Shown here: in pieces, positions 1 to 64,000 of the stretch
Position numbering within the stretch: the first letter of the stretch is position 1
Layout of the letters: every line of letters starts with the position of its first letter
Source of the DNA: Caballeronia turbans
Lineage (GTDB): Bacteria > Pseudomonadota > Gammaproteobacteria > Burkholderiales > Burkholderiaceae
Assembly: GCA_001544655.2 (NCBI GenBank)
Contig: FCOD02000024.1
Location: forward strand, 1-64,000
DNA length: 64,000 bases
Direction: 5' to 3'
Notes under the pieces: generated by a model
What the model saw: the letters and a program-made list of their open reading frames with translations, nothing else
What the model was told of the DNA's origin: nothing
Database searches by the model: none
Program-made: the position numbers and the translations under genes

Positions 1-165
1 CGACCGGGTCGTCAAATCCCGCCCTAAACGGTACACCGTTCGTTATCTAAGAAAAGACCTTAACTGAACGGCATTACCGCGCGAGCGGCCTTTTTCAAAA
101 CCCGGATACGTCGAGTTATACACCTCGCTTCGCATCCGGCGCGCGTCAGGCGCAAGATTTGACGA

Positions 166-1482
166 TCAGTCGAGCGCGTCCTTCGATCTGTCGCGCATGC
201 ACGCCACGGCGATCACGGAGAACACGCCGCAGCCGATCACGTACCACGCGGGCGCCATCACGCTCTTCGTGATGACGATGAGCGAAGTCACGAAAAACTG
301 CGCAAAGCCGCCGAAGATCGCGACGCCCAGGCTGTAGACGATCGCCGCGCCCGTCGCCCGCACGGAACGCGGGAACAGTTCGCCGAGCATCGCGCCGGTC
401 GGGCCGACATTGAGCGAATGCACGATCGAGAGCGCCGTGACGACCGCGAGCAGCGTTTCGGTCGTCGGCGACATGTTCAGGAGCGCGAACGCCGGCCAGA
501 TCGCGAGCATGAGCAGGATGCGCGTCGTCTGCGCGAGCTTGTTGCGGCCGATGCGATCCGACAGATACCCGCCGATCGGCGCAACGATGAAGAGAATCGC
601 GCCCGATACGCAGCCGGAGAGCATCGACGTCCAGCCCGGCAGGCCGAGCGTCTTCACGCCGTAGATCGACAGATAGAACACGATGATGAAGTGCGCCGAC
701 GTGCCGCCGATCGTGAGACCCAAACCGTTGAGCACCGCGCGGCCATGCTCGCGAAGCACGGTGACGAGCGGGAGCTTCGGCGCTTTCGGCGCGGCGGCCA
801 CGCTTTCGCGCGGCGCTTCTTCCATCGTGCGGCGCAGCCACCAGCCGACCGGCACGATCGCGGTGCCGATGATGAACGGCACGCGCCAGCCCCAGCTCTC
901 CAGTTGCGAGGACGTGAGCGATGCCGTCAGCACGACGCCGGTCAGCGCGCCCGCGAGCGCCGAGAGTCCCTGACTCGCGAACTGCCACGATGCGTAGAAG
1001 CCGCGTCGATTCGACGGCGCCTGTTCGAGCAGCAGCGTGGTCGATGCGCCCACTTCGCCGCCCGCCGAGAAGCCTTGTATCAGGCGCGCGATCACGAGGA
1101 TGACGGGCGCGGCGATGCCGATCTGCGCGAACGTCGGCGCGGCCGCGATCATCGCGGTGCCGAGCGCCATCAGGCCGAGCGTGAGCAGCATCGCTTTCTT
1201 GCGTCCGGCGCGGTCGGCGTACATGCCGATCAACAGGCCGCCCACGGGCCGCGTGAAGAACCCGACGCCGAAGCTCGCCACGGCAAGGAGCAACTGGCCG
1301 ACCGGATCGTGCACCGGAAAGAACAGCTTGCCGATGACGAGCGCGAAGAACGCATAGACCGTGAAGTCGTAGAACTCGAGCGCATTGCCGACTGCCGCCG
1401 CCATGACAAGCCGCGTGCGCGCTGCGCGGCTCGTGGGCGTCGATACATTCGCCGGCGCGCGGGCGATGGTGGGTGCGTTCAT
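166..1482 (-). CDS. MFS transporter, metabolite:H+ symporter (MHS) type
   Basis: A 438-residue inner-membrane transporter with about 12 hydrophobic segments. The first segment region (about 28-55) has the Gly-Asn-x-Leu-Glu-Phe-Tyr-Asp-Phe signature typical of the MHS branch (ShiA/KgtP/ProP/CitA relatives). The MFS loop signature (G-x-x-x-D-R-x-G-R-K) is visible near residues 95-105 and a second version (SDRIGRNK) in the C-terminal half. I chose the ATG at 1482 because a GGAG lies just upstream; the open frame upstream of it is only the antisense shadow of the amidohydrolase. It starts 17 bp after that gene and is probably co-transcribed, so it likely imports that enzyme's substrate or a product-like carboxylate. 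The exact substrate cannot be told. Confidence 0.85.
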   Translation of the reverse strand: MNAPTIARAPANVSTPTSRAARTRLVMAAAVGNALEFYDFTVYAFFALVIGKLFFPVHDPVGQLLLAVASFGVGFFTRPVGGLLIGMYADRAGRKKAMLLTLGLMALGTAMIAAAPTFAQIGIAAPVILVIARLIQGFSAGGEVGASTTLLLEQAPSNRRGFYASWQFASQGLSALAGALTGVVLTASLTSSQLESWGWRVPFIIGTAIVPVGWWLRRTMEEAPRESVAAAPKAPKLPLVTVLREHGRAVLNGLGLTIGGTSAHFIIVFYLSIYGVKTLGLPGWTSMLSGCVSGAILFIVAPIGGYLSDRIGRNKLAQTTRILLMLAIWPAFALLNMSPTTETLLAVVTALSIVHSLNVGPTGAMLGELFPRSVRATGAAIVYSLGVAIFGGFAQFFVTSLIVITKSVMAPAWYVIGCGVFSVIAVACMRDRSKDALD

Positions 1483-1499
1483 GATGTGCTCCGAAGGGA

Positions 1500-2681
1500 T
1501 CAGTCGGCGAGCCAGGCTTCGGCCAGGCGCACCCAGTAGCTCGCACCGATAGCGAGGATGTCGTCGTTGAAATCGTAGGCCGGGTTGTGGACCATGCAGC
1601 CGCCCTTCGAGCCGACGCCGTTGCCGATCCACGCATAGGTGCCGGGGCAGGCTTCGAGCATGAACGCGAAGTCCTCGCTGCCCATCAGCGGCCGCGCGGC
1701 CGGCTCGACGCGCTGCGCGCCGAGCATCTTCGTCGCGACATCGGTGGCGAAGGCGGTCGGCTCTTCGTGATTCACGAGCACCGGATAGCCGAGTTCGTAA
1801 TCGATCTGCGCCGTGCAGCCGAATGCAAGCGCCTGCGCATTTGCGAGCGCCGTGATGCGTTCCTGGAGCTGCTTGCGCACGCCCGCGTCGAGCGCGCGCA
1901 CCGAGAGCTTCATCAGCGCGGTCTCGGGAATCACGTTGCACGCCTCGCCTGCCTGCACGCTGCCGACGGTGACGACGGCAGGCTTCTGCGCATCCACTTC
2001 GCGCGCGACGATGCTGTTCAGGCCCAGCATGATCGACGCGACGGCCGGCATCGGATCGCATGCGACATGCGGCATCGCGCCATGACCGCCGACGCCGCGC
2101 ACGGTGATGTTCACGCGGTCGGACGAAGCCATGCCCGGGCCCGGCGTGAAGAACATGTCGCCCGCGGGCAGGCCGGGCATGTTGTGCAGGCCGAACACGG
2201 CATCGCACGGAAACTTTTCGAAGAGGCCGTCTTCGATCATCGCGCGCGCGCCCGCCTCGCCTTCCTCGGCGGGCTGGAAGATGACGATCAGCGTGCCGGA
2301 AAACTGGCGGCTCTCGGCAAGATAGCGCGCCGCGCACAGGAGCATCGCGGTATGGCCGTCGTGGCCGCATGCGTGCATCGTTCGCGCGTGCTTGCTGGCG
2401 TACGGCAGGCCGGTCGCTTCTTCGATGGGCAAGGCATCCATGTCCGCGCGCAGGCCGATGCGCTTGCTGCCCGCGCCCTCCTTCAACACGCCGACGACGC
2501 CCGTCTTGCCGAGCCCGCGATGCACGGCGTAGCCCCATTGAGTGAGCAGTCCCGCCACGAGATCGCTCGTTTGCGTTTCTTCGTACGCAAGCTCGGGATG
2601 CGCGTGGATGCGCCGGCGTACTTCGACGAATTGCGCTGCGATGGCGGCAATGCCGGGGATGACGGGCTCGACTGACAGCAT
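1500..2681 (-). CDS. M20 family metallo-amidohydrolase (hippurate hydrolase-like)
   Basis: A 393-residue cytoplasmic zinc amidohydrolase of the M20D group, which cleaves N-acyl or amide bonds of amino-acid conjugates (hippurate, N-acetyl amino acids, IAA-conjugates). Visible motifs: HAHPE at 26-30, GLRADMDALP at 76-85, ACGHDGH at 104-110, PAEEG at 137-141, GGHGAMPH in the dimerisation domain, and GSEDF near the C-terminus, all as in catalytic family members. The start at 2681 has AAGGAG eight bases upstream; an in-frame start further upstream lacks this. It is first in a two-gene unit with the MHS transporter and is divergent from a LysR gene that probably controls it. The substrate is not determinable from sequence. 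Confidence 0.9.
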   Translation of the reverse strand: MLSVEPVIPGIAAIAAQFVEVRRRIHAHPELAYEETQTSDLVAGLLTQWGYAVHRGLGKTGVVGVLKEGAGSKRIGLRADMDALPIEEATGLPYASKHARTMHACGHDGHTAMLLCAARYLAESRQFSGTLIVIFQPAEEGEAGARAMIEDGLFEKFPCDAVFGLHNMPGLPAGDMFFTPGPGMASSDRVNITVRGVGGHGAMPHVACDPMPAVASIMLGLNSIVAREVDAQKPAVVTVGSVQAGEACNVIPETALMKLSVRALDAGVRKQLQERITALANAQALAFGCTAQIDYELGYPVLVNHEEPTAFATDVATKMLGAQRVEPAARPLMGSEDFAFMLEACPGTYAWIGNGVGSKGGCMVHNPAYDFNDDILAIGASYWVRLAEAWLAD

Positions 2682-2752
2682 GTGACACTCCTTGCTCGAT
2701 GCGGATTCAACGTGAACCCAAGCATATAAAGCCGAAAAGCAAACCAAAAGAC

Positions 2753-2775
2753 GGTAAATTTATTGCGTGAATACC
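2753..2775. promoter_or_regulatory. candidate LysR-type operator in the divergent promoter region
   Basis: In the gap between the amidohydrolase and the LysR gene, GGTA and TACC form an interrupted inverted repeat around an AT-rich core (AAATTTATTGCGTGAA). LysR regulators usually bind T-N11-A dyads at such divergent promoters. The arms are short, so this is only a candidate. Confidence 0.3.
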
Positions 2776-2800
2776 ATCGGTTGTCGGTGCTAACCCTAGG

Positions 2801-3709
2801 ATGTCGCTCATGAGCATGAAGATTCATCAGTTGCGCGCGTTTCTGACGACCGCCGAGCAAGGCAGCATCCGTGCAGCCGCGCGCAGCCTTCATCTGTCAC
2901 AGGCGGCGCTTACGAAGGCAATCAAGGAGCTGGAACAGGATCTCGGCGTGCCGCTGGTTCTACGCACCGCGCGCGGCGTGCAGTTGACCGCATTCGGGCA
3001 GCAGTTGCGCGTGCGGGCGCATCTCATCGTGAGCGAGATGCGCCGCGCCGAAGACGACATCACGCAAATGAAAGGCGCGGGTGCGGGAAGTGTGAGCGCG
3101 GCCGTCACGCCCACGGCTGCGCTATCGATACTGCCGCAGGCGTATCGCGCGTTCCGGCGACAGATGCCGAACGCGCGCGTGAGTTTCATCGAGGGTTTTC
3201 CGGGTGTCGCGATGCCGCGTTTGCGCGACGGCTCGCTCGACTTCGTCGTCGCGGTGGTCGTGCCCGAGCATCTCGCGCCGGAGTTCGACCACATCGAACT
3301 GTATGAGAGCCGCTCGGCGATCGTCGGGCGGGCGGATCATCCGTTGCGGCACTGCACGTCGCTGGCGGAACTCTCGGATGCGGAGTGGCTCCTGAATCCG
3401 TCGCCGGAAAGCTCGACGCAGGCGCTGCTCGATTCGTATGCCGAGCGCGGTCTGGCGGTGCCGAGGCGCGTGATCGAGTGTCCGAGCTTCATCATCGCGC
3501 ATGGCTTGTTGCGCGGATCGGATGCGCTGGCCGCAATGCCCGCCGCGTTGCTGGAACACCCGTGGGTCAGCGAAGGACTCGCCGTTTTTCCGATCGCCGA
3601 TGCGTTGCCCGCGGTGTCGGTGCGCGTCGTGACGCGGCGGGACAGTCCGTTGACGCCCGCCGCGACGGTGTTGCTCGAATGCCTTCAACATGCGGCGCGT
3701 TCGCTGTGA
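2801..3709 (+). CDS. LysR family transcriptional regulator
   Basis: About 300 residues, the usual LysR length. The N-terminal winged helix is clear (residues about 5-65): LRAFLTTAEQGSIRAAARSL, then SQAALTKAIKELEQDLG and a TARGVQLTAFG segment. The rest is the two-lobed effector-binding domain. It is divergent from the amidohydrolase/MHS pair, the classic layout for a LysR that controls its neighbour. Three ATGs lie close together (2801, 2810, 2816); the first is taken because an AGGA precedes it, but the third would also give a complete domain. The effector is unknown. Confidence 0.88.
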   Translation: MSLMSMKIHQLRAFLTTAEQGSIRAAARSLHLSQAALTKAIKELEQDLGVPLVLRTARGVQLTAFGQQLRVRAHLIVSEMRRAEDDITQMKGAGAGSVSAAVTPTAALSILPQAYRAFRRQMPNARVSFIEGFPGVAMPRLRDGSLDFVVAVVVPEHLAPEFDHIELYESRSAIVGRADHPLRHCTSLAELSDAEWLLNPSPESSTQALLDSYAERGLAVPRRVIECPSFIIAHGLLRGSDALAAMPAALLEHPWVSEGLAVFPIADALPAVSVRVVTRRDSPLTPAATVLLECLQHAARSL

Positions 3710-3884
3710 CACGCCTCGAATGTCTCATGCCGATTCAGTCTGGATTCTGTCTTTCAAAATTTGGGCCACGCAGGTTCGTCTACCTCCCGGGCTTCGAAAG
3801 CAAAGGGCGACACCTGAAGCTAAGACACCGTTCGACCCTCATCCTTGCCCGCGGTAGAGGGCTATGTGGAGCGTCTTGCCGGAT

Positions 3885-4727
3885 TCAATTACTCAGCTTG
3901 CGGTAAGCGTTCAGGTGGCGAATCAAGCCGCGCCGGTCACCGCGCTTGTCGAGAACGATGGCAAGGTTGTGGTGAGCGTCTGCGTAATTCGGGTCGATGG
4001 CGAGGCACTGTTCATAGCTCCTCCTTGCCTCATCGAGCCGCCCCATCGTGTCGAGCGCCACCGCTCGGTTGAAATGCAGCACGGCATCGTCCGGGAAATG
4101 CTCTAGCGCCTGGTCGAACACGCGCAGCGCCTCACCGCATTGATGTTCGTCCTCGCACAATAAGGCGCCGAGGTCGACGTACGCAGCGTAAAAGGGCTCG
4201 GGAGACAGCTCGATGGCGCGCCTGTAGTTCCGCTCGGCAGCGCGCGGGTCAGCCGCCAGCAACTGTTCAGCCAATTCATATCGTTCCTGTGCCTGAGCAG
4301 CCGCAGTGTTTTTGCGCTCTGGCGTCGCGTCAAAGAGCACGACATCGCCTCCGACCCTGGCCACTTCGAAGTCGAGCAGCATCTGACCCGTTACCGCGTC
4401 CCAGCGCGACGGTCCCGTCTTGACGACAATCGCGTCTCCCTCGGCAGCGATGCGGATGCCGGACAATGGAAGCTCGTCAGGAAGGTCGCGCTTGAGTCGG
4501 GCGAGCGCCTCTCGCAGCTTACGCGGCGTGGTCTTCGCCGTCCGCAACTGCAATGCCGTGCGCAAAAGGACGACATCTTGGAACGTGAAGCGCAAGGCGT
4601 TACGAGGTCCCCGGGTAGGCGTCACGAGACCTAACTCGATGAGTCCATCGACGATGCCGCGCGAGACGCCAAGCATCGATTGAAGCTTGGCGAGTGAGAC
4701 GTAGTGCGATACGTCGCGTTTGCTCAC
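3885..4727 (-). CDS. MerR-like helix-turn-helix / TPR protein in the Ku operon
   Basis: A 280-residue protein. Residues about 8-60 look like a MerR-type DNA-binding domain (SLAKLQSMLGVSRGIVDGLIELGLV, then an R-F-x-x-x-D-V segment). A linker follows, and about 150-275 form tetratricopeptide repeats (for example YVDLGALLCEDEHQCGEALRVFDQAL, AVALDTMGRLDEARRSYEQCL, YADAHHNLAIVL). The likely start is GTG at 4727, which overlaps the Ku stop codon by four bases (GTGA), so the two are translationally coupled. The pairing suggests a role in regulating or scaffolding end joining, but that is inference from position. No enzymatic motif is seen. Confidence 0.75.
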   Translation of the reverse strand: MSKRDVSHYVSLAKLQSMLGVSRGIVDGLIELGLVTPTRGPRNALRFTFQDVVLLRTALQLRTAKTTPRKLREALARLKRDLPDELPLSGIRIAAEGDAIVVKTGPSRWDAVTGQMLLDFEVARVGGDVVLFDATPERKNTAAAQAQERYELAEQLLAADPRAAERNYRRAIELSPEPFYAAYVDLGALLCEDEHQCGEALRVFDQALEHFPDDAVLHFNRAVALDTMGRLDEARRSYEQCLAIDPNYADAHHNLAIVLDKRGDRRGLIRHLNAYRKLSN

Positions 4728-5641
4728 TTGCGTGCGCGCGCCTTCGCCGGAGTTTCGGCGGCAACCTTCGGCGCTCGTGCGGCAGGTTTGCGTGTTTTTG
4801 GAACCACCGGTTCTTCAACAGCTTTCGACGCAGTCTTCCGCTTTTCTGTGGGCTTTGTCTTCTCGCCGCTCTTGGCGAGACTCGCGCGCAACGCTTCCAT
4901 CAAGTCAATCACTTCGCCAGTCGGTGCAGCTTCGCCAGCCTCGGGCGCTACGATTTGTTTGCCTTCAATCTTGCGGTCGATAGCTGCCAGGACGCGCTTT
5001 TTCTCTTCATCCTCGTAGGCCGAAGCGTCGTAGTTGTCCTCTGCGCCCTGCTCGATGATTTGCACCGCGAGCTTCAATTCGGAATCGGAAACTGCGACAT
5101 GTTCGATATTCAAGTCCTTCAGAGACCGGACTTCGTCTGCGAACAGCAACTGCTGAAAAACCATGCCGTCCGGCGTTGGACGAACCTGGACGATTCGCGT
5201 CTTGCCTTTGTACGACCATTTTGCCAAGGCACATCTGCCGGTCTCGGCGAGCGCCTGCTGCAAGAGGCTGTATGGCTTCCCGCCGCGTTTATCGGGCGCA
5301 ATGAAATACGCTTTGTCGTAAAACACGGGATCGACTGACTTTTCCGGAACGAATGAGACTATCTCGACGACATGACTCGCGCCTTCCTCCAGCGCCTTCA
5401 ATTCGTCGCCGGTGAAGACGACATAGCGGTCCTTCTCAAACTGGTAACCCTTCTGCATGGAAGCCCGCTCGACGACCTGCCCAGTGGATTCCGAGACATA
5501 CTGCTGTTTCACACGTGAGCCGTCGGGGGCCAGCAGGTTGAATCGAATGTCGGACGAGCTCTCTGTGGCGGAGTACAGTCGAACGGGAATAGAGACCAGT
5601 CCAAAGGACAGAGAAAGCGATGCAATGGAGCGAGCAACCAT
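4724..5641 (-). CDS. ku: Ku DNA end-binding protein (NHEJ)
   Basis: A 305-residue bacterial Ku homologue that forms a ring on double-strand break ends and recruits LigD. The N-terminus (ARSIASLSLSFGLVSIPVRL) and the segment around residues 60-130 (YVVFTGDELKALEE, DPVFYDKAYFIAPD) are highly characteristic. The core ends near residue 235; residues 250-305 are a Lys/Ala/Pro/Arg-rich basic tail, as seen in Ku proteins with an extended DNA-contacting C-terminus. The start at 5641 is set by the AGGAGAA just upstream; an upstream in-frame extension is not Ku-like. It is divergent from ligD across about 250 bp and overlaps the downstream MerR/TPR gene. Confidence 0.95.
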   Translation of the reverse strand: MVARSIASLSLSFGLVSIPVRLYSATESSSDIRFNLLAPDGSRVKQQYVSESTGQVVERASMQKGYQFEKDRYVVFTGDELKALEEGASHVVEIVSFVPEKSVDPVFYDKAYFIAPDKRGGKPYSLLQQALAETGRCALAKWSYKGKTRIVQVRPTPDGMVFQQLLFADEVRSLKDLNIEHVAVSDSELKLAVQIIEQGAEDNYDASAYEDEEKKRVLAAIDRKIEGKQIVAPEAGEAAPTGEVIDLMEALRASLAKSGEKTKPTEKRKTASKAVEEPVVPKTRKPAARAPKVAAETPAKARARK

Positions 5642-5890
5642 GAGCTTCTCCTGGCCGGCTGTTAGCCTTTCGCCGGACGAAAAGGATGAAATCGTCGCCC
5701 ACGGCCGCCAGGGCGTGCAAACAGGATAGCACCAGGTGTGCCGCCGCACGGCAGCAACCGCGATGAAGGCCATTCCGGCTTCCGGCGTCATGCAACGGAA
5801 CGGCATGTCGCTTGCTTCGTCGGCTGGTTTGAAAGTTTGCTCGAGGTGGCAAGCTGCGCTTGGTCACCGCTCTGCTTATGGACCGCCATC

Positions 5891-8401
5891 ATGGTTCCTA
5901 CCCGTGACACGAACTCGCCCCCGCTGGCCCGCTACCGGAAAAAGCGGGACTTCAACGTCACGCCCGAGCCGGCAGCACCGACCAGTGACACGACCGTCGG
6001 TACTGGTAGCCTCAGATTCGTTATCCAGAAGCACTGGGCGAGCCGTCTGCACTACGACTTTCGACTCGAGTTCAATGGCGTGCTGTTGTCGTGGGCGGTA
6101 CCCAAAGGTCCATGCTACGACCCCGGGAAAAAGCAGATGGCGGTGCATGTAGAGGACCATCCCGTCGATTACGCTGCCTTCGAGGGCACCATCCCTCCAA
6201 AGCAATACGGTGCCGGCACTGTCATTGTGTGGGACCGCGGAACGTGGGAGCCGGTGGGCGACGCCGCTAAAGGAATGGAAGCGGGCAAGCTGGTCTTTCG
6301 GCTGCACGGTGAGAAGCTCGCCGGCCTATGGGAGCTGGTGCGCATTTCGAAGGCCGGCGACAAGCAAGACCAGTGGATGCTCTTCAAAAAGCGCGACGAG
6401 TGGGCTCGCCCGCTCGCTGAGTACGATGTGATAAAGGCGCTTCCTGACAGGGTCACCGCGAAGCCGCTTGGGCTCATTGAAGAACGTGAGCCAAGGGCGG
6501 CGCGACGCTCGCGCGCAGCCGAATTCCGGATTGACCTGTCGGCCGCAATACGAGCGCCGCTGCCTGCAAAGCTGGAGCCACAACTGGCCACGCTTGCTGA
6601 GTCGCTGCCTGCGGTCGGCGATTGGATAACCGAAACGAAACTGGACGGCTATCGCCTCCTCGCCCGAATTGATAAGAAGCGCGTGAAATTGTTCACGCGA
6701 AACGGCCACGACTGGACGGCAAAGTTTGCGACGCTCGCCGCCGAGCTATTGGAACTCCCGCTTTCAAGCGCCTGGATTGACGGCGAGATTGTCGTGCTCA
6801 AGGACGGCATTCCCAGCTTCTCGGCACTTCAGGATGCCATTGACGGCGCCAAGAATCAGGAAATTGTCTTCTTCCTTTTTGACCTGATGTATATCGACGG
6901 GGACGACCTCAGGAAAGTGCCGCTCTGGGCAAGGCGAGCACGACTCGCACAGCTTCTAGAGGACTCGGGCGAACACCTGTTGTTCAGTCAAAATTTCGAC
7001 GCACCGGCCGCACAGGTTTTTCAGGCTGCTGCAGGACTGGGCCTGGAGGGCCTGATTCTCAAAAGGCGAGATGCGCTTTATGAGTCGGGCCGGACGCAAA
7101 CGTGGCTCAAAGCGAAGACACGCTTGAGACAGGAGTTCGTTGTTTGCGGCATGACCGCACGTGGCGGCAACGATGGGGAAGTCGGCAGCTTGTTGCTCGG
7201 CTATTACGTTGGCGACAAGCTCCATGACGCCGGAAGTGTCGGCACCGGATGGGATTCCAAAACCGCACGAGACCTTTGGCACCGCCTCGCGCCTCTCGAG
7301 GTTGACAAGACGCCGTTCGACACGCCTGTCAAGAAGCCCGGACGATGGTCCAAGCGTGCAGCCGGCAGCGAGAGGTGGGTTCAACCAACTTTGGTTGCAG
7401 AGGTGGAGTTTGCAGCCTGGACGGCGGAAGGTGTGGTAAGGCAAGCATCCTTTATCGGGTTACGCCTGGACAAAACTGCTCGCACCGTCGTCCGTGAGGG
7501 TGGAAAGACGCAAGCTCCCGAGCCGCCCCCGCAACTCAAGATTACCCATCCCGAGCGCGTTATCGATTCGTCGGCGTCAGTCACGAAGGCAGACCTTGTT
7601 CGGTATTACGCGAGCGTTGCGGAGCGGATGCTACCTCACATCAAAGATCGGCCTGTCGCGCTCGTTCGCGCGCCGGACGGTGTCGCTGGTAACCTTTTCT
7701 TTCAGAAACACGCCGAGCGCACCGCGATGCCTGGCCTGACTGCTCACAGTCGCGATTTGTGGCCAAAGCATCCGCCATTATTGACGGTCGATACGGCGGA
7801 CGCGTTGCTGAGCGCGGCTCAGATGAACACCATCGAATTCCATACATGGAACTCGGTGGTCCGTCGGCTTGACGCGCCTGACAGAGTCATCTTCGACTTG
7901 GACCCCGGTGAGGCGGTGAAATGGAATCACGTCCAGGAGGCGGCAATGCTGGTTCGGACACTGCTGTCCGAGTTAGGTATCCAGGCCTGGCTCAAGACAA
8001 GCGGCGGCAAAGGGTTGCATGTCGTCGTGCCGCTGGCTCCGCGATTGGACTACGCGAAGGTGAAGGCTTTCTCGCAATCGTTCGTTCGGCATCTTGCCAA
8101 GACTATCCCTGAACGCTTTTCGGCGGTGTCTGGACCATCTAATCGAGTCGGCAAAATCTATGTCGACTATCTGCGCAACGGGAAAGGACAAACAACCGCT
8201 TCGGCATTCTCCGCTCGGGCTCGACCTGGAATGGGCGTCTCGATGCCGGTCGCTTGGGAGCAGCTTTCCGACCTCAAGACCGGCGCTCAGTGGAATGTCC
8301 AGACGGCACGTGAATATCTGAGCTTCCAGGCGAGCGACCCGTGGAAGGACTTCTGGTCGGCCAGACAATCTTTGGCAGCAGCGATCAAGCGTCTGCCGTA
8401 A
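5891..8401 (+). CDS. ligD: Multifunctional NHEJ DNA ligase D (phosphoesterase-ligase-polymerase)
   Basis: An 836-residue LigD with domains in the Pseudomonas order. The 3'-phosphoesterase comes first (about 20-190) with the H-W-A-S-R-L-H-Y-D-F-R-L metal and phosphate-binding signature. The ATP-dependent ligase follows (about 220-530) with nucleotidyl-lysine motif ETKLDGYRLL near residue 249. The primase-polymerase is last (about 550-836) with the metal-binding FDLDPGE near residue 668 and the conserved LKTSGGKGLHV. All catalytic motifs are present, so it should be active. I start at the ATG at 5891, which directly precedes the conserved LARYRKKRDF region; the longer upstream frame encodes an unrelated Cys/Trp-rich stretch. 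Partner Ku is divergent immediately upstream. Confidence 0.95.
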   Translation: MVPTRDTNSPPLARYRKKRDFNVTPEPAAPTSDTTVGTGSLRFVIQKHWASRLHYDFRLEFNGVLLSWAVPKGPCYDPGKKQMAVHVEDHPVDYAAFEGTIPPKQYGAGTVIVWDRGTWEPVGDAAKGMEAGKLVFRLHGEKLAGLWELVRISKAGDKQDQWMLFKKRDEWARPLAEYDVIKALPDRVTAKPLGLIEEREPRAARRSRAAEFRIDLSAAIRAPLPAKLEPQLATLAESLPAVGDWITETKLDGYRLLARIDKKRVKLFTRNGHDWTAKFATLAAELLELPLSSAWIDGEIVVLKDGIPSFSALQDAIDGAKNQEIVFFLFDLMYIDGDDLRKVPLWARRARLAQLLEDSGEHLLFSQNFDAPAAQVFQAAAGLGLEGLILKRRDALYESGRTQTWLKAKTRLRQEFVVCGMTARGGNDGEVGSLLLGYYVGDKLHDAGSVGTGWDSKTARDLWHRLAPLEVDKTPFDTPVKKPGRWSKRAAGSERWVQPTLVAEVEFAAWTAEGVVRQASFIGLRLDKTARTVVREGGKTQAPEPPPQLKITHPERVIDSSASVTKADLVRYYASVAERMLPHIKDRPVALVRAPDGVAGNLFFQKHAERTAMPGLTAHSRDLWPKHPPLLTVDTADALLSAAQMNTIEFHTWNSVVRRLDAPDRVIFDLDPGEAVKWNHVQEAAMLVRTLLSELGIQAWLKTSGGKGLHVVVPLAPRLDYAKVKAFSQSFVRHLAKTIPERFSAVSGPSNRVGKIYVDYLRNGKGQTTASAFSARARPGMGVSMPVAWEQLSDLKTGAQWNVQTAREYLSFQASDPWKDFWSARQSLAAAIKRLP

Positions 8402-8469
8402 GCGGTTTTGCGCGGAGACTCGAGCGCGGCACAACATAAGTCGCAAAGTGACGAGCGTTGCGGACAAAG

Positions 8470-8700
8470 TCAGCGTAACTTCTTGGCGAGAAGCTCGTCC
8501 AGCGCATCGCGCGCCGATTGAAGGTCATCAACAGCAGCGGTGAGGCGCGCCAGGTGCAAAGCCCGGGCGCCTTCGTTGCTCTTGGCCTTGGCATGTTCTT
8601 CCAATGCCTCCGCCGCCGATAGCACCTCTCGCGCTGCATTCGCGACTCGCAAGATGGCCTCGGCTTCGCCACCGTCTTGTTTCACTCCCGGCTGCTCCAC
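8470..8700 (-). CDS. small alpha-helical hypothetical protein
   Basis: A 76-residue protein, Ala/Glu/Leu-rich and almost entirely predicted helix (EAEAILRVANAAREVLSAAEALEEHA, LARLTAAVDDLQSARDALDE), so probably a short coiled coil. No family is recognised. It sits 8 bp downstream of the dodecin gene on the same strand and is probably in its transcript. Being flanked by NHEJ and dodecin genes suggests a stress-related set, but nothing in the protein shows a function. Confidence 0.6.
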   Translation of the reverse strand: MEQPGVKQDGGEAEAILRVANAAREVLSAAEALEEHAKAKSNEGARALHLARLTAAVDDLQSARDALDELLAKKLR

Positions 8701-8708
8701 ATAGCCAA

Positions 8709-8918
8709 TCAGTCTTCGATGCGGAAGCCTGCCTTGAGCGTCACCTGCCAGTGAAGGATTTTTCCGCCTTCAATATGACCTCGAACCTCCTGAATGTTGA
8801 ACCATTCAAGGTTGTGCACTGTAGCAGACGCTTTCTCAAGCGCGGCCTGCACCGCGTCGTCGGATGAAATCGCGGACGAACCGGTCACCTCAAGAAGTTT
8901 ATAGACGTGTTCGGACAT
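8709..8918 (-). CDS. dodecin family flavoprotein
   Basis: A 69-residue protein matching the dodecin fold along its full length: EHVYKLLEVTGSS, DDAVQAALEKAS, a Trp-containing NLEWFNIQEVRG stretch (the Trp that sandwiches flavin) and WQVTLKAGFRIED at the C-terminus. Dodecins are dodecameric spheres that bind and buffer riboflavin, FMN or CoA in the cytoplasm. The start at 8918 has a GGAG upstream. It shares its strand with the helical protein just downstream. Confidence 0.93.
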   Translation of the reverse strand: MSEHVYKLLEVTGSSAISSDDAVQAALEKASATVHNLEWFNIQEVRGHIEGGKILHWQVTLKAGFRIED

Positions 8919-8944
8919 TGAAGCCAGCTCCAGGATAAACAGAC

Positions 8945-8962
8945 GCCCGTCTCGTTACGGGC
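8945..8962. other. short stem-loop upstream of dodecin
   Basis: GCCCGT and ACGGGC form a six-base-pair perfect stem with a six-base loop in the gap between dodecin and the YjzC-like gene. There is no T-run on either side, so it is not a convincing intrinsic terminator. Confidence 0.3.
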
Positions 8963-9058
8963 CTGAATTGCGTTAATGCAACGCTAGGTACGACGCACGA
9001 AACCACGGCGCAGCTGATTGTCTCCATTGTCGGCATGCGCCATGGCCAGTTCCCCATG

Positions 9059-9280
9059 TCAGTTGCGCGCCTCCGTGCCCTTCAACTCGTCGTGTTTGTG
9101 AGCATGCGTCGCGGCGTACTTTAGTTCGAAATGCGCTCCCTTCCCACTTCGCGTCGGCGGGAAGTGCTCTCCCTCCACACAGGTCACTTCAAACGTATTC
9201 TTGCCGTCCTCGTGTACGACCGAGTAGATGCCGCTGACCTTCACGATTTCGCCGGGCTTGTATGCGGTGTCGCCTGCCAT
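9059..9280 (-). CDS. YjzC-like small protein
   Basis: A 73-residue protein with the pattern seen in YjzC-type proteins: KPGEIVKVSGIY near the N-terminus, then FEVTCVEGEHFPPT and a Gly-rich strand. The C-terminus is His/Lys-rich (ATHAHKHDELKG). The start at 9280 has a good GGAGG. The function of the family is not known. It lies about 140 bp upstream of dodecin on the same strand but probably has its own promoter. Confidence 0.7.
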   Translation of the reverse strand: MAGDTAYKPGEIVKVSGIYSVVHEDGKNTFEVTCVEGEHFPPTRSGKGAHFELKYAATHAHKHDELKGTEARN

Positions 9281-9560
9281 GGGTGCCTCCAGGTGTGATG
9301 TGCACTTGAGGCTTAAGCAAGCCGCGTTCCGGAGAGCGGCCGAGCCGGGCGGCGTGCTTCCCTTCTTTGCTTCTCAAGGAGCGACGGCCAGATAATGACA
9401 TTCACATTGCCGGTCTCGTCTCCGGCGTTACGCACATTACGCCCTTCGCGGTGCCGGGCCGCTGGCGGCCCGTAACGAGCCCACACCTACGCGCGAAACG
9501 ACCATTCGGATAGCTCATGAGTTCGGCTGAGGTTGTAGTCAGCGACGATGTTTTCGGCTT

Positions 9561-9803
9561 CAGACGGGGTATGCGCCAGTCCTTGTGATGGAGAATGGCA
9601 AGTACGTGGTAAAGCCACTGCGATACCAGTGCCGAATCGCCGGCAAACCTGTGAACTATGATGTGAAGTGCTTCGGTTACACACATGCAGTGATGCTCGT
9701 TGATGTCTTTTTCGAAAACATCAAGAAAGCGAAGTACGAGAAGGTCGCGCTGGCGCTCGCCTGGAGAACGCGACTTACTTTCTTTTGCCGCAATCACGGA
9801 TGA
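9561..9803 (+). pseudogene. remnant of an SRAP (HMCES/YedK) abasic-site protein gene
   Basis: The reading frame on this strand carries a recognisable middle piece of an SOS-response-associated peptidase family protein: GYAPVLVMENGK, then KPLRYQCRIAGKPVNYDVK, then GYTHAVMLVDVFFENI. In intact relatives about 18 residues (a T-Y-N-A-R-R-D segment) separate the second and third blocks; here they are fused directly. The N-terminal catalytic Cys start is missing and the C-terminus runs into unrelated sequence. The gene is therefore an internally deleted, truncated remnant. Family members crosslink to abasic sites in single-stranded DNA. The long antisense frame here is not supported. Confidence 0.6.
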
Positions 9804-10057
9804 GCCCTCACCGGAGGTCGAGGCCGCAGGCAGAAGCAATGTATGCAATATCGGATGATAGAGACAGCCTTGCTACGAGCATCAACTTGCAGCATAACGA
9901 TGCACCGGACGAACCCGCGCGCTGAGAGCGCTTAATTTGGTCACGCTCCTTGTCGCGCCAATCGAGCGTTCTGTGCAGGCAAGTCGCATGTCGATCATAG
10001 GTCGCGGAACACCGCGAATGAGCCAGACTGGCTCAGATTCTCGAAAAGGAGACTCGG

Positions 10058-10330
10058 GTGATACGCAAGACGCTTAATGCTTCGCGGCTCCAGCAAGAGG
10101 TCGACCGTCGAATTCATCGACTGCAAGAAGTCGTCGAGGATGGAGTGAAGATTCGTGTGCCGCGGCCCCAGTTACAAGAGACCGACAAAACAGGCTGCAA
10201 TTGGAACATGAGCAATTTCGGGAACGCAGTCGGCTTCGAGCGCGACATCGAGGGCGTGCTTAAAGCTGTGCGTGCCGAGTACAACCTTAGTACCGAAACA
10301 AAAGACCCCCGCAACCCGTTCGAGGAGTAG
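10058..10330 (+). CDS. hypothetical protein, 90 residues
   Basis: A small basic-to-acidic protein with an N-terminal helix (LNASRLQQEVDRRIHRLQEV), a central TGCNWNMSNFG segment and a charged C-terminus. The GTG start is preceded by AAAAGGAG at good spacing, which supports real translation. The 'D-x-T-G-C-N-W' core resembles conserved hypothetical proteins I associate with Burkholderiaceae, but I cannot name a function. It is a single-gene unit. Confidence 0.65.
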   Translation: MIRKTLNASRLQQEVDRRIHRLQEVVEDGVKIRVPRPQLQETDKTGCNWNMSNFGNAVGFERDIEGVLKAVRAEYNLSTETKDPRNPFEE

Positions 10331-10483
10331 CCACGAAAGCCATCGGTTCCTGAATTTGCCGGTTTTATGTCTTAGCTGTGCAACTTCGCGTGCAAGCGCC
10401 GCGTGACGTATCGGTGCAGCTGCTACGCCACGCGGCACGCATTCCCTTGAGGACAACCCATGCCCTTTCTCAAGGGTCGATAA

Positions 10484-10675
10484 TCACAGCTTCATGCCAA
10501 CGTGGGCAGGGGCTGGGTCGGGCGTATTTTCCAGTGTGTTTATGTCGTGGATAACACGGTAGGCTTCAACAAGTGCTTTTTCTTTCTCCACATCATGCCC
10601 ACCTACGACACGGGCCATCTCGGTACGAGACAGTTCCTTTTCCTGGCGAAGGTCAACAATAGTCAGCGTGCTCAT
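10484..10675 (-). CDS. small peptide with double-glycine-type leader
   Basis: A 63-residue peptide. The first 25 residues read like a class II bacteriocin-type leader: LTIVDLRQEKELSRTEMARVVGG, with the E-L-S-R-x-x-M-x-x-V-x-G-G pattern ending in GG. The remaining 38 residues are charged and contain no cysteine. Such leaders are normally cut by C39-peptidase ABC exporters, but none is encoded in this window. The start at 10675 has an AGGGTGA upstream. It could be a secreted peptide or a regulator that only shares the leader motif. Confidence 0.6.
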   Translation of the reverse strand: MSTLTIVDLRQEKELSRTEMARVVGGHDVEKEKALVEAYRVIHDINTLENTPDPAPAHVGMKL

Positions 10676-11092
10676 TTCGATTCACCCTAAAAGTAATGTG
10701 GGGTAAGGAACGGGATTGTGATTGAGCGGCTCGCATCTGCGCTCGCTTAGCTATAGACACGTTCTGTGCCAAGCTCAATCCTGTCACTACGAACGGGCCC
10801 AACTTACTGTTTACAAATGGCAAATCTGGAATCCTCTTTTTCACTCCGTCAGGTCGCGGCAGCGAAGTGTGTGATGGATTGCGACACATCACAAAGCTTC
10901 TGTTGGCAACGTGGAAACACCAGGCGATGGCCGTCGGAGCGAGGACCAACCCTCTGAATCGCCGGACACGGCCTCTCACCCCCAGTGCGGGTATACGCGA
11001 GGACTCTGTAATCATCTCCCGAACTCGGAGTACGCTGTTGGTACCATTACGTCGTCGCAAATGACTAACCGACAAAGGCGGACAGGCGGGAA
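10676..11092. other. 417-bp region with no gene seen
   Basis: Frames on both strands here are short and have no family-like features. It must hold the promoter of the leader-peptide gene on one side and of the 167-residue unknown on the other. No repeat, RNA motif or strong hairpin was recognised. Confidence 0.5.
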
Positions 11093-11596
11093 ATGGATAT
11101 CTTTTACTATTGGCAGAAGTTCGAGCCGGACTTGAAGAACGGTCAGGTCGGCTACTTCGGCTCCAACAGCGCGAAGATAGCTGAACTCAAGGAGCGGTTG
11201 CCGAAGCGCCTATGGGTTTTCAAAACGCCCAAGGGCATGAAAGGCTCTGTCCAACTGCTCGGCTCATTGCTAGTCAGTGATGAGCCCAAGGTTGCGGTGA
11301 ACGCCGAGTATCCAAACTTGATTTACTACGACCCGTTCTCGCCCGAGACGGTCTTGTTCGCTGACTCGAACGCGCCCGGACGAATTGAGGACGTGACACG
11401 CCTTCTTCAGCACCGCCTCCTCCACGCATTCAAATCGAACTTCCAGGGCGACGCGGGATTGCAGGCACTGGAATCAAACGTAGTGCGGGAACTGGAAGCA
11501 CTGTGCGCCGATTGGGGCAAGGTGCAACTGCTCGAGCGAGTAGAAGACCGAAAGAAGGTGCAGCTAATCAACCCCTTCGCGCAACCGTCACGTTGA
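11093..11596 (+). CDS. hypothetical protein, 167 residues
   Basis: A soluble protein with aromatic N-terminus (MDIFYYWQKFEPDLKNGQVG), a basic strand-rich middle (KRLWVFKTPKGMKGSVQLLGSLLV) and a helical C-terminal half. A GGGAAATGG precedes the start weakly. I do not recognise the family. The 'FKTPKG-x-KG' segment suggests nucleic-acid or phosphate contact, but that is speculation. It stands alone between a noncoding region and a convergent MBL-fold gene, in a stretch of accessory-looking small genes. Confidence 0.7.
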   Translation: MDIFYYWQKFEPDLKNGQVGYFGSNSAKIAELKERLPKRLWVFKTPKGMKGSVQLLGSLLVSDEPKVAVNAEYPNLIYYDPFSPETVLFADSNAPGRIEDVTRLLQHRLLHAFKSNFQGDAGLQALESNVVRELEALCADWGKVQLLERVEDRKKVQLINPFAQPSR

Positions 11597-11667
11597 ACCC
11601 CCGAGTATTCGACAGGCTGGAAAAATTGGCCGCTTGCTGTCTCTCGCTCTTCTGCGCCGCACTTTAG

Positions 11668-12399
11668 TCAGGCGCGTTCGACGCTGTCAGCGAGCGCGCG
11701 CAACAAGGCCGCACCATCGCCATGCCAAGCGCTGCCGTGCATGCAGGCCAGCGTTGTCGGCTGCAATGCAGCAAGGCGTTCTAGCATTTGGCGGGCGTAC
11801 CTGGTGTGTGAGAAGTAATCCATCTTTTGACGGAACGTTTCGCTGGGTTCGAGGATGTCACCCTCGGTAAGTGGCGGGGGATGCGAACCGCCTTGGGTAA
11901 ACAAGTCCCCACAGAGCAGCGTTGCCGACGCAGTCTCCATGAGAAATCCGCATTCCCACGCGTGCGGTAGATGCGGCGTATCAAGCCACCGCACGCTGTG
12001 CTGCCCGAGCGAGATCGTCTCGTCATCACTGAGCGCGCGTGGCGGCCGGTCGGCATAATCGCTAACTGAAACCATGGCCGCGACTTGGCCGCACAGTGGC
12101 TCCGCACGCGGCGCGACCGCGAGAAACTCGTTGAGTGCGCCGCATTCGTCGGCCTCGAAATGGGAGAAACCGATATAGCGCAGTCGATCGATTGGTACTA
12201 TGCGCTCGACTGCTTCACGGACGACGGGAAACATCCTGCGCAGGCCGGTGTGAAATAGCAGGGGTTCGTCGTCGTCGATTAGATACTGGTTGAACGAGAA
12301 TCCTCCACCGCCGGGGATTTCGACTGGAGTGGAGATGCGATAGATGCGTTCCGCAATCTCGTTGACTACTGTACCGCTCGAAAGGGATAGGGCGGGCAT
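11668..12399 (-). CDS. MBL-fold metallohydrolase, flavodiiron/ODP-like
   Basis: A 243-residue metallo-beta-lactamase-fold protein. The metal motif reads S-H-F-E-A-D-E-C-G (about residues 79-87), the H-x-E-x-D pattern of flavodiiron protein and ODP (oxygen-binding di-iron) domains rather than the H-x-H-x-D-H of hydrolases. Further ligands are expected at H in DTPHLPHAWECG, D in LLCGDLF and H in LACMHGS. These domains reduce or sense oxygen or nitric oxide. It lacks the flavodoxin domain of FprA. AAAGGAG lies upstream of the ATG. No partner gene is adjacent. Confidence 0.85.
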   Translation of the reverse strand: MPALSLSSGTVVNEIAERIYRISTPVEIPGGGGFSFNQYLIDDDEPLLFHTGLRRMFPVVREAVERIVPIDRLRYIGFSHFEADECGALNEFLAVAPRAEPLCGQVAAMVSVSDYADRPPRALSDDETISLGQHSVRWLDTPHLPHAWECGFLMETASATLLCGDLFTQGGSHPPPLTEGDILEPSETFRQKMDYFSHTRYARQMLERLAALQPTTLACMHGSAWHGDGAALLRALADSVERA

Positions 12400-12628
12400 G
12401 ATGCGCTCCTTTCTTGGGCAACTTACATTGTCCAGGCTCGGTCAGACCGTCGATGCACGTGCTGCGATTTTCGACGATCCAGGTATTGATGTCCATTGCT
12501 TCTGGGCGTCGACAACCCGGCGTGGGCATGCATCGTCCTTGAAATGAAGGCATCGCGAGCCTATCCTGATTGAGCAGACAGATCCGGGCCGCAAGCCGTG
12601 CGGACGGCATCGGTCAGAGGAGACGCTC

Positions 12629-13198
12629 ATGCGGCGCTTGCTCCTTCTCATGGTCGGGTTATTCATGAGCGCGATGTCGCTACATGCGGATGCGGACGAC
12701 GCTCGCGAGCGTCAACGACGCGACAATCAGCGCGTCCTCAAGGTGTTTGATGCGAACGGCAAACTTGTCGGACGGCTCGCGTCGGATCGCAGCGGTGACG
12801 GCGTTTATCTCGATGTAGACGGCGCGATCGTCTTCGCCGCCGTGACATGGCTGCGCATCGATGTCAACGACACCGATTCGTCGAGATTCCAGTGGAAGAC
12901 GTTCGGCCCGTTCCAGTATTCGACCACCGACTGCAGCGGTTCGCCGATCATCTCTCCTTGGAGCGGCCCGCGTCCTTCCATCGCGATGAGAAATGGCGCC
13001 GAGGTCACGCTCCTGATCGCGGGCGATACCGTCTCGTCGCCGGCGCAGATCGTCGCGGTGTCCGACGGAACGACGTGCAAGCCGCCTCCGGTCATCGGTC
13101 ACATGCCGCCTTCGACCGCGCCCGTGCCCGCGTTCACCGCGGAGACGAGTTATCCGCTGACGGCCCATTATCCCGAGCCGCTGACGATCGGCTATTGA
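12629..13198 (+). CDS. secreted protein of a tandem family, copy 1
   Basis: A 189-residue protein with a signal peptide (MRRLLLLMVGLFMSAMSLHADA). The mature part starts with a charged stretch, then RVLKVFDANGKLVGRLASD, a beta-rich body, a T-x-D-C-S-G-S-P motif and a C-terminal HYPEPLTIGY. GAGGAGA precedes the ATG. It is the first of three adjacent paralogues on the same strand that share the V-x-D-A-N/Q-G-x-x-V/I-G start, the D-C-S-G motif and the H-P/Y-P-E-P-L-x-I end. One conserved Cys pair (D-C-S-G and a later Cys) may form a disulfide. Function unknown; probably periplasmic or extracellular. Confidence 0.75.
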   Translation: MRRLLLLMVGLFMSAMSLHADADDARERQRRDNQRVLKVFDANGKLVGRLASDRSGDGVYLDVDGAIVFAAVTWLRIDVNDTDSSRFQWKTFGPFQYSTTDCSGSPIISPWSGPRPSIAMRNGAEVTLLIAGDTVSSPAQIVAVSDGTTCKPPPVIGHMPPSTAPVPAFTAETSYPLTAHYPEPLTIGY

Positions 13199-13224
13199 CC
13201 AGCTGCGATAGACGGAGACGCGTC

Positions 13225-13782
13225 GTGGGACGATTCCTCGTTATGCTGCTCATCTTGTGCGCTAGTCTGAGTGCCGCAGGCGGGCGCGTTGACCGGGGAC
13301 GCGATGCGCGCGACGAAGCGCGCCTGCCAATGGTGTACGACGCGCAAGGGCGCGCGGTCGGACCGCTGGCGTTTTTCGCGGGCGTCGTCGGCGTGTATAT
13401 CGCGATAGACGGCGAGCCCGTGTTCGTCATCGTCGATCACAAGCGCATCGGTCCGTCCCAGTACTCGGCATCGGAGTACGAATGGGTCGGCTATCCGTCC
13501 GTCGGGTACGCGTCGGCCGACTGCAGCGGAAGCGTGTTGGTTCCCTTATCGGCCAGTCCAACGCCGTCCATCGCGGTCAGAGACGGTGTCGACGTGACGG
13601 TTTATACCGCCGTCGAGGGGTATTCCGGCAATGTGCATGTGTGGTCGTTGAGGCAGACGGATGGTTCCGGCGCGACCTCATGCAGCCCGACGCCGTACGA
13701 CCAAGGCTCGCTGTATTGGGCGGTCAGAAGCACGTATCCGCTGACTCAGCGTCATCCCGAACCGTTGCGCATCGTCTTCTGA
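13225..13782 (+). CDS. secreted protein of a tandem family, copy 2
   Basis: A 185-residue paralogue of the preceding gene, 26 bp downstream. The GTG start at 13225 follows CGGAGAC and gives a signal peptide (FLVMLLILCASLSAAGG). It keeps MVYDAQGRAVGPLAFF, ADCSGS and HPEPLRIVF, with an insertion of Tyr/Gly-rich sequence in the middle (YEWVGYPSVGYASADC). Divergence from copies 1 and 3 is considerable, so the duplication is not recent. Function unknown. Confidence 0.72.
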   Translation: MGRFLVMLLILCASLSAAGGRVDRGRDARDEARLPMVYDAQGRAVGPLAFFAGVVGVYIAIDGEPVFVIVDHKRIGPSQYSASEYEWVGYPSVGYASADCSGSVLVPLSASPTPSIAVRDGVDVTVYTAVEGYSGNVHVWSLRQTDGSGATSCSPTPYDQGSLYWAVRSTYPLTQRHPEPLRIVF

Positions 13783-13815
13783 TGCGGTCGGAGTGCGGTC
13801 CTCATGGAGGCCGAT

Positions 13816-14355
13816 ATGAAACGCTTCCTGGCTGGAGCACTGTTCGCGCTCTATACGATCGCGCCGCTTGCGGACGATTCTGCGCATCACGCGAAACATC
13901 GCCTCCTAAGAGTCTTCGATGCGAACGGACGCGTGATCGGCAATCTCGCAAGTTTCAGCGGTCAAAACGGTGTCGCGTTCACGGCCGGGGACGCGACCAC
14001 CGTCGTGCCCATCACGCGGATCCAGGACGCGAGCTTCCACTTCTCCGCGACCGATTTCCAATGGCTCGCTGTTTCGTCCGGCCAATTCACGTCGACGGAT
14101 TGCAGCGGCGATCCCGTCATCCTGTCCGCGTGGGGACCCCGGTTCGCGATTCCGGTCAGACGGGGTGGCGAGGTCACGGTGTACTTCGCCTCCGCAGGTC
14201 CGGCGGTGCCCTTGACCGTCCGCTCCAGCTTCGGGGGCACCGGTCCGCCCGTATGCAACCAATATCCGAGCCCTTTGACGATCGCGGGGTACCCCGCAGC
14301 CGCGAAGCTCGTCATTACCCGTGATCATCCGGAGCCGCTCAGAATCCGATATTGA
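13816..14355 (+). CDS. secreted protein of a tandem family, copy 3
   Basis: A 179-residue paralogue, 33 bp after copy 2. I start at 13816 because GGAGG lies five bases upstream; an ATG at 13804 would place that site inside the gene. The signal peptide is MKRFLAGALFALYTIAPLAD. Conserved blocks are RLLRVFDANGRVIGNLASF, STDCSGDPVI and DHPEPLRIRY. It is closest to copy 1 in the N-terminal block. The three genes are likely one operon. Confidence 0.75.
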   Translation: MKRFLAGALFALYTIAPLADDSAHHAKHRLLRVFDANGRVIGNLASFSGQNGVAFTAGDATTVVPITRIQDASFHFSATDFQWLAVSSGQFTSTDCSGDPVILSAWGPRFAIPVRRGGEVTVYFASAGPAVPLTVRSSFGGTGPPVCNQYPSPLTIAGYPAAAKLVITRDHPEPLRIRY

Positions 14356-14487
14356 CAAGCGTGACTTCTATCGCTGCCCGTTGCAGGCAGGCCATAAACG
14401 GCCCGAAGCGCGAGAGAGGCACGGTATTCAGGAAGCTGCTCGATGTCCCGCGACTGAGGAGCCATTGGTATCAGGAATGCGTCCAGC

Positions 14488-14676
14488 TCAGAACCCGACG
14501 CCTACGCCGACGCCCACTCCCGATCCAAAGCTGCCACCGCCAATGCCAACGCCGATGCTGGGGCCCGGCGCGTAGTAGCCGGGTCCATATACGGGCTCGC
14601 TGTAGCCGTACGGCGGAGCGGCAACGCATCCGGAGAACGCTACGGCAAGGGTCAAAAGACCGAAGAGTTTGAACAT
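14488..14676 (-). CDS. small glycine-rich lipoprotein
   Basis: A 62-residue precursor with a lipoprotein signal: hydrophobic FGLLTLAVA, lipobox F-S-G-C with Cys at residue 17. The mature peptide is Pro/Tyr/Gly-rich (GYSEPVYGPGYYAPG) and ends in alternating Gly-Val. GGGAGG precedes the start. It is convergent with the secreted-protein triplet. Such small lipoproteins are common in Burkholderiaceae; the role is unknown. Confidence 0.75.
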   Translation of the reverse strand: MFKLFGLLTLAVAFSGCVAAPPYGYSEPVYGPGYYAPGPSIGVGIGGGSFGSGVGVGVGVGF

Positions 14677-15071
14677 GAAGACCTCCCGTGTTGGAATAGA
14701 TAGCAAGCTCTGAGCCTGTTTCGGGGGCGGCATCCAGATGCGGCCCTTCTGCTGTCCGGTGACGGCACCGCGACGTCCCTTATCAATCGTTCCCCATGCT
14801 GACAGGCGCTCTAGCAAACCTGCGAACCTCCCTCCCGTTGAGTGAGGGTGGACCCTACGGCACCACTGCGGCCTTCGGAAGTTTTCGTCGAGCCTCCCCG
14901 CGGGCCGCCGCAAAACTTGCATTCGACCCTTCCCCCCGCTATACCTCAAAGAATCGGTAGTAAATCTGTAAGGAACAGGTTGTTGCCCGGGTGCTCGCAC
15001 TTCCCGCCGGCGTGAAGTCTCGTCTGGACTGCGGGCAGCGTTCGAATCCTAAGACCGAAAAAGGAAACGAC
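14677..15071. other. 395-bp divergent intergenic region
   Basis: It lies between the small lipoprotein and the lactate permease, which are transcribed away from each other, so it holds both promoters. Frames through it have no protein-like features. No specific operator or RNA motif was recognised. Confidence 0.5.
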
Positions 15072-16880
15072 ATGTACCAGCAGACCTACAACCCGTTGGG
15101 CAACGTATTCCTTTCGACGATCGTCGCGGCCATCCCCATTCTGACGCTGCTCTACTTCATCGCGCTGCATCGCCATCGCGATTCGCAGGGCAACGTCCAT
15201 CTCGGCATTTCAGCGCCTTACGCGGCGTTGTTCGGCGTGATCGCCGCGTTCATCGTCTCCTGTCTGGTGTTCCGGATGCCGGTGGCCTCGGCGGTGTCGG
15301 CGTTCGCGCTCGGCTCGCTGTCCGGTTTTCTCGGCATCATCTGGATCGTGCTGGCCGCGATGTTCCTTTACACGATGAGCGTCGTCACCGGCAAGTTCGA
15401 GATCGTCAAGGAATCGATCGTCCATATCTCGTTCGACCGCAGGCTGCAATGCGTGCTGATTGCGTTTTCGTTCGGCGCGATCATCGAAGGCACGTCCGGA
15501 TTCGGCACGCCCGTGGCGATCGCCGGCGCGGTGATGGTCGGGCTCGGCTTCAGGCCGTTTCAGTCCGCCGTGCTCAACCTGCTCGCGAATACGGCGCCGG
15601 TCGCGTGGGGCGCGATCGGCACGCCGATCGTCACGCTCGCCGCCGTGAGCGAGCTCGATCAGGTCACGCTCTCCGCGATGGCCGGCCACCAGTTGCCGTT
15701 CGTATCGCTGCTCGTGCCGTTCTGGCTCGTCGCGACCTTCGTGAAGATGGAGGGCGGATCCTGGAAGGAAGTCTTCGAAGTCTGGCCGGCGATGCTGTGC
15801 GCGGGCGGATCGTTCGCGCTGATGCAGTTTTACGCGTCCGGAAGTCACGCGCTCCATCTGATGACCGATGTGGTGTCGGGCGTGTTTTCGGTGATCTGCA
15901 CGGCGCTGTTCCTGCGCTTCGTCTGGCATCCGAAGACGCGCTTTCTGCTCAGGTCCGAGCGCGAGGCGCTCGCGCGGCAGGGCAAGAGCACGGCCACGGT
16001 CGCGACCGACAAGTCGGAGTGGAAGTACAAATACTCTGTCGGCGAAACCGTGTATGCGTGGATGCCCTGGGTGATTCTGATCGCGTGTTGCGCGCTGTGG
16101 GGCGTGCCCGAATTCAAGAAATTCCTCAACAGCCTGTTCGCCGGTGTCACCTTCTCGACGACGCTCCTCGGCTCGCCCTTCAAAGGCACGCTGTCCTTGC
16201 CCGTCTGGGACATGCCCGCGCTGCACAACCTCGTGCATCGGATGCCGCCGGTCGCGCCCGTCAACGCCAAAGCGGAAGCGGCCCGCTTCACGATCAACTG
16301 GCTATCGGCGGCGGGCACCGGCGTGTTCGTCGCGGCCATGCTGTCGGGCTTCGTGCTGCGTCTGTCCGCCGTGCAATGGAAGGACGCCTTCATGCAGACC
16401 ATGCGCCGCATGAAGATTCCCGTGCTGGTGATCGCGCAGGTGCTGGGCCTCGGCTTTCTTACGCGCTACTCGGGCACCGACGCGGTGCTCGGACTCGCTT
16501 TCACGGGCGCGGGCGTGTTCTACCCGTTCTTCGCGGCGTTCCTCGGTTGGCTCGGCGTGTTCCTGACCGGTTCGGACACGGCGTCGAACGCGCTCTTCGG
16601 CAGTTTGCAGCGCATCACCGCGCAACAGCTCAACCTGAATCCAATCCTGATCGTCGCGACGAATTCGACGGGCGGCGTGATGGGCAAGATGATCGATGCG
16701 CAATCGATCATGGTCGCATGCGCCGCGTGCTACGACGATCCCAAGGAACGCGCTTTTGCGCTCGGGCCGATCTTCCGGACCGTGTTCTTCCATTCGATCG
16801 CGGGCGCGGCGGTGATCGGCGTGATTGCGATGCTGCAGGCGTATGTGTTTCCGTGGATGATTCCGGTGCCGCCGCAATGA
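15072..16880 (+). CDS. lldP: L-lactate permease
   Basis: A 602-residue inner-membrane protein with many hydrophobic segments. It matches the LctP/LldP family by NPLGN near the N-terminus, IIEGTSGFGTPVAIAGA near residues 137-153, the ANTAPVAWGAIGTPI loop, and the C-terminal GSDTASNALFGSLQ and TNSTGGVMGKMI blocks. It imports lactate (or glycolate) with protons. The ATG at 15072 follows AAAGGAAAC and directly precedes the conserved N-terminus; an upstream in-frame extension is not family-like. No lactate dehydrogenase or regulator is adjacent. Confidence 0.93.
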   Translation: MYQQTYNPLGNVFLSTIVAAIPILTLLYFIALHRHRDSQGNVHLGISAPYAALFGVIAAFIVSCLVFRMPVASAVSAFALGSLSGFLGIIWIVLAAMFLYTMSVVTGKFEIVKESIVHISFDRRLQCVLIAFSFGAIIEGTSGFGTPVAIAGAVMVGLGFRPFQSAVLNLLANTAPVAWGAIGTPIVTLAAVSELDQVTLSAMAGHQLPFVSLLVPFWLVATFVKMEGGSWKEVFEVWPAMLCAGGSFALMQFYASGSHALHLMTDVVSGVFSVICTALFLRFVWHPKTRFLLRSEREALARQGKSTATVATDKSEWKYKYSVGETVYAWMPWVILIACCALWGVPEFKKFLNSLFAGVTFSTTLLGSPFKGTLSLPVWDMPALHNLVHRMPPVAPVNAKAEAARFTINWLSAAGTGVFVAAMLSGFVLRLSAVQWKDAFMQTMRRMKIPVLVIAQVLGLGFLTRYSGTDAVLGLAFTGAGVFYPFFAAFLGWLGVFLTGSDTASNALFGSLQRITAQQLNLNPILIVATNSTGGVMGKMIDAQSIMVACAACYDDPKERAFALGPIFRTVFFHSIAGAAVIGVIAMLQAYVFPWMIPVPPQ

Positions 16881-16887
16881 CGCCAGC

Positions 16888-17244
16888 TCAATAACGCGCG
16901 TAAACGATGCCGAGTATCTTCGCCTCGTCGTCGAAGATTTCGAGCATGTCGGTGAGCGCCTGCACCGGCCCCGCGTTAATGACGAAGCATGCGTAGGCGG
17001 GACGCGGGCCGCTCTTCGCGTCTAGGTAGCCCGGCATGCTCATCGCGACCATCTGACCGTTGGTCACGGTCGCACCGCTTTTGACGCTGACGTGCGCCCT
17101 GCCGGCGACATTCTTGCCGGTGTAGCCCGCGTCACTCAGCGAACGCCCCACCAACTCGCGGCGCGACATGTCCCGCTGGATCGCAAGATAGTTGCGGAAG
17201 TCATTGAGTAGTCGGAGATGCCCGTACTGCTCATGCTCGATCAT
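16888..17244 (-). pseudogene. probable C-terminal remnant of a D-Ala-D-Ala carboxypeptidase-like gene
   Basis: The 118-residue frame contains AGRAHVSVKSGAT (resembling the K-T/S-G active-site strand of penicillin-binding serine enzymes), then PGYLDAKSGPRPAYACFVINAGPV and FDDEAKILGIVYARY, which look like the last strands and helix of a carboxypeptidase. The S-x-x-K and S/Y-x-N motifs that should lie upstream are absent and no related frame continues beyond 17244. I therefore read it as a gene fragment. It could instead be a small real protein of unknown type. Confidence 0.4.
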
Positions 17245-17506
17245 GGCCTCGAGCGACTTGTCACGTTCACCAGCGACACAAGAGAATGCGCACCGGAACC
17301 TTATATAACGAGAATGGACTGGACATCACGTGAGTGAGTGAGTGGAATCGCCGTCGCACCGCAAGTGCCCCTCCTCGCATGGCAATGAGATACAGATAGC
17401 AAGACGACCACGTGTCTGCCCAATGAAACGTCGACCGGCAGTAGTACGTCGTCTTCCTCACCGCCCGTAATGGCCGGATCGCGCACCTGCGCGAATATTT
17501 CGATCG

Positions 17507-18323
17507 CCGTTCATACCGCTGCGGTTACCGTTCACGCCCGGCGTCGATGTTGCGGGCACCGTCATCGCGGTAGGACGCAACGTCACCACGCTGGCACCAG
17601 GCGACGAGGTGATGGGGTTTATCGGCATCGTCGGTGCCTTCGCCACGCGCGCTGTTGTCGACGCTGCCCGGCTTGCGCGCAAACCGGCGTCCCTTGGTTT
17701 CCTCGAGGCGGCTGCGGTTCCCGCTGCGTCGCTCAACGGCCTGGCAGGCGCTGCACGAGTATGGCGCGTTGCAGGCCGGTCAGACAGTTCTGATTCATGC
17801 CGCAGCAGGTGGTGTGGGCAGCGTCGCTGTGCAACTTGCGAGACTGGCGGGCGCCCACGTGAGCGCCACCGCGTCGGCCGGCAATCGGGACTACGTGCAA
17901 AGCCTCGGCGCCACGGACGTGATCGACTACAACCGAGAACATTTTGCGGCGCGCACATCGAAATTTGATGTGGTGCTGGACCTGGTGGGTGGCGATACGC
18001 AGGCCCGATCGTGGTCCGTGCTGAAGCCGGGAGGAACACTAGCGTCTACCGTCAGCAAGCCGGACCCAGTCCTTGGCAACCATGTCGGTGCCACCGGCAA
18101 AAACTTCGCCACGCGCGCCGATGAAGCGCTGCTTACAACGTTAGCCGCCCTCCATGGCTCAGGCCAATTGGGCACGCACATCGATTCGGTCTTCCCTTTT
18201 CCAAAGGCAAGCCATGCTCTTGCACGGAGCATGAGCGGCCACGTGCGCGGGAAGGTGATACTCGATATGGGCGCTTATCGAAGCTCAGGTCCCGAAGCGG
18301 ACCGCCGGCGAGAGCGTAAATGA
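17507..18323 (+). pseudogene. frameshifted, N-truncated zinc-less quinone oxidoreductase (MDR family)
   Basis: The first frame reads FTPGVDVAGTVIAVG and EVMGFIGIVGAF through EAAAVPAASL, ending near 17735. The protein then continues one base later as TAWQALHEYGALQAGQTVLIHAAAGGVGSVAVQLARL (Rossmann motif AAAGGVG) and on to a normal C-terminus (GHVRGKVILDM). The about 40-60 N-terminal residues expected before the PGVDVAG block are missing. One shift plus truncation means it is not expressed as a full enzyme. Intact relatives are NADPH:quinone or enone reductases. Its 3' end overlaps the convergent AraC gene by about 39 bp. Confidence 0.75.
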
Positions 18324-19214
18324 TTCGCGCATGTCCCGCACCTCTTCGACCGGTGTCCGGCCAAACAGGCGCTTGAACTCCCGGCTGAACTGAGACGCGC
18401 TTTCGTACCCAACGCGTCCGGCTGCCGCCGCCGCAGTCACACCATCACGGATCATCATGAGGCGCGCCTGATGAAGGCGGGTGGACTTGATGTACTGGAT
18501 CGGCGATGTCTGGGTCACCGTACGGAAATTAGCGTGAAACGCGGGAACGCTCATGCCCGCTTCCTCGGCAAGACGCGCGACGTTGAGCGGCTCCGCATAT
18601 TCGGTGTGGATCCGCTTGAGTGCCCGCGCCACTCGTCCGAAGCGGCCGTGATGTGCCAGCGCCGCACGCATTGCCGCACCCTGCTCGCCAGTGAGTACGC
18701 GATAGCAGATTTCGCGCACGATCGCCGGCCCCAGTACCTGTGCATCGAGCGGCTCAGTCAACGCTTCCAGCAACCGTATTGTCGCGCCCGCGAGCTTGTC
18801 GTCCAGCGGTGTGGAGACGATGCCTGCTGGCGCCGCTTCGGGATGCTGCCTAGCCGCACCGATGTGCGCGATGAGCTCGCTCAGTTCGAGCAGGTCCAGC
18901 CGGATTGATACCGCAAGCATTGGCTCGTCCGGCGAGGCCTGCGTTTCCGTCGAGAACGGTAGGGGGACGGACAGCACGAGATAGTGCTGCGCATCGTAGA
19001 CGTACACCTCGTTGCCAAGGAATCCAAGCTTGCGCCCCTGGCAAACGATCACGATGCTCGGCTCGTACAAAACGGGCGTGCGCCCGAGCGGGCGATCAGA
19101 TCGCATCAGCCGCACGGTATCGAGCGCCGACTGGGTGTAACCCTCGCTGGGTGCAAGTTTCTCCAGTAGCCGGACCATCCGGATGGAAACCGGATTGCGA
19201 TTGTTTCGCACCAC
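18285..19214 (-). CDS. AraC family regulator (AraC_N type)
   Basis: A 309-residue regulator. Residues about 20-195 match the AraC_N ligand domain (PVLYEPSIVIVCQGRKLGFLGNEVYVYDAQHYLVLSVPLPF). The last about 100 form two helix-turn-helix motifs (LNVARLAEEAGMSVPAFHANFR and AAAAAGRVGYESASQFSREFKRLFG). It is divergent from the first SDR gene across about 240 bp, so it probably controls the SDR cluster, as AraC_N regulators often do for aldehyde or alcohol reductase genes. It overlaps the decayed quinone oxidoreductase end-to-end. Confidence 0.9.
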   Translation of the reverse strand: MVRNNRNPVSIRMVRLLEKLAPSEGYTQSALDTVRLMRSDRPLGRTPVLYEPSIVIVCQGRKLGFLGNEVYVYDAQHYLVLSVPLPFSTETQASPDEPMLAVSIRLDLLELSELIAHIGAARQHPEAAPAGIVSTPLDDKLAGATIRLLEALTEPLDAQVLGPAIVREICYRVLTGEQGAAMRAALAHHGRFGRVARALKRIHTEYAEPLNVARLAEEAGMSVPAFHANFRTVTQTSPIQYIKSTRLHQARLMMIRDGVTAAAAAGRVGYESASQFSREFKRLFGRTPVEEVRDMRESFTLSPAVRFGT

Positions 19215-19457
19215 GCTCTCCCGAAGTTTCGACAGACAGCATTTTATTCACCTCCGCTGTATGCGCCAACCGAATCAATAGGATTAGGCAACGATGGCAT
19301 CGCTCCATGTATTCGCCTGCGATGCCGTCTTTCCTACCATTCATTCACCGGCCGATGAACACATAGCGGTTCAACAGGCCGAGCTCCGGCAAGGTCGTCC
19401 TCCGCGCTATCAGTGACAGGCGCGGCCAATTTCGAACCAACAATAGGAGTATGCAAG

Positions 19458-20198
19458 ATGGCAATCTCATCCACCGAGTCCAAAGTTATTCTGATCACCG
19501 GCGCAAGCAGCGGCATTGGCGAAGGCGCCGCCCGTTTGCTCGCGGCGCAAGGCCATCGGCTTGTCATCGGCGCGCGCCGCACCGACCGGCTCGTCGAGCT
19601 GACGGAGTCGCTGCAGTCAGCCGGCGGCATCGTCCGCTACCGCGAACTCGACGTCACCTCATCCGAGGACGTCGCGGCCTTCGCCCGCTTTGCGCTCGAT
19701 ACGTTTGGCCGCATTGACGTGCTTGTCAACAATGCCGGGGTGATGCCCTTGTCGCCGTTGAACGCGCTGAAGGTAACCGAGTGGAACCGGATGATTGACG
19801 TGAACATCCGTGGCGTACTGCACGGCATTGCGGCGGTCCTGCCGGCCATGGAGCAGCAGGGCCAAGGCCAGATCATCAATATCTCGTCGATCGGTGGGCT
19901 ATCCGTAACGCCGACCGCAGCCGTCTACTGCGCCACCAAGTTTGCCGTGCGCGCCATTTCCGACGGGCTGCGTCAGGAGACCGACAAGGTCCGCGTGACG
20001 GTGATCTGCCCGGGCGTCGTGGAGTCCGAACTGGCCGATTCGATTTCCGACGACACCGCACGGTCGGCCATGCAGGAGTTCCGCCGCATTGCCATCGCAC
20101 CTGACGCCATCGCTCGCGCCATCGCCTACGCCGTAGAGCAGCCGGCGGATGTCGACGTCAGCGAAATAGTCGTGCGGCCTACCGCAAGCCCGTTCTGA
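19458..20198 (+). CDS. SDR family oxidoreductase 1 (classical)
   Basis: A 246-residue NAD(P)-dependent short-chain dehydrogenase. It has the nucleotide motif TGASSGIG (about 14-21), the NNAG motif near 90, catalytic Ser in INISSIGG and YCATK near 155. An Arg-rich stretch after the second strand (GARRTDR) suggests NADPH preference. GGAG precedes the ATG at 19458. It is first of four same-strand SDR genes downstream of a divergent AraC regulator. Substrate unknown. Confidence 0.9.
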   Translation: MAISSTESKVILITGASSGIGEGAARLLAAQGHRLVIGARRTDRLVELTESLQSAGGIVRYRELDVTSSEDVAAFARFALDTFGRIDVLVNNAGVMPLSPLNALKVTEWNRMIDVNIRGVLHGIAAVLPAMEQQGQGQIINISSIGGLSVTPTAAVYCATKFAVRAISDGLRQETDKVRVTVICPGVVESELADSISDDTARSAMQEFRRIAIAPDAIARAIAYAVEQPADVDVSEIVVRPTASPF

Positions 20199-20250
20199 AA
20201 GTTGGGCACCTATCACTCAACCGATCTGGCCAACCATCAAGGAAACCATC

Positions 20251-21012
20251 ATGACATCACGCAATCGAGAAACCGGAACGTTCGCGGGCAAAGTCGCTAT
20301 CGTTACCGGCGCGGCCAGCGGCATTGGCCTGGCGACTACGGAACTGCTCCATGCCCAGGGTGCAGACGTAATCGCGGTGGGGCGCAGCGCCAATGTCGAG
20401 GCGCTTGCCCGCCCCGGCATCGTGCCCCTCATCGCCGACGTGGCCCGCGAGGAAAGCGCGGTGCAGGCTGTCGCAGCTGCGGTGGACAGATTCGGCAAGC
20501 TCGACATCCTCGTCAACAATGCCGCGATCATCATCAACAAGCCCGTCGTCGAAATGTCGCTTGAAGACTGGAACAGCATCCAGTCAGTCAATGCCACAGG
20601 TGCGTTTCTGTTCTCACGCGAAGCCATGCGCGTGATGGTGCCGGCAAAGACCGGCGCCATCGTCAACGTGGGTTCGTACGCGTGCTATCAGGCATTCCCG
20701 ACGATCGCAGCCTATGCGGCCTCGAAGGGCGCGCTGGCGCAATTGACGCGCGCCTTGTCGCTGGAAGCCATCGACCATGGCATTCGCGTCAACGCGGTCG
20801 GGTCGGGCGACGTCATCACCAACATCACCAATCACATCCACGCTGACGGTCAGGCATTCCTCGCCGAGCACGGCAAAAAGGCGCCGATCCGCCGCGCGGC
20901 CCACCCGAAGGAAATTGCAGAGGTGATTGCTTTCCTGGCCTCGGAAAAGGCCAGCTTCATGGTTGGCGCCGTAGTGATGGCCGATGGCGGCATGAGCGTC
21001 GCACTCCCGTAA
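20251..21012 (+). CDS. SDR family oxidoreductase 2
   Basis: A 253-residue SDR with TGAASGIG (about 19-26), NNAA near 89, Ser in VNVGSYACYQ and YAASK near 156, ending in the typical MVGAVVMADGG. It resembles the 3-oxoacyl-ACP reductase/cyclohexanol dehydrogenase group more than SDR 1, so the four genes are not simple tandem copies. A GGAAACC lies before the start. It follows SDR 1 by 52 bp. Confidence 0.9.
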   Translation: MTSRNRETGTFAGKVAIVTGAASGIGLATTELLHAQGADVIAVGRSANVEALARPGIVPLIADVAREESAVQAVAAAVDRFGKLDILVNNAAIIINKPVVEMSLEDWNSIQSVNATGAFLFSREAMRVMVPAKTGAIVNVGSYACYQAFPTIAAYAASKGALAQLTRALSLEAIDHGIRVNAVGSGDVITNITNHIHADGQAFLAEHGKKAPIRRAAHPKEIAEVIAFLASEKASFMVGAVVMADGGMSVALP

Positions 21013-21053
21013 AGACATTGCACACCCGACTTTTCTACTCGAGGACTTTCATC

Positions 21054-21902
21054 ATGAAATCAGCATCCCGTACCTGGTTTATCACTGGTGCATCGAAAGG
21101 CGTCGGCCAGAAGCTCGTCCGTCATCTGCTTGAGCAAGGCCACCGCGTGGCCGCGACCTCGCGCACCGCAGCTTCGCTGACGGAAGCGTTCGGTCAGGCA
21201 TCCGACCACTTCCTTCCGCTCGAAGTGGACCTTACCAGCGAACAGAGCATCCGACAGGCAATCGAGAAGTCCGTGCAGACATTTGGCGCCATCGATGTGG
21301 TCGTGAATAACGCCGGATATGCTCAGCAAGGAACGGTCGAGGCACTGTCCGAAGGTGAGCTTCGTCAGAATTTCGAAGTTAACTTCTTTGCCCCAGCGGC
21401 TGTACTGCGCCATGCGCTGCCGCATCTGCGCAGGCAGCGCAGCGGACACATCATCAACATCTCGTCGATTGTTGGCTACCAGGGCGGATATGCCGGCTGG
21501 GGCAGCTACGTTTCGAGCAAGTTCGCGCTGGCGGGTTTGACGGAGTCGCTGGCCGCCGAAGTTGCTGAACTCGGCATTCGCGCTACGGTGGTGTATCCGG
21601 GCCCGGTCCGCACCGACTTCCTGTCGAACGGGGCGCTGGCAGTGGCAAAGCGGCAGATCGACGATTATTCGGAGGCGAAGGCGTCGCTCGACCTGCACCT
21701 GGACACGCTGCACGGCCATCAGGCGGGAGACCCAGACAAGCTGGCACTGCTGATCATCCAGGCAGCCAGTGTCGAGACACCGCCCTTGCATCTGTTCGCC
21801 GGCAGGATCGCCAACGACCTCGCAGCAGTCAAGGCCAAAGCAGTCGCTCAGGATCTCGACGCGTGGAGGGGCTCTTCCGAAGCCACCGACTTCGCGGACT
21901 GA
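21054..21902 (+). CDS. SDR family oxidoreductase 3
   Basis: A 282-residue SDR with a single long substrate tail. Motifs: TGASKGVG (about 11-18), NNAG near 85, Ser in INISSIVGYQ and YVSSK near 153, followed by TVVYPGPVRTDF. The C-terminal GDPDKLALLII...PPLHLFAG segment is typical of the 280-residue SDR type. The ATG at 21054 has GAGGAC upstream. It lies 41 bp after SDR 2. Confidence 0.9.
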   Translation: MKSASRTWFITGASKGVGQKLVRHLLEQGHRVAATSRTAASLTEAFGQASDHFLPLEVDLTSEQSIRQAIEKSVQTFGAIDVVVNNAGYAQQGTVEALSEGELRQNFEVNFFAPAAVLRHALPHLRRQRSGHIINISSIVGYQGGYAGWGSYVSSKFALAGLTESLAAEVAELGIRATVVYPGPVRTDFLSNGALAVAKRQIDDYSEAKASLDLHLDTLHGHQAGDPDKLALLIIQAASVETPPLHLFAGRIANDLAAVKAKAVAQDLDAWRGSSEATDFAD

Positions 21903-22054
21903 GTCCTGGCGAAAGCCTCCGGTACTGAAGGAGGCGCTGGTGCTTACCACCGGCTAGTTCATTTCTTTGGTGCTGCAACAGCCATAGGCTGTTGCGCCCT
22001 GCGACTACCAGATGCGCTCTTTTGCAATCGCATTTGTCTCAAGGAACAGGAACC

Positions 22055-22789
22055 ATGAGAAACGAAACGTCAAAAGTATGGCTCGTGACCGGCTGCTCGA
22101 CTGGTTTCGGGCGCTTTATCGCTGAACATCTTCTCAATAGCGGCGATAAGATCGTCGCTACCGCCCGCAAGTCGGAAACGATCGCCGAATTGCAATGGAA
22201 GGGGGATGCGATTGTTCTACCCTTGGATGTCACAGATCGGGAGCAGTGCCGGAAAGTGGTCGAAGCCGCAGAAGCACATTTCGCCCGGATCGATGTTCTG
22301 ATCAACAATGCGGGTATCGGCTTTTTCGGAGCGGTGGAAGAAACCGCGGAATCCGACGCGCGGCGACTGCTCGAGGTAAATTTCTTCGGCACTGCAAATA
22401 TGATTCATGCTGTGTTGCCCGGGATGCGCGCGCGCCGCAGCGGAATGATCGTCAACCTGACTTCGATCGGCGGAATGGTCGGGTTTACGGGCGTCGGTTA
22501 CTACTGTGCCAGCAAGTTTGCCGTGGAGGGACTGTCGGACACGCTCCGCAAAGAGGTCGAACCATTAGGCATCAAGATCATGACCGTCGAGCCAAGCGGC
22601 TTTCGAACGGAATGGCCGAGTTCCTCAGGTGAAGCTCAAACTATCATCGAAGATTATGACCGCACGGCCGGCGACGCTCGCCGCGCTTATCACGCCTCGG
22701 TAGGGCACCAGCGGGGCAACCCGGCGCGTGCTGCCGAAGCAATTCGAGAAGCAGCGCTTGCCGCCCAATCGAGCTCGAGAGTCTTATGA
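22055..22789 (+). CDS. SDR family oxidoreductase 4, C-terminus probably truncated
   Basis: A 244-residue SDR of the same long type as SDR 3 (motifs TGCSTGFG, NNAG, NLTSIGG, YCASK, and EPSGFRTEW). It stops right after NPARAAEAIREAALAAQSS, where relatives continue another 30-40 residues with the P-P-x-H-L-x-L-G segment. The stop is followed by sequence with IS-end-like repeats, so the 3' end may have been lost by an insertion or deletion. The catalytic core is complete, so it may still fold. It is 152 bp after SDR 3. Confidence 0.8.
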   Translation: MRNETSKVWLVTGCSTGFGRFIAEHLLNSGDKIVATARKSETIAELQWKGDAIVLPLDVTDREQCRKVVEAAEAHFARIDVLINNAGIGFFGAVEETAESDARRLLEVNFFGTANMIHAVLPGMRARRSGMIVNLTSIGGMVGFTGVGYYCASKFAVEGLSDTLRKEVEPLGIKIMTVEPSGFRTEWPSSSGEAQTIIEDYDRTAGDARRAYHASVGHQRGNPARAAEAIREAALAAQSSSRVL

Positions 22790-22816
22790 CCAACCGCGAG
22801 TCCCGCATGAGCGCGG

Positions 22817-23018
22817 AAAGTCGATACTTTCATTTTGGGCACCTACTGACATGTTCAGACGACGAAGCAGCTTTTTGTCGGATCTTGGTTCCCCCCGGTT
22901 TTTTTGCAAGGACCTGCGCGCCCGTCGTGACAACGCGCCAGACGGCCATTTCAAAAGAGAAGTGAAACATCGCCACAATATTGGCGTTCTAATGAGGTTT
23001 CCGAAAAGTCGACACTTT
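22817..23018. repeat. paired AAAGTCGAYACTTT palindromes
   Basis: Two near-identical 14-bp palindromes (22817-22830 and 23005-23018, one base different) bracket about 170 bp of noncoding DNA directly after the truncated SDR gene. The left copy runs on into TCATTTTGGGCACCTA, part of which (TTGGGCACCTA) also occurs at about 20200, after SDR 1. They may be ends of a lost insertion sequence or binding sites; no transposase frame is seen between them. Confidence 0.45.
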
Positions 23019-23038
23019 ATTGTCTCGCTGAGGATTCC

Positions 23039-23557
23039 CTAGAATTTCATTCTGAGCATGAAGCCCAGCGTGAATGGGAGATCGCTCGACGGTATCGGCG
23101 GAATCAGAATGATATTCGCGCCGACGTGCTTGTATTCGAGCATGATGAGCGGCGCGGCCACGGGCCCGACCATATGGTTATGCCCGATGCCATAACTGCC
23201 GTAGTCGTAGCCGGAGATGAGGCCGGCCATCACGGCGAGCCTGATGTAGTTCCAGTGAAGAAAGTCCGGGCCCCAGACGCCGCCGCCATAGAACGATGGC
23301 TTCGACAGCGAATTGCGGAAGTAGCCGCCCGTTACCGCCCATTGCGGCGCGACCCAGCATTCCGCGCCGATGCCGGGATTGAACTGCTCGAAATCCTTGT
23401 CCGGATGAAAGTGATGCGAAGCGACCATCGCGTCGATCCAGAGGCCGTCTCCACACCAGCTCGCGTGCGCGGCTGGTGTCCAGGCCGACGCGGCGACGGC
23501 GACGGCCGTCAACACGTGCGCGCGGAAGGTTCGGAAACGGGACAGCCATGTGCGCAT
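23039..23557 (-). CDS. probable outer-membrane beta-barrel protein
   Basis: A 172-residue precursor with a signal peptide (residues 1-32, ending AHA). The mature part has alternating aromatic strands: DFEQFNPGIGAECW, WAVTGGYFRNSL, SFYGGGVWGP, MAGLISGYDYG, and ends in aromatic FTLGFMLRMKF, as outer-membrane barrels do. The F-N-P-G-I-G and Y-F-R-N-S pattern is shared with small barrels of unknown function found in phages and proteobacteria. No enzymatic motif is recognised. Confidence 0.65.
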   Translation of the reverse strand: MRTWLSRFRTFRAHVLTAVAVAASAWTPAAHASWCGDGLWIDAMVASHHFHPDKDFEQFNPGIGAECWVAPQWAVTGGYFRNSLSKPSFYGGGVWGPDFLHWNYIRLAVMAGLISGYDYGSYGIGHNHMVGPVAAPLIMLEYKHVGANIILIPPIPSSDLPFTLGFMLRMKF

Positions 23558-23740
23558 GGGTTCTCCGCCGTCGCGCGCAGGCGATGGCGCCTTTTTTGAG
23601 ATGGAGGTCGAGGCGAACTCTACCTGATCGCCGCATTTTTGTGTGTGCTGACGAAAAGCGCGTGACGGCTTGCGCACGCTTTCATGATCTCGGCGAAACT
23701 TGTCGAAATTTTCTTGTACGTGTATCCGAGGCAAAGCGCG

Positions 23741-24379
23741 ATGAACGTTTATAAGTGTCTCGTTCCTTTTCTGGCGGCGGCCGCGCTGACGGCGTGCACG
23801 CCGCTGCAGGTCGTTACGCATCATGTGTCGTCGAGCGAATCGAGCGTGCCGCCGGGACGTTATCAGCTCGATCCGCATCACTGGAACGTAAGCTTCGACG
23901 TCGATCATTTTCACTACTCGCGCTTCGTCATCCGATTCGACAGGACAACCGCGCAACTCGACTGGAATGCGGACGGCATGTCGCGAAGCTCGGTGCGTGC
24001 GACCATCGACGCGTCGAGCGTCAACACCAACGTGCCGCTACTCGACCGCATGTTGAAAGGGCCGGACATGTTCGATGTCGAGCGGTATCCGAGCATCGTT
24101 TTCGTCAGCACGGCTTTTCAGCGCACGGGCGACGACAAAGGTGTATTGACGGGCGACCTGACGATACGCGGCACGACGAAGCCCGTTACGCTGAACGTGA
24201 CCTTCAACGGGCATGCGGTCAATCCGCTTACGAAGCAGGAAACGCTGGGCTTTTCAGCCGATGGACATTTCAGCCGCGCGAAGTTCGGATTGACGACGTG
24301 GTATCCAGCCGTCGGCGACGATGTGCACGTCGCCATTCAGGCCGAATTTTCGAAAGCGCCGGCTGTTTCTGCTCAATGA
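23741..24379 (+). CDS. YceI family lipoprotein
   Basis: A 212-residue protein with a lipobox (LTAC, Cys about 19) and a YceI domain from about 40: GRYQLDPHHWNVSFDVDHFHYSR, then SSVNTNVPLLDRMLKGPDMFDVERYP, and the C-terminal FGLTTWYPAVGDDVHVAI. YceI proteins are periplasmic lipocalin-like barrels that bind isoprenoid lipids. The ATG at 23741 gives an intact lipoprotein signal; a longer frame upstream would bury it. It is divergent from the barrel protein. Confidence 0.88.
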   Translation: MNVYKCLVPFLAAAALTACTPLQVVTHHVSSSESSVPPGRYQLDPHHWNVSFDVDHFHYSRFVIRFDRTTAQLDWNADGMSRSSVRATIDASSVNTNVPLLDRMLKGPDMFDVERYPSIVFVSTAFQRTGDDKGVLTGDLTIRGTTKPVTLNVTFNGHAVNPLTKQETLGFSADGHFSRAKFGLTTWYPAVGDDVHVAIQAEFSKAPAVSAQ

Positions 24380-24400
24380 CAAGCCAATGACGAGCAGCGT

Positions 24401-25432
24401 TCAAGCTGCGGTCCAGTCGAGCACGACCTTGCCGCTGTTCCCGGAGAGCATCGTGTCGAACGCCTGCTGATAGTCGTCGACGGCAAAGGTGTGTGTGAGG
24501 ATCGGCGATAAATCGAGGCCGCTTTGCAGCATCGCGACCATCTTGTACCAGGTCTCGAACATCTCGCGTCCGTAAATGCCCTTGATTTCGAGTCCCTTGA
24601 AGATCACCTGATTCCAGTCGATCGCGGTCTGTGCCGGCGGAATGCCGAGCAGCGCGACCTTGCCGCCGTGATTCATCGATTCGAGCATCGCCGTGAATGC
24701 GCTCGGCACACCCGACATTTCCAGACCGACGTCGAAGCCTTCGGTCATGCCGAGTTCGCTCATCACGTCACGCAGGTTTTCGTTCGCAACATTGACCGCG
24801 CGCGTCGCGCCCATCTTGCGGGCGAGTTCGAGGCGATAGTCGTTGACATCGGTGATGACGACGTTGCGGGCGCCCACATGCCGCGCGATCGCGGCGGCCA
24901 TCACGCCAATCGGCCCGGCGCCGGTAATCAGTACGTCTTCGCCGACGAGATTGAAGGAAAGCGCAGTGTGCGTCGCGTTGCCGAACGGATCGAAGATGGC
25001 GGCGAGATCGTCGGAGATATCGGGCGGAATCTTGAATGCGTTGAACGCAGGAATCACGAGATATTCCGCGAACGCGCCTTCGCGGTTCACGCCAACGCCG
25101 ACCGTGTTGCGGCACAAGTGACGACGGCCCGCGCGACAGTTGCGGCAGAAGCCGCAGGTGATATGCCCTTCACCGGACACGCGATCGCCGATGGCGAATC
25201 CGCGCACTTCCTGACCCATCTCCACGATTTCGCCGACGTACTCGTGCCCGACATGCATCGGCACAGGAATTGTCTTCTGTGCCCAATCGTCCCACTTCCA
25301 GATGTGGATGTCGGTGCCGCAAATCGCTGTCTTGCGGATCCGGATGAGAACGTCGTTGTGGCCGACTTCGGGCCGCTTCACGCGCGTCAACGTGAGGCCG
25401 GGTGCGCGTTCGAGTTTGGCGAGGGCTTTCAT
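24401..25432 (-). CDS. tdh: L-threonine 3-dehydrogenase
   Basis: A 343-residue zinc-dependent medium-chain dehydrogenase that oxidises L-threonine to 2-amino-3-ketobutyrate with NAD. Visible are the catalytic zinc ligands (CGTDIHIW near 38, GHE near 63), the structural zinc cysteines (C-x2-C-x2-C-x7-C near 93-107) and the GAGPIG nucleotide loop near 170. The start at 25432 matches the conserved MKALAKLE start. It is 100 bp downstream of kbl; the two form the threonine-to-glycine pathway. A parS-like palindrome lies between them. Confidence 0.95.
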
Positions 25433-25504
25433 TGCGTTTGTTCCTGACGTGTGGTCTTCGTGGTGCTTCTTAAAGGTCGAGGGCTCGTGGCCCGTTCCTC
25501 GTGG

Positions 25505-25518
25505 TTTATGCGCATAAA
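25505..25518. promoter_or_regulatory. parS-like palindrome between kbl and tdh
   Basis: TTTATGCGCATAAA is a perfect 14-bp palindrome, identical to the copies next to parA/parB about 11-12 kb away. It sits in the 100-bp gap of the kbl-tdh operon. As a chromosome-2-type centromere site it should bind this replicon's ParB. Confidence 0.75.
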
Positions 25519-25532
25519 GTCCGCGGTGCTGC

Positions 25533-26735
25533 TCAGCGGATGACGCCGAGCGAGCGGCCGACGCGCGCGAACGCATCGACTGCGCGATCGATCTGTTCGG
25601 GCGTATGCGCCGCACTCATCTGCGTGCGGATGCGCGCGCGTCCCTTGGGTACGACGGGGTAGGAGAAGCCGATTACATAGACGCCTTCTTCGAGCAACGC
25701 ATCGGCCATCTTCGAGGCGAGTTGCGCGTCGCCGAGCATGACCGGGATGATCGGATGTTCGCCGGGGACAAGGTCGAAGCCGAGCGAGGACATCGCGCGG
25801 CGGAAGTGCGCGCCGTTCTCGCGGACACGCCGGCGCAATGTCGCGCCTTCAGCGCTGTCGAGCAGTTCGAGCACCTTCAGCGATGCCGCCGCGATACTCG
25901 GCGCCAACGAGTTAGAGAACAGATACGGCCGACTACGCTGACGCAGCAGGTCGGTGACCTCCTTGTGCGCGGCGACATAGCCGCCTGATGCGCCGCCGAG
26001 CGCCTTGCCGAGCGTTCCGGTGATGATGTCCACGCGATCCAGTACGCCGCAGTGCTCCGGCGTTCCGCGTCCGCCTTCGCCGATGAAGCCCACGGCGTGC
26101 GAGTCGTCGACCATCACAAGCGCGCCGTAACGGTCGGCGAGATCGCAGATCCCGGCAAGGTTCGCGATGATGCCGTCCATCGAGAAGACGCCGTCGGTCG
26201 CAATCAGTTTGAAGCGTGCGCCGGCGGCGTCGGCTTCCTGGAGGCGCGCCTCGAGATCCGCGAGGTCGTTGTTCTTGTAGCGCAGACGCCGCGCCTTCGA
26301 AAGCCGCACGCCGTCGATGATGCTGGCGTGATTGAGCTCGTCGCTAATGATGGCGTCTTCCTCTGTCAGCAGCGTCTCGAAAAGGCCGCCGTTCGCGTCG
26401 AAGCAACTGGAATAAAGAATTGCGTCGTCGGTGCCAAGAAATTGCGCGATCGCCTGCTCGAGTTCCTTGTGCACGGTCTGCGTGCCGCAGATGAACCGTA
26501 CGGACGCCATGCCGAAACCGTCGGCGTCGAGACCAGCCTTCGCGGCCTCGATGAGGCGGCGATCGTCCGCAAGACCGAGGTAGTTGTTGGCGCAGAAGTT
26601 CAGCACGCCGCTTCCGTTCGCGAGCCGGATATCTGATGACTGCGGGCTTGCGATTACGCGCTCCGTTTTATAGAAGCCTGCAGAGCGAATTTCGTCGAGT
26701 GTCGAACGCAGATGGGAGAGATATCGGTCTTTCAT
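25533..26735 (-). CDS. kbl: glycine C-acetyltransferase (2-amino-3-ketobutyrate CoA ligase)
   Basis: A 400-residue PLP enzyme that splits 2-amino-3-ketobutyrate with CoA to glycine and acetyl-CoA, completing Tdh's pathway. Characteristic blocks are [12 protein letters not shown] (about 46-57), [14 protein letters not shown] (about 73-86), [10 protein letters not shown] and the PLP-lysine loop [14 protein letters not shown]. Length is normal. It is first in the kbl-tdh operon and divergent from an XRE-cupin regulator. Confidence 0.95.
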
Positions 26736-26830
26736 CGCAATCCTTTGTTTGGCCTGATCGTGGTGTCCGGCCGCGCAGTGCGCGCGAGCGGCCCTTAGCC
26801 CTGTTATAGTGCATTCATCGCATCGGACAC

Positions 26831-26867
26831 GTTCGATATTTCGAACTTATTTTCGATATGCCGAACA
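26831..26867. promoter_or_regulatory. tandem operator-like repeats in the kbl / XRE-cupin divergent region
   Basis: TTCGATATTTCGAAC (26832-26846) and TTCGATATGCCGAAC (26852-26866) are near-identical direct repeats exactly 20 bp apart, two helical turns. The first is also an inverted repeat (GTTCGA / TCGAAC). They lie just upstream of the XRE-cupin gene and are the best candidates for its operator, controlling itself and kbl-tdh. Confidence 0.55.
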
Positions 26868-26888
26868 CTTTAAGGGATTGATCGATTC

Positions 26889-27491
26889 ATGGCAAGCACG
26901 GTTTCGGAAGGAAAAACAGGCGACCTCGCGGGGGCCGGTGCGACGCCACCGCGCGTCGGAGAGATCATTCAACGCTTGCGCAATGAACGGAAGCTGACGC
27001 TCGACGATTTATCGCGGGCGGCCGGCGTGTCGAAGTCGATGCTGTCGGAAATCGAGCGCGACAAGGCGAATCCGACGATTGCGGTCGCCTGGCGACTGAC
27101 CAACGCGCTCGGCATCAGTCTGGATCAATTGTTCGCGCAGCAGAGGCCGGTCGAAGCAATCCGCGTTGCCGGGCCGCACGAAATACCGACGTTGACCGGC
27201 GATAACGGTGGTTATCAGTTGCGTGTGTGGGGACCGATAGAACTAGCGGGCAAATTCGAATGGTATGAACTCACACTGCAATCGGGCGCCGCGCTCACGT
27301 CGAACGCGCATGAACCGGGGACGCGTGAGCACGTGACGGTGCTAAACGGGACGATCGAAGTGGATGCGTCGGGTTCGACGCGTCGGCTCAAAGCGGGAGA
27401 AACGGCGCGCTACGCGGCGGACGAAGCGCATGCGGTCCGCAACGTCGGACGCGCGGAAGCCAAGGCGCTGCTCGTGGTGATTCACGGCTGA
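26889..27491 (+). CDS. XRE family regulator with C-terminal cupin
   Basis: A 200-residue regulator. Residues about 22-80 are a Cro/CI-type helix-turn-helix (VGEIIQRLRNERKLTLDDLSRAAGVSKSMLSEIERDKANPT). Residues about 120-198 form a cupin barrel (ANEPGTREHVTVL-like metal strand, GTIEVDASG, AGETARYAADEAHAVRN) that probably binds an amino acid or small acid. The layout divergent from kbl-tdh suggests control of threonine breakdown. AAGGGA precedes the ATG. Confidence 0.88.
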   Translation: MASTVSEGKTGDLAGAGATPPRVGEIIQRLRNERKLTLDDLSRAAGVSKSMLSEIERDKANPTIAVAWRLTNALGISLDQLFAQQRPVEAIRVAGPHEIPTLTGDNGGYQLRVWGPIELAGKFEWYELTLQSGAALTSNAHEPGTREHVTVLNGTIEVDASGSTRRLKAGETARYAADEAHAVRNVGRAEAKALLVVIHG

Positions 27492-27506
27492 CGCGTCCGC
27501 GGCAAC

Positions 27507-27520
27507 TTTATGCGCACAAA
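27507..27520. promoter_or_regulatory. parS-like palindrome, one mismatch
   Basis: TTTATGCGCACAAA differs at one base from the 14-bp palindrome found at parAB. It lies just after the XRE-cupin stop codon. It could be a weaker ParB site. Confidence 0.5.
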
Positions 27521-27618
27521 GCCCGCGACAATAGTTCACCCGCAATGAAAAACGGGACGCGCATCGGAGCACGTCCCGCCGGAAACGGCGCCAACGTCGC
27601 GGCGCCGAAACGCCCGTC

Positions 27619-27807
27619 TTACGGGTTCTTCTTCACAGTGTCCTTCAGATCTTCGCGCGCATCGCCCACGCCTTTCTGGACCTTGCCCGCAGCCTGTTGC
27701 AGATCGCCCTTGGCTTCCTGAGCCGTGTCGCCAGTTACCTTCCCGACGCCCTCATTGATCTTGCCCTTGACCTGCTTGCCGACGCCTTCGACTTGATCCT
27801 TATTCAT
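27619..27807 (-). CDS. CsbD family stress protein
   Basis: A 62-residue hydrophilic protein matching CsbD along its length: MNKDQVEGVGKQVKGKINEG, then two repeats of G-K-V-x-G-D/x-A-x-x-x-K-G. Such proteins are general-stress or SOS-associated and of unknown mechanism. GGGAGAA precedes the start. A single-gene unit. Confidence 0.9.
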   Translation of the reverse strand: MNKDQVEGVGKQVKGKINEGVGKVTGDTAQEAKGDLQQAAGKVQKGVGDAREDLKDTVKKNP

Positions 27808-28023
27808 CTCAGTTCTCCCGTGGTTTGCAGCGGTGTTGGCCGCGCGGTGCCGTCGAACGCACGCAGTAGCGTCTGCGCGTTCAGCTCGGAAGATTTCCCA
27901 AGCATGGTTCCACGATGCGCTTCGACGGCCGGCACGCATAGCAGCGAATGTCTGAATCGCACGTAGGCGGAATCGCACATACACCCGGGTCGAGTAGCGC
28001 GACGCTATTTTCATTGCAACAAG

Positions 28024-28043
28024 TACTGTATGTTTATACAGTA
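28024..28043. promoter_or_regulatory. LexA (SOS) box overlapping a promoter
   Basis: TACTGTATGTTTATACAGTA fits the CTGT-N8-ACAG LexA consensus with perfectly matched outer arms and differs from the ideal E. coli site only in its core. A TATAAT (28042-28047) overlaps its right edge, so LexA bound here would block transcription of the gene starting at 28075. Confidence 0.85.
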
Positions 28044-28074
28044 TAATGAGACCGGTTGGGAAAAGGGGTGAATC

Positions 28075-28431
28075 ATGGAGTCGAATGGCGAGAACCTGAG
28101 CAGGCGGCAGTTTGCCCGCGCCGTGCGCGACCTGGAGCGCATCACGCGTCAGATCGCAGGGCGTTACATCGACAAAGGCGTGCCGTTGACCTGGCGGCTA
28201 TTGCACGCAATCGAGGCCGAGGCCGTCGCGGACCTCGGGTTTGCCGGACGGCACGAAGCCGCATTGCGTGAACTGTTTGCGCGTCCCGACGACTTTCATT
28301 TCCCTGAGACGGACGACGTAGTCGATGTTGCATCGTCCGACGCGTTGCCCGCCGTTTTCGCTTTCGCCGTAGACGCTTACGAGCGCGCAGCCCGACAAGG
28401 GCAACCGCGGGCGGTCATCGGCGCGCACTGA
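28075..28431 (+). CDS. hypothetical protein under LexA control
   Basis: A 118-residue soluble protein with helical N-terminal half (SRRQFARAVRDLERITRQIAGRYIDKG, LTWRLLHAIEAEAVADLGF) and acidic C-terminal half. AAAAGGGG precedes the ATG. The only clue to its role is the strong LexA box and TATAAT directly upstream, making it a DNA-damage-induced gene. I do not recognise the family; it is not UmuD, SulA, ImuA or RecX. It sits alone, convergent with the DUF2252 gene. Confidence 0.75.
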   Translation: MESNGENLSRRQFARAVRDLERITRQIAGRYIDKGVPLTWRLLHAIEAEAVADLGFAGRHEAALRELFARPDDFHFPETDDVVDVASSDALPAVFAFAVDAYERAARQGQPRAVIGAH

Positions 28432-28496
28432 CGTGGCACCCGGGGACGCGGCGATGCCGACGTCCCCGGTTCCATCTCACCCGGCATCGAATAGCT

Positions 28497-29924
28497 TCAA
28501 GGCGCAAAGTCGGCCGACATGTCCGCATCGGAACGCGCTTCGAGCTTGCCGTTCCGACACGCGGCACGAAACACCTCGTAATCCTTCTCCACCTGATCCG
28601 CGTAGCTCCGCCCGTAACGCACCAGCACTTCGGCCATGCGATCGCTGTTGCCGAGATAGCCCGAAATGTCCGGCGCGCGTCCGCCTGCCTTCGCGTGCGC
28701 GCGGGCAAGTGCCCAGCCGCAAAGCGCGGCGTATTCGCGAAAGGCGTCGTCGCTCAGGTTTTCGAGTTCGGCGGAAATTTTCATGTCGCGCAACTGACGG
28801 ATGTACAGCGTACGTCCGAGCGGCCCTGTCGCCCAGCCGAGGAACGGGTCCGTGGCCGCCTGCATCAGACGTTGACCATGAACGACGCGCTGTCCATCGT
28901 GCCCGGAATGGTCCACGTCTCTCGCGTGCTTCGCGTATCTCGCGACAACCGACGTCGATGCTTCCTTCATCTGCAAAAAAAGCGGTTTGTCGTGGTGGTC
29001 GGTTAGCAACAGGACGAAGCAACGCGTGCCGACACTGCCCACGCCTACCACCTTGAACGCGACGTCCTGCAGCGCGAATTGCGACAGCAGCCTCGCCCGC
29101 TCCGGCGTCAGCGTGGCCACGTACTTCAGCATGAGCGCCTCGAAAATCTCGTCGCGCCTGCCTTTCAGCGTCATCCAGCCATCGTTTTTGTCGATCAGCG
29201 TGCTCTTGCCCTGAATGTGGAATACGGCAGGCGGCGCATCGCGAATGCGCCAGGCGTCGCAGGTCCGTTCCGCGAGCTTCGGCAGCATCGTCTCGTGCGT
29301 GCGGCGCGACGCCCGGTCGATGCCGCGCTTGATGCGCCGCCGCGCGTCCTCGCTCTGCAGCGTGTCGTGCATGCGATCGAAAGTGATGCGCTCGTACCAG
29401 AGATCGAGCACGCTCATTTCGGCGTACTCGCGCAGATGCGTCTGATAGCTGCGCGCGGCGCGAAAAGCGAACTCGTCGGCGGCAAGATCTCCGTGGCCGA
29501 GATGCCGACCGGCGATCGTGAAGCTCGCAACGAGCCGTTTCAGATCCCATTCCCAGGGTCCGGGCGCGGTTTCGTCGAAGTCGTTGAGATCGAAGATGAG
29601 CGCGCGCTCCGGCGTCGCGAAGCCGCCGAAATTGGACAAATGACAGTCGCCGCAAATTTGAATCGCGATGCCGCTGTCCGGCGTGGTGGCCAAATCATGC
29701 GCCTGCAAAATGGCGCTCCCGCGATAGAAGGTGAACGGCGAAACCAGCATGCGGCCGTAGCGCAAAGGGATCAGCGCACGCACGCGGCCTTCGCTGCTTA
29801 TCCGCAAGAGCTCGATCGGATCGCGGTCGATGTCGCCAATCGCCTCTTGTGCGCTTCGCGGCGTGCGCTCGCGCGCGGCGCGTCCCGTTGCACGGCGTTG
29901 CCGCCAGGATAGCTGGGGCATCAC
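28497..29924 (-). CDS. DUF2252 family protein
   Basis: A 475-residue protein of the DUF2252 family, thought to share a kinase-like fold. Blocks seen: YGRMLVSPFTFYRGSA near 55-70, ICGDCHLSNFG near 90-100, FDLNDFDET near 110-118 (the HLxNFG and F-D-x-N-D-F-D motifs resemble the catalytic loop and metal site of aminoglycoside-phosphotransferase-like enzymes), GVGSVGTRCFVLLL near 290 and QMKEA near 315. Length is usual. Substrate unknown. Two adjacent ATGs (29924, 29921) could start it. Confidence 0.85.
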   Translation of the reverse strand: MMPQLSWRQRRATGRAARERTPRSAQEAIGDIDRDPIELLRISSEGRVRALIPLRYGRMLVSPFTFYRGSAILQAHDLATTPDSGIAIQICGDCHLSNFGGFATPERALIFDLNDFDETAPGPWEWDLKRLVASFTIAGRHLGHGDLAADEFAFRAARSYQTHLREYAEMSVLDLWYERITFDRMHDTLQSEDARRRIKRGIDRASRRTHETMLPKLAERTCDAWRIRDAPPAVFHIQGKSTLIDKNDGWMTLKGRRDEIFEALMLKYVATLTPERARLLSQFALQDVAFKVVGVGSVGTRCFVLLLTDHHDKPLFLQMKEASTSVVARYAKHARDVDHSGHDGQRVVHGQRLMQAATDPFLGWATGPLGRTLYIRQLRDMKISAELENLSDDAFREYAALCGWALARAHAKAGGRAPDISGYLGNSDRMAEVLVRYGRSYADQVEKDYEVFRAACRNGKLEARSDADMSADFAP

Positions 29925-30006
29925 TCACTCCATTTTGCTCTTGTGCTTGCGGGCGGAAGGAAGCCGTATCGACGACAGTAGTGACCAAACGCACCGGCGG
30001 CAAGAC

Positions 30007-30119
30007 AGTGTTCGACACTTTTGCGAACACCTCTGCTTGACGTTCCGCGCGTGAAGCCCGACCCTGTGCGCAGTGCAACACAGTGCGCAACGCGCCTTCC
30101 GAACACTATGCCGAACACT
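30007..30119. repeat. AGTGTTCG / CGAACACT repeats around a recombinase-like gene start
   Basis: GTGTTCG (30008-30014) and CGAACAC (30024-30030) form a 23-bp inverted repeat with a nine-base spacer. Two more CGAACACT copies follow at 30100-30107 and 30112-30119, straddling the start codon of the recombinase-like gene. This looks like an operator or recombinase-type core site for the adjacent protein. Confidence 0.5.
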
Positions 30120-31148
30120 CCCGATCTTTTTGACCAACAGCGCGCCGACTGGCAGGCCGATCCGCACGCCGCTTTCGATGCATGGCTCGCCCAGCAGTCG
30201 TTCCGGGCGTCATCGGCGGATGTGTATCGCGCGCAGTGGGGCAACTTTCTCGAGTGGCTGGCCGCGAAGCGCGCGACGCTGCATACGGTGCAACGTCCCG
30301 TGATCGAGCAGTTCGTCGCGCAGCTGGACATCCGACGTCCGCAACGCATGCGCTATCTGAGGCTGATCGAGCGCGTGCTGGATCATGTGCGCGAGGTGGA
30401 ATCGGCGGCGACGAATCCGGCGCGATTCATCGCTCAGGACGGCAACGCGGCATGGCGCAAAGCGCGCGACAACGAGCCGACCGGGTTTCTCACTCACGAC
30501 GAGCGGGCGCTGCTCGTCGCGCATCTGTTTTCGCCTATGGGCGCGATGCCGGCCGGGCAGCGCTGGCGCGAGCGACGCGACCGGGCGCTGGTCGCCGTGT
30601 TTCTGGGCGGAGGCGTGAAAACGGGCGAAGCGGCGCAATTGACCGTCGACTGCTACGCGGCGGGCGCGCCGTATATCACCGTCGATGCGTCGAACCCGCT
30701 GTTGATCCGGCAAGCGCGGCTTGCGCCGTTCGCGGTCGAATTGCTCGACAACTGGATCAGCGAGCGCAAGACGGCAGATCTAGCGGGCGAGCTGCTGTTT
30801 CCGGCCGCGTCGTCCGGCCGCCACATGCACAAGGCGACTATGCTGCGCGCGATCGACGCTGTCGTGGCCGCGTCCGGCATCGCCGCATCACGCGTCGCGC
30901 GAGCGAGTCCGCAGACGCTGCGCAACACGTACGCGGCGGAACACTTCGAAGACGGAACGGACCCCGAACGCGTCGGGCAATGGCTCGGATTTCAGCAGAC
31001 GATCTCCGTGCATCGGCTGCTCCGTGCATGGCAGGATTGGATGGGTGAGCAAATACGGGAGCGGGATCTCGCTCAGGCGCGCGTTAGCGGAACGCCCGGC
31101 GGGGATTTACACACAGCCGTCGACGATCCCGAAAACCCTCACCTTTGA
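30108..31148 (+). CDS. tyrosine-recombinase-fold protein lacking catalytic residues
   Basis: A 346-residue protein with the XerC/D layout: an N-terminal SAM-like domain (about 20-110, SFRASSADVYRAQWGNFLEWL) and a C-terminal recombinase domain. Aligned by eye with XerD, the first Arg (G-L-R-x-S-E-L) is K171, the H-x-x-R motif is QTLR (269-272, only R272 kept), the LGH His is F295, and no Tyr occurs at the nucleophile position (VHRLLRAW). It is thus probably a DNA-binding protein rather than an active recombinase. Two rep-type iterons lie inside or at the end of its coding sequence. It is the outermost gene of the replication block; a role in replication or replicon dimer handling is inference. 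Confidence 0.75.
   Translation: MPNTPDLFDQQRADWQADPHAAFDAWLAQQSFRASSADVYRAQWGNFLEWLAAKRATLHTVQRPVIEQFVAQLDIRRPQRMRYLRLIERVLDHVREVESAATNPARFIAQDGNAAWRKARDNEPTGFLTHDERALLVAHLFSPMGAMPAGQRWRERRDRALVAVFLGGGVKTGEAAQLTVDCYAAGAPYITVDASNPLLIRQARLAPFAVELLDNWISERKTADLAGELLFPAASSGRHMHKATMLRAIDAVVAASGIAASRVARASPQTLRNTYAAEHFEDGTDPERVGQWLGFQQTISVHRLLRAWQDWMGEQIRERDLAQARVSGTPGGDLHTAVDDPENPHL
31044..31061 (+). repeat. outlying iteron inside the recombinase-like gene
   Basis: GGTGAGCAAATACGGGAG matches the iteron consensus of the main array (compare 33384-33401, one base different) and has the same orientation, although it is coding sequence 1.7 kb away. Confidence 0.7.
31127..31143 (-). repeat. outlying iteron in inverted orientation
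   Basis: On the minus strand this reads GGTGAGGGTTTTCGGGA, an iteron in opposite orientation to the main array. It covers the last codons of the recombinase-like gene and precedes the convergent KfrA-like stop by about 30 bp. Confidence 0.65.
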
Positions 31149-31172
31149 CCCGATACGCCCGCGAGACGGCTC

Positions 31173-32372
31173 TCACGATGCGCTGACACGCGCCGAGCGG
31201 ATAAAGCCGTCGACAGCCGCGAGCTTGGATGACGCTGCACCCGATGTCCGCTCGCAGTTCGGGCAGGAGAGTTCGTATTCGTCTTCGTGGCGCTGAAGTT
31301 CCGGTTCGCCCGTTTCGCACGCCGGACAGGCGGGGGGCGCCACGACGTGCGCATCCACTTGCGTACCCAGTCTGGCGATTTCGACGGAACTCAGGCGACC
31401 CTCGGCCGCCAGCGACGCAATCAACGCACCGACTTCAGCGCTGGCCCCGGACTGGACACGCTGAGCGTCGCGCTCTCGAACGAGCGCATCGATTTCGTCG
31501 GACTGCGCCCGCACTTGCGATTCGAGCCGATCCGCGCGACTTCTTGCAGCGCTAAGTTGTTGAATGAAATCAAATTCCTTCTGGCCTGCTTCGCGCGCGC
31601 CTGCCTGATAAGTAGCTGCCATGCCGCGCAAGGAGTCGAGCTCGACCAGCATCGGGTGAACGCGTCGTTCAGCTTCCTTGATTGCGTCCTTGATCTGCTG
31701 GGCGTAGTGCTCGGTGTTCTGGCGCAATTCGGCTTGCAGTTCGTCGACCCGGTCGCGAAGCCGCGCAGCCGACTCTTGCTCCTGCTGCAGGCGCGCCGCC
31801 AGGGTCTCGTTTTCCTTTTCCCAACGCGCGATGACCTCGCGTAGACCGGCCTGAGCGCCCGATCCCTCATTGCGCAGCGCCTTCAGTTCGGCTTCCAGGG
31901 CGGCGATCTGTGCAGCGTTGGCTTCGGCGCGTGCCTCCGCACGCTGATGGGCCTGCTCGATCGCCTCGCGACGAATGTTGGCATCCCGAACCTGCGCCTG
32001 CGCGGCCTGGACGGCCGCGTTGAGACGAGCTTTGTCGTCGTCGAGAGCTGCGAGTGCGAGTTTTTGAGCCTCGTCATAGAGCGCCGCCAGCAGTTCGCCT
32101 GCGCGTTGCTGCAACACCTCCGGCATCGCGCCGGCGTCGATGCGCACGCGCAGCGCCGTGCGCAGGCCCGCCCAAAAGGCTTCGATATCTTTGGGAATGT
32201 CGCTCGCGCTGCCCGTCTGTGTGAGTTCGCGGACGGTGGTGACTGAAGGTCGTATGCCGAGGTCGAAGAAAAGCCGCTTGCACGCGTGCTGAGAAAGATC
32301 TTGCCGTCGGGCGCCTGCGGTACGCATCGCTTCGATTTCCTGACGCAAGATGTCGCGGGTGTGCTGATTCAT
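31173..32372 (-). CDS. KfrA-like DNA-binding coiled-coil protein with C-terminal zinc ribbon
   Basis: About 399 residues. The N-terminus (about 1-70) matches the plasmid replication-region DNA-binding domain of KfrA (SVTTVRELTQTGSASDIPKDIEAFWAGLR). Residues about 90-310 are a long Ala/Glu/Gln/Arg coiled coil. The C-terminus has CPAC (349-352) and CPNC (370-373), a four-Cys zinc ribbon not known to me in classical KfrA. KfrA proteins form filaments, autoregulate and help plasmid segregation. No clear ribosome site marks the start; an ATG at 32405 would add 11 residues but would overlap operator-like repeats. Position beside the iterons supports a replicon-maintenance role. Confidence 0.78.
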   Translation of the reverse strand: MNQHTRDILRQEIEAMRTAGARRQDLSQHACKRLFFDLGIRPSVTTVRELTQTGSASDIPKDIEAFWAGLRTALRVRIDAGAMPEVLQQRAGELLAALYDEAQKLALAALDDDKARLNAAVQAAQAQVRDANIRREAIEQAHQRAEARAEANAAQIAALEAELKALRNEGSGAQAGLREVIARWEKENETLAARLQQEQESAARLRDRVDELQAELRQNTEHYAQQIKDAIKEAERRVHPMLVELDSLRGMAATYQAGAREAGQKEFDFIQQLSAARSRADRLESQVRAQSDEIDALVRERDAQRVQSGASAEVGALIASLAAEGRLSSVEIARLGTQVDAHVVAPPACPACETGEPELQRHEDEYELSCPNCERTSGAASSKLAAVDGFIRSARVSAS

Positions 32373-32387
32373 GTCCGAGAATAAGCC

Positions 32388-32430
32388 GTTCAACATAACG
32401 ATCATAACGTTTTACGTGTTGAACGTTATG
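32388..32430. promoter_or_regulatory. operator-like inverted repeats upstream of the KfrA-like gene
   Basis: GTTCAACA (32388-32395) and TGTTGAAC (32417-32424) are perfect inverted arms. They are interleaved with CATAACG (32394-32400 and 32403-32409) and its complement CGTTATG (32424-32430). This dense dyad directly at the gene start fits autoregulation, as known for KfrA. Confidence 0.6.
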
Positions 32431-32697
32431 AAAATGGTTTGTTGATCTGCCCCAATGTCCCTGTCAGACCGCTTCCTGCCGTTTTAAGCATTCGAGCCGG
32501 CGTCGTCGAGGTTATTCGTGAAACATCCTGAGATTGTGGCTACAAGCCTATGATTTAGCAAGGGATTTACGATATATGCGTTTTCCGGGCGATGTTTCAC
32601 GCGTTTTGTATCGCAGCTAGCGAAAGAGACTCAGTGGCGCTTGAGAGTATTAGAAGTAAACACCCTTGAACCTTGTTAACCCTGTTAACGCCGCGGT

Positions 32698-32720
32698 AAA
32701 GCCTTATCCCATAAGGCTTT
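32698..32720. other. perfect 10-bp hairpin at the edge of the iteron array
   Basis: AAAGCCTTAT and ATAAGGCTTT are perfect inverted arms with a CCC loop, 11 bp before the first iteron. It has A and T runs on both sides, so it could end transcription leaving either direction or be a structural part of the origin. It follows a run of direct TGTTAAC-like repeats (CTTGTTAACCCTGTTAACG). Confidence 0.6.
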
Positions 32721-32731
32721 GCGGTTGATCG

Positions 32732-33974
32732 GGTGAGATTGTACGGGAACTATGGTGAAGCTATTCGGGAGGGATCGGTGACGGGCTTCGGGACAGTCAG
32801 TGAGCACCTGCGGGAGGGATCGTGAGGGGATTCAGGGAGCGTGGTAAACATCTAGGTGAGCGTATTCGGGAGACTAATACCCTGTCGGCGTTGCTATACG
32901 TGAATCCTCTCATGCCCAGCAATTGGGGAAAGGTGAGGATTCTCGGGAGGCGGCTAGATGGGGTGTTAACTACATGTATGAAGTAATAATTCCCGACAGG
33001 TGAGCGTTTACAGGAAAGGTTCGGGAACGAAGGTGAGTCTTTTCGGGCGAATGTGCAACATTGCGCTGCTCCCTGGTGTAGTTTTGATCGAAGAGTGAGC
33101 TTTTTCGGGAGTAATGGACTGGCGGCCGGGGGTGTTGAGCCGCAAGACTGCCCCTCGCGACCGAAACTTTCAGGCTCGACGATGTAAGGTGAGCATTTTC
33201 GGGAAGAGACAGCGTAGTACTGGCGAACGTTCTGTAGGAAAAGTACCCAGTTTATGGTGAGGAAATCCGGGATGTCACTTTGTCGAGTTGGATGGAGAGC
33301 GAGCGCCGCCGCTTCGTCCTGATGTCGTAACTCCCGTGAAATCAGATAGATAGGCCGAGGCCCGCGTGGTTGTGATGAGGGATGGTGAGCAAATTCGGGA
33401 GCGGCTGGTACCGCTAGTTTTCTGTAGCACAGCGTCAAAAGGTGAGGCTTTGCGGGAGCCGGTGTCCGCATAGCCACGCAGTGAAAGCGAGATAGGTGCC
33501 CAAAAAGGCGCGTTTTTCCGACGGCGACTCGCAAAGGTGAGCCTTTGCAGGAGCCCGAGGCCGTGCTTTTTGGTTCTTGCGCGCGCTTCAAGACTCAGTC
33601 GGTGAGCATTTACGGGAGGTTATTCCGTTGTGCGGACGCCGGGATAGGGCCTCGGCGTACATATAACGTCCGGTCCACCCGACTCGAAGGTGAGAGTTTT
33701 CGGGACGTCTTGCTGGGCTGGACGCAGAGTGAAGAGCGTTAGCGCTGGATTTGCACCTCAACCGTCACAATCGCGTGCTAGTTCATGTTCAAGTGCCGGA
33801 ATGTCTCTCGCGTACCACACCTCATAATGCGCCAAAAAAATCGCAGGTGAGTGTTTTCGGGACCTGCGTTCGGACGTTGCGGGCACTTCCAGAAATCCCC
33901 GCATTTCGTTTACCCGTGCGGGCAGTGCTTATATGAGATGAACCCGATTGGTGAGCGGTGAGCGTTTACAGGAG
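32732..33974 (+). repeat. iteron array: putative replication origin
   Basis: At least 19 copies of an 18-bp repeat, consensus GGTGAGCNTTTNCGGGAG, all in the same orientation and pointing to rep. Examples start at 32732, 32754, 32777, 32855, 32932, 33032, 33094, 33188, 33256, 33384, 33441, 33536, 33601, 33689, 33846 and 33957. Spacing is irregular (about 22 to 160 bp), close-packed on the left and loose on the right. The region of about 1.65 kb has no credible gene and lower GC than its surroundings. This is the binding region for the adjacent Rep_3 initiator. I saw no convincing consensus DnaA box. Confidence 0.88.
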
Positions 33975-34054
33975 CGCACCGCAGTGAGTGGAATGATTCG
34001 GACCAACCTCACCCCTCTATGGTGAAGTCGCCCCTATAGACGCGGTTCACCCCG

Positions 34055-35449
34055 ATGGGTATCCTTGCTCGCAATATCGATCCTGACCATCTCATGGCCA
34101 CCAAGCGCGCAAAGAAGACCGACGTAGTCAGCCCGAGCTCGGCGGAATTGCGCAAGGCGGTCGAGGCTATTGCGATTCAACCGAAGAGCGGCAAGATCAC
34201 GCTGCTCACCCGAAAGCTCTTCAATGTGCTCCTCGCAGTCGCTCAGCAGGCTGACGACGCTGGCGACACGTATCGCGCGCTGTTATCGGATATCGTCGCG
34301 AACTCTGCGTTCGACTCGAACGATACCGCACTTGTCAAAGAGCATTTGCGTCGCATGGTGTCGGTGCAGGTCGAGTGGAGTACCGGCACGTCGAGCCAGA
34401 AGCCCGGTCGGAAATGGGGCATTTCGACGCTGATCGCCGATGCGGAAATTCTCGAAGATCCGACAACACGTCGCGTATGGGTCGAATTCTCTTTCGCGCC
34501 CAAAATCAAAAAGAAGCTGCTGGATCCCGTCCAGTATGCGCGACTAAGCCTGCAGTTCCAAAGCCAACTGCGCAGCAGCGCTGGCCTTGCACTCTACGAA
34601 ATCTGTGTTCGCTACTTGACCAATCCCAGTCATCTGACGATGCGCGAAACGTGGGAGTGGTGGCGGCCGATCCTTTCCGGTACGCCCGACACCGAAGCCG
34701 GCGACGAAGCCAAGCGCGAATACAAATACTTCAAGCGCGATTATCTGCGCCCCGCGATTGCCGAGGTGAATGCGGTAACCAACATCTTCGTCGAGTTGGT
34801 CGAACATCGTGAAGGGCGGCGGGTCGCTGAAATTCAGTTCCGCGTCACCGAGCGCAAGCAGCCGATGCTGGCGCTCGACGAACATCCGAACGTGTTCGAC
34901 AGTACGCTCGTTGATCGGATGGTAAAGATTGGCATTCCATTGAAAGACGCGCAGACACTTTACGCAGACAGCGAGGAAAACCGCATCCGCGCGGCGCTCC
35001 AGATGACGGAGCAGCGCATGCGCAGCACAACCCTACCGCCGGTTCGCAGCGCAGCGGCTCTTTTTAAGGACGCGCTCAAGAAGGGCTATGCGCCGCCTGT
35101 AGAGGCACTGCCCCCCGCAACGAGCGGTACGGCGGTGCGCACGCCAGCGACCGCTTCTGCCGCCGACGATCTCAAGGCCCGCTTGCTGAGCGAGTTTTCG
35201 GCCTACCGCCGCAAGGAAGCGCGCGTGCTGTACGACGAGCAAGGTGAGGAAGAACGGGAGATCGCGCGCCAGTCTTTCGAGGAGGATGTGCTTCCGGGGC
35301 TGGGCACGCATATGCGCGACGATTGGCGCAAGCGCGGACTGGATTCCAAGCTCGCGGAGACATCCTTCTTCGACTGGTTGGCTCGAAAGACATGGGGCGA
35401 GCCTACGGATGGCGACTTGTTGGCATTTACGCTGAGTCAGTCGCGCTGA
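34055..35449 (+). CDS. Rep_3 family replication initiator
   Basis: A 464-residue initiator. Residues about 40-150 and 155-280 fit the two winged-helix domains of Rep_3/RepB proteins (ITLLTRKLFNVLLAVAQ; YARLSLQFQSQLRSSAGLALYEICVRYL; YKYFKRDYLRPAIAEVN). A Pro/Ala-rich linker (about 335-375) leads to a C-terminal helical domain (about 380-464) not found in small plasmid Reps. It should bind the iterons immediately upstream and start replication. The ATGs at 34055 and 34094 are both possible, neither with a clear ribosome site. It is convergent with parB. Confidence 0.9.
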   Translation: MGILARNIDPDHLMATKRAKKTDVVSPSSAELRKAVEAIAIQPKSGKITLLTRKLFNVLLAVAQQADDAGDTYRALLSDIVANSAFDSNDTALVKEHLRRMVSVQVEWSTGTSSQKPGRKWGISTLIADAEILEDPTTRRVWVEFSFAPKIKKKLLDPVQYARLSLQFQSQLRSSAGLALYEICVRYLTNPSHLTMRETWEWWRPILSGTPDTEAGDEAKREYKYFKRDYLRPAIAEVNAVTNIFVELVEHREGRRVAEIQFRVTERKQPMLALDEHPNVFDSTLVDRMVKIGIPLKDAQTLYADSEENRIRAALQMTEQRMRSTTLPPVRSAAALFKDALKKGYAPPVEALPPATSGTAVRTPATASAADDLKARLLSEFSAYRRKEARVLYDEQGEEEREIARQSFEEDVLPGLGTHMRDDWRKRGLDSKLAETSFFDWLARKTWGEPTDGDLLAFTLSQSR

Positions 35450-35556
35450 CCGCTTCGCATGCACAGTGATGCCGCAGGCGCCGCTGCAATACTTTCAGAA
35501 TGAATCGTGAGACAAGAACGGCCGCCGAAGAATCAGTTCCGCGGCCATTCACTGCG

Positions 35557-36621
35557 TTACTTTTCGGCGTCGGAAGGCTGAAGCATGAGCTCGATCTGAT
35601 GCAGCAACGCATCGCGCTTGTCCCGCGACAAGCCCCGCAAACGCAGTTCAAGACGATCTTCACCGTATGACTTCAGATCGCCGACTGCGACGCCATCCAG
35701 CTTGATCTCGAGACGCTGCGCATAGCGCTGACGGCTCGGTGTCTTCGGTGTTTCTTGAGCGCTCGCACGACCTTTGACGATATCGGCGACCTGGCGGGTG
35801 CTCAGATCGTCCGACGTGATCTTGTTGATGAGCCGCAACGTCGCGTCGCTGCCGCGCGCCGCATGATAGCGGGCGATCTGATAAGCCATGTTCGAGCCGA
35901 ACCGGTCCGGCCGCGCGACCATCTCGTGCATGACGTTCTCGGGAAGCTTCGCGATGGATAGCGCCACGGCGATTGTCGATTCATCCAGACCGAGATGGTC
36001 GGCCAGTTCGCGCTGACTCTGGAAGTGCTGCTCGTCGAGGAAGCGCCGCCAGACTACGGCGTTGTCGAACACGGTTTGTGAGTCGCGTTGAACGTTGAGG
36101 TCGTAACCCAGCTTGTAGCTCTGAATGCCAATCGGCAGGTCGACGACCACCGCCTTGACCGTTTCCTTGTTCGCCTCTTTGAGCGCCCGTACGCGGCGAC
36201 CGCCATCGCTGACGAAAAACGTTCCCGGGCTTTCGTAGTCAGGGATGACGTGAATCGCCTGCTGTTGCCCCTGCTTCGCGAGATTGACGGCCAATTCCGC
36301 AATCGAGGTCTTGAGATAGAAATGGCGCGGATTGAACGGACTGGGTTTGATTGACTTGAGCGGCAGTTCGATCACTTGGCCCGTCGTATAACGGTTAGCG
36401 CGCCGCCACGCGCGATATTCATCGGACTCCGGTCCGGTATTCACGTCGGCGGGATCATCGGCGACGAAAGCGCTCGATCGGCCATTCGCGGCAGCCTGCC
36501 CCACGTGCTGAATGTCGACGATGCCATCGATTGCATTGAGACGATCGAGCGCCGTGCGCTTCTCACTGCTTGTCGAATCGGGGCGAGCCTTGAAGCCCTT
36601 TGCAAACTGAGACGGTTTCAT
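35557..36621 (-). CDS. parB: chromosome/megaplasmid partition protein ParB
   Basis: A 354-residue ParB. Residues about 75-175 are the ParB N-terminal CTP-binding domain (ELPLKSIKPSPFNPR, then FVSDGGRRVRALKEA, the G-x-R-R-x-R-A signature). A helix-turn-helix follows near 200-225 (SQRELADHLGLDESTIAVALSIAKLP). The C-terminal dimer domain ends at 354. It loads on the TTTATGCGCATAAA sites and spreads. It follows parA in one operon with a parS in the 24-bp gap, so ParB could repress its own expression. Confidence 0.93.
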   Translation of the reverse strand: MKPSQFAKGFKARPDSTSSEKRTALDRLNAIDGIVDIQHVGQAAANGRSSAFVADDPADVNTGPESDEYRAWRRANRYTTGQVIELPLKSIKPSPFNPRHFYLKTSIAELAVNLAKQGQQQAIHVIPDYESPGTFFVSDGGRRVRALKEANKETVKAVVVDLPIGIQSYKLGYDLNVQRDSQTVFDNAVVWRRFLDEQHFQSQRELADHLGLDESTIAVALSIAKLPENVMHEMVARPDRFGSNMAYQIARYHAARGSDATLRLINKITSDDLSTRQVADIVKGRASAQETPKTPSRQRYAQRLEIKLDGVAVGDLKSYGEDRLELRLRGLSRDKRDALLHQIELMLQPSDAEK

Positions 36622-36630
36622 TCAGGGTCC

Positions 36631-36644
36631 TTTATGCGCATAAA
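36631..36644. promoter_or_regulatory. parS site between parA and parB
   Basis: Perfect palindrome TTTATGCGCATAAA, ending directly before the parA stop codon and starting 10 bp upstream of parB. It matches the motif known for Burkholderia chromosome 2 parS. Confidence 0.85.
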
Positions 36645-36645
36645 G

Positions 36646-37308
36646 TCAGGACAGCATGGCGAGGATCTCGTCCGCCACGGCGCGGATCTCCGCTGCCGCG
36701 AGACGCGACCCGCGATCGCTCATTTGAAGGACGGTCACACCGAGTGCCATCGCCTGCTTGTAGCACTCGCGCGTGGGGATTTGGGTTTTAAGCAAAGGAA
36801 AGCCGAGCTCTTCGAGCGCGACTTTGAGTTCGCGTGTGAGCATGCGCTTCTCTTCCGTCTTGTTGAGCAGGAAGACAGCGCGCAGATCTTCGCTCATCAC
36901 CTGTGCTTGTTGGACGAGCTTAACCAGACCGACGCTTGACCAATAATCCGCAGGCGACGACGAAGTCGGAATCACGGCGACGCTCGCCGCGAGCAGCACG
37001 ACGCCGGACACTTTCTCGGTGATCGACGGTGGGCAATCCACGACGATGATGTCGTAGTCGTTGACGAACTTCTTGATCTCGCGGTGGATCTGTCCTCCCG
37101 CTTCGGAGAGATTGACGACCGGAAACGGAATTCCGCTTGCGCCGTCCGATGCGGCGCTCGACCAATGTACCAAGGTGTTCTGACCATCCGCGTCGACCAC
37201 CAGCACACGCTTCTTTTTTTCGTGAAAGGCCGCACCGAGATGCATCGCAATCGTGCTCTTGCCGACGCCACCCTTCTGCTGCGTGATCGCTATGATTTCC
37301 GCCGCCAC
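36646..37308 (-). CDS. parA: partition ATPase ParA
   Basis: A 220-residue Walker-type ATPase without an N-terminal helix-turn-helix, so of the short ParA form. It has deviant Walker A QKGGVGKST (about 10-18), VLVVDADGQ (Walker A') near 36-43 and DIIVVDCPPS (Walker B) near 85. It forms ATP-dependent gradients on DNA that move ParB-parS complexes. The likely start is GTG at 37308 with GGAGCG upstream. It is the first gene of the parAB operon; two parS sites lie in its upstream region. Confidence 0.93.
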   Translation of the reverse strand: MAAEIIAITQQKGGVGKSTIAMHLGAAFHEKKKRVLVVDADGQNTLVHWSSAASDGASGIPFPVVNLSEAGGQIHREIKKFVNDYDIIVVDCPPSITEKVSGVVLLAASVAVIPTSSSPADYWSSVGLVKLVQQAQVMSEDLRAVFLLNKTEEKRMLTRELKVALEELGFPLLKTQIPTRECYKQAMALGVTVLQMSDRGSRLAAAEIRAVADEILAMLS

Positions 37309-37410
37309 ATTTCGCTCCGGATTTTGAAGTTCGTTGAATTTTACATTGGCGTAGTTTTTTTTCCAGTGATAAACAGCAACAAAGCGGGTCGGTTAGCCAT
37401 TCGGCCGAGG

Positions 37411-37424
37411 TTTATGCGCATAAA
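37411..37424. promoter_or_regulatory. parS site upstream of parA (1)
   Basis: Perfect TTTATGCGCATAAA palindrome about 100 bp upstream of parA. With the next copy it forms a pair 69 bp apart. Confidence 0.85.
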
Positions 37425-37479
37425 GTACGGCGCGCGGGACCGGTCCGACGCGGCCAAGTCGGTGAGACGGTCATCGGAC

Positions 37480-37493
37480 TTTATGCGCATAAA
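37480..37493. promoter_or_regulatory. parS site upstream of parA (2)
   Basis: Perfect TTTATGCGCATAAA palindrome flanked by C and G, making a 16-bp symmetric site. It lies between parA and the divergent PatZ-like gene. Confidence 0.85.
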
Positions 37494-37588
37494 GTCCGCC
37501 CCGGCGACGTTCGATCTCAGTCATCCTCCCCAAAACAAAATCGCCTATCCTAAGCGCTGTCACAACTGCCGCTCGTGCCGGAGCCGCC

Positions 37589-40015
37589 ATGACCGTTCGC
37601 AATCTGGATATTCTTTTCGCGCCGAAGTCGATCGCTATCGTGGGGGCCTCGTCGCGTGCAGGGAGCGTCGGCGAGATGGTATGGGCGCGTATCCAATGCG
37701 CCGGATTCAAAGGTTCACTGTGGCCGGTCAACCCGAAGCACAAGTCGCTCGATGGCGAAACCGTGTATGCGGACGTCGATGCGTTGCCCGAAGCGCCGAA
37801 CGTCGCCGTGCTGTGCACTCGACCGCACACATGGCCGGGGCTCGTCGAGCGCCTGGGCCGACGAGGAACGAAGGCCGTCGTAATCGTCGGCGAAGCAAAG
37901 CAACGTGGCGGTTCGTCGTCATTGCAAGACAAGCATCAATCGTCCGCCGCCGAGGCGGATGAATGGACCGGTCGAACCCTTGCAGCCGCGCGGCCTTTCC
38001 TCGTGCGGATCATCGGGCCTGGAAGTCTCGGTGTAGTCACGCCTGCGATCGGCGCGTGTCTCGGCGCGCCCGCATGCAGTGTGAAATCCGGTGGCGTTGC
38101 GTGGGTTTCCGGATCGAACGCGTTGACAAACGGCGTGCTGGGCTGGGCGCGCGCACGTGGGCTCGGCTTCTCGCGCATCGTCGCGCTTGGCGATGAAGCC
38201 GATGTCGATTCCGGCGACATCCTCGATTACCTCGCGAGCGATGCATCGACGCGTGCAATCCTGCTCGCGATAGAAACTGTCCGGTCGGCGCGCAAATTCA
38301 TGTCCGCCGCGCGCGCCGCCGCGCGAAATAAGCCCGTGCTCGTGCTTCGCAACGGCCGTGACGATCCGTTCGATCGTCTTTACGGGGCGGCCTTCCGTCG
38401 CGCGGGACTCGTCCGCGTCGATTCACTCGACGATCTGCTCGACGAAATCGAAACGCTCGGCATTGGACGCGTGGCGGCGAGCGATGTCGCGACCGTCATC
38501 ACGAGCGACCGCGGCGTCGCTACCCTCGCGCAGGACGCGTTCGGCGCCGCGGGCGATGACCTCGCTCATTGGCCGGCCGCCGCCCGCGATGCCGTGGCCG
38601 CCGCACTGCCTCGCGCCCGTGCGGGCAACCCGCTTCTCCTGGGCGACGATGCCACGCCCGCCGATTTCGGCGCCGCGCTCGAGGCGCTCGCGTCGCATCG
38701 CGAAACCGGCACCGTGTTCGTCGTGCATGCGCCGACGCATAGCGCGCCCGTCGCGGACGTCGCGCGCACATTGATCGCCGAGCGGCGTCACGCCTATCGC
38801 GGATTGCTGGCCTGCTTTTTCGGCTGCGTCGATTCGGCCACGCGCGACGAACTGCACGCGAACGGCATTCCGGTCCACACGACGCCGCATCGGCTCGCTC
38901 GCGGCTTCGCGCGCCTTGTCAATTTCCGGCAAGGCCGCGAGTTGTTGATGCAAACGCCCGACGGCCTCCCCGCCGATATCCCAGAAGATATCGATGCCGC
39001 GCAATGCGAAATCCGCAGCGCGCTCGAAAACGGCATCACCGAACTGAATGGCGAGCGGGCGGCGCGCGTGTTCGCTCGCTTCGGCATTACGGTGAAGCCA
39101 GGGCCGCCCGACTCGCTCACGAGCGATGCCGTCGAAATTCAGGCGCGGCTTCTCAACCATCGCGTGTTCGGTCCCGTGTTCGAGTTCAAGGCCGAAGGCG
39201 CACTTGGACTTGCCGACGCGCTTCACGAGTTCGCGTTGCCGCCGCTCAACCCCGTGCTCGCACGCGATCTCGTCATGCGCTCGCCGCGCTCGCGCGAACT
39301 CCCTGCCGAAACGCTGCTCAATGCGCTGACCGCGTTGTCGCAACTCGTTTGTTATATCGAGGAAGTCGTCGCGCTGCGGCTCACCTTGCGCGTGACGCGC
39401 GATTCGGTCGCGGTTCACGAACCGCAACTCACGCTTGGCGCGCATCGCAAGCCGCTTGCAATCGTGCCGTATCCGCGCTGCCTCGAAGAGACGCTCGACT
39501 GGCGCGGCATGCGCGTCACCGTGCGGCCGATTCGCCCCGAAGACGAAGAAGCGCACGCGGCCTTCGTCGCCGCCAATACCGCCGAAGATTTGCGTCTGCG
39601 TTTCTTCGGCGCTGTCCGCAGCTTCGATCACTCGCAACTCGCGCGCATGACGCAGATTGACTATGACCGCGAGATGGCGTTGATCGTCACGCGGGCGAAC
39701 GGCGAAGGGACAGGCGAGACGCTCGGCGTCGCGCGCGCGATCGCCGATCCCGACAACGAGACCGCCGAGTTCGCCGTCGCCGCACGCTCGGATATGAAGG
39801 GGAAGGGATTGGGATCGCTGCTGCTGTCGCGCATCATCGACTACGTGAAACAGCGCGGCACGCGCTGGCTGGTCGGCGAAGCCTTGCGCGAGAACGCCGG
39901 CATGATCGCACTCGCGCGCAATAGCGGCTTCGAGCTGACGAAGACCGACGATCCGACCGTCGTCGGCTTCAGGATGCGGCTGTGCGATACGCCAGCACAG
40001 CCGCGCGCCGATTAG
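37589..40015 (+). CDS. PatZ-like protein: acyl-CoA synthetase (ADP-forming)-like with GNAT domain
   Basis: An 808-residue protein. Residues about 1-450 resemble the CoA-binding and succinyl-CoA-ligase-like domains of ADP-forming acetyl-CoA synthetases (ILFAPKSIAIVGASSRAGSVG; GPGSLGVVTP). About 470-630 is an ATP-grasp-like part, and about 645-800 a GNAT acetyltransferase (VTVRPIRPEDEEAHAAF, KGKGLGSLLLSRII, NAGMIALARNSGF). The S-H-T-G-A phosphohistidine motif of active synthetases is not seen. This fits the Pat/PatZ family, which acetylates lysines of acetyl-CoA synthetase and other enzymes. It is divergent from parA. Confidence 0.85.
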   Translation: MTVRNLDILFAPKSIAIVGASSRAGSVGEMVWARIQCAGFKGSLWPVNPKHKSLDGETVYADVDALPEAPNVAVLCTRPHTWPGLVERLGRRGTKAVVIVGEAKQRGGSSSLQDKHQSSAAEADEWTGRTLAAARPFLVRIIGPGSLGVVTPAIGACLGAPACSVKSGGVAWVSGSNALTNGVLGWARARGLGFSRIVALGDEADVDSGDILDYLASDASTRAILLAIETVRSARKFMSAARAAARNKPVLVLRNGRDDPFDRLYGAAFRRAGLVRVDSLDDLLDEIETLGIGRVAASDVATVITSDRGVATLAQDAFGAAGDDLAHWPAAARDAVAAALPRARAGNPLLLGDDATPADFGAALEALASHRETGTVFVVHAPTHSAPVADVARTLIAERRHAYRGLLACFFGCVDSATRDELHANGIPVHTTPHRLARGFARLVNFRQGRELLMQTPDGLPADIPEDIDAAQCEIRSALENGITELNGERAARVFARFGITVKPGPPDSLTSDAVEIQARLLNHRVFGPVFEFKAEGALGLADALHEFALPPLNPVLARDLVMRSPRSRELPAETLLNALTALSQLVCYIEEVVALRLTLRVTRDSVAVHEPQLTLGAHRKPLAIVPYPRCLEETLDWRGMRVTVRPIRPEDEEAHAAFVAANTAEDLRLRFFGAVRSFDHSQLARMTQIDYDREMALIVTRANGEGTGETLGVARAIADPDNETAEFAVAARSDMKGKGLGSLLLSRIIDYVKQRGTRWLVGEALRENAGMIALARNSGFELTKTDDPTVVGFRMRLCDTPAQPRAD

Positions 40016-40557
40016 GCCGCCAGTTTCGCGAGCGCTTCGTCGATCTGGGCCCGCGACAGCGAAAGCTCGTCGAGCAATGCTTCGGCGTACGTACTTCCCG
40101 TTTCCTTTTCGAGTCGCGCGATTGTCAATGCGCAACGCGACGTGTCCTTCAATGTCGCGATGAACGGCTTGACCGATTGGCCCGATGTGAACGCGTCGAA
40201 AAGCGGCACGCGGATGTCCTCGGGCAGCGCGCGTGACGTCCACTGATATGGCTTGCCGTTGTGCGTCAGCTGGGGTGGCAGCGTGCGCTCCTTCTTTGCG
40301 GCGGGAATCAGGCCGAAGGTGCGCGCCGCATCGCCGATCTGCTCGGCCGGGAAAAGCTCGTCGGGCGTGATGTCGAACTGCGCGATATACGTTTCTATCG
40401 CCTGCATCGCGGCCGCGCGATCGTCGCGCGTTTTCTGCGCACGGGCGACGATTTCGCGGAGCTCATCGGCTTCGTCGGACGTGATCGTGAAGTTCGCCTG
40501 CTTTTGCTGAAGCTCGGTGAATCGGAGGAATTCGGTGTCGGAGAGGAGTTTCGCCAT
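40012..40557 (-). CDS. conserved hypothetical protein, 181 residues
   Basis: The N-terminal half is helical and charged (EFLRFTELQQKQANFTITSDEADELREIVARAQKTRDDRAAAMQAIETYI), the middle has YQWTSRALPEDIRVPLFDAF, and the C-terminal end is helical (ETGSTYAEALLDELSLSRAQIDEALAKLA). It distantly recalls H-NS-like proteins in layout but lacks a clear DNA-contact loop. The start at 40557 is the ATG before the conserved-looking MAKLLSDTEF. It overlaps the stop of the PatZ-like gene by four bases, convergently. Function unknown. Confidence 0.6.
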   Translation of the reverse strand: MAKLLSDTEFLRFTELQQKQANFTITSDEADELREIVARAQKTRDDRAAAMQAIETYIAQFDITPDELFPAEQIGDAARTFGLIPAAKKERTLPPQLTHNGKPYQWTSRALPEDIRVPLFDAFTSGQSVKPFIATLKDTSRCALTIARLEKETGSTYAEALLDELSLSRAQIDEALAKLAA

Positions 40558-40648
40558 CGGGAATGCGTTGAATTGAACACGGCCGCACGCGATCGCGGCG
40601 CGCCGGCTTTTTGAGAGGGCCGCCATTCTAACGCGTCGAGCGCGCCAG

Positions 40649-41446
40649 TCAGTCGTGCATCATCGAAAGCGATGCCGCGGCGTCTTTCAACAATGCCGTG
40701 ACGTCTTCGATCGACGGCGCCACGTATTCGTCGATACGTCGCATATACGGGCAGGTGAGGGCGGCGATCGCCTGGCCGGATGGCCCGAGCAGCGGAAACG
40801 TCACGTCCGTCACGCCGAAGGTCTGCTGACTGTCCTTCTTCGAGTAGCCGAGTTCGCAAATCCGCCGGTAATCGGCGTCGAGCACCGCGCGATCCAGCGC
40901 GAGCTCGCCTTTGACCTTGGTGTGCTCCGCAAGCATGTGCTCGCGCTGCTCCTCGGTCTGAAAAGCGAGCATCACGCGGCCCGAGCCGGTGTCGATCAAA
41001 CCGACGCGCGAGCCGAGCCGCACCGAAATGCCCCAGGTGCCGGGTCCATCCACTTGCGCGATGACGAGCAGATTGCCGCGATCGTAGACGGCGAGATGCA
41101 CCGACTGCTCGGCCGAGTCGGCGAATCGCTGCATCACCGGCAACGCTTCGGCGATCAGGCGGTTCATCGGCGGATGCCGATGCGCGAGCGCATAGAGCTT
41201 GAGGCTCAGCGAATAGCGATCGCCTTCGGGCGAGCGCACGACGTACTGCCGCGCGACGAGCCGCTCCAGCATCCGATACATCTCGCTCGCGTTGCGCCCG
41301 AGCATTTTCGTGATTTCCGCACGCGTCAGTCCCGACTTCTGCTCCGAAAGCAATTCGAGGATATCGAGCCCCTTGTCGAGAGCGGGCGCGCGATAGCGGT
41401 CGGCGTCGTTGTCTTCCACGTCCATGGGCAGTCTGGGTCGGTTCAT
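40649..41446 (-). CDS. IclR family regulator of the sugar operon
   Basis: A 265-residue regulator with an N-terminal winged helix (about 20-85: ALDKGLDILELLSEQKSGLTRAEITKMLGRNASEMYRMLERLV) and an IclR effector domain (about 95-260). It is divergent from the sugar-uptake and oxidation operon at 41.6-50.4 kb, so it most likely controls it, with a pathway sugar or sugar acid as effector. Confidence 0.9.
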   Translation of the reverse strand: MNRPRLPMDVEDNDADRYRAPALDKGLDILELLSEQKSGLTRAEITKMLGRNASEMYRMLERLVARQYVVRSPEGDRYSLSLKLYALAHRHPPMNRLIAEALPVMQRFADSAEQSVHLAVYDRGNLLVIAQVDGPGTWGISVRLGSRVGLIDTGSGRVMLAFQTEEQREHMLAEHTKVKGELALDRAVLDADYRRICELGYSKKDSQQTFGVTDVTFPLLGPSGQAIAALTCPYMRRIDEYVAPSIEDVTALLKDAAASLSMMHD

Positions 41447-41545
41447 GAATTCGCGCCGAGTTTAAGCCTTCTGTCAGTCGGCGAATACCGGCTAGGGAAA
41501 TTACCGACCGCTTTCGCCGCGCATCGTCCTTGACTTCAATTTGTG

Positions 41546-41562
41546 CGTATATGAATAATACG
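41546..41562. promoter_or_regulatory. candidate IclR operator
   Basis: CGTAT and ATACG are perfect inverted arms around seven bases (ATGAATA) in the 199-bp region between the IclR gene and the sugar-binding protein gene, 84 bp before the latter. It is the best dyad in that region. Confidence 0.4.
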
Positions 41563-41645
41563 TTCACTGATGAATAGATGCACCGGCAGTTTCCGAAGCC
41601 CCACGTAGCAGTCACGAAGAACCGCACAAATCAGGAGACAGACGC

Positions 41646-42647
41646 ATGAGAATCACGAAGACACTCGCCGTCGCCATTGCGGCGGCGGGCACCATCGGCC
41701 TCGCGCACGCCACCGAGAGCGGCAAGGTCGGCCTCGGCCTGCCGCTGCTGACATCGCCGTTCTGGCAGTCGTACAACAACTACCTGCCGAAATATGCGAA
41801 AGAAATGGGCCTAGACATCCTCGCGCCCGTCAATTCGAACGGCGACCCCGCGCAGCAGATCACCGACATGAACAGCCTGCTGAATCTCGGCGCGAAGGGC
41901 ATTGTCGTCGGACCGCTGGATTCGGCGGCGATCAGCCGGGCGCTCGATGCGTCGTCTGCGAAGAGCGTGCCGGTCGTCGCGGTGGACGTTGCGCCGACCC
42001 AGGGCAAGGTCGCGATGGTCGTGCGCGCCGACAACCGCGCGTACGGCACGAAGTCGTGCGAGTACATCGGCGAGCACGTGAAGTCGGGCAAGGTCGTGCA
42101 GATCATGGGTGATCTGGCATCGGTGAACGGCCGCGACCGGTCCGAGGCATTTCGCGAGTGCCTCAAGAAATATCCGTCGCTGAGTCTTCTGGAGATTCCG
42201 GCAGCATGGAAAGGCGACGCCGCCGCGACCGCGCTCGACAGCCTGCTGACTGCGAATCCCGACGTGAAGGCGATCTACATGCAGGCAGGCGGCGTCTATC
42301 TGTCGCCGACGCTCCAGACGCTGCGCCGCAAGCAACTGCTCGTCAAGGCGGGCGATCCGAAACACATTGTGATCGTGAGCAACGACGGCATCCCGCAGGA
42401 ATACGATGCGATCCGCCGCGGCGAAATCGACGCGACCATCTCGCAGCCCGCCGATCTGTACGCGAAGTACGGCCTCTTCTATATCAAGGCGGCACTCGCC
42501 GGACAGACCTTCAAGCCCGGCCCGACGGATCACGGCAGCACGATCGTCCAGCGCGCGCCCGGCATTCTGGAAGATCAGTTGCCCGCGCCGCTCGTGACGA
42601 AAGCCAACGTCGACGACAAGTCCCTCTGGGGCAACAGCATCAAATGA
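41646..42647 (+). CDS. sugar ABC transporter, periplasmic binding protein
   Basis: A 333-residue RbsB-like protein with a signal peptide (residues 1-22, ending AHA). The type I periplasmic fold is clear: VGLGLPLLTSPFWQSYNNYLPKYAKEMG, then GAKGIVVGPLDSAAI, VPVVAVDVAP and IVIVSNDGIPQEYDAIRRGEIDATI. It binds a monosaccharide for the ATPase and permease encoded next. The downstream genes suggest L-fucose, D-arabinose or a related sugar. It opens the operon and overlaps the ATPase gene by four bases. Confidence 0.92.
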   Translation: MRITKTLAVAIAAAGTIGLAHATESGKVGLGLPLLTSPFWQSYNNYLPKYAKEMGLDILAPVNSNGDPAQQITDMNSLLNLGAKGIVVGPLDSAAISRALDASSAKSVPVVAVDVAPTQGKVAMVVRADNRAYGTKSCEYIGEHVKSGKVVQIMGDLASVNGRDRSEAFRECLKKYPSLSLLEIPAAWKGDAAATALDSLLTANPDVKAIYMQAGGVYLSPTLQTLRRKQLLVKAGDPKHIVIVSNDGIPQEYDAIRRGEIDATISQPADLYAKYGLFYIKAALAGQTFKPGPTDHGSTIVQRAPGILEDQLPAPLVTKANVDDKSLWGNSIK

Positions 42648-44149
42648 GCGCGCCCGTGGTGGAAGCGCTTGGGCTGACCAAGCGTTACGGTTCGACGGCG
42701 GCGCTGTCGGACGTCACCATGCGCGTTTTGCCCGGCGAGTCGCATGCGCTCGTCGGGCGCAACGGCGCGGGCAAGTCGACGCTCGTCTCGATGATCACAG
42801 GCCTGCGCCGTCCCGACGCCGGCGAGATCCGCTTCGGCGGCGAGCCTGCGCCGCCCCTTGCGGACCGCGACGGATGGCGCGAGCGCGTCGCGTGCGTCTA
42901 CCAGCATTCGACGATCATTCGCGACTTGTCGGTCGCCGAGAACCTGTTCATCAATCGCCAGCATCGGCGCGGCGGCGTGATCGACTGGCGCACGATGCGT
43001 CGCGACGCGCGCGCATTGCTCGATCACTGGAAGATCGACGTGCGCGAAGACGCGCGCGCAGGCGACCTGACCGTCGAGGCGCGGCAACTGGTCGAGATCG
43101 CGCGGGCGCTGTCGTATGGCGCGCGCTTCATCATCCTCGACGAGCCGACTGCACAACTGGACGGCGACGAGATCAAGCGTCTCTTCAGGCGTATCGAAGA
43201 GTTGCAGACAGAAGGTGTCACTTTCCTGTTCATTTCCCATCACTTGCAGGAGGTGTACGAAATCTGTCAGGCGGTGACCGTATTGCGCGATGCGCGGCAT
43301 ATCGTCAGCGCACCGGTTTCGGCGCTGCCGCGCGACAAGCTGATCGAAGCGATGACGGGCGAACAAGGCGGTCTCGCCGTCGCCGATGCGGCGGCGCGCG
43401 CGCCTTTGCCCGCGGACGCATCGATCGCGCTTGCCGTGTCCCGCCTGTGCGGAGATGACTACGACGACGTCAGCTTCGACGTGCGACGCGGCGAAGTCAT
43501 CGGACTGACGGGCGCGACGACGAGCGGTCGCACGAGCGTTGCGGAAGCCATCGCCGGATTGAAGGCGCAGCGCAGCGGCACGATTGCGGTCGACGGCCGC
43601 GCGCTCACGCCCGGCGACGTGCCCGATGCATTGGCGAACGGCGTCGGCTGCGTGCCGAAGGACCGGCATCGCGAGGGTCTCGTGCTCACCCAGTCCGTCG
43701 CGGAGAACGCGTCGATGACGATCGCGCGCACGCTCGGGCGCTTCGGCATCGCGTCGCCGGCGAAGAAGAACGCGTTCGGGCGCCGCATGATCGCGGCGCT
43801 CGGTATCAAGACGCAAGGGCCGGAGCATGTCGTGTCCGGCCTGTCCGGGGGCAATCAGCAAAAGGTGGTGATGGCGCGCGCGCTCGCGACCGATCCGGAC
43901 GTGCTCGTGCTCATCGATCCGACCGCGGGCGTCGACGTGAAATCGAAGGAAGCGCTGCTCGGCGTCGTCGAACGCGTGCGCGAGGAAGGCAAGGCGGTGC
44001 TCGTCGTCTCCGGCGAACTCGACGACCTGCGCACCTGCGACCGCGTCCTCGTGATGTTCCGTGGCGCGATCGCGGCCGAATTTCCTGCCGGATGGCAGGA
44101 CCATGAACTCATCGCATCCGTCGAAGGAGTGAGTCTCCATGAAGCATGA
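42644..44149 (+). CDS. sugar ABC transporter, duplicated ATP-binding protein
   Basis: A 501-residue RbsA/XylG-type ATPase with two nucleotide-binding halves. The first has Walker A GRNGAGKST (about 38-46), the Q-loop in VYQHST and Walker B FIILDEPTAQLDG. The second has the degenerate Walker A TTSGRTS typical of this family, the signature LSGGNQQKV and a Walker B VLIDPTAGVD. The first signature is also degenerate (LTVEARQ). The start overlaps the binding-protein stop (ATGA), and its end overlaps the permease start by 11 bp. Confidence 0.92.
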   Translation: MSAPVVEALGLTKRYGSTAALSDVTMRVLPGESHALVGRNGAGKSTLVSMITGLRRPDAGEIRFGGEPAPPLADRDGWRERVACVYQHSTIIRDLSVAENLFINRQHRRGGVIDWRTMRRDARALLDHWKIDVREDARAGDLTVEARQLVEIARALSYGARFIILDEPTAQLDGDEIKRLFRRIEELQTEGVTFLFISHHLQEVYEICQAVTVLRDARHIVSAPVSALPRDKLIEAMTGEQGGLAVADAAARAPLPADASIALAVSRLCGDDYDDVSFDVRRGEVIGLTGATTSGRTSVAEAIAGLKAQRSGTIAVDGRALTPGDVPDALANGVGCVPKDRHREGLVLTQSVAENASMTIARTLGRFGIASPAKKNAFGRRMIAALGIKTQGPEHVVSGLSGGNQQKVVMARALATDPDVLVLIDPTAGVDVKSKEALLGVVERVREEGKAVLVVSGELDDLRTCDRVLVMFRGAIAAEFPAGWQDHELIASVEGVSLHEA

Positions 44150-45160
44150 CGTTTCCAGTCCCGCGATGGCCGGCGTGCCGATGCAACGCCAGCGCCCGCG
44201 CATCGAGCTCGCGCGGTTCCGCGATCTCGCGCTGCTGCCCGCGCTCGCGTTGCTGCTCGCGATCGGCGCGTTCGTCAGCCCGAGCTTTCTGACGCAGGCG
44301 AATCTGATCAGCATCCTCGGCGCGTCGCAGCGCTCGCGCTCGTCGTGCTCGCCGAATCGCTGATCGTGCTGACGGGCAAGTTCGATTTATCGCTCGAGTC
44401 GACGGTCGGCATCGCGCCCGCCGTCGGCGCGATGCTCGTGATGCCCGCGGCGTCGGCGGGCTTCGGTCTCGAGTGGCCGGTTGCGGCGGGTCTCGCGGCG
44501 ATCGTGGTCGTGGGCGCGCTGATCGGCTTCGTCAACGGCTTTCTGGTCGTGCGGCTGCGCCTGAACGCGTTCATCGTCACCCTTGCGATGCTGATCGTGC
44601 TGCGCGGGATGCTCGTCGGCGCGACGAAGGGCGGCACGCTCTTCGACATGCCGCCGTCGTTCTTCACGCTCGCAACGACGCTCGTGCTCGGCCTGCCGAT
44701 TTCCGTGTGGCTCGCGGCGGCGGCGTTCGCGGCGGCCGCGTTCATGCTGCGCTATCACCGGCTCGGGCGCGCGCTGTATGCCATCGGCGGCAATCCGGAA
44801 GCGGCGCGTGCGGCGGGCATTCGTGTCGAGCGCATCACGTGGGGCGTGTTCATTCTGGGCAGTGTGCTCGCATCGATCGGCGGTCTGGTCGTCACGGGCT
44901 ATGTCGGCGCGATCAATGCGAATCAGGGCAACGGCATGATCTTCACGGTATTCGCCGCGGCGGTGATCGGCGGCATCTCGCTCGATGGCGGCAAGGGCAC
45001 GATGCTCGGCGCGCTGTCAGGCGTTTTGCTGTTGGGCGTCGTGCAAAACCTCCTGACACTTGCGCAAGTTCCTTCGTTCTGGATTCAGGCGATCTACGGC
45101 GCGATCATTCTCGGCTCGCTGATGGTGGCGCGAATCGCGGGTGGCGACACGCAAACTTGA
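44139..45160 (+). pseudogene. sugar ABC transporter permease with a one-base frameshift
   Basis: The first frame encodes a cytoplasmic start and one membrane segment (LALLPALALLLAIGAFVSPSFLTQANLISILGAS) and then loses sense near 44325. From there the frame one base earlier continues perfectly as ALALVVLAESLIVLTGKFDLSLESTVGIAPAVGAM and on to a normal RbsC-type C-terminus (eight or nine further segments; GGISLDGGKGTMLGALSG). Restoring one G near 44327 would give a complete protein of about 340 residues. Everything else in the operon is intact, so this is either a very recent mutation or a sequencing error. Confidence 0.85.
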
Positions 45161-45171
45161 GATATCGAACG

Positions 45172-45489
45172 ATGCAAAAGACAACCGACCCGCGCCTCAT
45201 CCTGCTGAGCCCGGAAGACAACTGCCTGATCGCCGCCGCGCGCTTGCCCGCAGGCGAAACGTTGATGATCGAAGGCGAGTCCGTCACGCTCGCGACGACC
45301 ATCGAGCTTGCGCACAAGGTCGCGCGGCGGGCGCTGTCGAAGGACGAGAAGGTACTGCGCTACGGCGCGATCATCGGTCATGTGAATGCGGATGTCGCAT
45401 GCGGCGAGCATCTGCATACGCACAATCTGGAAAGCGACTACATCCCGACGTACACGCACGATGCCGGGCACGCCTACGTACAGCACTAA
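45172..45489 (+). CDS. UxaA family dehydratase, small (SAF-domain) subunit
   Basis: A 105-residue protein matching the N-terminal SAF domain of altronate dehydratase-type enzymes: LSPEDNCLIAAARLPAG, IGHVNADVACGEHLHTHNLE. In UxaA this part is fused to the large domain; here it is a separate subunit encoded 9 bp before the large one. Together they probably dehydrate a sugar acid (such as L-fuconate or D-arabinonate) to the 2-keto-3-deoxy acid. Confidence 0.88.
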   Translation: MQKTTDPRLILLSPEDNCLIAAARLPAGETLMIEGESVTLATTIELAHKVARRALSKDEKVLRYGAIIGHVNADVACGEHLHTHNLESDYIPTYTHDAGHAYVQH

Positions 45490-45498
45490 AGAACACTC

Positions 45499-46791
45499 AT
45501 GAACAGTCCAGCACTGCAAGGCTATCTGCGCGCGGATGGCAGGAAGGGCATCCGCAATGTCGTCGCGGTGGCGTATCTCGTCGAGTGCGCGCATCACGTC
45601 GCGCGTGAGATCGTCGCGCACTTCCGTCCATCGTTCGATGACTTCGATTCCTTCGACCCGCAGGCCGGGTCGCCCGTGCATCTGATCGGCTTTCCGGGCT
45701 GCTACCCGAACAGCTACGCCGAAAAGATGCTGGAGCGCATCTGCACGCACCCGAACGTCGGCGCAGTGCTGTTCGTGTCGCTCGGTTGCGAGAGCATGAA
45801 CAAGCACTATCTCGCCGATGTCGTGCGCGCGAGCGGCCGCCCCGCCGCCGTGCTGACGATCCAGGAAAAAGGCGGCACGCGCAGCACGATCCAGAACGGG
45901 CTCGACTGGGTGCGCGAGGCGCGTGCGACGCTCGCGGCGCAACGGAAGGTGCCGATGGCGCTCGACGAACTGATCGTCGGCACGATATGCGGCGGTTCGG
46001 ACGGCACGAGCGGCATCACGGCGAATCCTGCGGTGGGCCGCGCATTCGATGCGTTCATTGACGCGGGCGCGTCGTGCGTCTTCGAGGAAACGGGCGAGCT
46101 CGTCGGCTGCGAATTCCATATGAAGCGGCGGGCGGCGCGGCCCGAACTCGGCGACGCCATCGTGGATTGCGTGCAGAAGGCCGCGCGCTATTACACGACG
46201 ATGGGTCACGGCTCGTTCTCCGTCGGCAACGCGGACGGCGGGCTGACGACGCAGGAAGAGAAATCGCTCGGCGCGTATTCGAAGAGCGGCGCGTCGCCGA
46301 TCGTCGGCATCATCAAGCCGGGCGATGTGCCGCCGACGAGCGGGCTCTATCTGCTCGATGTCGTCCCCGATGGCGAACCGCGCTTCGGCTTTCCCAATAT
46401 CAGCGACAACGCGGAGATCGGCGAGCTGATCGCGTGCGGTTGTCACGTCATCCTCTTCACGACCGGGCGCGGCTCGGTGGTCGGCTCGGCGATATCGCCG
46501 GTCATCAAGGTCTGCGCGAATCCGTCGACGTATCGCAACCTGTCCGGCGACATGGATGTCGATGCCGGCCGCATCCTCGAAGGCCGCGCGACGCTCGACG
46601 AAGTGGGGCGCGAAATCGTCGATGTCACTGTCGCGGTCGCGGCGGGTGCGGCGTCGAAGTCGGAAGCGCTCGGGCATCAGGAATTCATCCTGACTTACAA
46701 ATCCTTCGAACCGGTCGGACCCGCGTGTTTGCCCGGCGGCGCGGGACGCGTTACTGTGGTGCCTCGCGCCGTGGAGAGCGTTTCAAACTGA
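45499..46791 (+). CDS. UxaA family dehydratase, large subunit (sugar-acid dehydratase)
   Basis: A 430-residue protein of the altronate/galactarate dehydratase C-terminal family: GYLRADGRKGIRNVVAVAYLVECA at the start, GCYPNSYAE, GCESMN, EKGGTRSTIQNG, GGSDGTSGITANPAVG and a C-terminal FTTGRGSVVGSAISPVIKVC. Conserved Cys and His in these blocks are the expected iron ligands. In this operon it fills the place of the L-fuconate dehydratase, a step done in many bacteria by an enolase-superfamily enzyme. Sugar-acid specificity is inferred from neighbours only. Confidence 0.88.
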   Translation: MNSPALQGYLRADGRKGIRNVVAVAYLVECAHHVAREIVAHFRPSFDDFDSFDPQAGSPVHLIGFPGCYPNSYAEKMLERICTHPNVGAVLFVSLGCESMNKHYLADVVRASGRPAAVLTIQEKGGTRSTIQNGLDWVREARATLAAQRKVPMALDELIVGTICGGSDGTSGITANPAVGRAFDAFIDAGASCVFEETGELVGCEFHMKRRAARPELGDAIVDCVQKAARYYTTMGHGSFSVGNADGGLTTQEEKSLGAYSKSGASPIVGIIKPGDVPPTSGLYLLDVVPDGEPRFGFPNISDNAEIGELIACGCHVILFTTGRGSVVGSAISPVIKVCANPSTYRNLSGDMDVDAGRILEGRATLDEVGREIVDVTVAVAAGAASKSEALGHQEFILTYKSFEPVGPACLPGGAGRVTVVPRAVESVSN

Positions 46792-46813
46792 ACGTATCGA
46801 CTGGGGGTCGCAC

Positions 46814-47860
46814 ATGACAGGAGACACGCAGGCCGTTTCGCGCCGGCGCAAAATCGGCCGCACGGCGCTGGAAGTCACGGCGCTGTCGCTCGGCACCGCG
46901 CCGCTCGGCGGGCTGTATCACGAACTGACGGAAGACGAGGCGCGCGCGACCGTCGATGCCGCCTGGGAAGCAGGCATCCGCTGCTTCGATACCGCGCCGC
47001 ACTACGGTCACACGAAGGCGGAGCATCGTCTGGGCGATGCCTTGCGGCGTTATCCACGCGGCGACTTCGTCCTCTCGACCAAGGTCGGCCGGCGCTTCGT
47101 CCCGCGCACGACAGCCTACGACGGCAGCGAAGGCTGGGCCGCGCCGCTGCCCTTCGAAGCGATCTACGACTACACCTACGACGGCATCGTCCGCTCGTTC
47201 GAAGACAGCCAGATGCGGCTCGGCATGGTCGATATCGACATCGTGCTGATTCACGACATCGGCCGCGTTACGCATGGCGAGAAGAACGCGCATTACTGGA
47301 AGCAGCTTACCGATGAAGGCGGTTTTCGCGCGCTCGAAGAGTTGAAGCAGTCGCGCGGCGTGAAAGCCGTAGGCCTCGGCGTGAACGAAGGCGCGGCGGT
47401 AATGGAAGCGATGGCCGAATTCGATATCGACTGCGCATTGCTCGCGGGCCGCTACACGCTGCTTGAACAAAACACGCTCGACGATCTTCTGCCCGAGTGC
47501 GAAAAACGCGGCGTGAGCATCCTGCTCGGTGGCGCGTTCAATTCGGGCATTCTCGCGCGCGGTCTCGATGCCAACGCGCACGGCGATCTCAAGTTCAATT
47601 ACGGCGATGCGCCCAAGGACATTGTCGAGCGTGTCGGCAAGCTGGAGCGCGTATGCCGTGCGCATGGCGTTGCGCTGGCGACCGCGGCCATCCAGTTTCC
47701 TTATGCGCATAAAGTCGTCGCCACGGTGCTGATGGGGGCGCGCACGCCGGATGAAGTGCGCGAAAACGCGGCATCGTTCGCGACGCCGGTTCCGTCCGCG
47801 CTATGGGACGCGTTGCGCGCCGAAGGTCTGCTGCACGCGAACGCGGCGGTGCCGCGATGA
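46814..47860 (+). CDS. aldo/keto reductase family sugar 1-dehydrogenase (L-fucose/D-arabinose dehydrogenase-like)
   Basis: A 348-residue aldo/keto reductase: RKIGRTALEVTALSLGTAPLGG at the start, catalytic Asp-Tyr in CFDTAPHYGHTKAEHRLG, Lys in LSTKVGR and the LIHDIGR strand (H). It matches D-threo-aldose 1-dehydrogenases, which oxidise L-fucose or D-arabinose to the lactone. Within the operon it should do the first step, feeding the lactonase that overlaps it by four bases. One parS-like palindrome is embedded near codon 297 (in FPYAHKV). Confidence 0.9.
   Translation: MTGDTQAVSRRRKIGRTALEVTALSLGTAPLGGLYHELTEDEARATVDAAWEAGIRCFDTAPHYGHTKAEHRLGDALRRYPRGDFVLSTKVGRRFVPRTTAYDGSEGWAAPLPFEAIYDYTYDGIVRSFEDSQMRLGMVDIDIVLIHDIGRVTHGEKNAHYWKQLTDEGGFRALEELKQSRGVKAVGLGVNEGAAVMEAMAEFDIDCALLAGRYTLLEQNTLDDLLPECEKRGVSILLGGAFNSGILARGLDANAHGDLKFNYGDAPKDIVERVGKLERVCRAHGVALATAAIQFPYAHKVVATVLMGARTPDEVRENAASFATPVPSALWDALRAEGLLHANAAVPR
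47700..47713. promoter_or_regulatory. parS-like palindrome inside the sugar dehydrogenase gene
   Basis: CTTATGCGCATAAA matches the parS palindrome at 13 of 14 positions and keeps the full inner 12-bp palindrome TTATGCGCATAA. It encodes part of FPYAHKV, so sequence is constrained by both uses if it is functional. Confidence 0.5.
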
Positions 47861-48693
47861 ATGTCGACGCACATCAGCATTACTGGGATCCATCGCGCGG
47901 CGACTACGGATGGCTCACGCCGGACATGAAGCCGCTCTATCGCGTATTCGGTCCGGACGATCTCGCGCCGCTTCGCGAGTCGGTCGGCGTTCAACGAACG
48001 GTCGTCGTTCAGGCCGCGCCGACGCTCGACGAAACGCGCTATTTGCTCGAACTCGCGCGCAATGAAGAGTCGATCGCGGGCGTCGTCGGCTGGGTTCCGC
48101 TCGATTCGCCCGATGCAGCGAAGTTCATCGACGAATTCGCGCAAGAGCCGAAGTTCAAGGGCGTGCGCCCGATGCTGCAGGACTTGTCCGACGATACGTG
48201 GATCGCACACGCGCCGCGCGAGGACGCGATCGGCCGTCTCATCGACCTCGATCTGGCCTTCGATGCGTTGATCTTCGCGCGGCATGTGCCCTCGTTGATC
48301 GAATTCGTGGAGCGATATCCGACCTTGCGCATCGTGGTCGATCACGGCGCCAAACCGCCGATCCGCGATGGTCTCGCATCCGGCTGGCAACCCTGGGCCG
48401 ACGGCATCGCGCAACTCGCCGCGTTGCGGCAAAGACTTCATTGCAAGCTCTCGGGCCTGGCGACCGAATCCGGCGAAAACTGGACCGACGAAACATTGAA
48501 GCCCTACGTCGCACATCTTCTCCGGCATTTCGGTCCCGAGCGCCTGATGTGGGGCAGCGACTGGCCCGTGCTCGACATGAATGGCAGTTACACTGCATGG
48601 CACAGCACGGCCCAAAACCTCACGTCACATCTCGAAAAAGCCGAGCAAGCCGCGATTTTCGGCGCGAACGCTCGCGCGTTCTACCGTCTCTGA
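47857..48693 (+). CDS. amidohydrolase family sugar lactonase (L-fucono-1,5-lactonase-like)
   Basis: A 278-residue COG3618-type amidohydrolase. Metal-site motifs: VDAHQHYWDP at the start (H-x-H), LRIVVDHGAKPP in the middle and WGSDWPV near 230 (catalytic Asp). Members of this group from Burkholderia hydrolyse L-fucono-lactone. It overlaps the dehydrogenase stop by four bases (ATGA), which supports coupled lactone formation and opening. Confidence 0.9.
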   Translation: MNVDAHQHYWDPSRGDYGWLTPDMKPLYRVFGPDDLAPLRESVGVQRTVVVQAAPTLDETRYLLELARNEESIAGVVGWVPLDSPDAAKFIDEFAQEPKFKGVRPMLQDLSDDTWIAHAPREDAIGRLIDLDLAFDALIFARHVPSLIEFVERYPTLRIVVDHGAKPPIRDGLASGWQPWADGIAQLAALRQRLHCKLSGLATESGENWTDETLKPYVAHLLRHFGPERLMWGSDWPVLDMNGSYTAWHSTAQNLTSHLEKAEQAAIFGANARAFYRL

Positions 48694-48745
48694 AACGGCT
48701 GATATACCCGGCATGTCTCAAAAACACTTTCGACTGGAGTAGTGG

Positions 48746-49489
48746 ATGGTACAAAGACTGGCAGGCAAGACGGCGCTGATCACGGCGGCGGGACAAGGCA
48801 TCGGGCTCGCGACGGCCGAGCTTTTCGCGGCAGAGGGCGCGCGCGTGATCGCCACGGATATCCGCACGGGATCGCTCGAAGGAAAGCCTTTCGACGTGCG
48901 CACGCTCGACGTGCGCGACCCGCAGGCGATCAACGCGCTGGCCGATGAAATCGGCGCGATCGACGTGCTTTTCAACTGCGCGGGCTACGTGCACGCTGGA
49001 TCGATTCTCGAAGCGAGCGAGGAAGACTGGGACTTCGCCTTCGACCTGAACGCCAGGGCGATGTATCGGACGATTCGCGCGTTCCTGCCGAAGATGCTGG
49101 AAAAGGGCGGCGGCTCGATCATCAACATGTCGTCGGCGGCGTCGAGCGTGAAGGGCGTGCCCAACCGCTTCGTGTATGGTGCGTCGAAGGCGGCCGTGAT
49201 CGGGCTGACGAAGTCCGTCGCCGCCGATTTCGTCACGCGTGGCATCCGCTGCAATGCGATCTGTCCCGGCACGGTGGAATCGCCGTCGCTGAAGGACCGC
49301 ATCGCGGAGCAGGCGAAGGCGCAGGGCGCGAGCGTCGATCAGGTCCATGCGGCGTTCGTCGCGCGCCAGCCGATGGGGCGCGTCGGCCGTGCCGAAGAAA
49401 TCGCGGCACTTGCGCTTTATCTTGGATCGGACGAATCGTCGTTCACGACGGGCCAGATTCATGTCATCGATGGCGGCTGGTCGAACTGA
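48746..49489 (+). CDS. SDR family 2-keto-3-deoxy-sugar-acid dehydrogenase
   Basis: A 247-residue SDR with variant nucleotide motif TAAGQGIG (about 13-20), NCAG near 80, Ser in INMSSAAS and YGASK near 145, ending FTTGQIHVIDGGWSN. The T-A-A-G-Q-G-I-G start is typical of 2-keto-3-deoxy-L-fuconate (or rhamnonate) dehydrogenases, which oxidise the C4 hydroxyl to a 2,4-diketo acid. This is the step expected between the dehydratase and the hydrolase in this operon. Confidence 0.88.
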   Translation: MVQRLAGKTALITAAGQGIGLATAELFAAEGARVIATDIRTGSLEGKPFDVRTLDVRDPQAINALADEIGAIDVLFNCAGYVHAGSILEASEEDWDFAFDLNARAMYRTIRAFLPKMLEKGGGSIINMSSAASSVKGVPNRFVYGASKAAVIGLTKSVAADFVTRGIRCNAICPGTVESPSLKDRIAEQAKAQGASVDQVHAAFVARQPMGRVGRAEEIAALALYLGSDESSFTTGQIHVIDGGWSN

Positions 49490-49531
49490 CCGGCCCCTCA
49501 TTCTTTTTCCGAACCAGAAGGATCAAACCAG

Positions 49532-50380
49532 ATGAAACTGCTTCGTTACGGCCCCAAGGGTCAGGAAAAACCGGGTTTGCTGGACGCCGAGGGCAAGATT
49601 CGCGACCTGTCGAAGGTCGTCGATGACATCGCCGGCGCGACGCTGACCGAAGCGGGCCTGGCGAAACTGCGCGCGGCCGATATCGCGTCGCTGCCCGCAG
49701 TCGACGGCAATCCGCGCATCGGGCCGTGTGTCGGGCGCATCGGCAAGTTCGTGTGCATCGGGCTCAACTATGCGGATCACGCCGCCGAATCGAATCTGCC
49801 CGTGCCGACCGAGCCGGTCATCTTCAACAAGTGGACGAGCGCGATCAGCGGTCCGAACGACGACGTGGAAATTCCGCGCAACTCGGTCAAGACCGACTGG
49901 GAAGTCGAGCTGGGCGTGGTGATCGGCAAGGAAGCGAAGTACGTCGACGAAGCGAACGCGCTCGATTACGTCGCGGGCTACTGCGTCATCAACGACGTCT
50001 CCGAGCGCGAATGGCAACTCGAGCACGGCACGCAGTGGGACAAGGGCAAGGGCTTCGACACATTCGGCCCGATCGGCCCGTGGCTCGTCACGAAGGACGA
50101 AGTCGCCGATCCGCAGAAGCTCGATCTGTGGCTCGAGGTCGACGGCAAGCGCTATCAGAACGGCAACACGAAGACAATGGTCTTCACGGTCGCGCAACTC
50201 GTCGCGTATCTGTCGAAGGTGATGAGCCTGCAGCCGGGCGATGTCATTTCGACGGGCACGCCGCCGGGCGTCGGCATGGGCGTGAAGCCGGAAGCGGTGT
50301 ATCTGAAGGCCGGCCAGACGATGCGTCTGGGCATTCAGGGCCTCGGCGAGCAGACGCAGAAGACCGTCGCGGCGCAGTGA
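49532..50380 (+). CDS. fumarylacetoacetate hydrolase family 2,4-diketo-3-deoxy acid hydrolase
   Basis: A 282-residue FAH-family enzyme: CIGLNYADHAAES near 75-87, KWTSAISGPNDDVEIP, DWEVELGVVIGKEAK with the acidic metal ligands, and a C-terminal DVISTGTPPGVGMG. In such operons this enzyme cleaves 2,4-diketo-3-deoxy-L-fuconate to pyruvate and lactate (or glycolate from pentose). It is the last gene; a strong terminator follows 18 bp after its stop. Confidence 0.9.
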   Translation: MKLLRYGPKGQEKPGLLDAEGKIRDLSKVVDDIAGATLTEAGLAKLRAADIASLPAVDGNPRIGPCVGRIGKFVCIGLNYADHAAESNLPVPTEPVIFNKWTSAISGPNDDVEIPRNSVKTDWEVELGVVIGKEAKYVDEANALDYVAGYCVINDVSEREWQLEHGTQWDKGKGFDTFGPIGPWLVTKDEVADPQKLDLWLEVDGKRYQNGNTKTMVFTVAQLVAYLSKVMSLQPGDVISTGTPPGVGMGVKPEAVYLKAGQTMRLGIQGLGEQTQKTVAAQ

Positions 50381-50398
50381 CGCGCACGCGCAGCCAAC

Positions 50399-50426
50399 AA
50401 AAAACCTCGCCGCGGCGAGGTTTTTT
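50399..50426. terminator. intrinsic terminator of the sugar operon
   Basis: AAAAAACCTCGC pairs with a complementary GCGAGGTTTTTT around a CGCG centre, giving a GC-rich perfect stem with a six-T tail on the plus strand and a matching A/T tail for the minus strand. It lies between the hydrolase and the convergent thioesterase gene and can serve both. Confidence 0.92.
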
Positions 50427-50457
50427 GCTTTGAAGGACGGAGATTGAGATTGAAGGT

Positions 50458-50898
50458 TCAGGCGTGATAAACCGGCTCGGCGGAGACGCTTTCGCCGATG
50501 CGCGTGATCGTGCCCTGCGCGACCGCGACGAGCCGCTCGGCGCCGCCATCGGTGACGAACACGTCGCACTGGCAGGTGGCCTGCGTCATCCCGGCATGGA
50601 CGACGCGGGCACGCGCCATCAGCGTGCCGGAGACGGCCGGCCGCAGATAGTTGATCTTGTATTCGCCGGTGACGACCTTCGGCCCGAGCCGCAGCGCGCC
50701 CGCGAAGGTCAGTGCGTTGTCGACGAGATAACTGACCACCCCTCCGTGCACGAAGCCGTGTTGTTGCCTGAGCTCGTCCCTGATCGTCAGGCACAGCGTG
50801 AGACTCGCTGAATCGACCTGCATCAGCTTGGTTCCGAGCAAGGCGCTGAACGGTTGCGCATTCAGCGCACCGCGCGCGATATCGACTATTTCGGCCAT
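50458..50898 (-). CDS. PaaI family thioesterase
   Basis: A 146-residue hotdog-fold thioesterase. The HGFVHGGVVSYLVDNALTFA block (about 47-66) is the signature helix with catalytic residues, followed by YKINYLRPAVSGTLMARARVV. Such enzymes hydrolyse aromatic or medium-chain acyl-CoAs. AAGGAG precedes the ATG at 50898; the frame upstream of it is not family-like. It is a single gene convergent with the sugar operon. Confidence 0.88.
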   Translation of the reverse strand: MAEIVDIARGALNAQPFSALLGTKLMQVDSASLTLCLTIRDELRQQHGFVHGGVVSYLVDNALTFAGALRLGPKVVTGEYKINYLRPAVSGTLMARARVVHAGMTQATCQCDVFVTDGGAERLVAVAQGTITRIGESVSAEPVYHA

Positions 50899-51167
50899 TC
50901 GGACACTCCTTGGGTGGGTTCGGTGCCGTCCTGCAAAGACAATAGGAAGCGTTCGCGCGCACTGCAAGGAAGTCAGGCAAAAATTGTGCAATGGTGCGTT
51001 TCGGCTCGCAGACGCGTCCCGCCGATGCAGTCGCGAAAGCGGCGCGAAGCCTGCATTCGCGTAGATCAGCCTTTTGGCAAACGATTCAAGCTTTCCGGCG
51101 CGAATGCCGTAAACCCGCACTGTCCCCGCGTCGGCGGGCCTAATTTCGGAAAGTGTGGGTGCAAGTG

Positions 51168-52709
51168 ATGTTCGGAAAGATCAAGGTTTCATCGGGTTTG
51201 CTCGCAGTTCTGGTGGTGTTCTGTCTTTTTCAACTGGTGACCGAAGGGCTCGGTTTCTGGTCCCTCTCGCGCACGCATGACGACGTCGGCAGCCTGTCCG
51301 ATATCGCTCTCAAGCAGGTGAACGCGGTCAACAAGACCACCCAGCATCTGATGGACGCGCGCATCAACCTTTCGCGCGCGGGAACGCGCATGGTGCGCGG
51401 CGGCACCGAGCCGACCGAGATCGTTCAGCACGCGCGCGAGCAGATCGCGGCGGCGGACAAGTCGTTCGCGGCGTTCCTGAACGCGCCGAAGACCGGCGAG
51501 GAGAACGCGGCGCGCACGACCGCGTTGCAGGCGAAATACGCCGAGTATTCGAAGGCTTTGAGCGAGCTCGTGCAGTATCTCGACGCCGGCAATCTCCAGG
51601 CGTTCCTCGATCAGCCGACGCAAGGTTTCCAGGACCGCTATCTCGCGGAACAGCAGAACTTCGTCAATTTCGGCGATGAAGCGGGCCGCGGCTATCTCGC
51701 GTCGATCGACACGCGTTACGCGTGGTTCCGCGCGGTGGGCATCGTGATTCTCGCGGCGCTCGTCGCCGGGATCGCACTCGTGCACGTCGCGCTGCGCCGT
51801 GGCGTGATTCAGCCGCTGGAGGAAGCCGGCAGGCATTTCGAGCGCATCGCGAACGGGCGTCTGGATGAGCGCATCGAAGATCGCGGCACGAACGAGATCG
51901 GCCGTCGGTTCGCGGGACTCGCGACCATGCAGGCAAGCGTCGCGAGCACCGTGAAGACCGTGCGCGCGACATCCGATTCGATCAATCTCGGCGCCGATGA
52001 AATCGCGAGCGGCAACGCGGATCTGTCCGCGCGCACGGAGAATCAGGCGGCCTCGCTCGAAGAAACCGCATCGAGCATGGAAGAACTGACCGCGACGGTG
52101 CGTCAGAATGCCGAGCACGCGCGCGAGGCGAACACCCTCGCGGGCGAAGCGCTCGACGCGACCTCGCGCGGTTCGAGCGTCGTGGACGATGTCGTCGAGA
52201 AGATGCGCGGCATCGCGTCGAGTTCGGACAAGATCGCGGAGATCATTTCGGTCATCGACGGCATTGCGTTCCAGACCAACATTCTCGCGCTGAATGCGGC
52301 TGTCGAGGCCGCGCGCGCTGGCGAGCAGGGGCGCGGCTTCGCGGTCGTGGCGGGCGAAGTGCGCGGGCTCGCGCAGCGCTCGGCGCAATCGGCGAAGGAG
52401 ATCAAGGAACTGATCGGCGAGTCGGTCGCGCAGGTGAGCGACGGCTCCGTGCTCGTCGAGCGCGCGGGCCAGGCGATGCACGAAGTATCGGCGTCGATTT
52501 CTCGCGTCACGCAGATGATGGCGGAGATCAGCGCCTCTTCGCTCGAGCAGAGCGTGGGCATCGAGCAGGTCAATCAGGCCGTCACGCAGATGGACGAAAT
52601 GACCCAGCAGAACGCGGCGCTCGTCGAACAGGCCGCGGCTGCCGCGTCGTCGCTGCACGAGCAGACGCGGCAGTTGAAGGCGGCTGTGTCGGTGTTCCAG
52701 CTCGCCTGA
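51168..52709 (+). CDS. methyl-accepting chemotaxis protein
   Basis: A 513-residue chemoreceptor. A first membrane segment (about 8-30), a four-helix-bundle ligand domain of Tar/Tsr type (about 35-185), a second membrane segment ([23 protein letters not shown], about 185-207), HAMP (about 210-262) and the signalling domain with the hairpin core [37 protein letters not shown]. Methylation-type Glu/Gln heptads are present. It lacks a C-terminal CheR-binding pentapeptide. A GTG at 51153 is an alternative start. Confidence 0.92.
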
Positions 52710-52721
52710 GTCAGGGCCGGG

Positions 52722-53834
52722 TCAGACCGGCAGCGCCGCGTACGACGTCGCGAGGTGATACGGCGTCGTCGACGGCATTTCGGCGCGGCTGATCTCGCCT
52801 TGCGCCGAGCGGCATTCGACCCAGCCGGTTTCATGCAGAAAGCGCGCGCGAAAGCGCTCGATTTGCGCACCGACGGCTTCGCCGCGCGTGGCCAGCGCGC
52901 GCAGATACTCCGTCTGCGCCCAGATGCGCTGCGTGCCGTCGATCACATGGCCCGCTTCGTCGATGGCGGCATACACGCCGCCCGTTTCCTTGTCCACGCC
53001 GCGCTGCTGCGCGAAATCGAACGCGCGAACGAGCCCTTCGTTGAGCCCTGCCGCCTCGAACGCGGGATGCCCGCTTCCCAGCGCGAGGAAGTACCACTCG
53101 AACTGATGTCCCGGCTCCAGCCGGTTGCCCGCCGTGCCCATCGGCAATTCGGCAATCGAGCCGCTCGGCGCGTGCACGAAGGCGTCCGCGACGGAGCGCG
53201 CGAGCAGCCCGAGACGCCGGTCGTAGGCGGCATCGCCGGTTGCATCGCGTGCGGCGAGCCACGCTTCGGCGAGATGCATCAGCGGGTTTTGCAACGGCGT
53301 TTCGATCGTGGCGCCGAAATCCTCGGCCAGCACCGCGTTCAGGAGATCGCCGTGGCTCGAAAAGCGCGCCTCGATGAGCCGCGACGTTTCATCGAGCAGC
53401 GCCAAAGCGTCGGCCGAGCCGCTTTTCTTCGCGTAATGCGCGCACGCGAAAACGACGAACGCATGCGTGTACAAATCCTTTTGGCGCTCGAGCGGCGCGC
53501 CGCTTGCATCCACGCTGTAGAACCATCCGCCGTTGCGCTTGTCATGAAAATAGTGCCGTAGCGATTCGAAGAGCGTCGCGGCGTGCGCGAGATCGCCCGC
53601 TGCCGAGAACACGAATAGCTGGCGTGCGCAGGCCATCGCCCGATAGCGCTTCGGCGGCAGCGGCGCATGGTCGCCCGGCGCGACGGCTTCATACGCCAGG
53701 CCGAGCGCCGCGTTGAATCCGGGCCCGCGCCACACCGGCAGCACGATGTTCGTGTAATGCGCGCGCAACTGGGCGGCGGATTCCGGGCTCGTCGATTGCA
53801 TGCGCGACGAAGCGTTTGATTGCTGATCCTGCAT
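52722..53834 (-). CDS. AGE family sugar epimerase/isomerase
   Basis: A 370-residue alpha/alpha-barrel protein of the N-acylglucosamine 2-epimerase family (mannose isomerase/YihS relatives). Blocks: RQLFVFSAAG near 70-80, GGWFYSVDASGAPLERQKDLYTHAFVVFACAHY near 105-138, NPLMHLAEAWLA, EPGHQFEWYFLAL near 250 and RIWAQTEYLRAL near 315; the conserved His residues in these are the catalytic pair. It converts between aldose and ketose sugars; the substrate is unclear. It is convergent with the chemoreceptor. Confidence 0.88.
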   Translation of the reverse strand: MQDQQSNASSRMQSTSPESAAQLRAHYTNIVLPVWRGPGFNAALGLAYEAVAPGDHAPLPPKRYRAMACARQLFVFSAAGDLAHAATLFESLRHYFHDKRNGGWFYSVDASGAPLERQKDLYTHAFVVFACAHYAKKSGSADALALLDETSRLIEARFSSHGDLLNAVLAEDFGATIETPLQNPLMHLAEAWLAARDATGDAAYDRRLGLLARSVADAFVHAPSGSIAELPMGTAGNRLEPGHQFEWYFLALGSGHPAFEAAGLNEGLVRAFDFAQQRGVDKETGGVYAAIDEAGHVIDGTQRIWAQTEYLRALATRGEAVGAQIERFRARFLHETGWVECRSAQGEISRAEMPSTTPYHLATSYAALPV

Positions 53835-53955
53835 AAGAACACTCTTATTGTTTCGAGGGGCGCGCAGCCGTGCGAGGCACACGCAACTCAAAAGAATAGC
53901 AAAAGCTGCATGGAGCGCCGCGTCTTTGGACCCATTACCGCGAGGAGGACGAAAC

Positions 53956-54639
53956 GTGTTGGGAAATATGGAACTGGTGTCGCGGCTCGTGATGGCCGCG
54001 GCGCTCGGCAGCGTGATCGGCTTCGAGCGTGAGCGGCTCTCATGGGCGGCCGGCCTGCGGACGCACATGCTCGTGTGCGTGGGTTCGGCGCTCATCATGA
54101 TCGTGTCCGCCTACGGCTTCGCGGATGCATTGAAGTACGACCACGTCGTGCTCGATCCGTCGCGGGTCGCGGCGCAGGTCGTCTCGGGCATCGGCTTTCT
54201 CGGCGCGGGCTCGATTCTGCTGCGCGGGGAAATCGTGCGCGGGCTGACGACGGCCGCGAGCCTCTGGTCGGTCGCGGCGATCGGGCTTGCGGTCGGCGGC
54301 GGGCTCTACACGGCGTCGATCGCGGCGACGGCGATCATCCTGATCATTCTGGCGGGGATCAAGCCGCTCGAGCGCCGCTTCATCAGCGTGAAACAGCGCC
54401 GGCAACTGACGATGCTCGTCGATCGCGGCTCGCTCTCGTTTCACGGTCTGCACGAGGCGCTCGGGCCCGGCAGCGTGCGCGTGAAACAGTTCGTCGTGCA
54501 GCAGAGCGACGATTCGCCGGATCTGGACGAGGTGCGGGTGGAGCTGTCGCGCGCATCGGCGATGGAATATCGGGCGATTTGCGAGCGTTTGCGGCACCTC
54601 GACGGCGTGCGCGAGTTTCGCGAGGACGATACGACCTGA
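53956..54639 (+). CDS. MgtC/SapB family membrane protein
   Basis: A 227-residue protein with four or five membrane segments in the first 140 residues: GSVIGFERERLSWAAGLRTHMLVCVGSALIMIVS, VVSGIGFLGAGSILLRG, LTTAASLWSVAAIGLAVGGGLY, IILIILAGI. A soluble domain follows (about 145-227). MgtC-like proteins are linked to magnesium starvation and F-ATPase control. I use GTG at 53956 because AGGAGG lies eight bases upstream. It is divergent from the epimerase gene. Confidence 0.9.
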   Translation: MLGNMELVSRLVMAAALGSVIGFERERLSWAAGLRTHMLVCVGSALIMIVSAYGFADALKYDHVVLDPSRVAAQVVSGIGFLGAGSILLRGEIVRGLTTAASLWSVAAIGLAVGGGLYTASIAATAIILIILAGIKPLERRFISVKQRRQLTMLVDRGSLSFHGLHEALGPGSVRVKQFVVQQSDDSPDLDEVRVELSRASAMEYRAICERLRHLDGVREFREDDTT

Positions 54640-54740
54640 AATCGCCGCGAGGATGCTGGTTTGCGCACGCGGCCATGCGACAATGCGGCCTCTCGGAAAT
54701 TATCGCCGAAACGCCGGTGTGCCTTGCGCGCCGGCCATAG

Positions 54741-55877
54741 ATGCCGCCGCCTTTCGAACCTATGCCAGATTCCGCAGTAAAGAGAGATTCCGACGCGCTC
54801 CGGGGCGATCCAGCCGCCTCATCCCGCCGCCGGCGCGGCGCGCCAGCGCATGAATTGCAGGTCACGCAAGCCATAACCGACACCGAAAGGAAACTTGCCC
54901 GCGCCGCGCGCTCGGCGCAGCGTCTCGCACAGTTGAGCGATGGTGCGCGCGGCGGCGAAACGCTCGACCTGTTCGCCGAAGACGCCGAACGTGCGCATCT
55001 CCAGGCAATGAACACCGATATCCGCCAGGGCACTTTCGAGGGTTTCGAACTGCCGGACGTATTTCTGGCGGCGGTGCAATGCAACGGCGGGACGGCGTCG
55101 CCGGGCGGCGTTGCGCCTGATTCCGCTGCCGCAAAACGCGCGGCGCGGGAGAGCGTGGCGGCGGTGGCGGCGGTGGCGGCGGTGGCGCCGGTGCGCAGCC
55201 TGTTTCAGGAAGATTTGCCCCACGTCGAGGCGCCGGAACCGGACGCGAGCAAGACGGCCGCAAAGACCGGCGCGATCGCCGCTGCCGCGACGCGATCGGC
55301 GGGCATTAGCACTTGTGTCGCGCCGGAGGGCGTACCGCCGTCGCCGGCCGCGCTCGCTTCGGCGCTGATCGCGAGCGATCGCAGTGAGCGCGGGGAACGC
55401 AACGCCGCCGAGCCGCTCGCGAAGTCGAACGTCCGCCATGCCGCGCCCGAGCTCGACCGCGCCCGCGCGACGGCGTTCGCGGACACCGTCGACGCGCTCT
55501 ACGCGGTGCTCGCCGAGCAGCGCACGTCGGCCATAGCCCACGCGCGCCGCATGAAGACGATGCTGACGATCATCGTCTGCGTGATGCTCGTCACGGTGGC
55601 GACCGGCATCGCACAGACGTCGCTGCTGCTGCGCATGAGCCGCGACGGCAAACTGCAGCAGGACCGCACCGAGCAGTTGATGCTCAACCAGCAGGCGACG
55701 CTCGCCTCGCTCTTCGATACCGATTCCGCGACCGTCAGCCTGCACGGCGCACCCGACAGCGCGCGCGATTCCGGCGACGCCTCGCCGCTGCAGCCGGTCC
55801 GCGCCGCGCAGCCTGATTCAGCGCCGAAAAAGCACGCGCATCGCGCGCACCATCGCGCGATTTCTTCGGCGCACTGA
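54741..55877 (+). CDS. hypothetical single-pass membrane protein, Ala-rich
   Basis: A 378-residue protein of low complexity. An N-terminal charged part (ITDTERKLARAARSAQRLAQL) is followed by an Ala/Pro-rich region (about 125-235) containing an AAVAAVAAVAPV run encoded by a 9-bp DNA repeat. One membrane segment lies near residues 275-297 (MLTIIVCVMLVTVATGIAQTSLLL), and a basic His/Lys-rich tail ends the protein. No family is recognised. GC-rich codon use matches its neighbours. Confidence 0.6.
   Translation: MPPPFEPMPDSAVKRDSDALRGDPAASSRRRRGAPAHELQVTQAITDTERKLARAARSAQRLAQLSDGARGGETLDLFAEDAERAHLQAMNTDIRQGTFEGFELPDVFLAAVQCNGGTASPGGVAPDSAAAKRAARESVAAVAAVAAVAPVRSLFQEDLPHVEAPEPDASKTAAKTGAIAAAATRSAGISTCVAPEGVPPSPAALASALIASDRSERGERNAAEPLAKSNVRHAAPELDRARATAFADTVDALYAVLAEQRTSAIAHARRMKTMLTIIVCVMLVTVATGIAQTSLLLRMSRDGKLQQDRTEQLMLNQQATLASLFDTDSATVSLHGAPDSARDSGDASPLQPVRAAQPDSAPKKHAHRAHHRAISSAH
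55155..55190. repeat. four copies of a 9-bp coding repeat
   Basis: GTGGCGGCG is repeated three times perfectly with a fourth partial copy (GTGGCGCCG), encoding Val-Ala-Ala units. Changes in copy number would stay in frame. Confidence 0.7.
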
Positions 55878-56081
55878 TCCCCGCTGTCACTTTCCTGCGA
55901 CACCGCCCCTTGCGGCGGCACGTCGCGTCCTCGCTCGCCGCGGCGCTCGAGGTTCGTCTTTTGGACTTCTCCGGCCCGTCCCTCTTTTCTGCGCAACTCA
56001 AAACGGTAAGGCTGTAGAAAAACTACAGGATTTCTTTCCGAGAAATGTTGCATTGCACTAGAAAAAGGTCAGGGCTAACCC

Positions 56082-56087
56082 TATAAT
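56082..56087 (+). promoter_or_regulatory. -10 element of the 50-residue gene
   Basis: A perfect TATAAT lies 44 bp before the small gene at 56131, within a dyad-rich stretch (AGGGCTAACCCT just before it and AAGGGAAAACCCT after it). No good -35 at 17 bp was seen, so the promoter may need an activator. Confidence 0.5.
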
Positions 56088-56130
56088 TCTCTCTAAGGGA
56101 AAACCCTCTATCACCAAACCGGAGTCAGTC

Positions 56131-56283
56131 ATGAGCTACCTCTTCGCCCTGCTGCAAAAATTCGCTTCGATGTTCGAGTCCGCACACCTGCCGATGGATA
56201 AAGACTATTCGTATCAAGCACGTTTCCGTGAGTCCGAGCGTCAGCGCAAGGCACGCGGCACGGCTTTCGGCATCCGTCTGTAA
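56131..56283 (+). CDS. small basic protein, 50 residues
   Basis: The frame starts at an ATG with GGAG eight bases upstream and a TATAAT promoter element, and encodes a 50-residue peptide: an amphipathic N-terminal helix (MSYLFALLQKFASMFESAHL), then DKDYSYQARFRESERQRKARG and a hydrophobic end. The composition resembles small Burkholderiaceae proteins with Arg-rich C-termini (DUF1127-like in style, not by sequence). The signals before it make translation likely. Function unknown. Confidence 0.65.
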   Translation: MSYLFALLQKFASMFESAHLPMDKDYSYQARFRESERQRKARGTAFGIRL

Positions 56284-56739
56284 TGCGTCGCTGAGGGCGG
56301 CGCGGGAAACACAATACAAGCAACACACGACGGCAAACGCCGTACGACCCGCCCGCCAGTCTTCATCAATTTGTAGTTTTTCTAGCGTAGTTCCCCCGCT
56401 TCGGCCTTTCTGCCGGACGCATCTTTCTTCCACGCCTCGCGCGTCACCCTCGTTTTCTTCCCTTTCGTCCTGCCGACACAGGCTTCGCGACCCGCCTGTA
56501 TCGCAAAACGACATGGCGACTTGTATTTGCGCGACACGCCGAAAATCGCAAGATCGTTCTCTTCGTACCCCGCAAACCCTTGTCCAGCAAGGCTTCGCTC
56601 GTCACTTTGCACTTCCGCCCTTATTCCGGTGTCGTATTTCCACATGTGGTTGTCGCAAATAGTCGGCTGATGCGACTTTTTTCTGGCAACTATGTATGCA
56701 CAGCGCGGACGCGCGTCCGCCCACGCCAGGAGATATTCG
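56284..56739. other. 456-bp region upstream of the betaine-uptake genes
   Basis: No convincing gene is seen on either strand. A frame on the minus strand across this stretch is hydrophilic but lacks start signals and GC-rich third positions. The region should hold the promoter and osmotic or choline-dependent control sites for the ABC genes; none could be pinpointed. Confidence 0.5.
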
Positions 56740-57918
56740 ATGAATTCCCCCAAGGTAGTAGTCGAAGGACTGTGTAAGGTTTTCGGCAACAGTCCCAAAC
56801 AGGCGCTGGACATGCTGGCCGGTGGCGCGACGAAGGAAGAAGTCTTCAAGCGCACCGGCCAGATCGTCGGCGTCCATAACGTCTCCTTCGATGTCAGGGA
56901 AGGCGAGATTTTCGTGCTCATGGGCCTGTCCGGCTCGGGCAAATCCACGCTGATCCGGCTCATCAACCGGCTGGTCGAACCGACGGCCGGCAAGGTGCTG
57001 ATCGACGGCCGCGACGTGGCCTCGGTGCCGCGCTCGGAACTCACGGCCCTGCGCCGCAAGGACATGAGCATGGTGTTCCAGTCCTTCGCGCTCATGCCGC
57101 AGCGCACTGTTCTTTCCAACGCCGCATTCGGCCTCGAGGTCGCGGGCGTCGGCAAGAAGGAGCGCGAGGCACGCGCGATGACCGTGCTCGAGCAGGTCGG
57201 CCTCGCGCCCTTCGCGCAGAAGTTGCCTGCGCAACTATCGGGCGGGATGCAGCAGCGCGTCGGCCTCGCGCGCGCGCTTGCGGTGAATCCTTCGCTGATG
57301 ATCATGGACGAAGCGTTCTCGGCACTCGATCCGCTCAAGCGCAAGGAAATGCAGAACGTGCTGCTCGATTTGCAACGCGAGCAGCGCCGCACGATTCTCT
57401 TCGTGTCGCACGATCTGGAAGAGGCGATGCGCATCGGCACGCGCATCGCGATCATGGAAGGCGGCCGCGTGGTGCAGATCGGCACGCCGCAGGAAATCAT
57501 CACGAATCCGGCCGACGACTACGTGGAAGCGTTCTTCGAAGGCATCGACACGAGTCGCTATCTGACCGCGGGCGATCTGATGCAGACGGACGCCGTGCCG
57601 CTGATGAAGCACGCGCCGCAGATCGACGCCTCGAGCGTCGCGGCGACGCTCAACGGCAGCGCCGACTACGCGTTCGTGCTCGATGCGCAACGCCGCATCC
57701 GCGGCTTCGTCGGGCGCGATGCGAACGGCAATGCCGCGTCGCAGATCAATCCCATCGAATGCGTCCAGCGCAGCATGGCGCTCGATGACGTCGTCAATCG
57801 CGTCGTCGCCAGCCCCGCGCCGCTGCCGGTCGTCGAAGCCGACGGTTCGTATTGCGGTTCGATCAACAAGGCCAATGTCCTGAAGATTCTTACGCACCAT
57901 CGAGGTTCCCATGTCTGA
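56740..57918 (+). CDS. choline/glycine betaine ABC transporter ATP-binding protein
   Basis: A 392-residue ProV/OpuAA/ChoV-type ATPase. It has the family's N-terminal extension (ALDMLAGGATKEEVFKRTGQIVGVHN), Walker A GLSGSGKST (about 66-74), Q-loop VFQSFALMPQRTV, signature LSGGMQQRVGLARALA, Walker B LMIMDEAFSALDP and a C-terminal pair of CBS-like segments (about 290-390). CBS domains in this family sense ionic strength. AGGAGAT precedes the ATG. It overlaps the permease gene by eight bases. Confidence 0.93.
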   Translation: MNSPKVVVEGLCKVFGNSPKQALDMLAGGATKEEVFKRTGQIVGVHNVSFDVREGEIFVLMGLSGSGKSTLIRLINRLVEPTAGKVLIDGRDVASVPRSELTALRRKDMSMVFQSFALMPQRTVLSNAAFGLEVAGVGKKEREARAMTVLEQVGLAPFAQKLPAQLSGGMQQRVGLARALAVNPSLMIMDEAFSALDPLKRKEMQNVLLDLQREQRRTILFVSHDLEEAMRIGTRIAIMEGGRVVQIGTPQEIITNPADDYVEAFFEGIDTSRYLTAGDLMQTDAVPLMKHAPQIDASSVAATLNGSADYAFVLDAQRRIRGFVGRDANGNAASQINPIECVQRSMALDDVVNRVVASPAPLPVVEADGSYCGSINKANVLKILTHHRGSHV

Positions 57919-58813
57919 AATCATTCCGCTTGGCAGTTGGGTGGACCACGGCGTCCACTATCTCCTCGATCACGACGCGAAAACCTTCGACGCCATCGGC
58001 AAGGTCATCGAAACGTTTGCCGCGGCGATCGAACACGGCCTGCAGGCCGTTCCGATGTGGCTGTTGATGGCGATCTTCGTCGGCATCGGCTTGTGGCGTG
58101 TCGGCTGGCGATTCGCGGCGTTCGTGCTGGCGTCGCTGTTGCTGATCTACGCGACCAACTTCTGGGATCAGATGGTCATCACGCTGGGCCTCACGTTGTC
58201 GTCCACGTTCATCAGCCTGTTGCTCGGCATTCCGCTCGGCATCTGGACCTCGAAGAGCAAGTACGTCGAAATGGCCGTGCGCCCGGTCCTTGATCTGATG
58301 CAGACGATGCCCGCCTTCGTCTATCTGATTCCGGCCGCGATGCTGTTCGGCCTCGGGCGCGTGCCGGGCATTCTGGCCACCGTCATCTTCGCGATGCCGC
58401 CGGCTGTGCGTCTTACCGCGCTCGGCATCAAGCAGGTGAATCGCGAGATCGTGGAAGCGGGTCAGGCGTTCGGCTGCACGCCGTGGCAACTGCTCTACAA
58501 GGTGCAGATTCCGAACGCGCTGCCTTCGATCATGACCGGCGTGAACCAGACGATCATGATGGCGTTGTCGATGGTCATCATCGCGTCGATGGTCGGCGCG
58601 GGCGGTCTCGGCAACGACGTGCTCGCATCGATTCAGCGTCTGGATATCGGCCTCGGCTTCGAAAGCGGCCTGTCGGTGGTCTTGCTCGCGATCATTCTCG
58701 ACCGCATCACCGAGAGCTTCGGCCGTTCGCCGGGCATGGCGCGCGCCCCGCTGCTCTCCGGTCTCAAGAGCGTGATGAAAGTGCGCCGCGAACCGGCGAC
58801 GCAACAGAGCTGA
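57911..58813 (+). CDS. choline/glycine betaine ABC transporter permease
   Basis: A 300-residue ProW-type permease. It has about six or seven membrane segments and the typical blocks YATNFWDQMVITLGLTLSSTFISLLLGIPLGIW, LDLMQTMPAFVYLIPAAMLFGLG and the EAA loop (GQAFGCTPWQLLYKVQIPNALPSIMTGVNQTIMMALSMVIIASMVGAGGLG). It is translated from within the end of the ATPase gene, so coupled. Confidence 0.93.
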   Translation: MSEIIPLGSWVDHGVHYLLDHDAKTFDAIGKVIETFAAAIEHGLQAVPMWLLMAIFVGIGLWRVGWRFAAFVLASLLLIYATNFWDQMVITLGLTLSSTFISLLLGIPLGIWTSKSKYVEMAVRPVLDLMQTMPAFVYLIPAAMLFGLGRVPGILATVIFAMPPAVRLTALGIKQVNREIVEAGQAFGCTPWQLLYKVQIPNALPSIMTGVNQTIMMALSMVIIASMVGAGGLGNDVLASIQRLDIGLGFESGLSVVLLAIILDRITESFGRSPGMARAPLLSGLKSVMKVRREPATQQS

Positions 58814-58833
58814 TAAAGGCAAAGGCACGAGCC

Positions 58834-59826
58834 ATGAAGCGCGACGCGATCGTCCCGGCGGTTACCGATTCACCGTTGTCCAATCTCGCGCACTTCGGCT
58901 TTCTCACGCTGCCGAACTTTTCGATGATCGCGTTCACGAGCGCGGTCGAGGTGCTGCGCATGGCCAACTACGTCGGCCGTGAGCAGCACTACCGCTGGTC
59001 GATCATCACGCCGGAGGGCGAGCCGGCGCGCGCGAGCAACGGCATCACTGTGAAGCCGACGGTGACGCTCGACGAGGCGGGCATGCCCGACGTGCTGATC
59101 GTGTGCGCGGGCTGGCACGTCGCCGACTATGTCGATGACAAGGTGATCGAGCTGCTGCGGCGCGCGCATGAAGCGGGCATTCCGCTCGGCGGCATCTGCA
59201 CCGGGCCGTACGCGCTGCTCGCGGCGAAGCTGCTCGACGGTTATCGCTGCACGCTGCACTGGGAAGACATGTCGCCGGTCAACAAGCGCTTCCCGCATGT
59301 GCGATTCGCCGACGAGCTCTTCGTGATCGATCGCGATCGCCTGACGTGCACGGGAGGCACCGCGCCGCTCGATCTGATGCTCAATCTCGTCGGCATGCGG
59401 CTCGGGCAGGCGCACGCGGCGCAGGTGTCGGAGCAGTTCATTGTCGAGCGCATACGCGGATCGACGGACTATCAGCACATTCCCGTCGATGCGCGCGTCG
59501 GTTTTTCGCGTGCCGAGCTTGTCGAAGTGGTGCGGCTGATGGAGGCGAACATCGAGGAGCCGCTGTCGCTCGAAGAGCTTGCGCGCCTCGTGCATCTGTC
59601 GCAACGGCATTTGCAGCGCATGTTCAAGATGTTCCTCAACGTATCGCCGACGCATTACTACCTGACGCTGCGTTTGCGCCGCGCACGCGAGCTGTTGCGC
59701 AACACGGATGCATCGATCGCGCGCGTGACGAGCATCTGCGGATTCCATTCGCCTTGTCACTTCAGCAAGGCGTATCGCGCGCAGTTCGGGCACGCGCCGA
59801 GCGTGGAGCGCCGCTTGTCGGCCTGA
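58834..59826 (+). CDS. GlxA family AraC regulator (choline/betaine/carnitine catabolism type)
   Basis: A 330-residue regulator with a DJ-1/PfpI-like amidase-fold N-terminal domain (about 20-200: FGFLTLPNFSMIAFTSAVEVLRMANYV; GGICTGPYALLAAKLLDG with Cys in the nucleophile-elbow position) and a C-terminal AraC helix-turn-helix pair (about 225-325: LSLEELARLVHLSQRHLQRMFK; ICGFHSPCHFSKAYRAQFG). It resembles GbdR and CdhR, which respond to glycine betaine or carnitine derivatives. It lies within the betaine-uptake gene run, between permease and binding-protein genes. Confidence 0.9.
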   Translation: MKRDAIVPAVTDSPLSNLAHFGFLTLPNFSMIAFTSAVEVLRMANYVGREQHYRWSIITPEGEPARASNGITVKPTVTLDEAGMPDVLIVCAGWHVADYVDDKVIELLRRAHEAGIPLGGICTGPYALLAAKLLDGYRCTLHWEDMSPVNKRFPHVRFADELFVIDRDRLTCTGGTAPLDLMLNLVGMRLGQAHAAQVSEQFIVERIRGSTDYQHIPVDARVGFSRAELVEVVRLMEANIEEPLSLEELARLVHLSQRHLQRMFKMFLNVSPTHYYLTLRLRRARELLRNTDASIARVTSICGFHSPCHFSKAYRAQFGHAPSVERRLSA

Positions 59827-59921
59827 CGTCTTTCTGGTCTGTTTTTCTTCGGCCCGCGCGGGCTTTGCGAAGTCGCGCGCGCGGGCCGCGTCGTGCCTTG
59901 AAAAAACTGGGAGAGAGATAC

Positions 59922-60866
59922 ATGAAACGCTTGTGGATCGCGTCGATGGTTGCGGCGATGCTGTCGGGTGCGTATGCGGCGAACGCCGCCGAGCCCGCCG
60001 CGTGCCGAAACGTGCACTTCGCCGATGTCGGCTGGACGGATATCGCCGCGACGACCGGACTTGCATCGACGGTTCTCCAGGGGCTGGGCTATAACCCGAC
60101 AAAGACGATCGCCTCCGTGCCGATCACGTTCGCGGGCGTGAAGAGCAAGCAGATCGACGTGTTCCTCGGCTACTGGTCGCCGACGATGGACCCGATGATC
60201 GACTCGTTCAGGAAAGCGAATCAGGTGAAGGTTCTGCCGACGCCGAACCTGACGGGCGCGAAGTACACGCTCGCCGTGCCCGATTATGCGTATCAGGCCG
60301 GCATCAAGAACTTCAACGACATCGCGAAGAATTACGACAAGCTGGACGGCAAGATCTACGGCATCGAGCCGGGCAACGATGGCAATGCGCTCATCAAGAA
60401 GATGATCGACAACAATATGTACGGGCTCGGCAAGTTCAAGCTCGTGGAATCGAGCGAGGCGGGCATGCTCGTAGAAGTGAATCGCGCGATCCGCGAGAAG
60501 AAGCCGATCGTGTTCCTCGGCTGGGAGCCGCATCCGATGAACGTGCAGATGAAGATCGACTATCTCTCCGGCGGCGACGATGTGTTCGGTCCCAACTACG
60601 GCGAAGCGAAGGTGTTGACCGTCACGCCGACGGACTACGACGCGCGTTGCCCGAACGTCGCGAAGCTCGTATCGAACCTGCAGTTCACGACGGACATCGA
60701 GAACCACGTGATGCTGCCGATCATGAACAAGACCGATGCCAACAAGGCGGCGCGCGAGTGGCTCAAGGCGAACCCGGCGGTGCTCGACAAATGGCTTGCG
60801 GGCGTGAAGACGTTCGACGGGAAGGACGGGTTGCCGGCGGTTAAGGCTTACGTCGCCGGCAACTGA
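59922..60866 (+). CDS. choline/glycine betaine-binding periplasmic protein
   Basis: A 314-residue ProX/ChoX-type binding protein with a signal peptide (residues 1-22, ending ANA). Typical blocks are VHFADVGWTDIAATTGLASTVLQGLGY, DVFLGYWSPTMDPMID, TLAVPDYAYQAGIKNFNDIA, GIEPGNDGNALIKKMI and VFLGWEPHPMN; the Trp/Tyr residues of these form the cation-pi box. Together with the ATPase and permease it imports choline or betaine. A GGGAGAGA precedes the ATG. Confidence 0.93.
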   Translation: MKRLWIASMVAAMLSGAYAANAAEPAACRNVHFADVGWTDIAATTGLASTVLQGLGYNPTKTIASVPITFAGVKSKQIDVFLGYWSPTMDPMIDSFRKANQVKVLPTPNLTGAKYTLAVPDYAYQAGIKNFNDIAKNYDKLDGKIYGIEPGNDGNALIKKMIDNNMYGLGKFKLVESSEAGMLVEVNRAIREKKPIVFLGWEPHPMNVQMKIDYLSGGDDVFGPNYGEAKVLTVTPTDYDARCPNVAKLVSNLQFTTDIENHVMLPIMNKTDANKAAREWLKANPAVLDKWLAGVKTFDGKDGLPAVKAYVAGN

Positions 60867-60878
60867 ATGCAGTGATGC

Positions 60879-60928
60879 GAAGAGGGCCGAAGAGGGCCGA
60901 AGAGGGCTGAAGAGGGCTGAAGAGGGCG
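60879..60928. repeat. five tandem 10-bp repeats
   Basis: GAAGAGGGCY repeats five times without gaps in the short space between the binding-protein gene and the convergent aldolase-type gene. No coding role. Confidence 0.85.
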
Positions 60929-60930
60929 CG

Positions 60931-61695
60931 TCAACTCCGGTAATCGGGCTTCGCGCCTTCGATCATCCTCAGCGCCGCCTCCCATTGCAGCGCCATGATT
61001 CCGTCGGACTCGTCCCGCCGATATTGCTCGGCCGTCACCTCGCAAACCTTCTGCGACGGCAGATTCAGTTCCGCATTGCCCGCCAGCGCGCGAATCTGAA
61101 TCTCGCAGGCTCTTTCAAGGAAATACATCTCCTGAAACGCCTCCGGAATCGACTTCCCGCAGGTCAGCAAGCCGTGATTTTTCAGGATCATCGCGTTGTG
61201 CGATCCGAGATCGTTGACGAGCCGATCCCGCTCCGCGAGATCCAGCGCGATCCCTTCGTAATCGTGATACGCGATGTGCCCGTAGTACTTCAGCGCATGC
61301 TGGCTGATCGGCAACAGCCCCTGCTTCTGCGCCGACACCGCCGCGCCCGCCGCCGTATGCGTGTGCACGACGCACAGCACATCGGGACGCGCCATATGAA
61401 CGGCGGAGTGAATCGTGAAGCCCGCCGGATTCACGCGATAGCGCCCCGGATCGTCGCTCGCGCCTGCTTCGACCGGACGGCCTTCGCTGTCGATGCGCAC
61501 CAGATCCGATGCGCGCATTTCGTCGAACAGCACGCCATAGCGGTTGATCAGGAAGTGATGGTCCGCTCCCGGCACGCGCGCGCTGATGTGCGTGAAGATC
61601 ATGTCGGTCCAGCGGAAGTGCCCGATCACGCGATAAAGCGCCGCCAGTTCGCAACGCACCTTCCATTCTTCCTGCGAATATCCGTGAGTCTCCAT
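60931..61695 (-). CDS. class II aldolase/adducin family protein
   Basis: A 254-residue protein of the class II aldolase family. It has the zinc-binding VVHTHTAAGAAVSAQ block (about 105-120) and ILKNHGLLTCGKSIPEAFQEMYFLERACEIQ (about 165-195), with the His residues and Glu expected for the metal site. Members are sugar-phosphate aldolases or decarboxylases; adducin-like forms may be inactive. AAGGAGG precedes the ATG at 61695. It lies 49 bp downstream of the second GlxA regulator on the same strand. Confidence 0.88.
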   Translation of the reverse strand: METHGYSQEEWKVRCELAALYRVIGHFRWTDMIFTHISARVPGADHHFLINRYGVLFDEMRASDLVRIDSEGRPVEAGASDDPGRYRVNPAGFTIHSAVHMARPDVLCVVHTHTAAGAAVSAQKQGLLPISQHALKYYGHIAYHDYEGIALDLAERDRLVNDLGSHNAMILKNHGLLTCGKSIPEAFQEMYFLERACEIQIRALAGNAELNLPSQKVCEVTAEQYRRDESDGIMALQWEAALRMIEGAKPDYRS

Positions 61696-61744
61696 GCCGT
61701 TCCTCCTTGGATTGATGAGCCGCGGAAAACGTGAACAGATGCTG

Positions 61745-62833
61745 CTAGATCGCCTGGGCGCGGCCCGGGAAAGTCTCGTCGTAGTCCATTGCCTGAGCGG
61801 CTTCCTGCGCATCCTGCGCGCCGCCCTGCTCGCGATACATCATCGGCGGCAGGCCGAATTGCTTGCGGAACTCGCGGCCGAGATGCGATGCATCGGAGAA
61901 GCCGCAACTCGACGCGATATCCGCCACCGTCTTGTCCGAGCTCGTCAGCAGCCACGCGGCGGTGCGCAGCCGCACCTGCTTCGCGTACGCCTGCGGCGCC
62001 TTGCCGGTTTCCGCCTTGAACAGGCGTTCGAGTTGCCGCGTCGACAGATCGAGCTTGTGCGCGAGTTCATCGAGCGTGAGCGAGCGCCCGACGTGCTGCT
62101 CCATCAGCAGGATCGCACGTTTCACCTTCGGATGCGTCGCGGGCGCGAGACCCGGCGGATGCGGCTGCGGCGCGTTGCCCTTCTGCATGTCATCGACGAG
62201 CAGGATGCGCAGCGCCTTTTGCACCGTGGCCGTTTCGAAATGACGCAGGAGAACGGCGGCGGCGACATCGATCGAGGCGCGCCCGCCCGAACACGTAATG
62301 CGCCTTCTGTCGATCACGAAGAGGCGGTCTGCGACGAGCGCTTTCTCGTCGGCGTGCGGGAACCGCTCGATGAAGTCCCAGTAATGAAACCAGCTCACGC
62401 AGATGCGATGCCCTTCGAGCACGCCCGCGCGCATCAGCGAAAACACGCCCGTGCACATGCCGACCATCGTCGCGTTCGCCGAGGCCGCGCGGCGGATGAA
62501 CTGCAGCGTCGCCTCGCTGGTGGCCGGGCCGGAATGCAGCAGGCCGCCGACCACGACGACGTAATCGAACGGCTCGGCCTGATCGTAGGTTTCCCACGGC
62601 GTGATCTGAATGCCGCAGCTCGCGCGCACCGGCGCGAGCGTCTCGCCGATCACGCTCCACGAGCAGCGTACCGGACGGCTGAAATCGCCTTCGTCGGCGG
62701 AGAGGCGCAACAGGTCGACGAAACCGGCGAACGCGGTCAGCGTGAAGTTCGGCAACAGGATGATGCCGAAGCGGATGCGCGATTTCGACTGACCGTCGAC
62801 GGATGACGGCGGAAGCTGCTCTGCGGCGTTCAT
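61745..62833 (-). CDS. GlxA family AraC regulator, second copy
   Basis: A 362-residue regulator with the DJ-1/PfpI-like domain (about 20-205: FGIILLPNFTLTAFAGFVDLLRLSADEGD; VGMCTGVFSLMRAG) and a C-terminal AraC domain (about 235-335: LTLDELAHKLDLSTRQLERLFKAETG; SCGFSDASHLGREFRKQFG). It shares only fold-level similarity with the regulator at 58.8 kb. The start at 62833 is the ATG nearest the conserved region. It probably controls the downstream aldolase-type gene and perhaps betaine-related genes. Confidence 0.88.
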   Translation of the reverse strand: MNAAEQLPPSSVDGQSKSRIRFGIILLPNFTLTAFAGFVDLLRLSADEGDFSRPVRCSWSVIGETLAPVRASCGIQITPWETYDQAEPFDYVVVVGGLLHSGPATSEATLQFIRRAASANATMVGMCTGVFSLMRAGVLEGHRICVSWFHYWDFIERFPHADEKALVADRLFVIDRRRITCSGGRASIDVAAAVLLRHFETATVQKALRILLVDDMQKGNAPQPHPPGLAPATHPKVKRAILLMEQHVGRSLTLDELAHKLDLSTRQLERLFKAETGKAPQAYAKQVRLRTAAWLLTSSDKTVADIASSCGFSDASHLGREFRKQFGLPPMMYREQGGAQDAQEAAQAMDYDETFPGRAQAI

Positions 62834-62972
62834 GCGGGAGACATGCGGCTGGACGTTATCCAGCGAGCATAACACTCGGCTGCGAGCCTCGGGGGCGCGT
62901 CAGAAATGCAAACGCGGCCGGCGTCGCGTGACGGCGGCCGCGTGATTCGAAACGGATGAAACAGGAAGCGCT

Positions 62973-63287
62973 TCAGCCGCCGAGCACGGCGAACGCCCAG
63001 GCGAAGGCGCTACCGACGAGCGCGCCGATCGAGCGGCCGAGCACGCTCGCGATCGTGTAATCGCCCCAGCGCTGCTCGATTTCGGCCTTCAACACGCCGA
63101 AATAGCGCAGCACGGGATCGATTGAGCTGAGCAGCATCAGCGCTGCCCAGACGGGCGCCTCGCGCGTGAGCACGCGATCCACCGCGAGAAGGTCGAGGGC
63201 CTGGAGCGTGCCGACGACAAGGACGCCGATGACAAAAGCGAGAGTCCAGGATTTGAAGAACTGATCGGGTAAGGCGTGAGATTCCAT
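62973..63287 (-). CDS. small membrane protein of unknown function
   Basis: A 104-residue protein with three probable membrane segments: LAFVIGVLVVGTLQALDLLA, APVWAALMLLSSIDPVL and SIGALVGSAFAWAFAVLGG. No family is recognised. A frame on the same strand extending across the following gap is not supported. Confidence 0.6.
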   Translation of the reverse strand: MESHALPDQFFKSWTLAFVIGVLVVGTLQALDLLAVDRVLTREAPVWAALMLLSSIDPVLRYFGVLKAEIEQRWGDYTIASVLGRSIGALVGSAFAWAFAVLGG

Positions 63288-63681
63288 CGATGCAAACCGG
63301 AGAAGCGGGAGAAGGGCGGAACGTGAACCGAAGCCTCTTGGCGCGGCTCGTCTGAGAACCTAGGGAATATACCGACGCCTGTTCGCGCGTCGCTTCGGAC
63401 CAGTCTCAAAAATGTGGAAAGTGCAACGAAGATGCGCAAAAACGCGCCGCGTGCGAAATGCTCTGTTATCGCAATTGGCATTGGTGAGTGTCACGGAGCC
63501 GCGAATGCGCCGGAAACCATCGTAAAAACGCCACCGCCTTACGGCGTTTGAAGCCCTGACGCCGCGGTCCCATTTCGATGGCGCTTTTGTTCTATCGAGT
63601 CCTTTCAGGGTTTGGTGCAATGAACGCCATACCGAAACCACGGTCGCGCATCGTGCGCCACGCCAAAACTCAGGGACAACC
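63288..63681. other. 394-bp divergent intergenic region before the serine dehydratase gene
   Basis: No gene is seen. One dyad stands out: AAACGCC (63526-63532) and GGCGTTT (63543-63549), a seven-base-pair stem with a ten-base loop, about 130 bp before the ATG. I looked for a glycine riboswitch, common before glycine/serine genes in this group, and did not find its conserved core. Confidence 0.5.
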
Positions 63682-64000
63682 ATGAACGTCAGCGTCTTCG
63701 ATCTGTTCAAGATCGGCATCGGACCGTCCAGCTCGCATACCGTCGGGCCGATGATCGCGGCGTGCCGTTTCGCATCGCATGTCGAGGACGCCAATCTGCT
63801 CGCCTTCGTGACCCGCGTGCGCGCCGAACTGTTCGGCTCGCTCGGTGCGACCGGCAAGGGCCACGGCACCGACAAGGCCGTGCTGCTCGGCCTCGAAGGC
63901 AATCTGCCCGATCTCATCGATCCCGACGTGATCGCGCCGCGCCTTGCCGAGATCCGCGCGACCAAGCGCCTGAAGCTGCTCGGCAAGCATGAGGTCGTGT
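63682..64000 (+). CDS. sdaA: L-serine dehydratase, 5' part (runs off the window)
   Basis: The first 106 residues of an iron-sulfur L-serine deaminase, which converts L-serine to pyruvate and ammonia. The N-terminus MNVSVFDLFKIGIGPSSSHTVGPMIAA is diagnostic of the SdaA beta domain, and GSLGATGKGHGTDKAVLLGLEG matches its continuation. The Fe-S cysteines lie beyond the window. Taken with kbl-tdh at 24-27 kb, the window holds two entry points for threonine/serine use. Confidence 0.93.
   Translation, partial: MNVSVFDLFKIGIGPSSSHTVGPMIAACRFASHVEDANLLAFVTRVRAELFGSLGATGKGHGTDKAVLLGLEGNLPDLIDPDVIAPRLAEIRATKRLKLLGKHEVV

Follow-up and report, generated by a model that had tools for sequence, protein, structure and literature searches.

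The 64-kb window (the whole stretch of DNA that was analysed) carries, at positions 30,108 to 31,148 of the plus strand, the gene of a catalytically dead tyrosine-recombinase-fold protein of 346 aa, here called INT, which we propose to be a terminus-site-binding protein. On the sequence comparisons reported below, a Tus-like replication fork trap built on this dead recombinase is the best explanation that we can offer for INT together with the 13-bp sites that accompany it, and we regard this explanation as reasonably probable.

INT has a tyrosine recombinase fold and has lost its catalytic residues

In the ORF reading of the window, the INT frame starts with ATG and runs for 346 aa with zero internal stops, and it is thus as intact and full length as the preliminary description of this DNA had held. 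Phage_integrase (PF00589) was its sole Pfam match (E = 5.4 × 10−11, 43 bits, cut-off 27.1), and the nearest solved relative by profile was XerD (E = 8.9 × 10−16). PF00589 was present in 47 of the 47 INT family members that were scanned, which gives the family the fold of core-binding plus catalytic domain. When the AlphaFold2 model of INT (pLDDT 69.5, pTM 0.47) was used in Foldseek, XerA was the best match (E = 8 × 10−9), followed by XerD (E = 4.9 × 10−7) and then by Cre and others; since most of these matches had TM scores of only 0.33 to 0.43 and rmsd values of 11 to 20, the model backs the fold, and the placement of side chains lies beyond it.

Residues were assigned by alignment to XerC and XerD of the same genome. 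Compared with these host enzymes, the catalytic set R-K-H-R-H-Y reads K-none-Q-R-F-L in INT: the first Arg (XerD 160) is K171, H255 is Q269, H259 is N273, H281 of the LGH motif is F295, and Y290 is L305. No β-hairpin Lys was found in the INT stretch aligned with XerC/XerD, and the second Arg (R258, corresponding to R272) is the sole catalytic residue retained. The changes from Arg to Lys, from H-x-x-R to Q-x-x-R and from the LGH His to Phe, which had been claimed from the window sequence, were all confirmed in this way. None of the chromid orthologues of INT compared below has the complete R-K-H-R-H-Y set of an active tyrosine recombinase. It is therefore well supported that INT is a tyrosine recombinase fold with lost catalysis, which would have retained the DNA-binding fold without strand exchange. 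The database label “tyrosine-type recombinase/integrase” would then need correcting, and these proteins probably cannot recombine.

The dead active site is conserved under purifying selection

Chromid orthologues were taken from the best 80 of 277 loci fetched; L099 was dropped for its broken frame of 188 aa and L106 was kept despite a frame-shifted stretch, which left 79 rows. In these rows, the first-Arg column was Lys in 79 of 79, the HxxR His column was Gln in 71, His in 7 and Arg in 1, the second-Arg column was Arg in 78 and Cys in 1, and the LGH His column was Phe in 78 and Leu in 1, the lone Arg and the lone Cys both coming from the frame-shifted L106. The Tyr column was the most variable, with Tyr in 42, His in 34, Leu in 2 and Gln in 1. 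Thus, the nucleophile, which the preliminary description had called absent, is indeed missing from INT of the window (Leu) and from its closest kin, and the statement does not hold for the family. The full catalytic set was found in none of the 79 rows, so that the orthologues at chromid rep loci, the comparison to which that description had pointed, conserve the substitutions.

The median dN/dS of INT was 0.08 to 0.10 (unsaturated pairs), indicating purifying selection, as compared with 0.02 to 0.07 for Rep, ParA and ParB and 0.09 to 0.14 for KfrA. INT is conserved, not decaying. In its relatives at 24 to 44% identity, some of which are encoded on plasmids of Cupriavidus, Pseudomonas, Mycetohabitans, Pandoraea and Azospira, LRH is replaced by LRN or LRG, and the first Arg is often Lys and sometimes Thr, Ser, Ile or Gln; the usual catalytic residues were retained in one fetched relative (L201). 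In a tree of rows selected for their similarity to the query INT, 27 dead LRN/LRG rows fell on one side of a branch and 15 active-looking rows on the other (support 99/97). The conserved substitutions, the dN/dS values and this branch agree with the earlier suggestion that selection has kept the DNA-binding fold without strand exchange, and it is a supported view that INT was “repurposed” from a recombinase.

Mixed states were observed in L197, L196 and L198 (in L197 the first Arg is kept and a Tyr stands near the end, yet the motif reads LRN), and these proteins are possible intermediates in the loss of catalysis. No INT relatives were found in viral contigs. Elsewhere in the window's genome, five integrase-like matches lie within 5 kb (G000 C40, 57,968 to 62,703), a cluster that we take to be, possibly, recombinase-in-trio elements.

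A 13-bp site lies at the INT gene

In several distant plasmids, as well as in Paraburkholderia and Burkholderia chromids, a GYARYTAACRGWM motif is located upstream of INT directly after a −10-like box, and other Caballeronia, Paraburkholderia, Burkholderia and some plasmid relatives have a clear copy of the 13-bp site at this promoter position. Among 34 INT relatives tested, 11 had the upstream motif, including all 9 non-window rows of the supported clade around INT, and it was absent in L061, L063 to L070, L072, L077, L079, L080 and others. Five plasmids (234 to 763 kb), chosen because the upstream copy had already been seen on them, were used for a motif count, and each contained two copies of GYARYTAACRGWM and no more: one lies upstream of INT and the other, inverted (convergent), inside INT, at a distance of 609 to 652 bp. 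The promoter and internal copies were identical on four plasmids and differed by one base on the fifth, and the form of the site varied between the five. Since the reversed control of GYARYTAACRGWM yielded 10 matches on these plasmids versus 10 real ones, and the looser GYARYTAACRGWM was rarer than the reversed pattern in all six whole genomes counted, it is place and polarity, with the copies matching, and not number that carry the claim. The only two copies of a plasmid, both at INT and matching each other, point to one binding protein, which would most simply be INT.

The internal copy also left a trace in the codons: V180-S181-C182, which lie under it, showed zero synonymous change in 20 Paraburkholderia/Trinickia rows, and only 1 of 289 three-codon windows (V180-S181-C182 itself included) was that low. 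At the chromid loci (best 80 of 277), the strict leader form of the site was present in 50 of 79, and the internal copy, whose orientation at the chromid INT would be harmless, was exact in 3 of the 79 orthologues and one mismatch off in 3 more. The promoter copies end in GTC on all five plasmids, and the best promoter match ended in G[TA]C in 0 of the 79 chromid loci, the window's close kin being without a clear copy. When a pattern ending in A or C was searched in W01 and G343, 13 sites ended in C and 2 in A; the two A-ending sites are the INT promoter copies, located beside the origin and in the opposite polarity.

In the window itself, a promoter-side stretch at 30,066 to 30,096 of the plus strand (GTGCGCAGTGCAAYACAG..GCGCA), conserved in 14 close Caballeronia, may with low confidence be taken as a degenerate remnant of the 13-bp site, and a degenerate internal copy with 4 mismatches (GCAGTCGACGGTC) was recognized by eye at 30,641 to 30,653 of the minus strand, at the T-V-D-C codons. 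Thus, the site in its own promoter that is expected of a fork trap protein was found on all five selected plasmids and is degenerate both in the window and in closely related loci. Because both gene-borne copies are degenerate, autoregulation of INT in the window's own species is doubtful; the window's genome still holds 3 exact 13-bp sites elsewhere.

The sites accompany INT across genomes and are polar

All 19 of the 19 genomes with a close INT contained the sequence GCAACTAACGGWC, with 85 occurrences in total (that in G016 which is inside INT itself included), and it occurred 0 times in 11 genomes without, these 11 being also more distant kin, two of which (G059 and G372) have INT relatives at 31 to 38%. 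The reversed control was found 34 times in the same 19 genomes and 3 times in the 11, and a one-base variant gave 1 match across the same 30 genomes.

Polarity was scored for 49 sites from eight few-contig genomes and one chromid record (W01), with G051's two sites left out. When contig starts were taken as origins, those of W01 and G043 C1 being set at their Rep, 42 of the 49 sites were polar (plus in the first half, minus in the second). On the 18 replicons with a placed origin, all 36 of 36 sites, partly shared by descent, were polar, with plus sites on the right arm and minus sites on the left; this count omits 7 replicons for which no origin was placed, with 13 sites (7 polar and 6 not, by the contig-start guess). 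Origins were placed at Rep or, for chromosome 1 (dnaA) and for G001 C2 and C3 and G011 C3 (rep/par-like), set by eye from contig-start ORFs, and the G034 C4 site is polar only after its origin was placed at a weak Rep match (27.8 bits). In 11 of the 11 replicons having both orientations, the innermost site pair brackets mid-replicon; chromosome 1 of G343 has minus sites only (3). As for the plasmids, rep was found on four; INT lies approximately across the circle from it in two (0.45 and 0.40 of the circle) and not in pMOL30 (0.20) or pSTY (0.78).

In one strain, the innermost sites enclose the GC skew maximum and a dif-like site

The terminus was analysed in Caballeronia sp. M1242, with dif located by the Burkholderia form given in PMC2731167; E. 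coli-like dif patterns had no match in the examined replicons. On chromosome 2, the skew maximum (646,107) and a dif-like site (646,073, 4 mismatches) are found between the sites at 635,078 (plus) and 656,485 (minus), the latter being a one-mismatch site whose orientation is polar only when judged by skew and dif and anti-polar when judged by mid-replicon. Two other sites, 845,141 (minus) and 424,605 (plus, one mismatch), are nearer the origin on their arms. On chromosome 1, of which 400 kb was read, the skew maximum (1,421,823) and a dif-like site (1,421,477, 2 mismatches) are located between 1,215,650 (plus) and 1,508,196 (minus).

As a control, 200 shuffled 13-mers gave 0.025 exact matches per chromid versus 2 observed, and at one mismatch or fewer 172 of their 354 matches were polar, that is, they had no polarity. 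With the real site at two mismatches or fewer, 12 of 18 matches on chromosome 2 of M1242 were polar. These data indicated that sites of opposed polarity bracket the terminus and dif, as in a fork trap, the part on dif and skew coming from one strain and two replicons.

A fork trap is the favored explanation of INT and its sites

The layout of the INT sites is like those of Tus and RTP and therefore looks like a fork trap. In the mechanism that we propose, INT would bind the 13-bp motif, as the matching copies and the co-occurrence suggest, and the bound sites would admit forks and stop those leaving the terminus on chromosome 1, the chromid and some further replicons, so that a chromid-borne INT would serve other replicons in trans, and the promoter copy of the site would give INT autoregulation. 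The INT gene would at some point have come to adjoin the chromid origin, where the promoter copy lost its 3′ C, presumably because that copy is opposite to the terminus sites and a working barrier there would stop the fork leaving the origin; such a loss would be expected if an origin-proximal barrier were selected against. GCAACTAA may resemble the E. coli Ter core.

Taken as a whole, the proposal is that of a third, independent fork trap, in which a plasmid-derived dead recombinase, whose gene today adjoins the chromid origin in Burkholderia sensu lato, would act in trans via GCAACTAACGGTC sites to close the termini not only of the chromid but also of chromosome 1 and further replicons, its promoter site having been disarmed beside the origin, and we put the chances of this proposal slightly above even. 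According to the portions of PMC6549158 and PMC10331603 consulted, most bacteria are considered to lack a fork trap, and those described use one of two unrelated proteins, Tus or RTP. No description of INT, the 13-bp motif or a Burkholderia fork trap was found in the open-licence PMC literature searched. If the proposal is true, Burkholderia, Paraburkholderia and Caballeronia own a fork trap on a third protein fold that acts on several replicons at once, a recombinase turned roadblock, and this would bear on how multipartite genomes finish replication and on how a plasmid becomes a chromosome. The 13-bp site is short and exact, which makes the idea readily testable.

The same site data could reflect an INT that binds polar terminus sites without stopping forks and marks or organizes the terminus, for example by regulating FtsK/XerCD at dif or by synapsing paired sites uncleaved. 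INT has an XerD-type fold, dif is located between the inner sites in the strain examined, and recombinases of this fold typically form synaptic tetramers. However, the chromosome 1 sites of M1242 are 87 and 206 kb from dif, and a polar fork barrier would better account both for the convergent arrangement and for the lack of the 3′ C in promoter copies beside the origin, such that we consider a terminus marker a minority prospect.

Alternatively, another protein might own the terminus sites, with INT merely one of its regulated genes, since the copies at INT are degenerate in the window's kin and exact sites persist elsewhere (G000, G001 and G011). This is unlikely in view of the five plasmids, whose only two copies are at INT itself and match each other, and of the absence of Tus (PF05472), which was found in 0 of 25 genomes or records with a positive E. 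coli control. A fork trap operated by INT thus remains our preferred reading of the sites.

INT adjoins the chromid origin

The gene order in the window is INT+ KfrA− [iterons] Rep_3+ ParB− ParA−. The convergent neighbor of INT encodes a KfrA-like DNA-binding protein (31,173 to 32,405, minus strand), and beyond it are the origin iteron cluster, with 18 copies of a GGTGAGnnTTTTCGGGA-like repeat in the iteron scan (32,732 to 33,973, plus strand), the Rep_3-family initiator of the chromid (34,055 to 35,449, plus), ParB (35,557 to 36,621, minus) and ParA (36,646 to 37,308, minus), the four proteins being assigned by Pfam. The chromid iteron GGTGAGnnTTTTCGGGA is the reverse complement of the B. cenocepacia c2 iteron consensus, as given in the portion of PMC4948915 consulted. 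INT adjoins KfrA in 80 of 80 loci (the best 80 of 277, from Caballeronia, Paraburkholderia and Trinickia), which bears out its earlier placement at the edge of the rep/par block, and the whole INT-KfrA-iteron-Rep-ParB-ParA block is present in 79 of these 80, the exception being a short contig. The other neighbors of INT in these loci vary (DUF2252 or a regulator), and the INT-KfrA-Rep-Par order is also present in a Burkholderia cenocepacia record. The genomes closest to that of the window belong to Caballeronia.

The preliminary description had proposed from this location that INT is an origin-binding, cohesion or copy-control protein of the chromid. The strict synteny with KfrA-ori-Rep-ParBA would favor such a role, as would the two Rep iterons at the 3′ end of INT, a KfrA-like match that is about 4 kb away from INT on a Mycetohabitans plasmid, and three genomes from another family in which a distant relative adjoins rep. 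However, the plasmid relatives examined (annotated regions of seven plasmids; tblastn of window genes) are away from rep, which means that the origin is not the common factor, and rep adjacency was dropped as the key to INT function. The iterons, moreover, belong to Rep, and a conservation map of the KfrA-Rep gap in 21 Caballeronia sequences, which contains the iterons and a few other conserved blocks, has no visible recombinase-type core site, so that origin or iteron binding by INT was likewise rejected. With the sites polar at the termini of several replicons, a role at the origin is not the best reading and appears very improbable. What stands of the copy-control idea is a basis in DNA, the Rep iterons in and at the 3′ end of INT, and not a role of the protein.

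In three genomes from another family of the order (L070, L200 and L204), a distant dead-recombinase gene and a Rep_3-like gene are about 130 to 165 bp apart, and ParA/ParB-like matches are close by; no iteron-like repeats were seen near these genes in L070 and L200, the two of these three that were examined. Within the window, GTGAAACAT and ATGTTTCAC blocks at 32,518 to 32,600 are conserved among the 21 Caballeronia sequences and presumably resemble parS-type half sites. DnaA boxes gave 5 one-mismatch matches in the window versus 3.8 expected.

INT is damaged and Rep is open in some reduced draft genomes (G015 and G036), and INT therefore seems dispensable for the chromid there. Five other reduced genomes (G018, G026, G041, G045 and G047) are without a close INT and without a close Rep, and in G003 (60% complete) Rep was present and INT was not found. 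Damage to INT, and sometimes to KfrA, was observed in the reduced-genome loci L099/L229, L106/L230 and L225 to L228, and two of the INT-damaged reduced genomes are Candidatus Burkholderia verschuerenii and humilis. According to the portion of PMC10809759 consulted, the rep and par genes of C. insecticola chromosome 2 are free of Tn-seq insertions. The words “integrase” and “recombinase” do not occur in the main text of that paper or of Du et al. 2016 (PMC4948915).

Two Rep iterons lie in the 3′ end of INT

One Rep iteron lies inside the INT frame at 31,044 to 31,060 of the plus strand (GGTGAGCAAATACGGGA, encoding MGEQIRE), as identified by the iteron matrix and codon comparison, and another, found by the matrix, lies at the 3′ end of the gene at 31,127 to 31,143 of the minus strand, where it encodes DPENPHL just ahead of the stop. 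These are the only two sites in the 64-kb window that score at least 17 outside the origin cluster. Of 79 loci (from the best 80 of 277), 78 had at least two iteron matches (score 10.5) near the INT stop, and L146 had one. In 31 Caballeronia rows, the synonymous difference was 0.02 for the iteron codons 313 to 318 versus 0.46 for codons 20 to 310, and 0 of 286 INT codon windows were as low as the iteron codons. Given this near absence of synonymous change under the in-frame iteron, part of the conserved C-tail of INT is probably Rep-binding DNA read as protein.

Where the INT frame is damaged, both 3′ iterons were retained in three genomes (G015, G038 and G052), whereas G035 keeps one and G036 has none in place. 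That the whole frame is a relic kept mainly for the iterons at its 3′ end, as their nearly invariant codons and their persistence in some genomes with damaged frames could suggest, is the least probable reading of all, given a dN/dS of about 0.1 over the gene and the retention of the dead signature by plasmid INT proteins encoded away from an iteron origin.

Rep iterons are also scattered elsewhere, mostly less than about 80 kb from the chromid origin (G001 C4, G011 C2, G012 C2, G043 C1 and G046 C2), with few on other replicons among the matches listed. A close iteron pair (63 to 84 bp apart) was observed about 9 to 38 kb from the chromid origin in five genomes, and in the window's genome such a pair is on a separate contig (G000 C74). 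A second c2 iteron cluster 140 kb away is mentioned in the portion of PMC4948915 consulted.

Comparison with known systems

The closest parallel to the proposed INT system is Tus-Ter. According to the portions of PMC10331603 and PMC6549158 consulted, ter sites are present in the promoters of tus and rtp, dif is located between the innermost ter sites, and tus is thought to have been domesticated from a plasmid gene and adjoins the origin in Pseudoalteromonadaceae. INT shares with this system the polar sites around dif, the site in its own promoter and a proposed plasmid ancestry, and its place beside the chromid origin is like that of the Pseudoalteromonadaceae tus. It differs from Tus in coming from an unrelated family, in having another site and in being proposed to serve several replicons from the chromid. 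With RTP-ter of Bacillus subtilis the likeness is in polar terminus sites and autoregulation (PMC10331603, in the same portion), whereas RTP binds as a dimer and is of another family, INT matching PF00589 only. XerC and XerD have the two-domain fold in common with INT, in which their catalytic set is gone. Tfp and GinC of the SE and GInt elements are, in the portion of PMC10214605 consulted, likewise described as tyrosine-recombinase-fold proteins without the RHRY motif; in contrast to INT, which has no active integrase genes beside it in the window ORFs, the neighbor Pfam matches or the 80 loci, they are encoded beside such genes.
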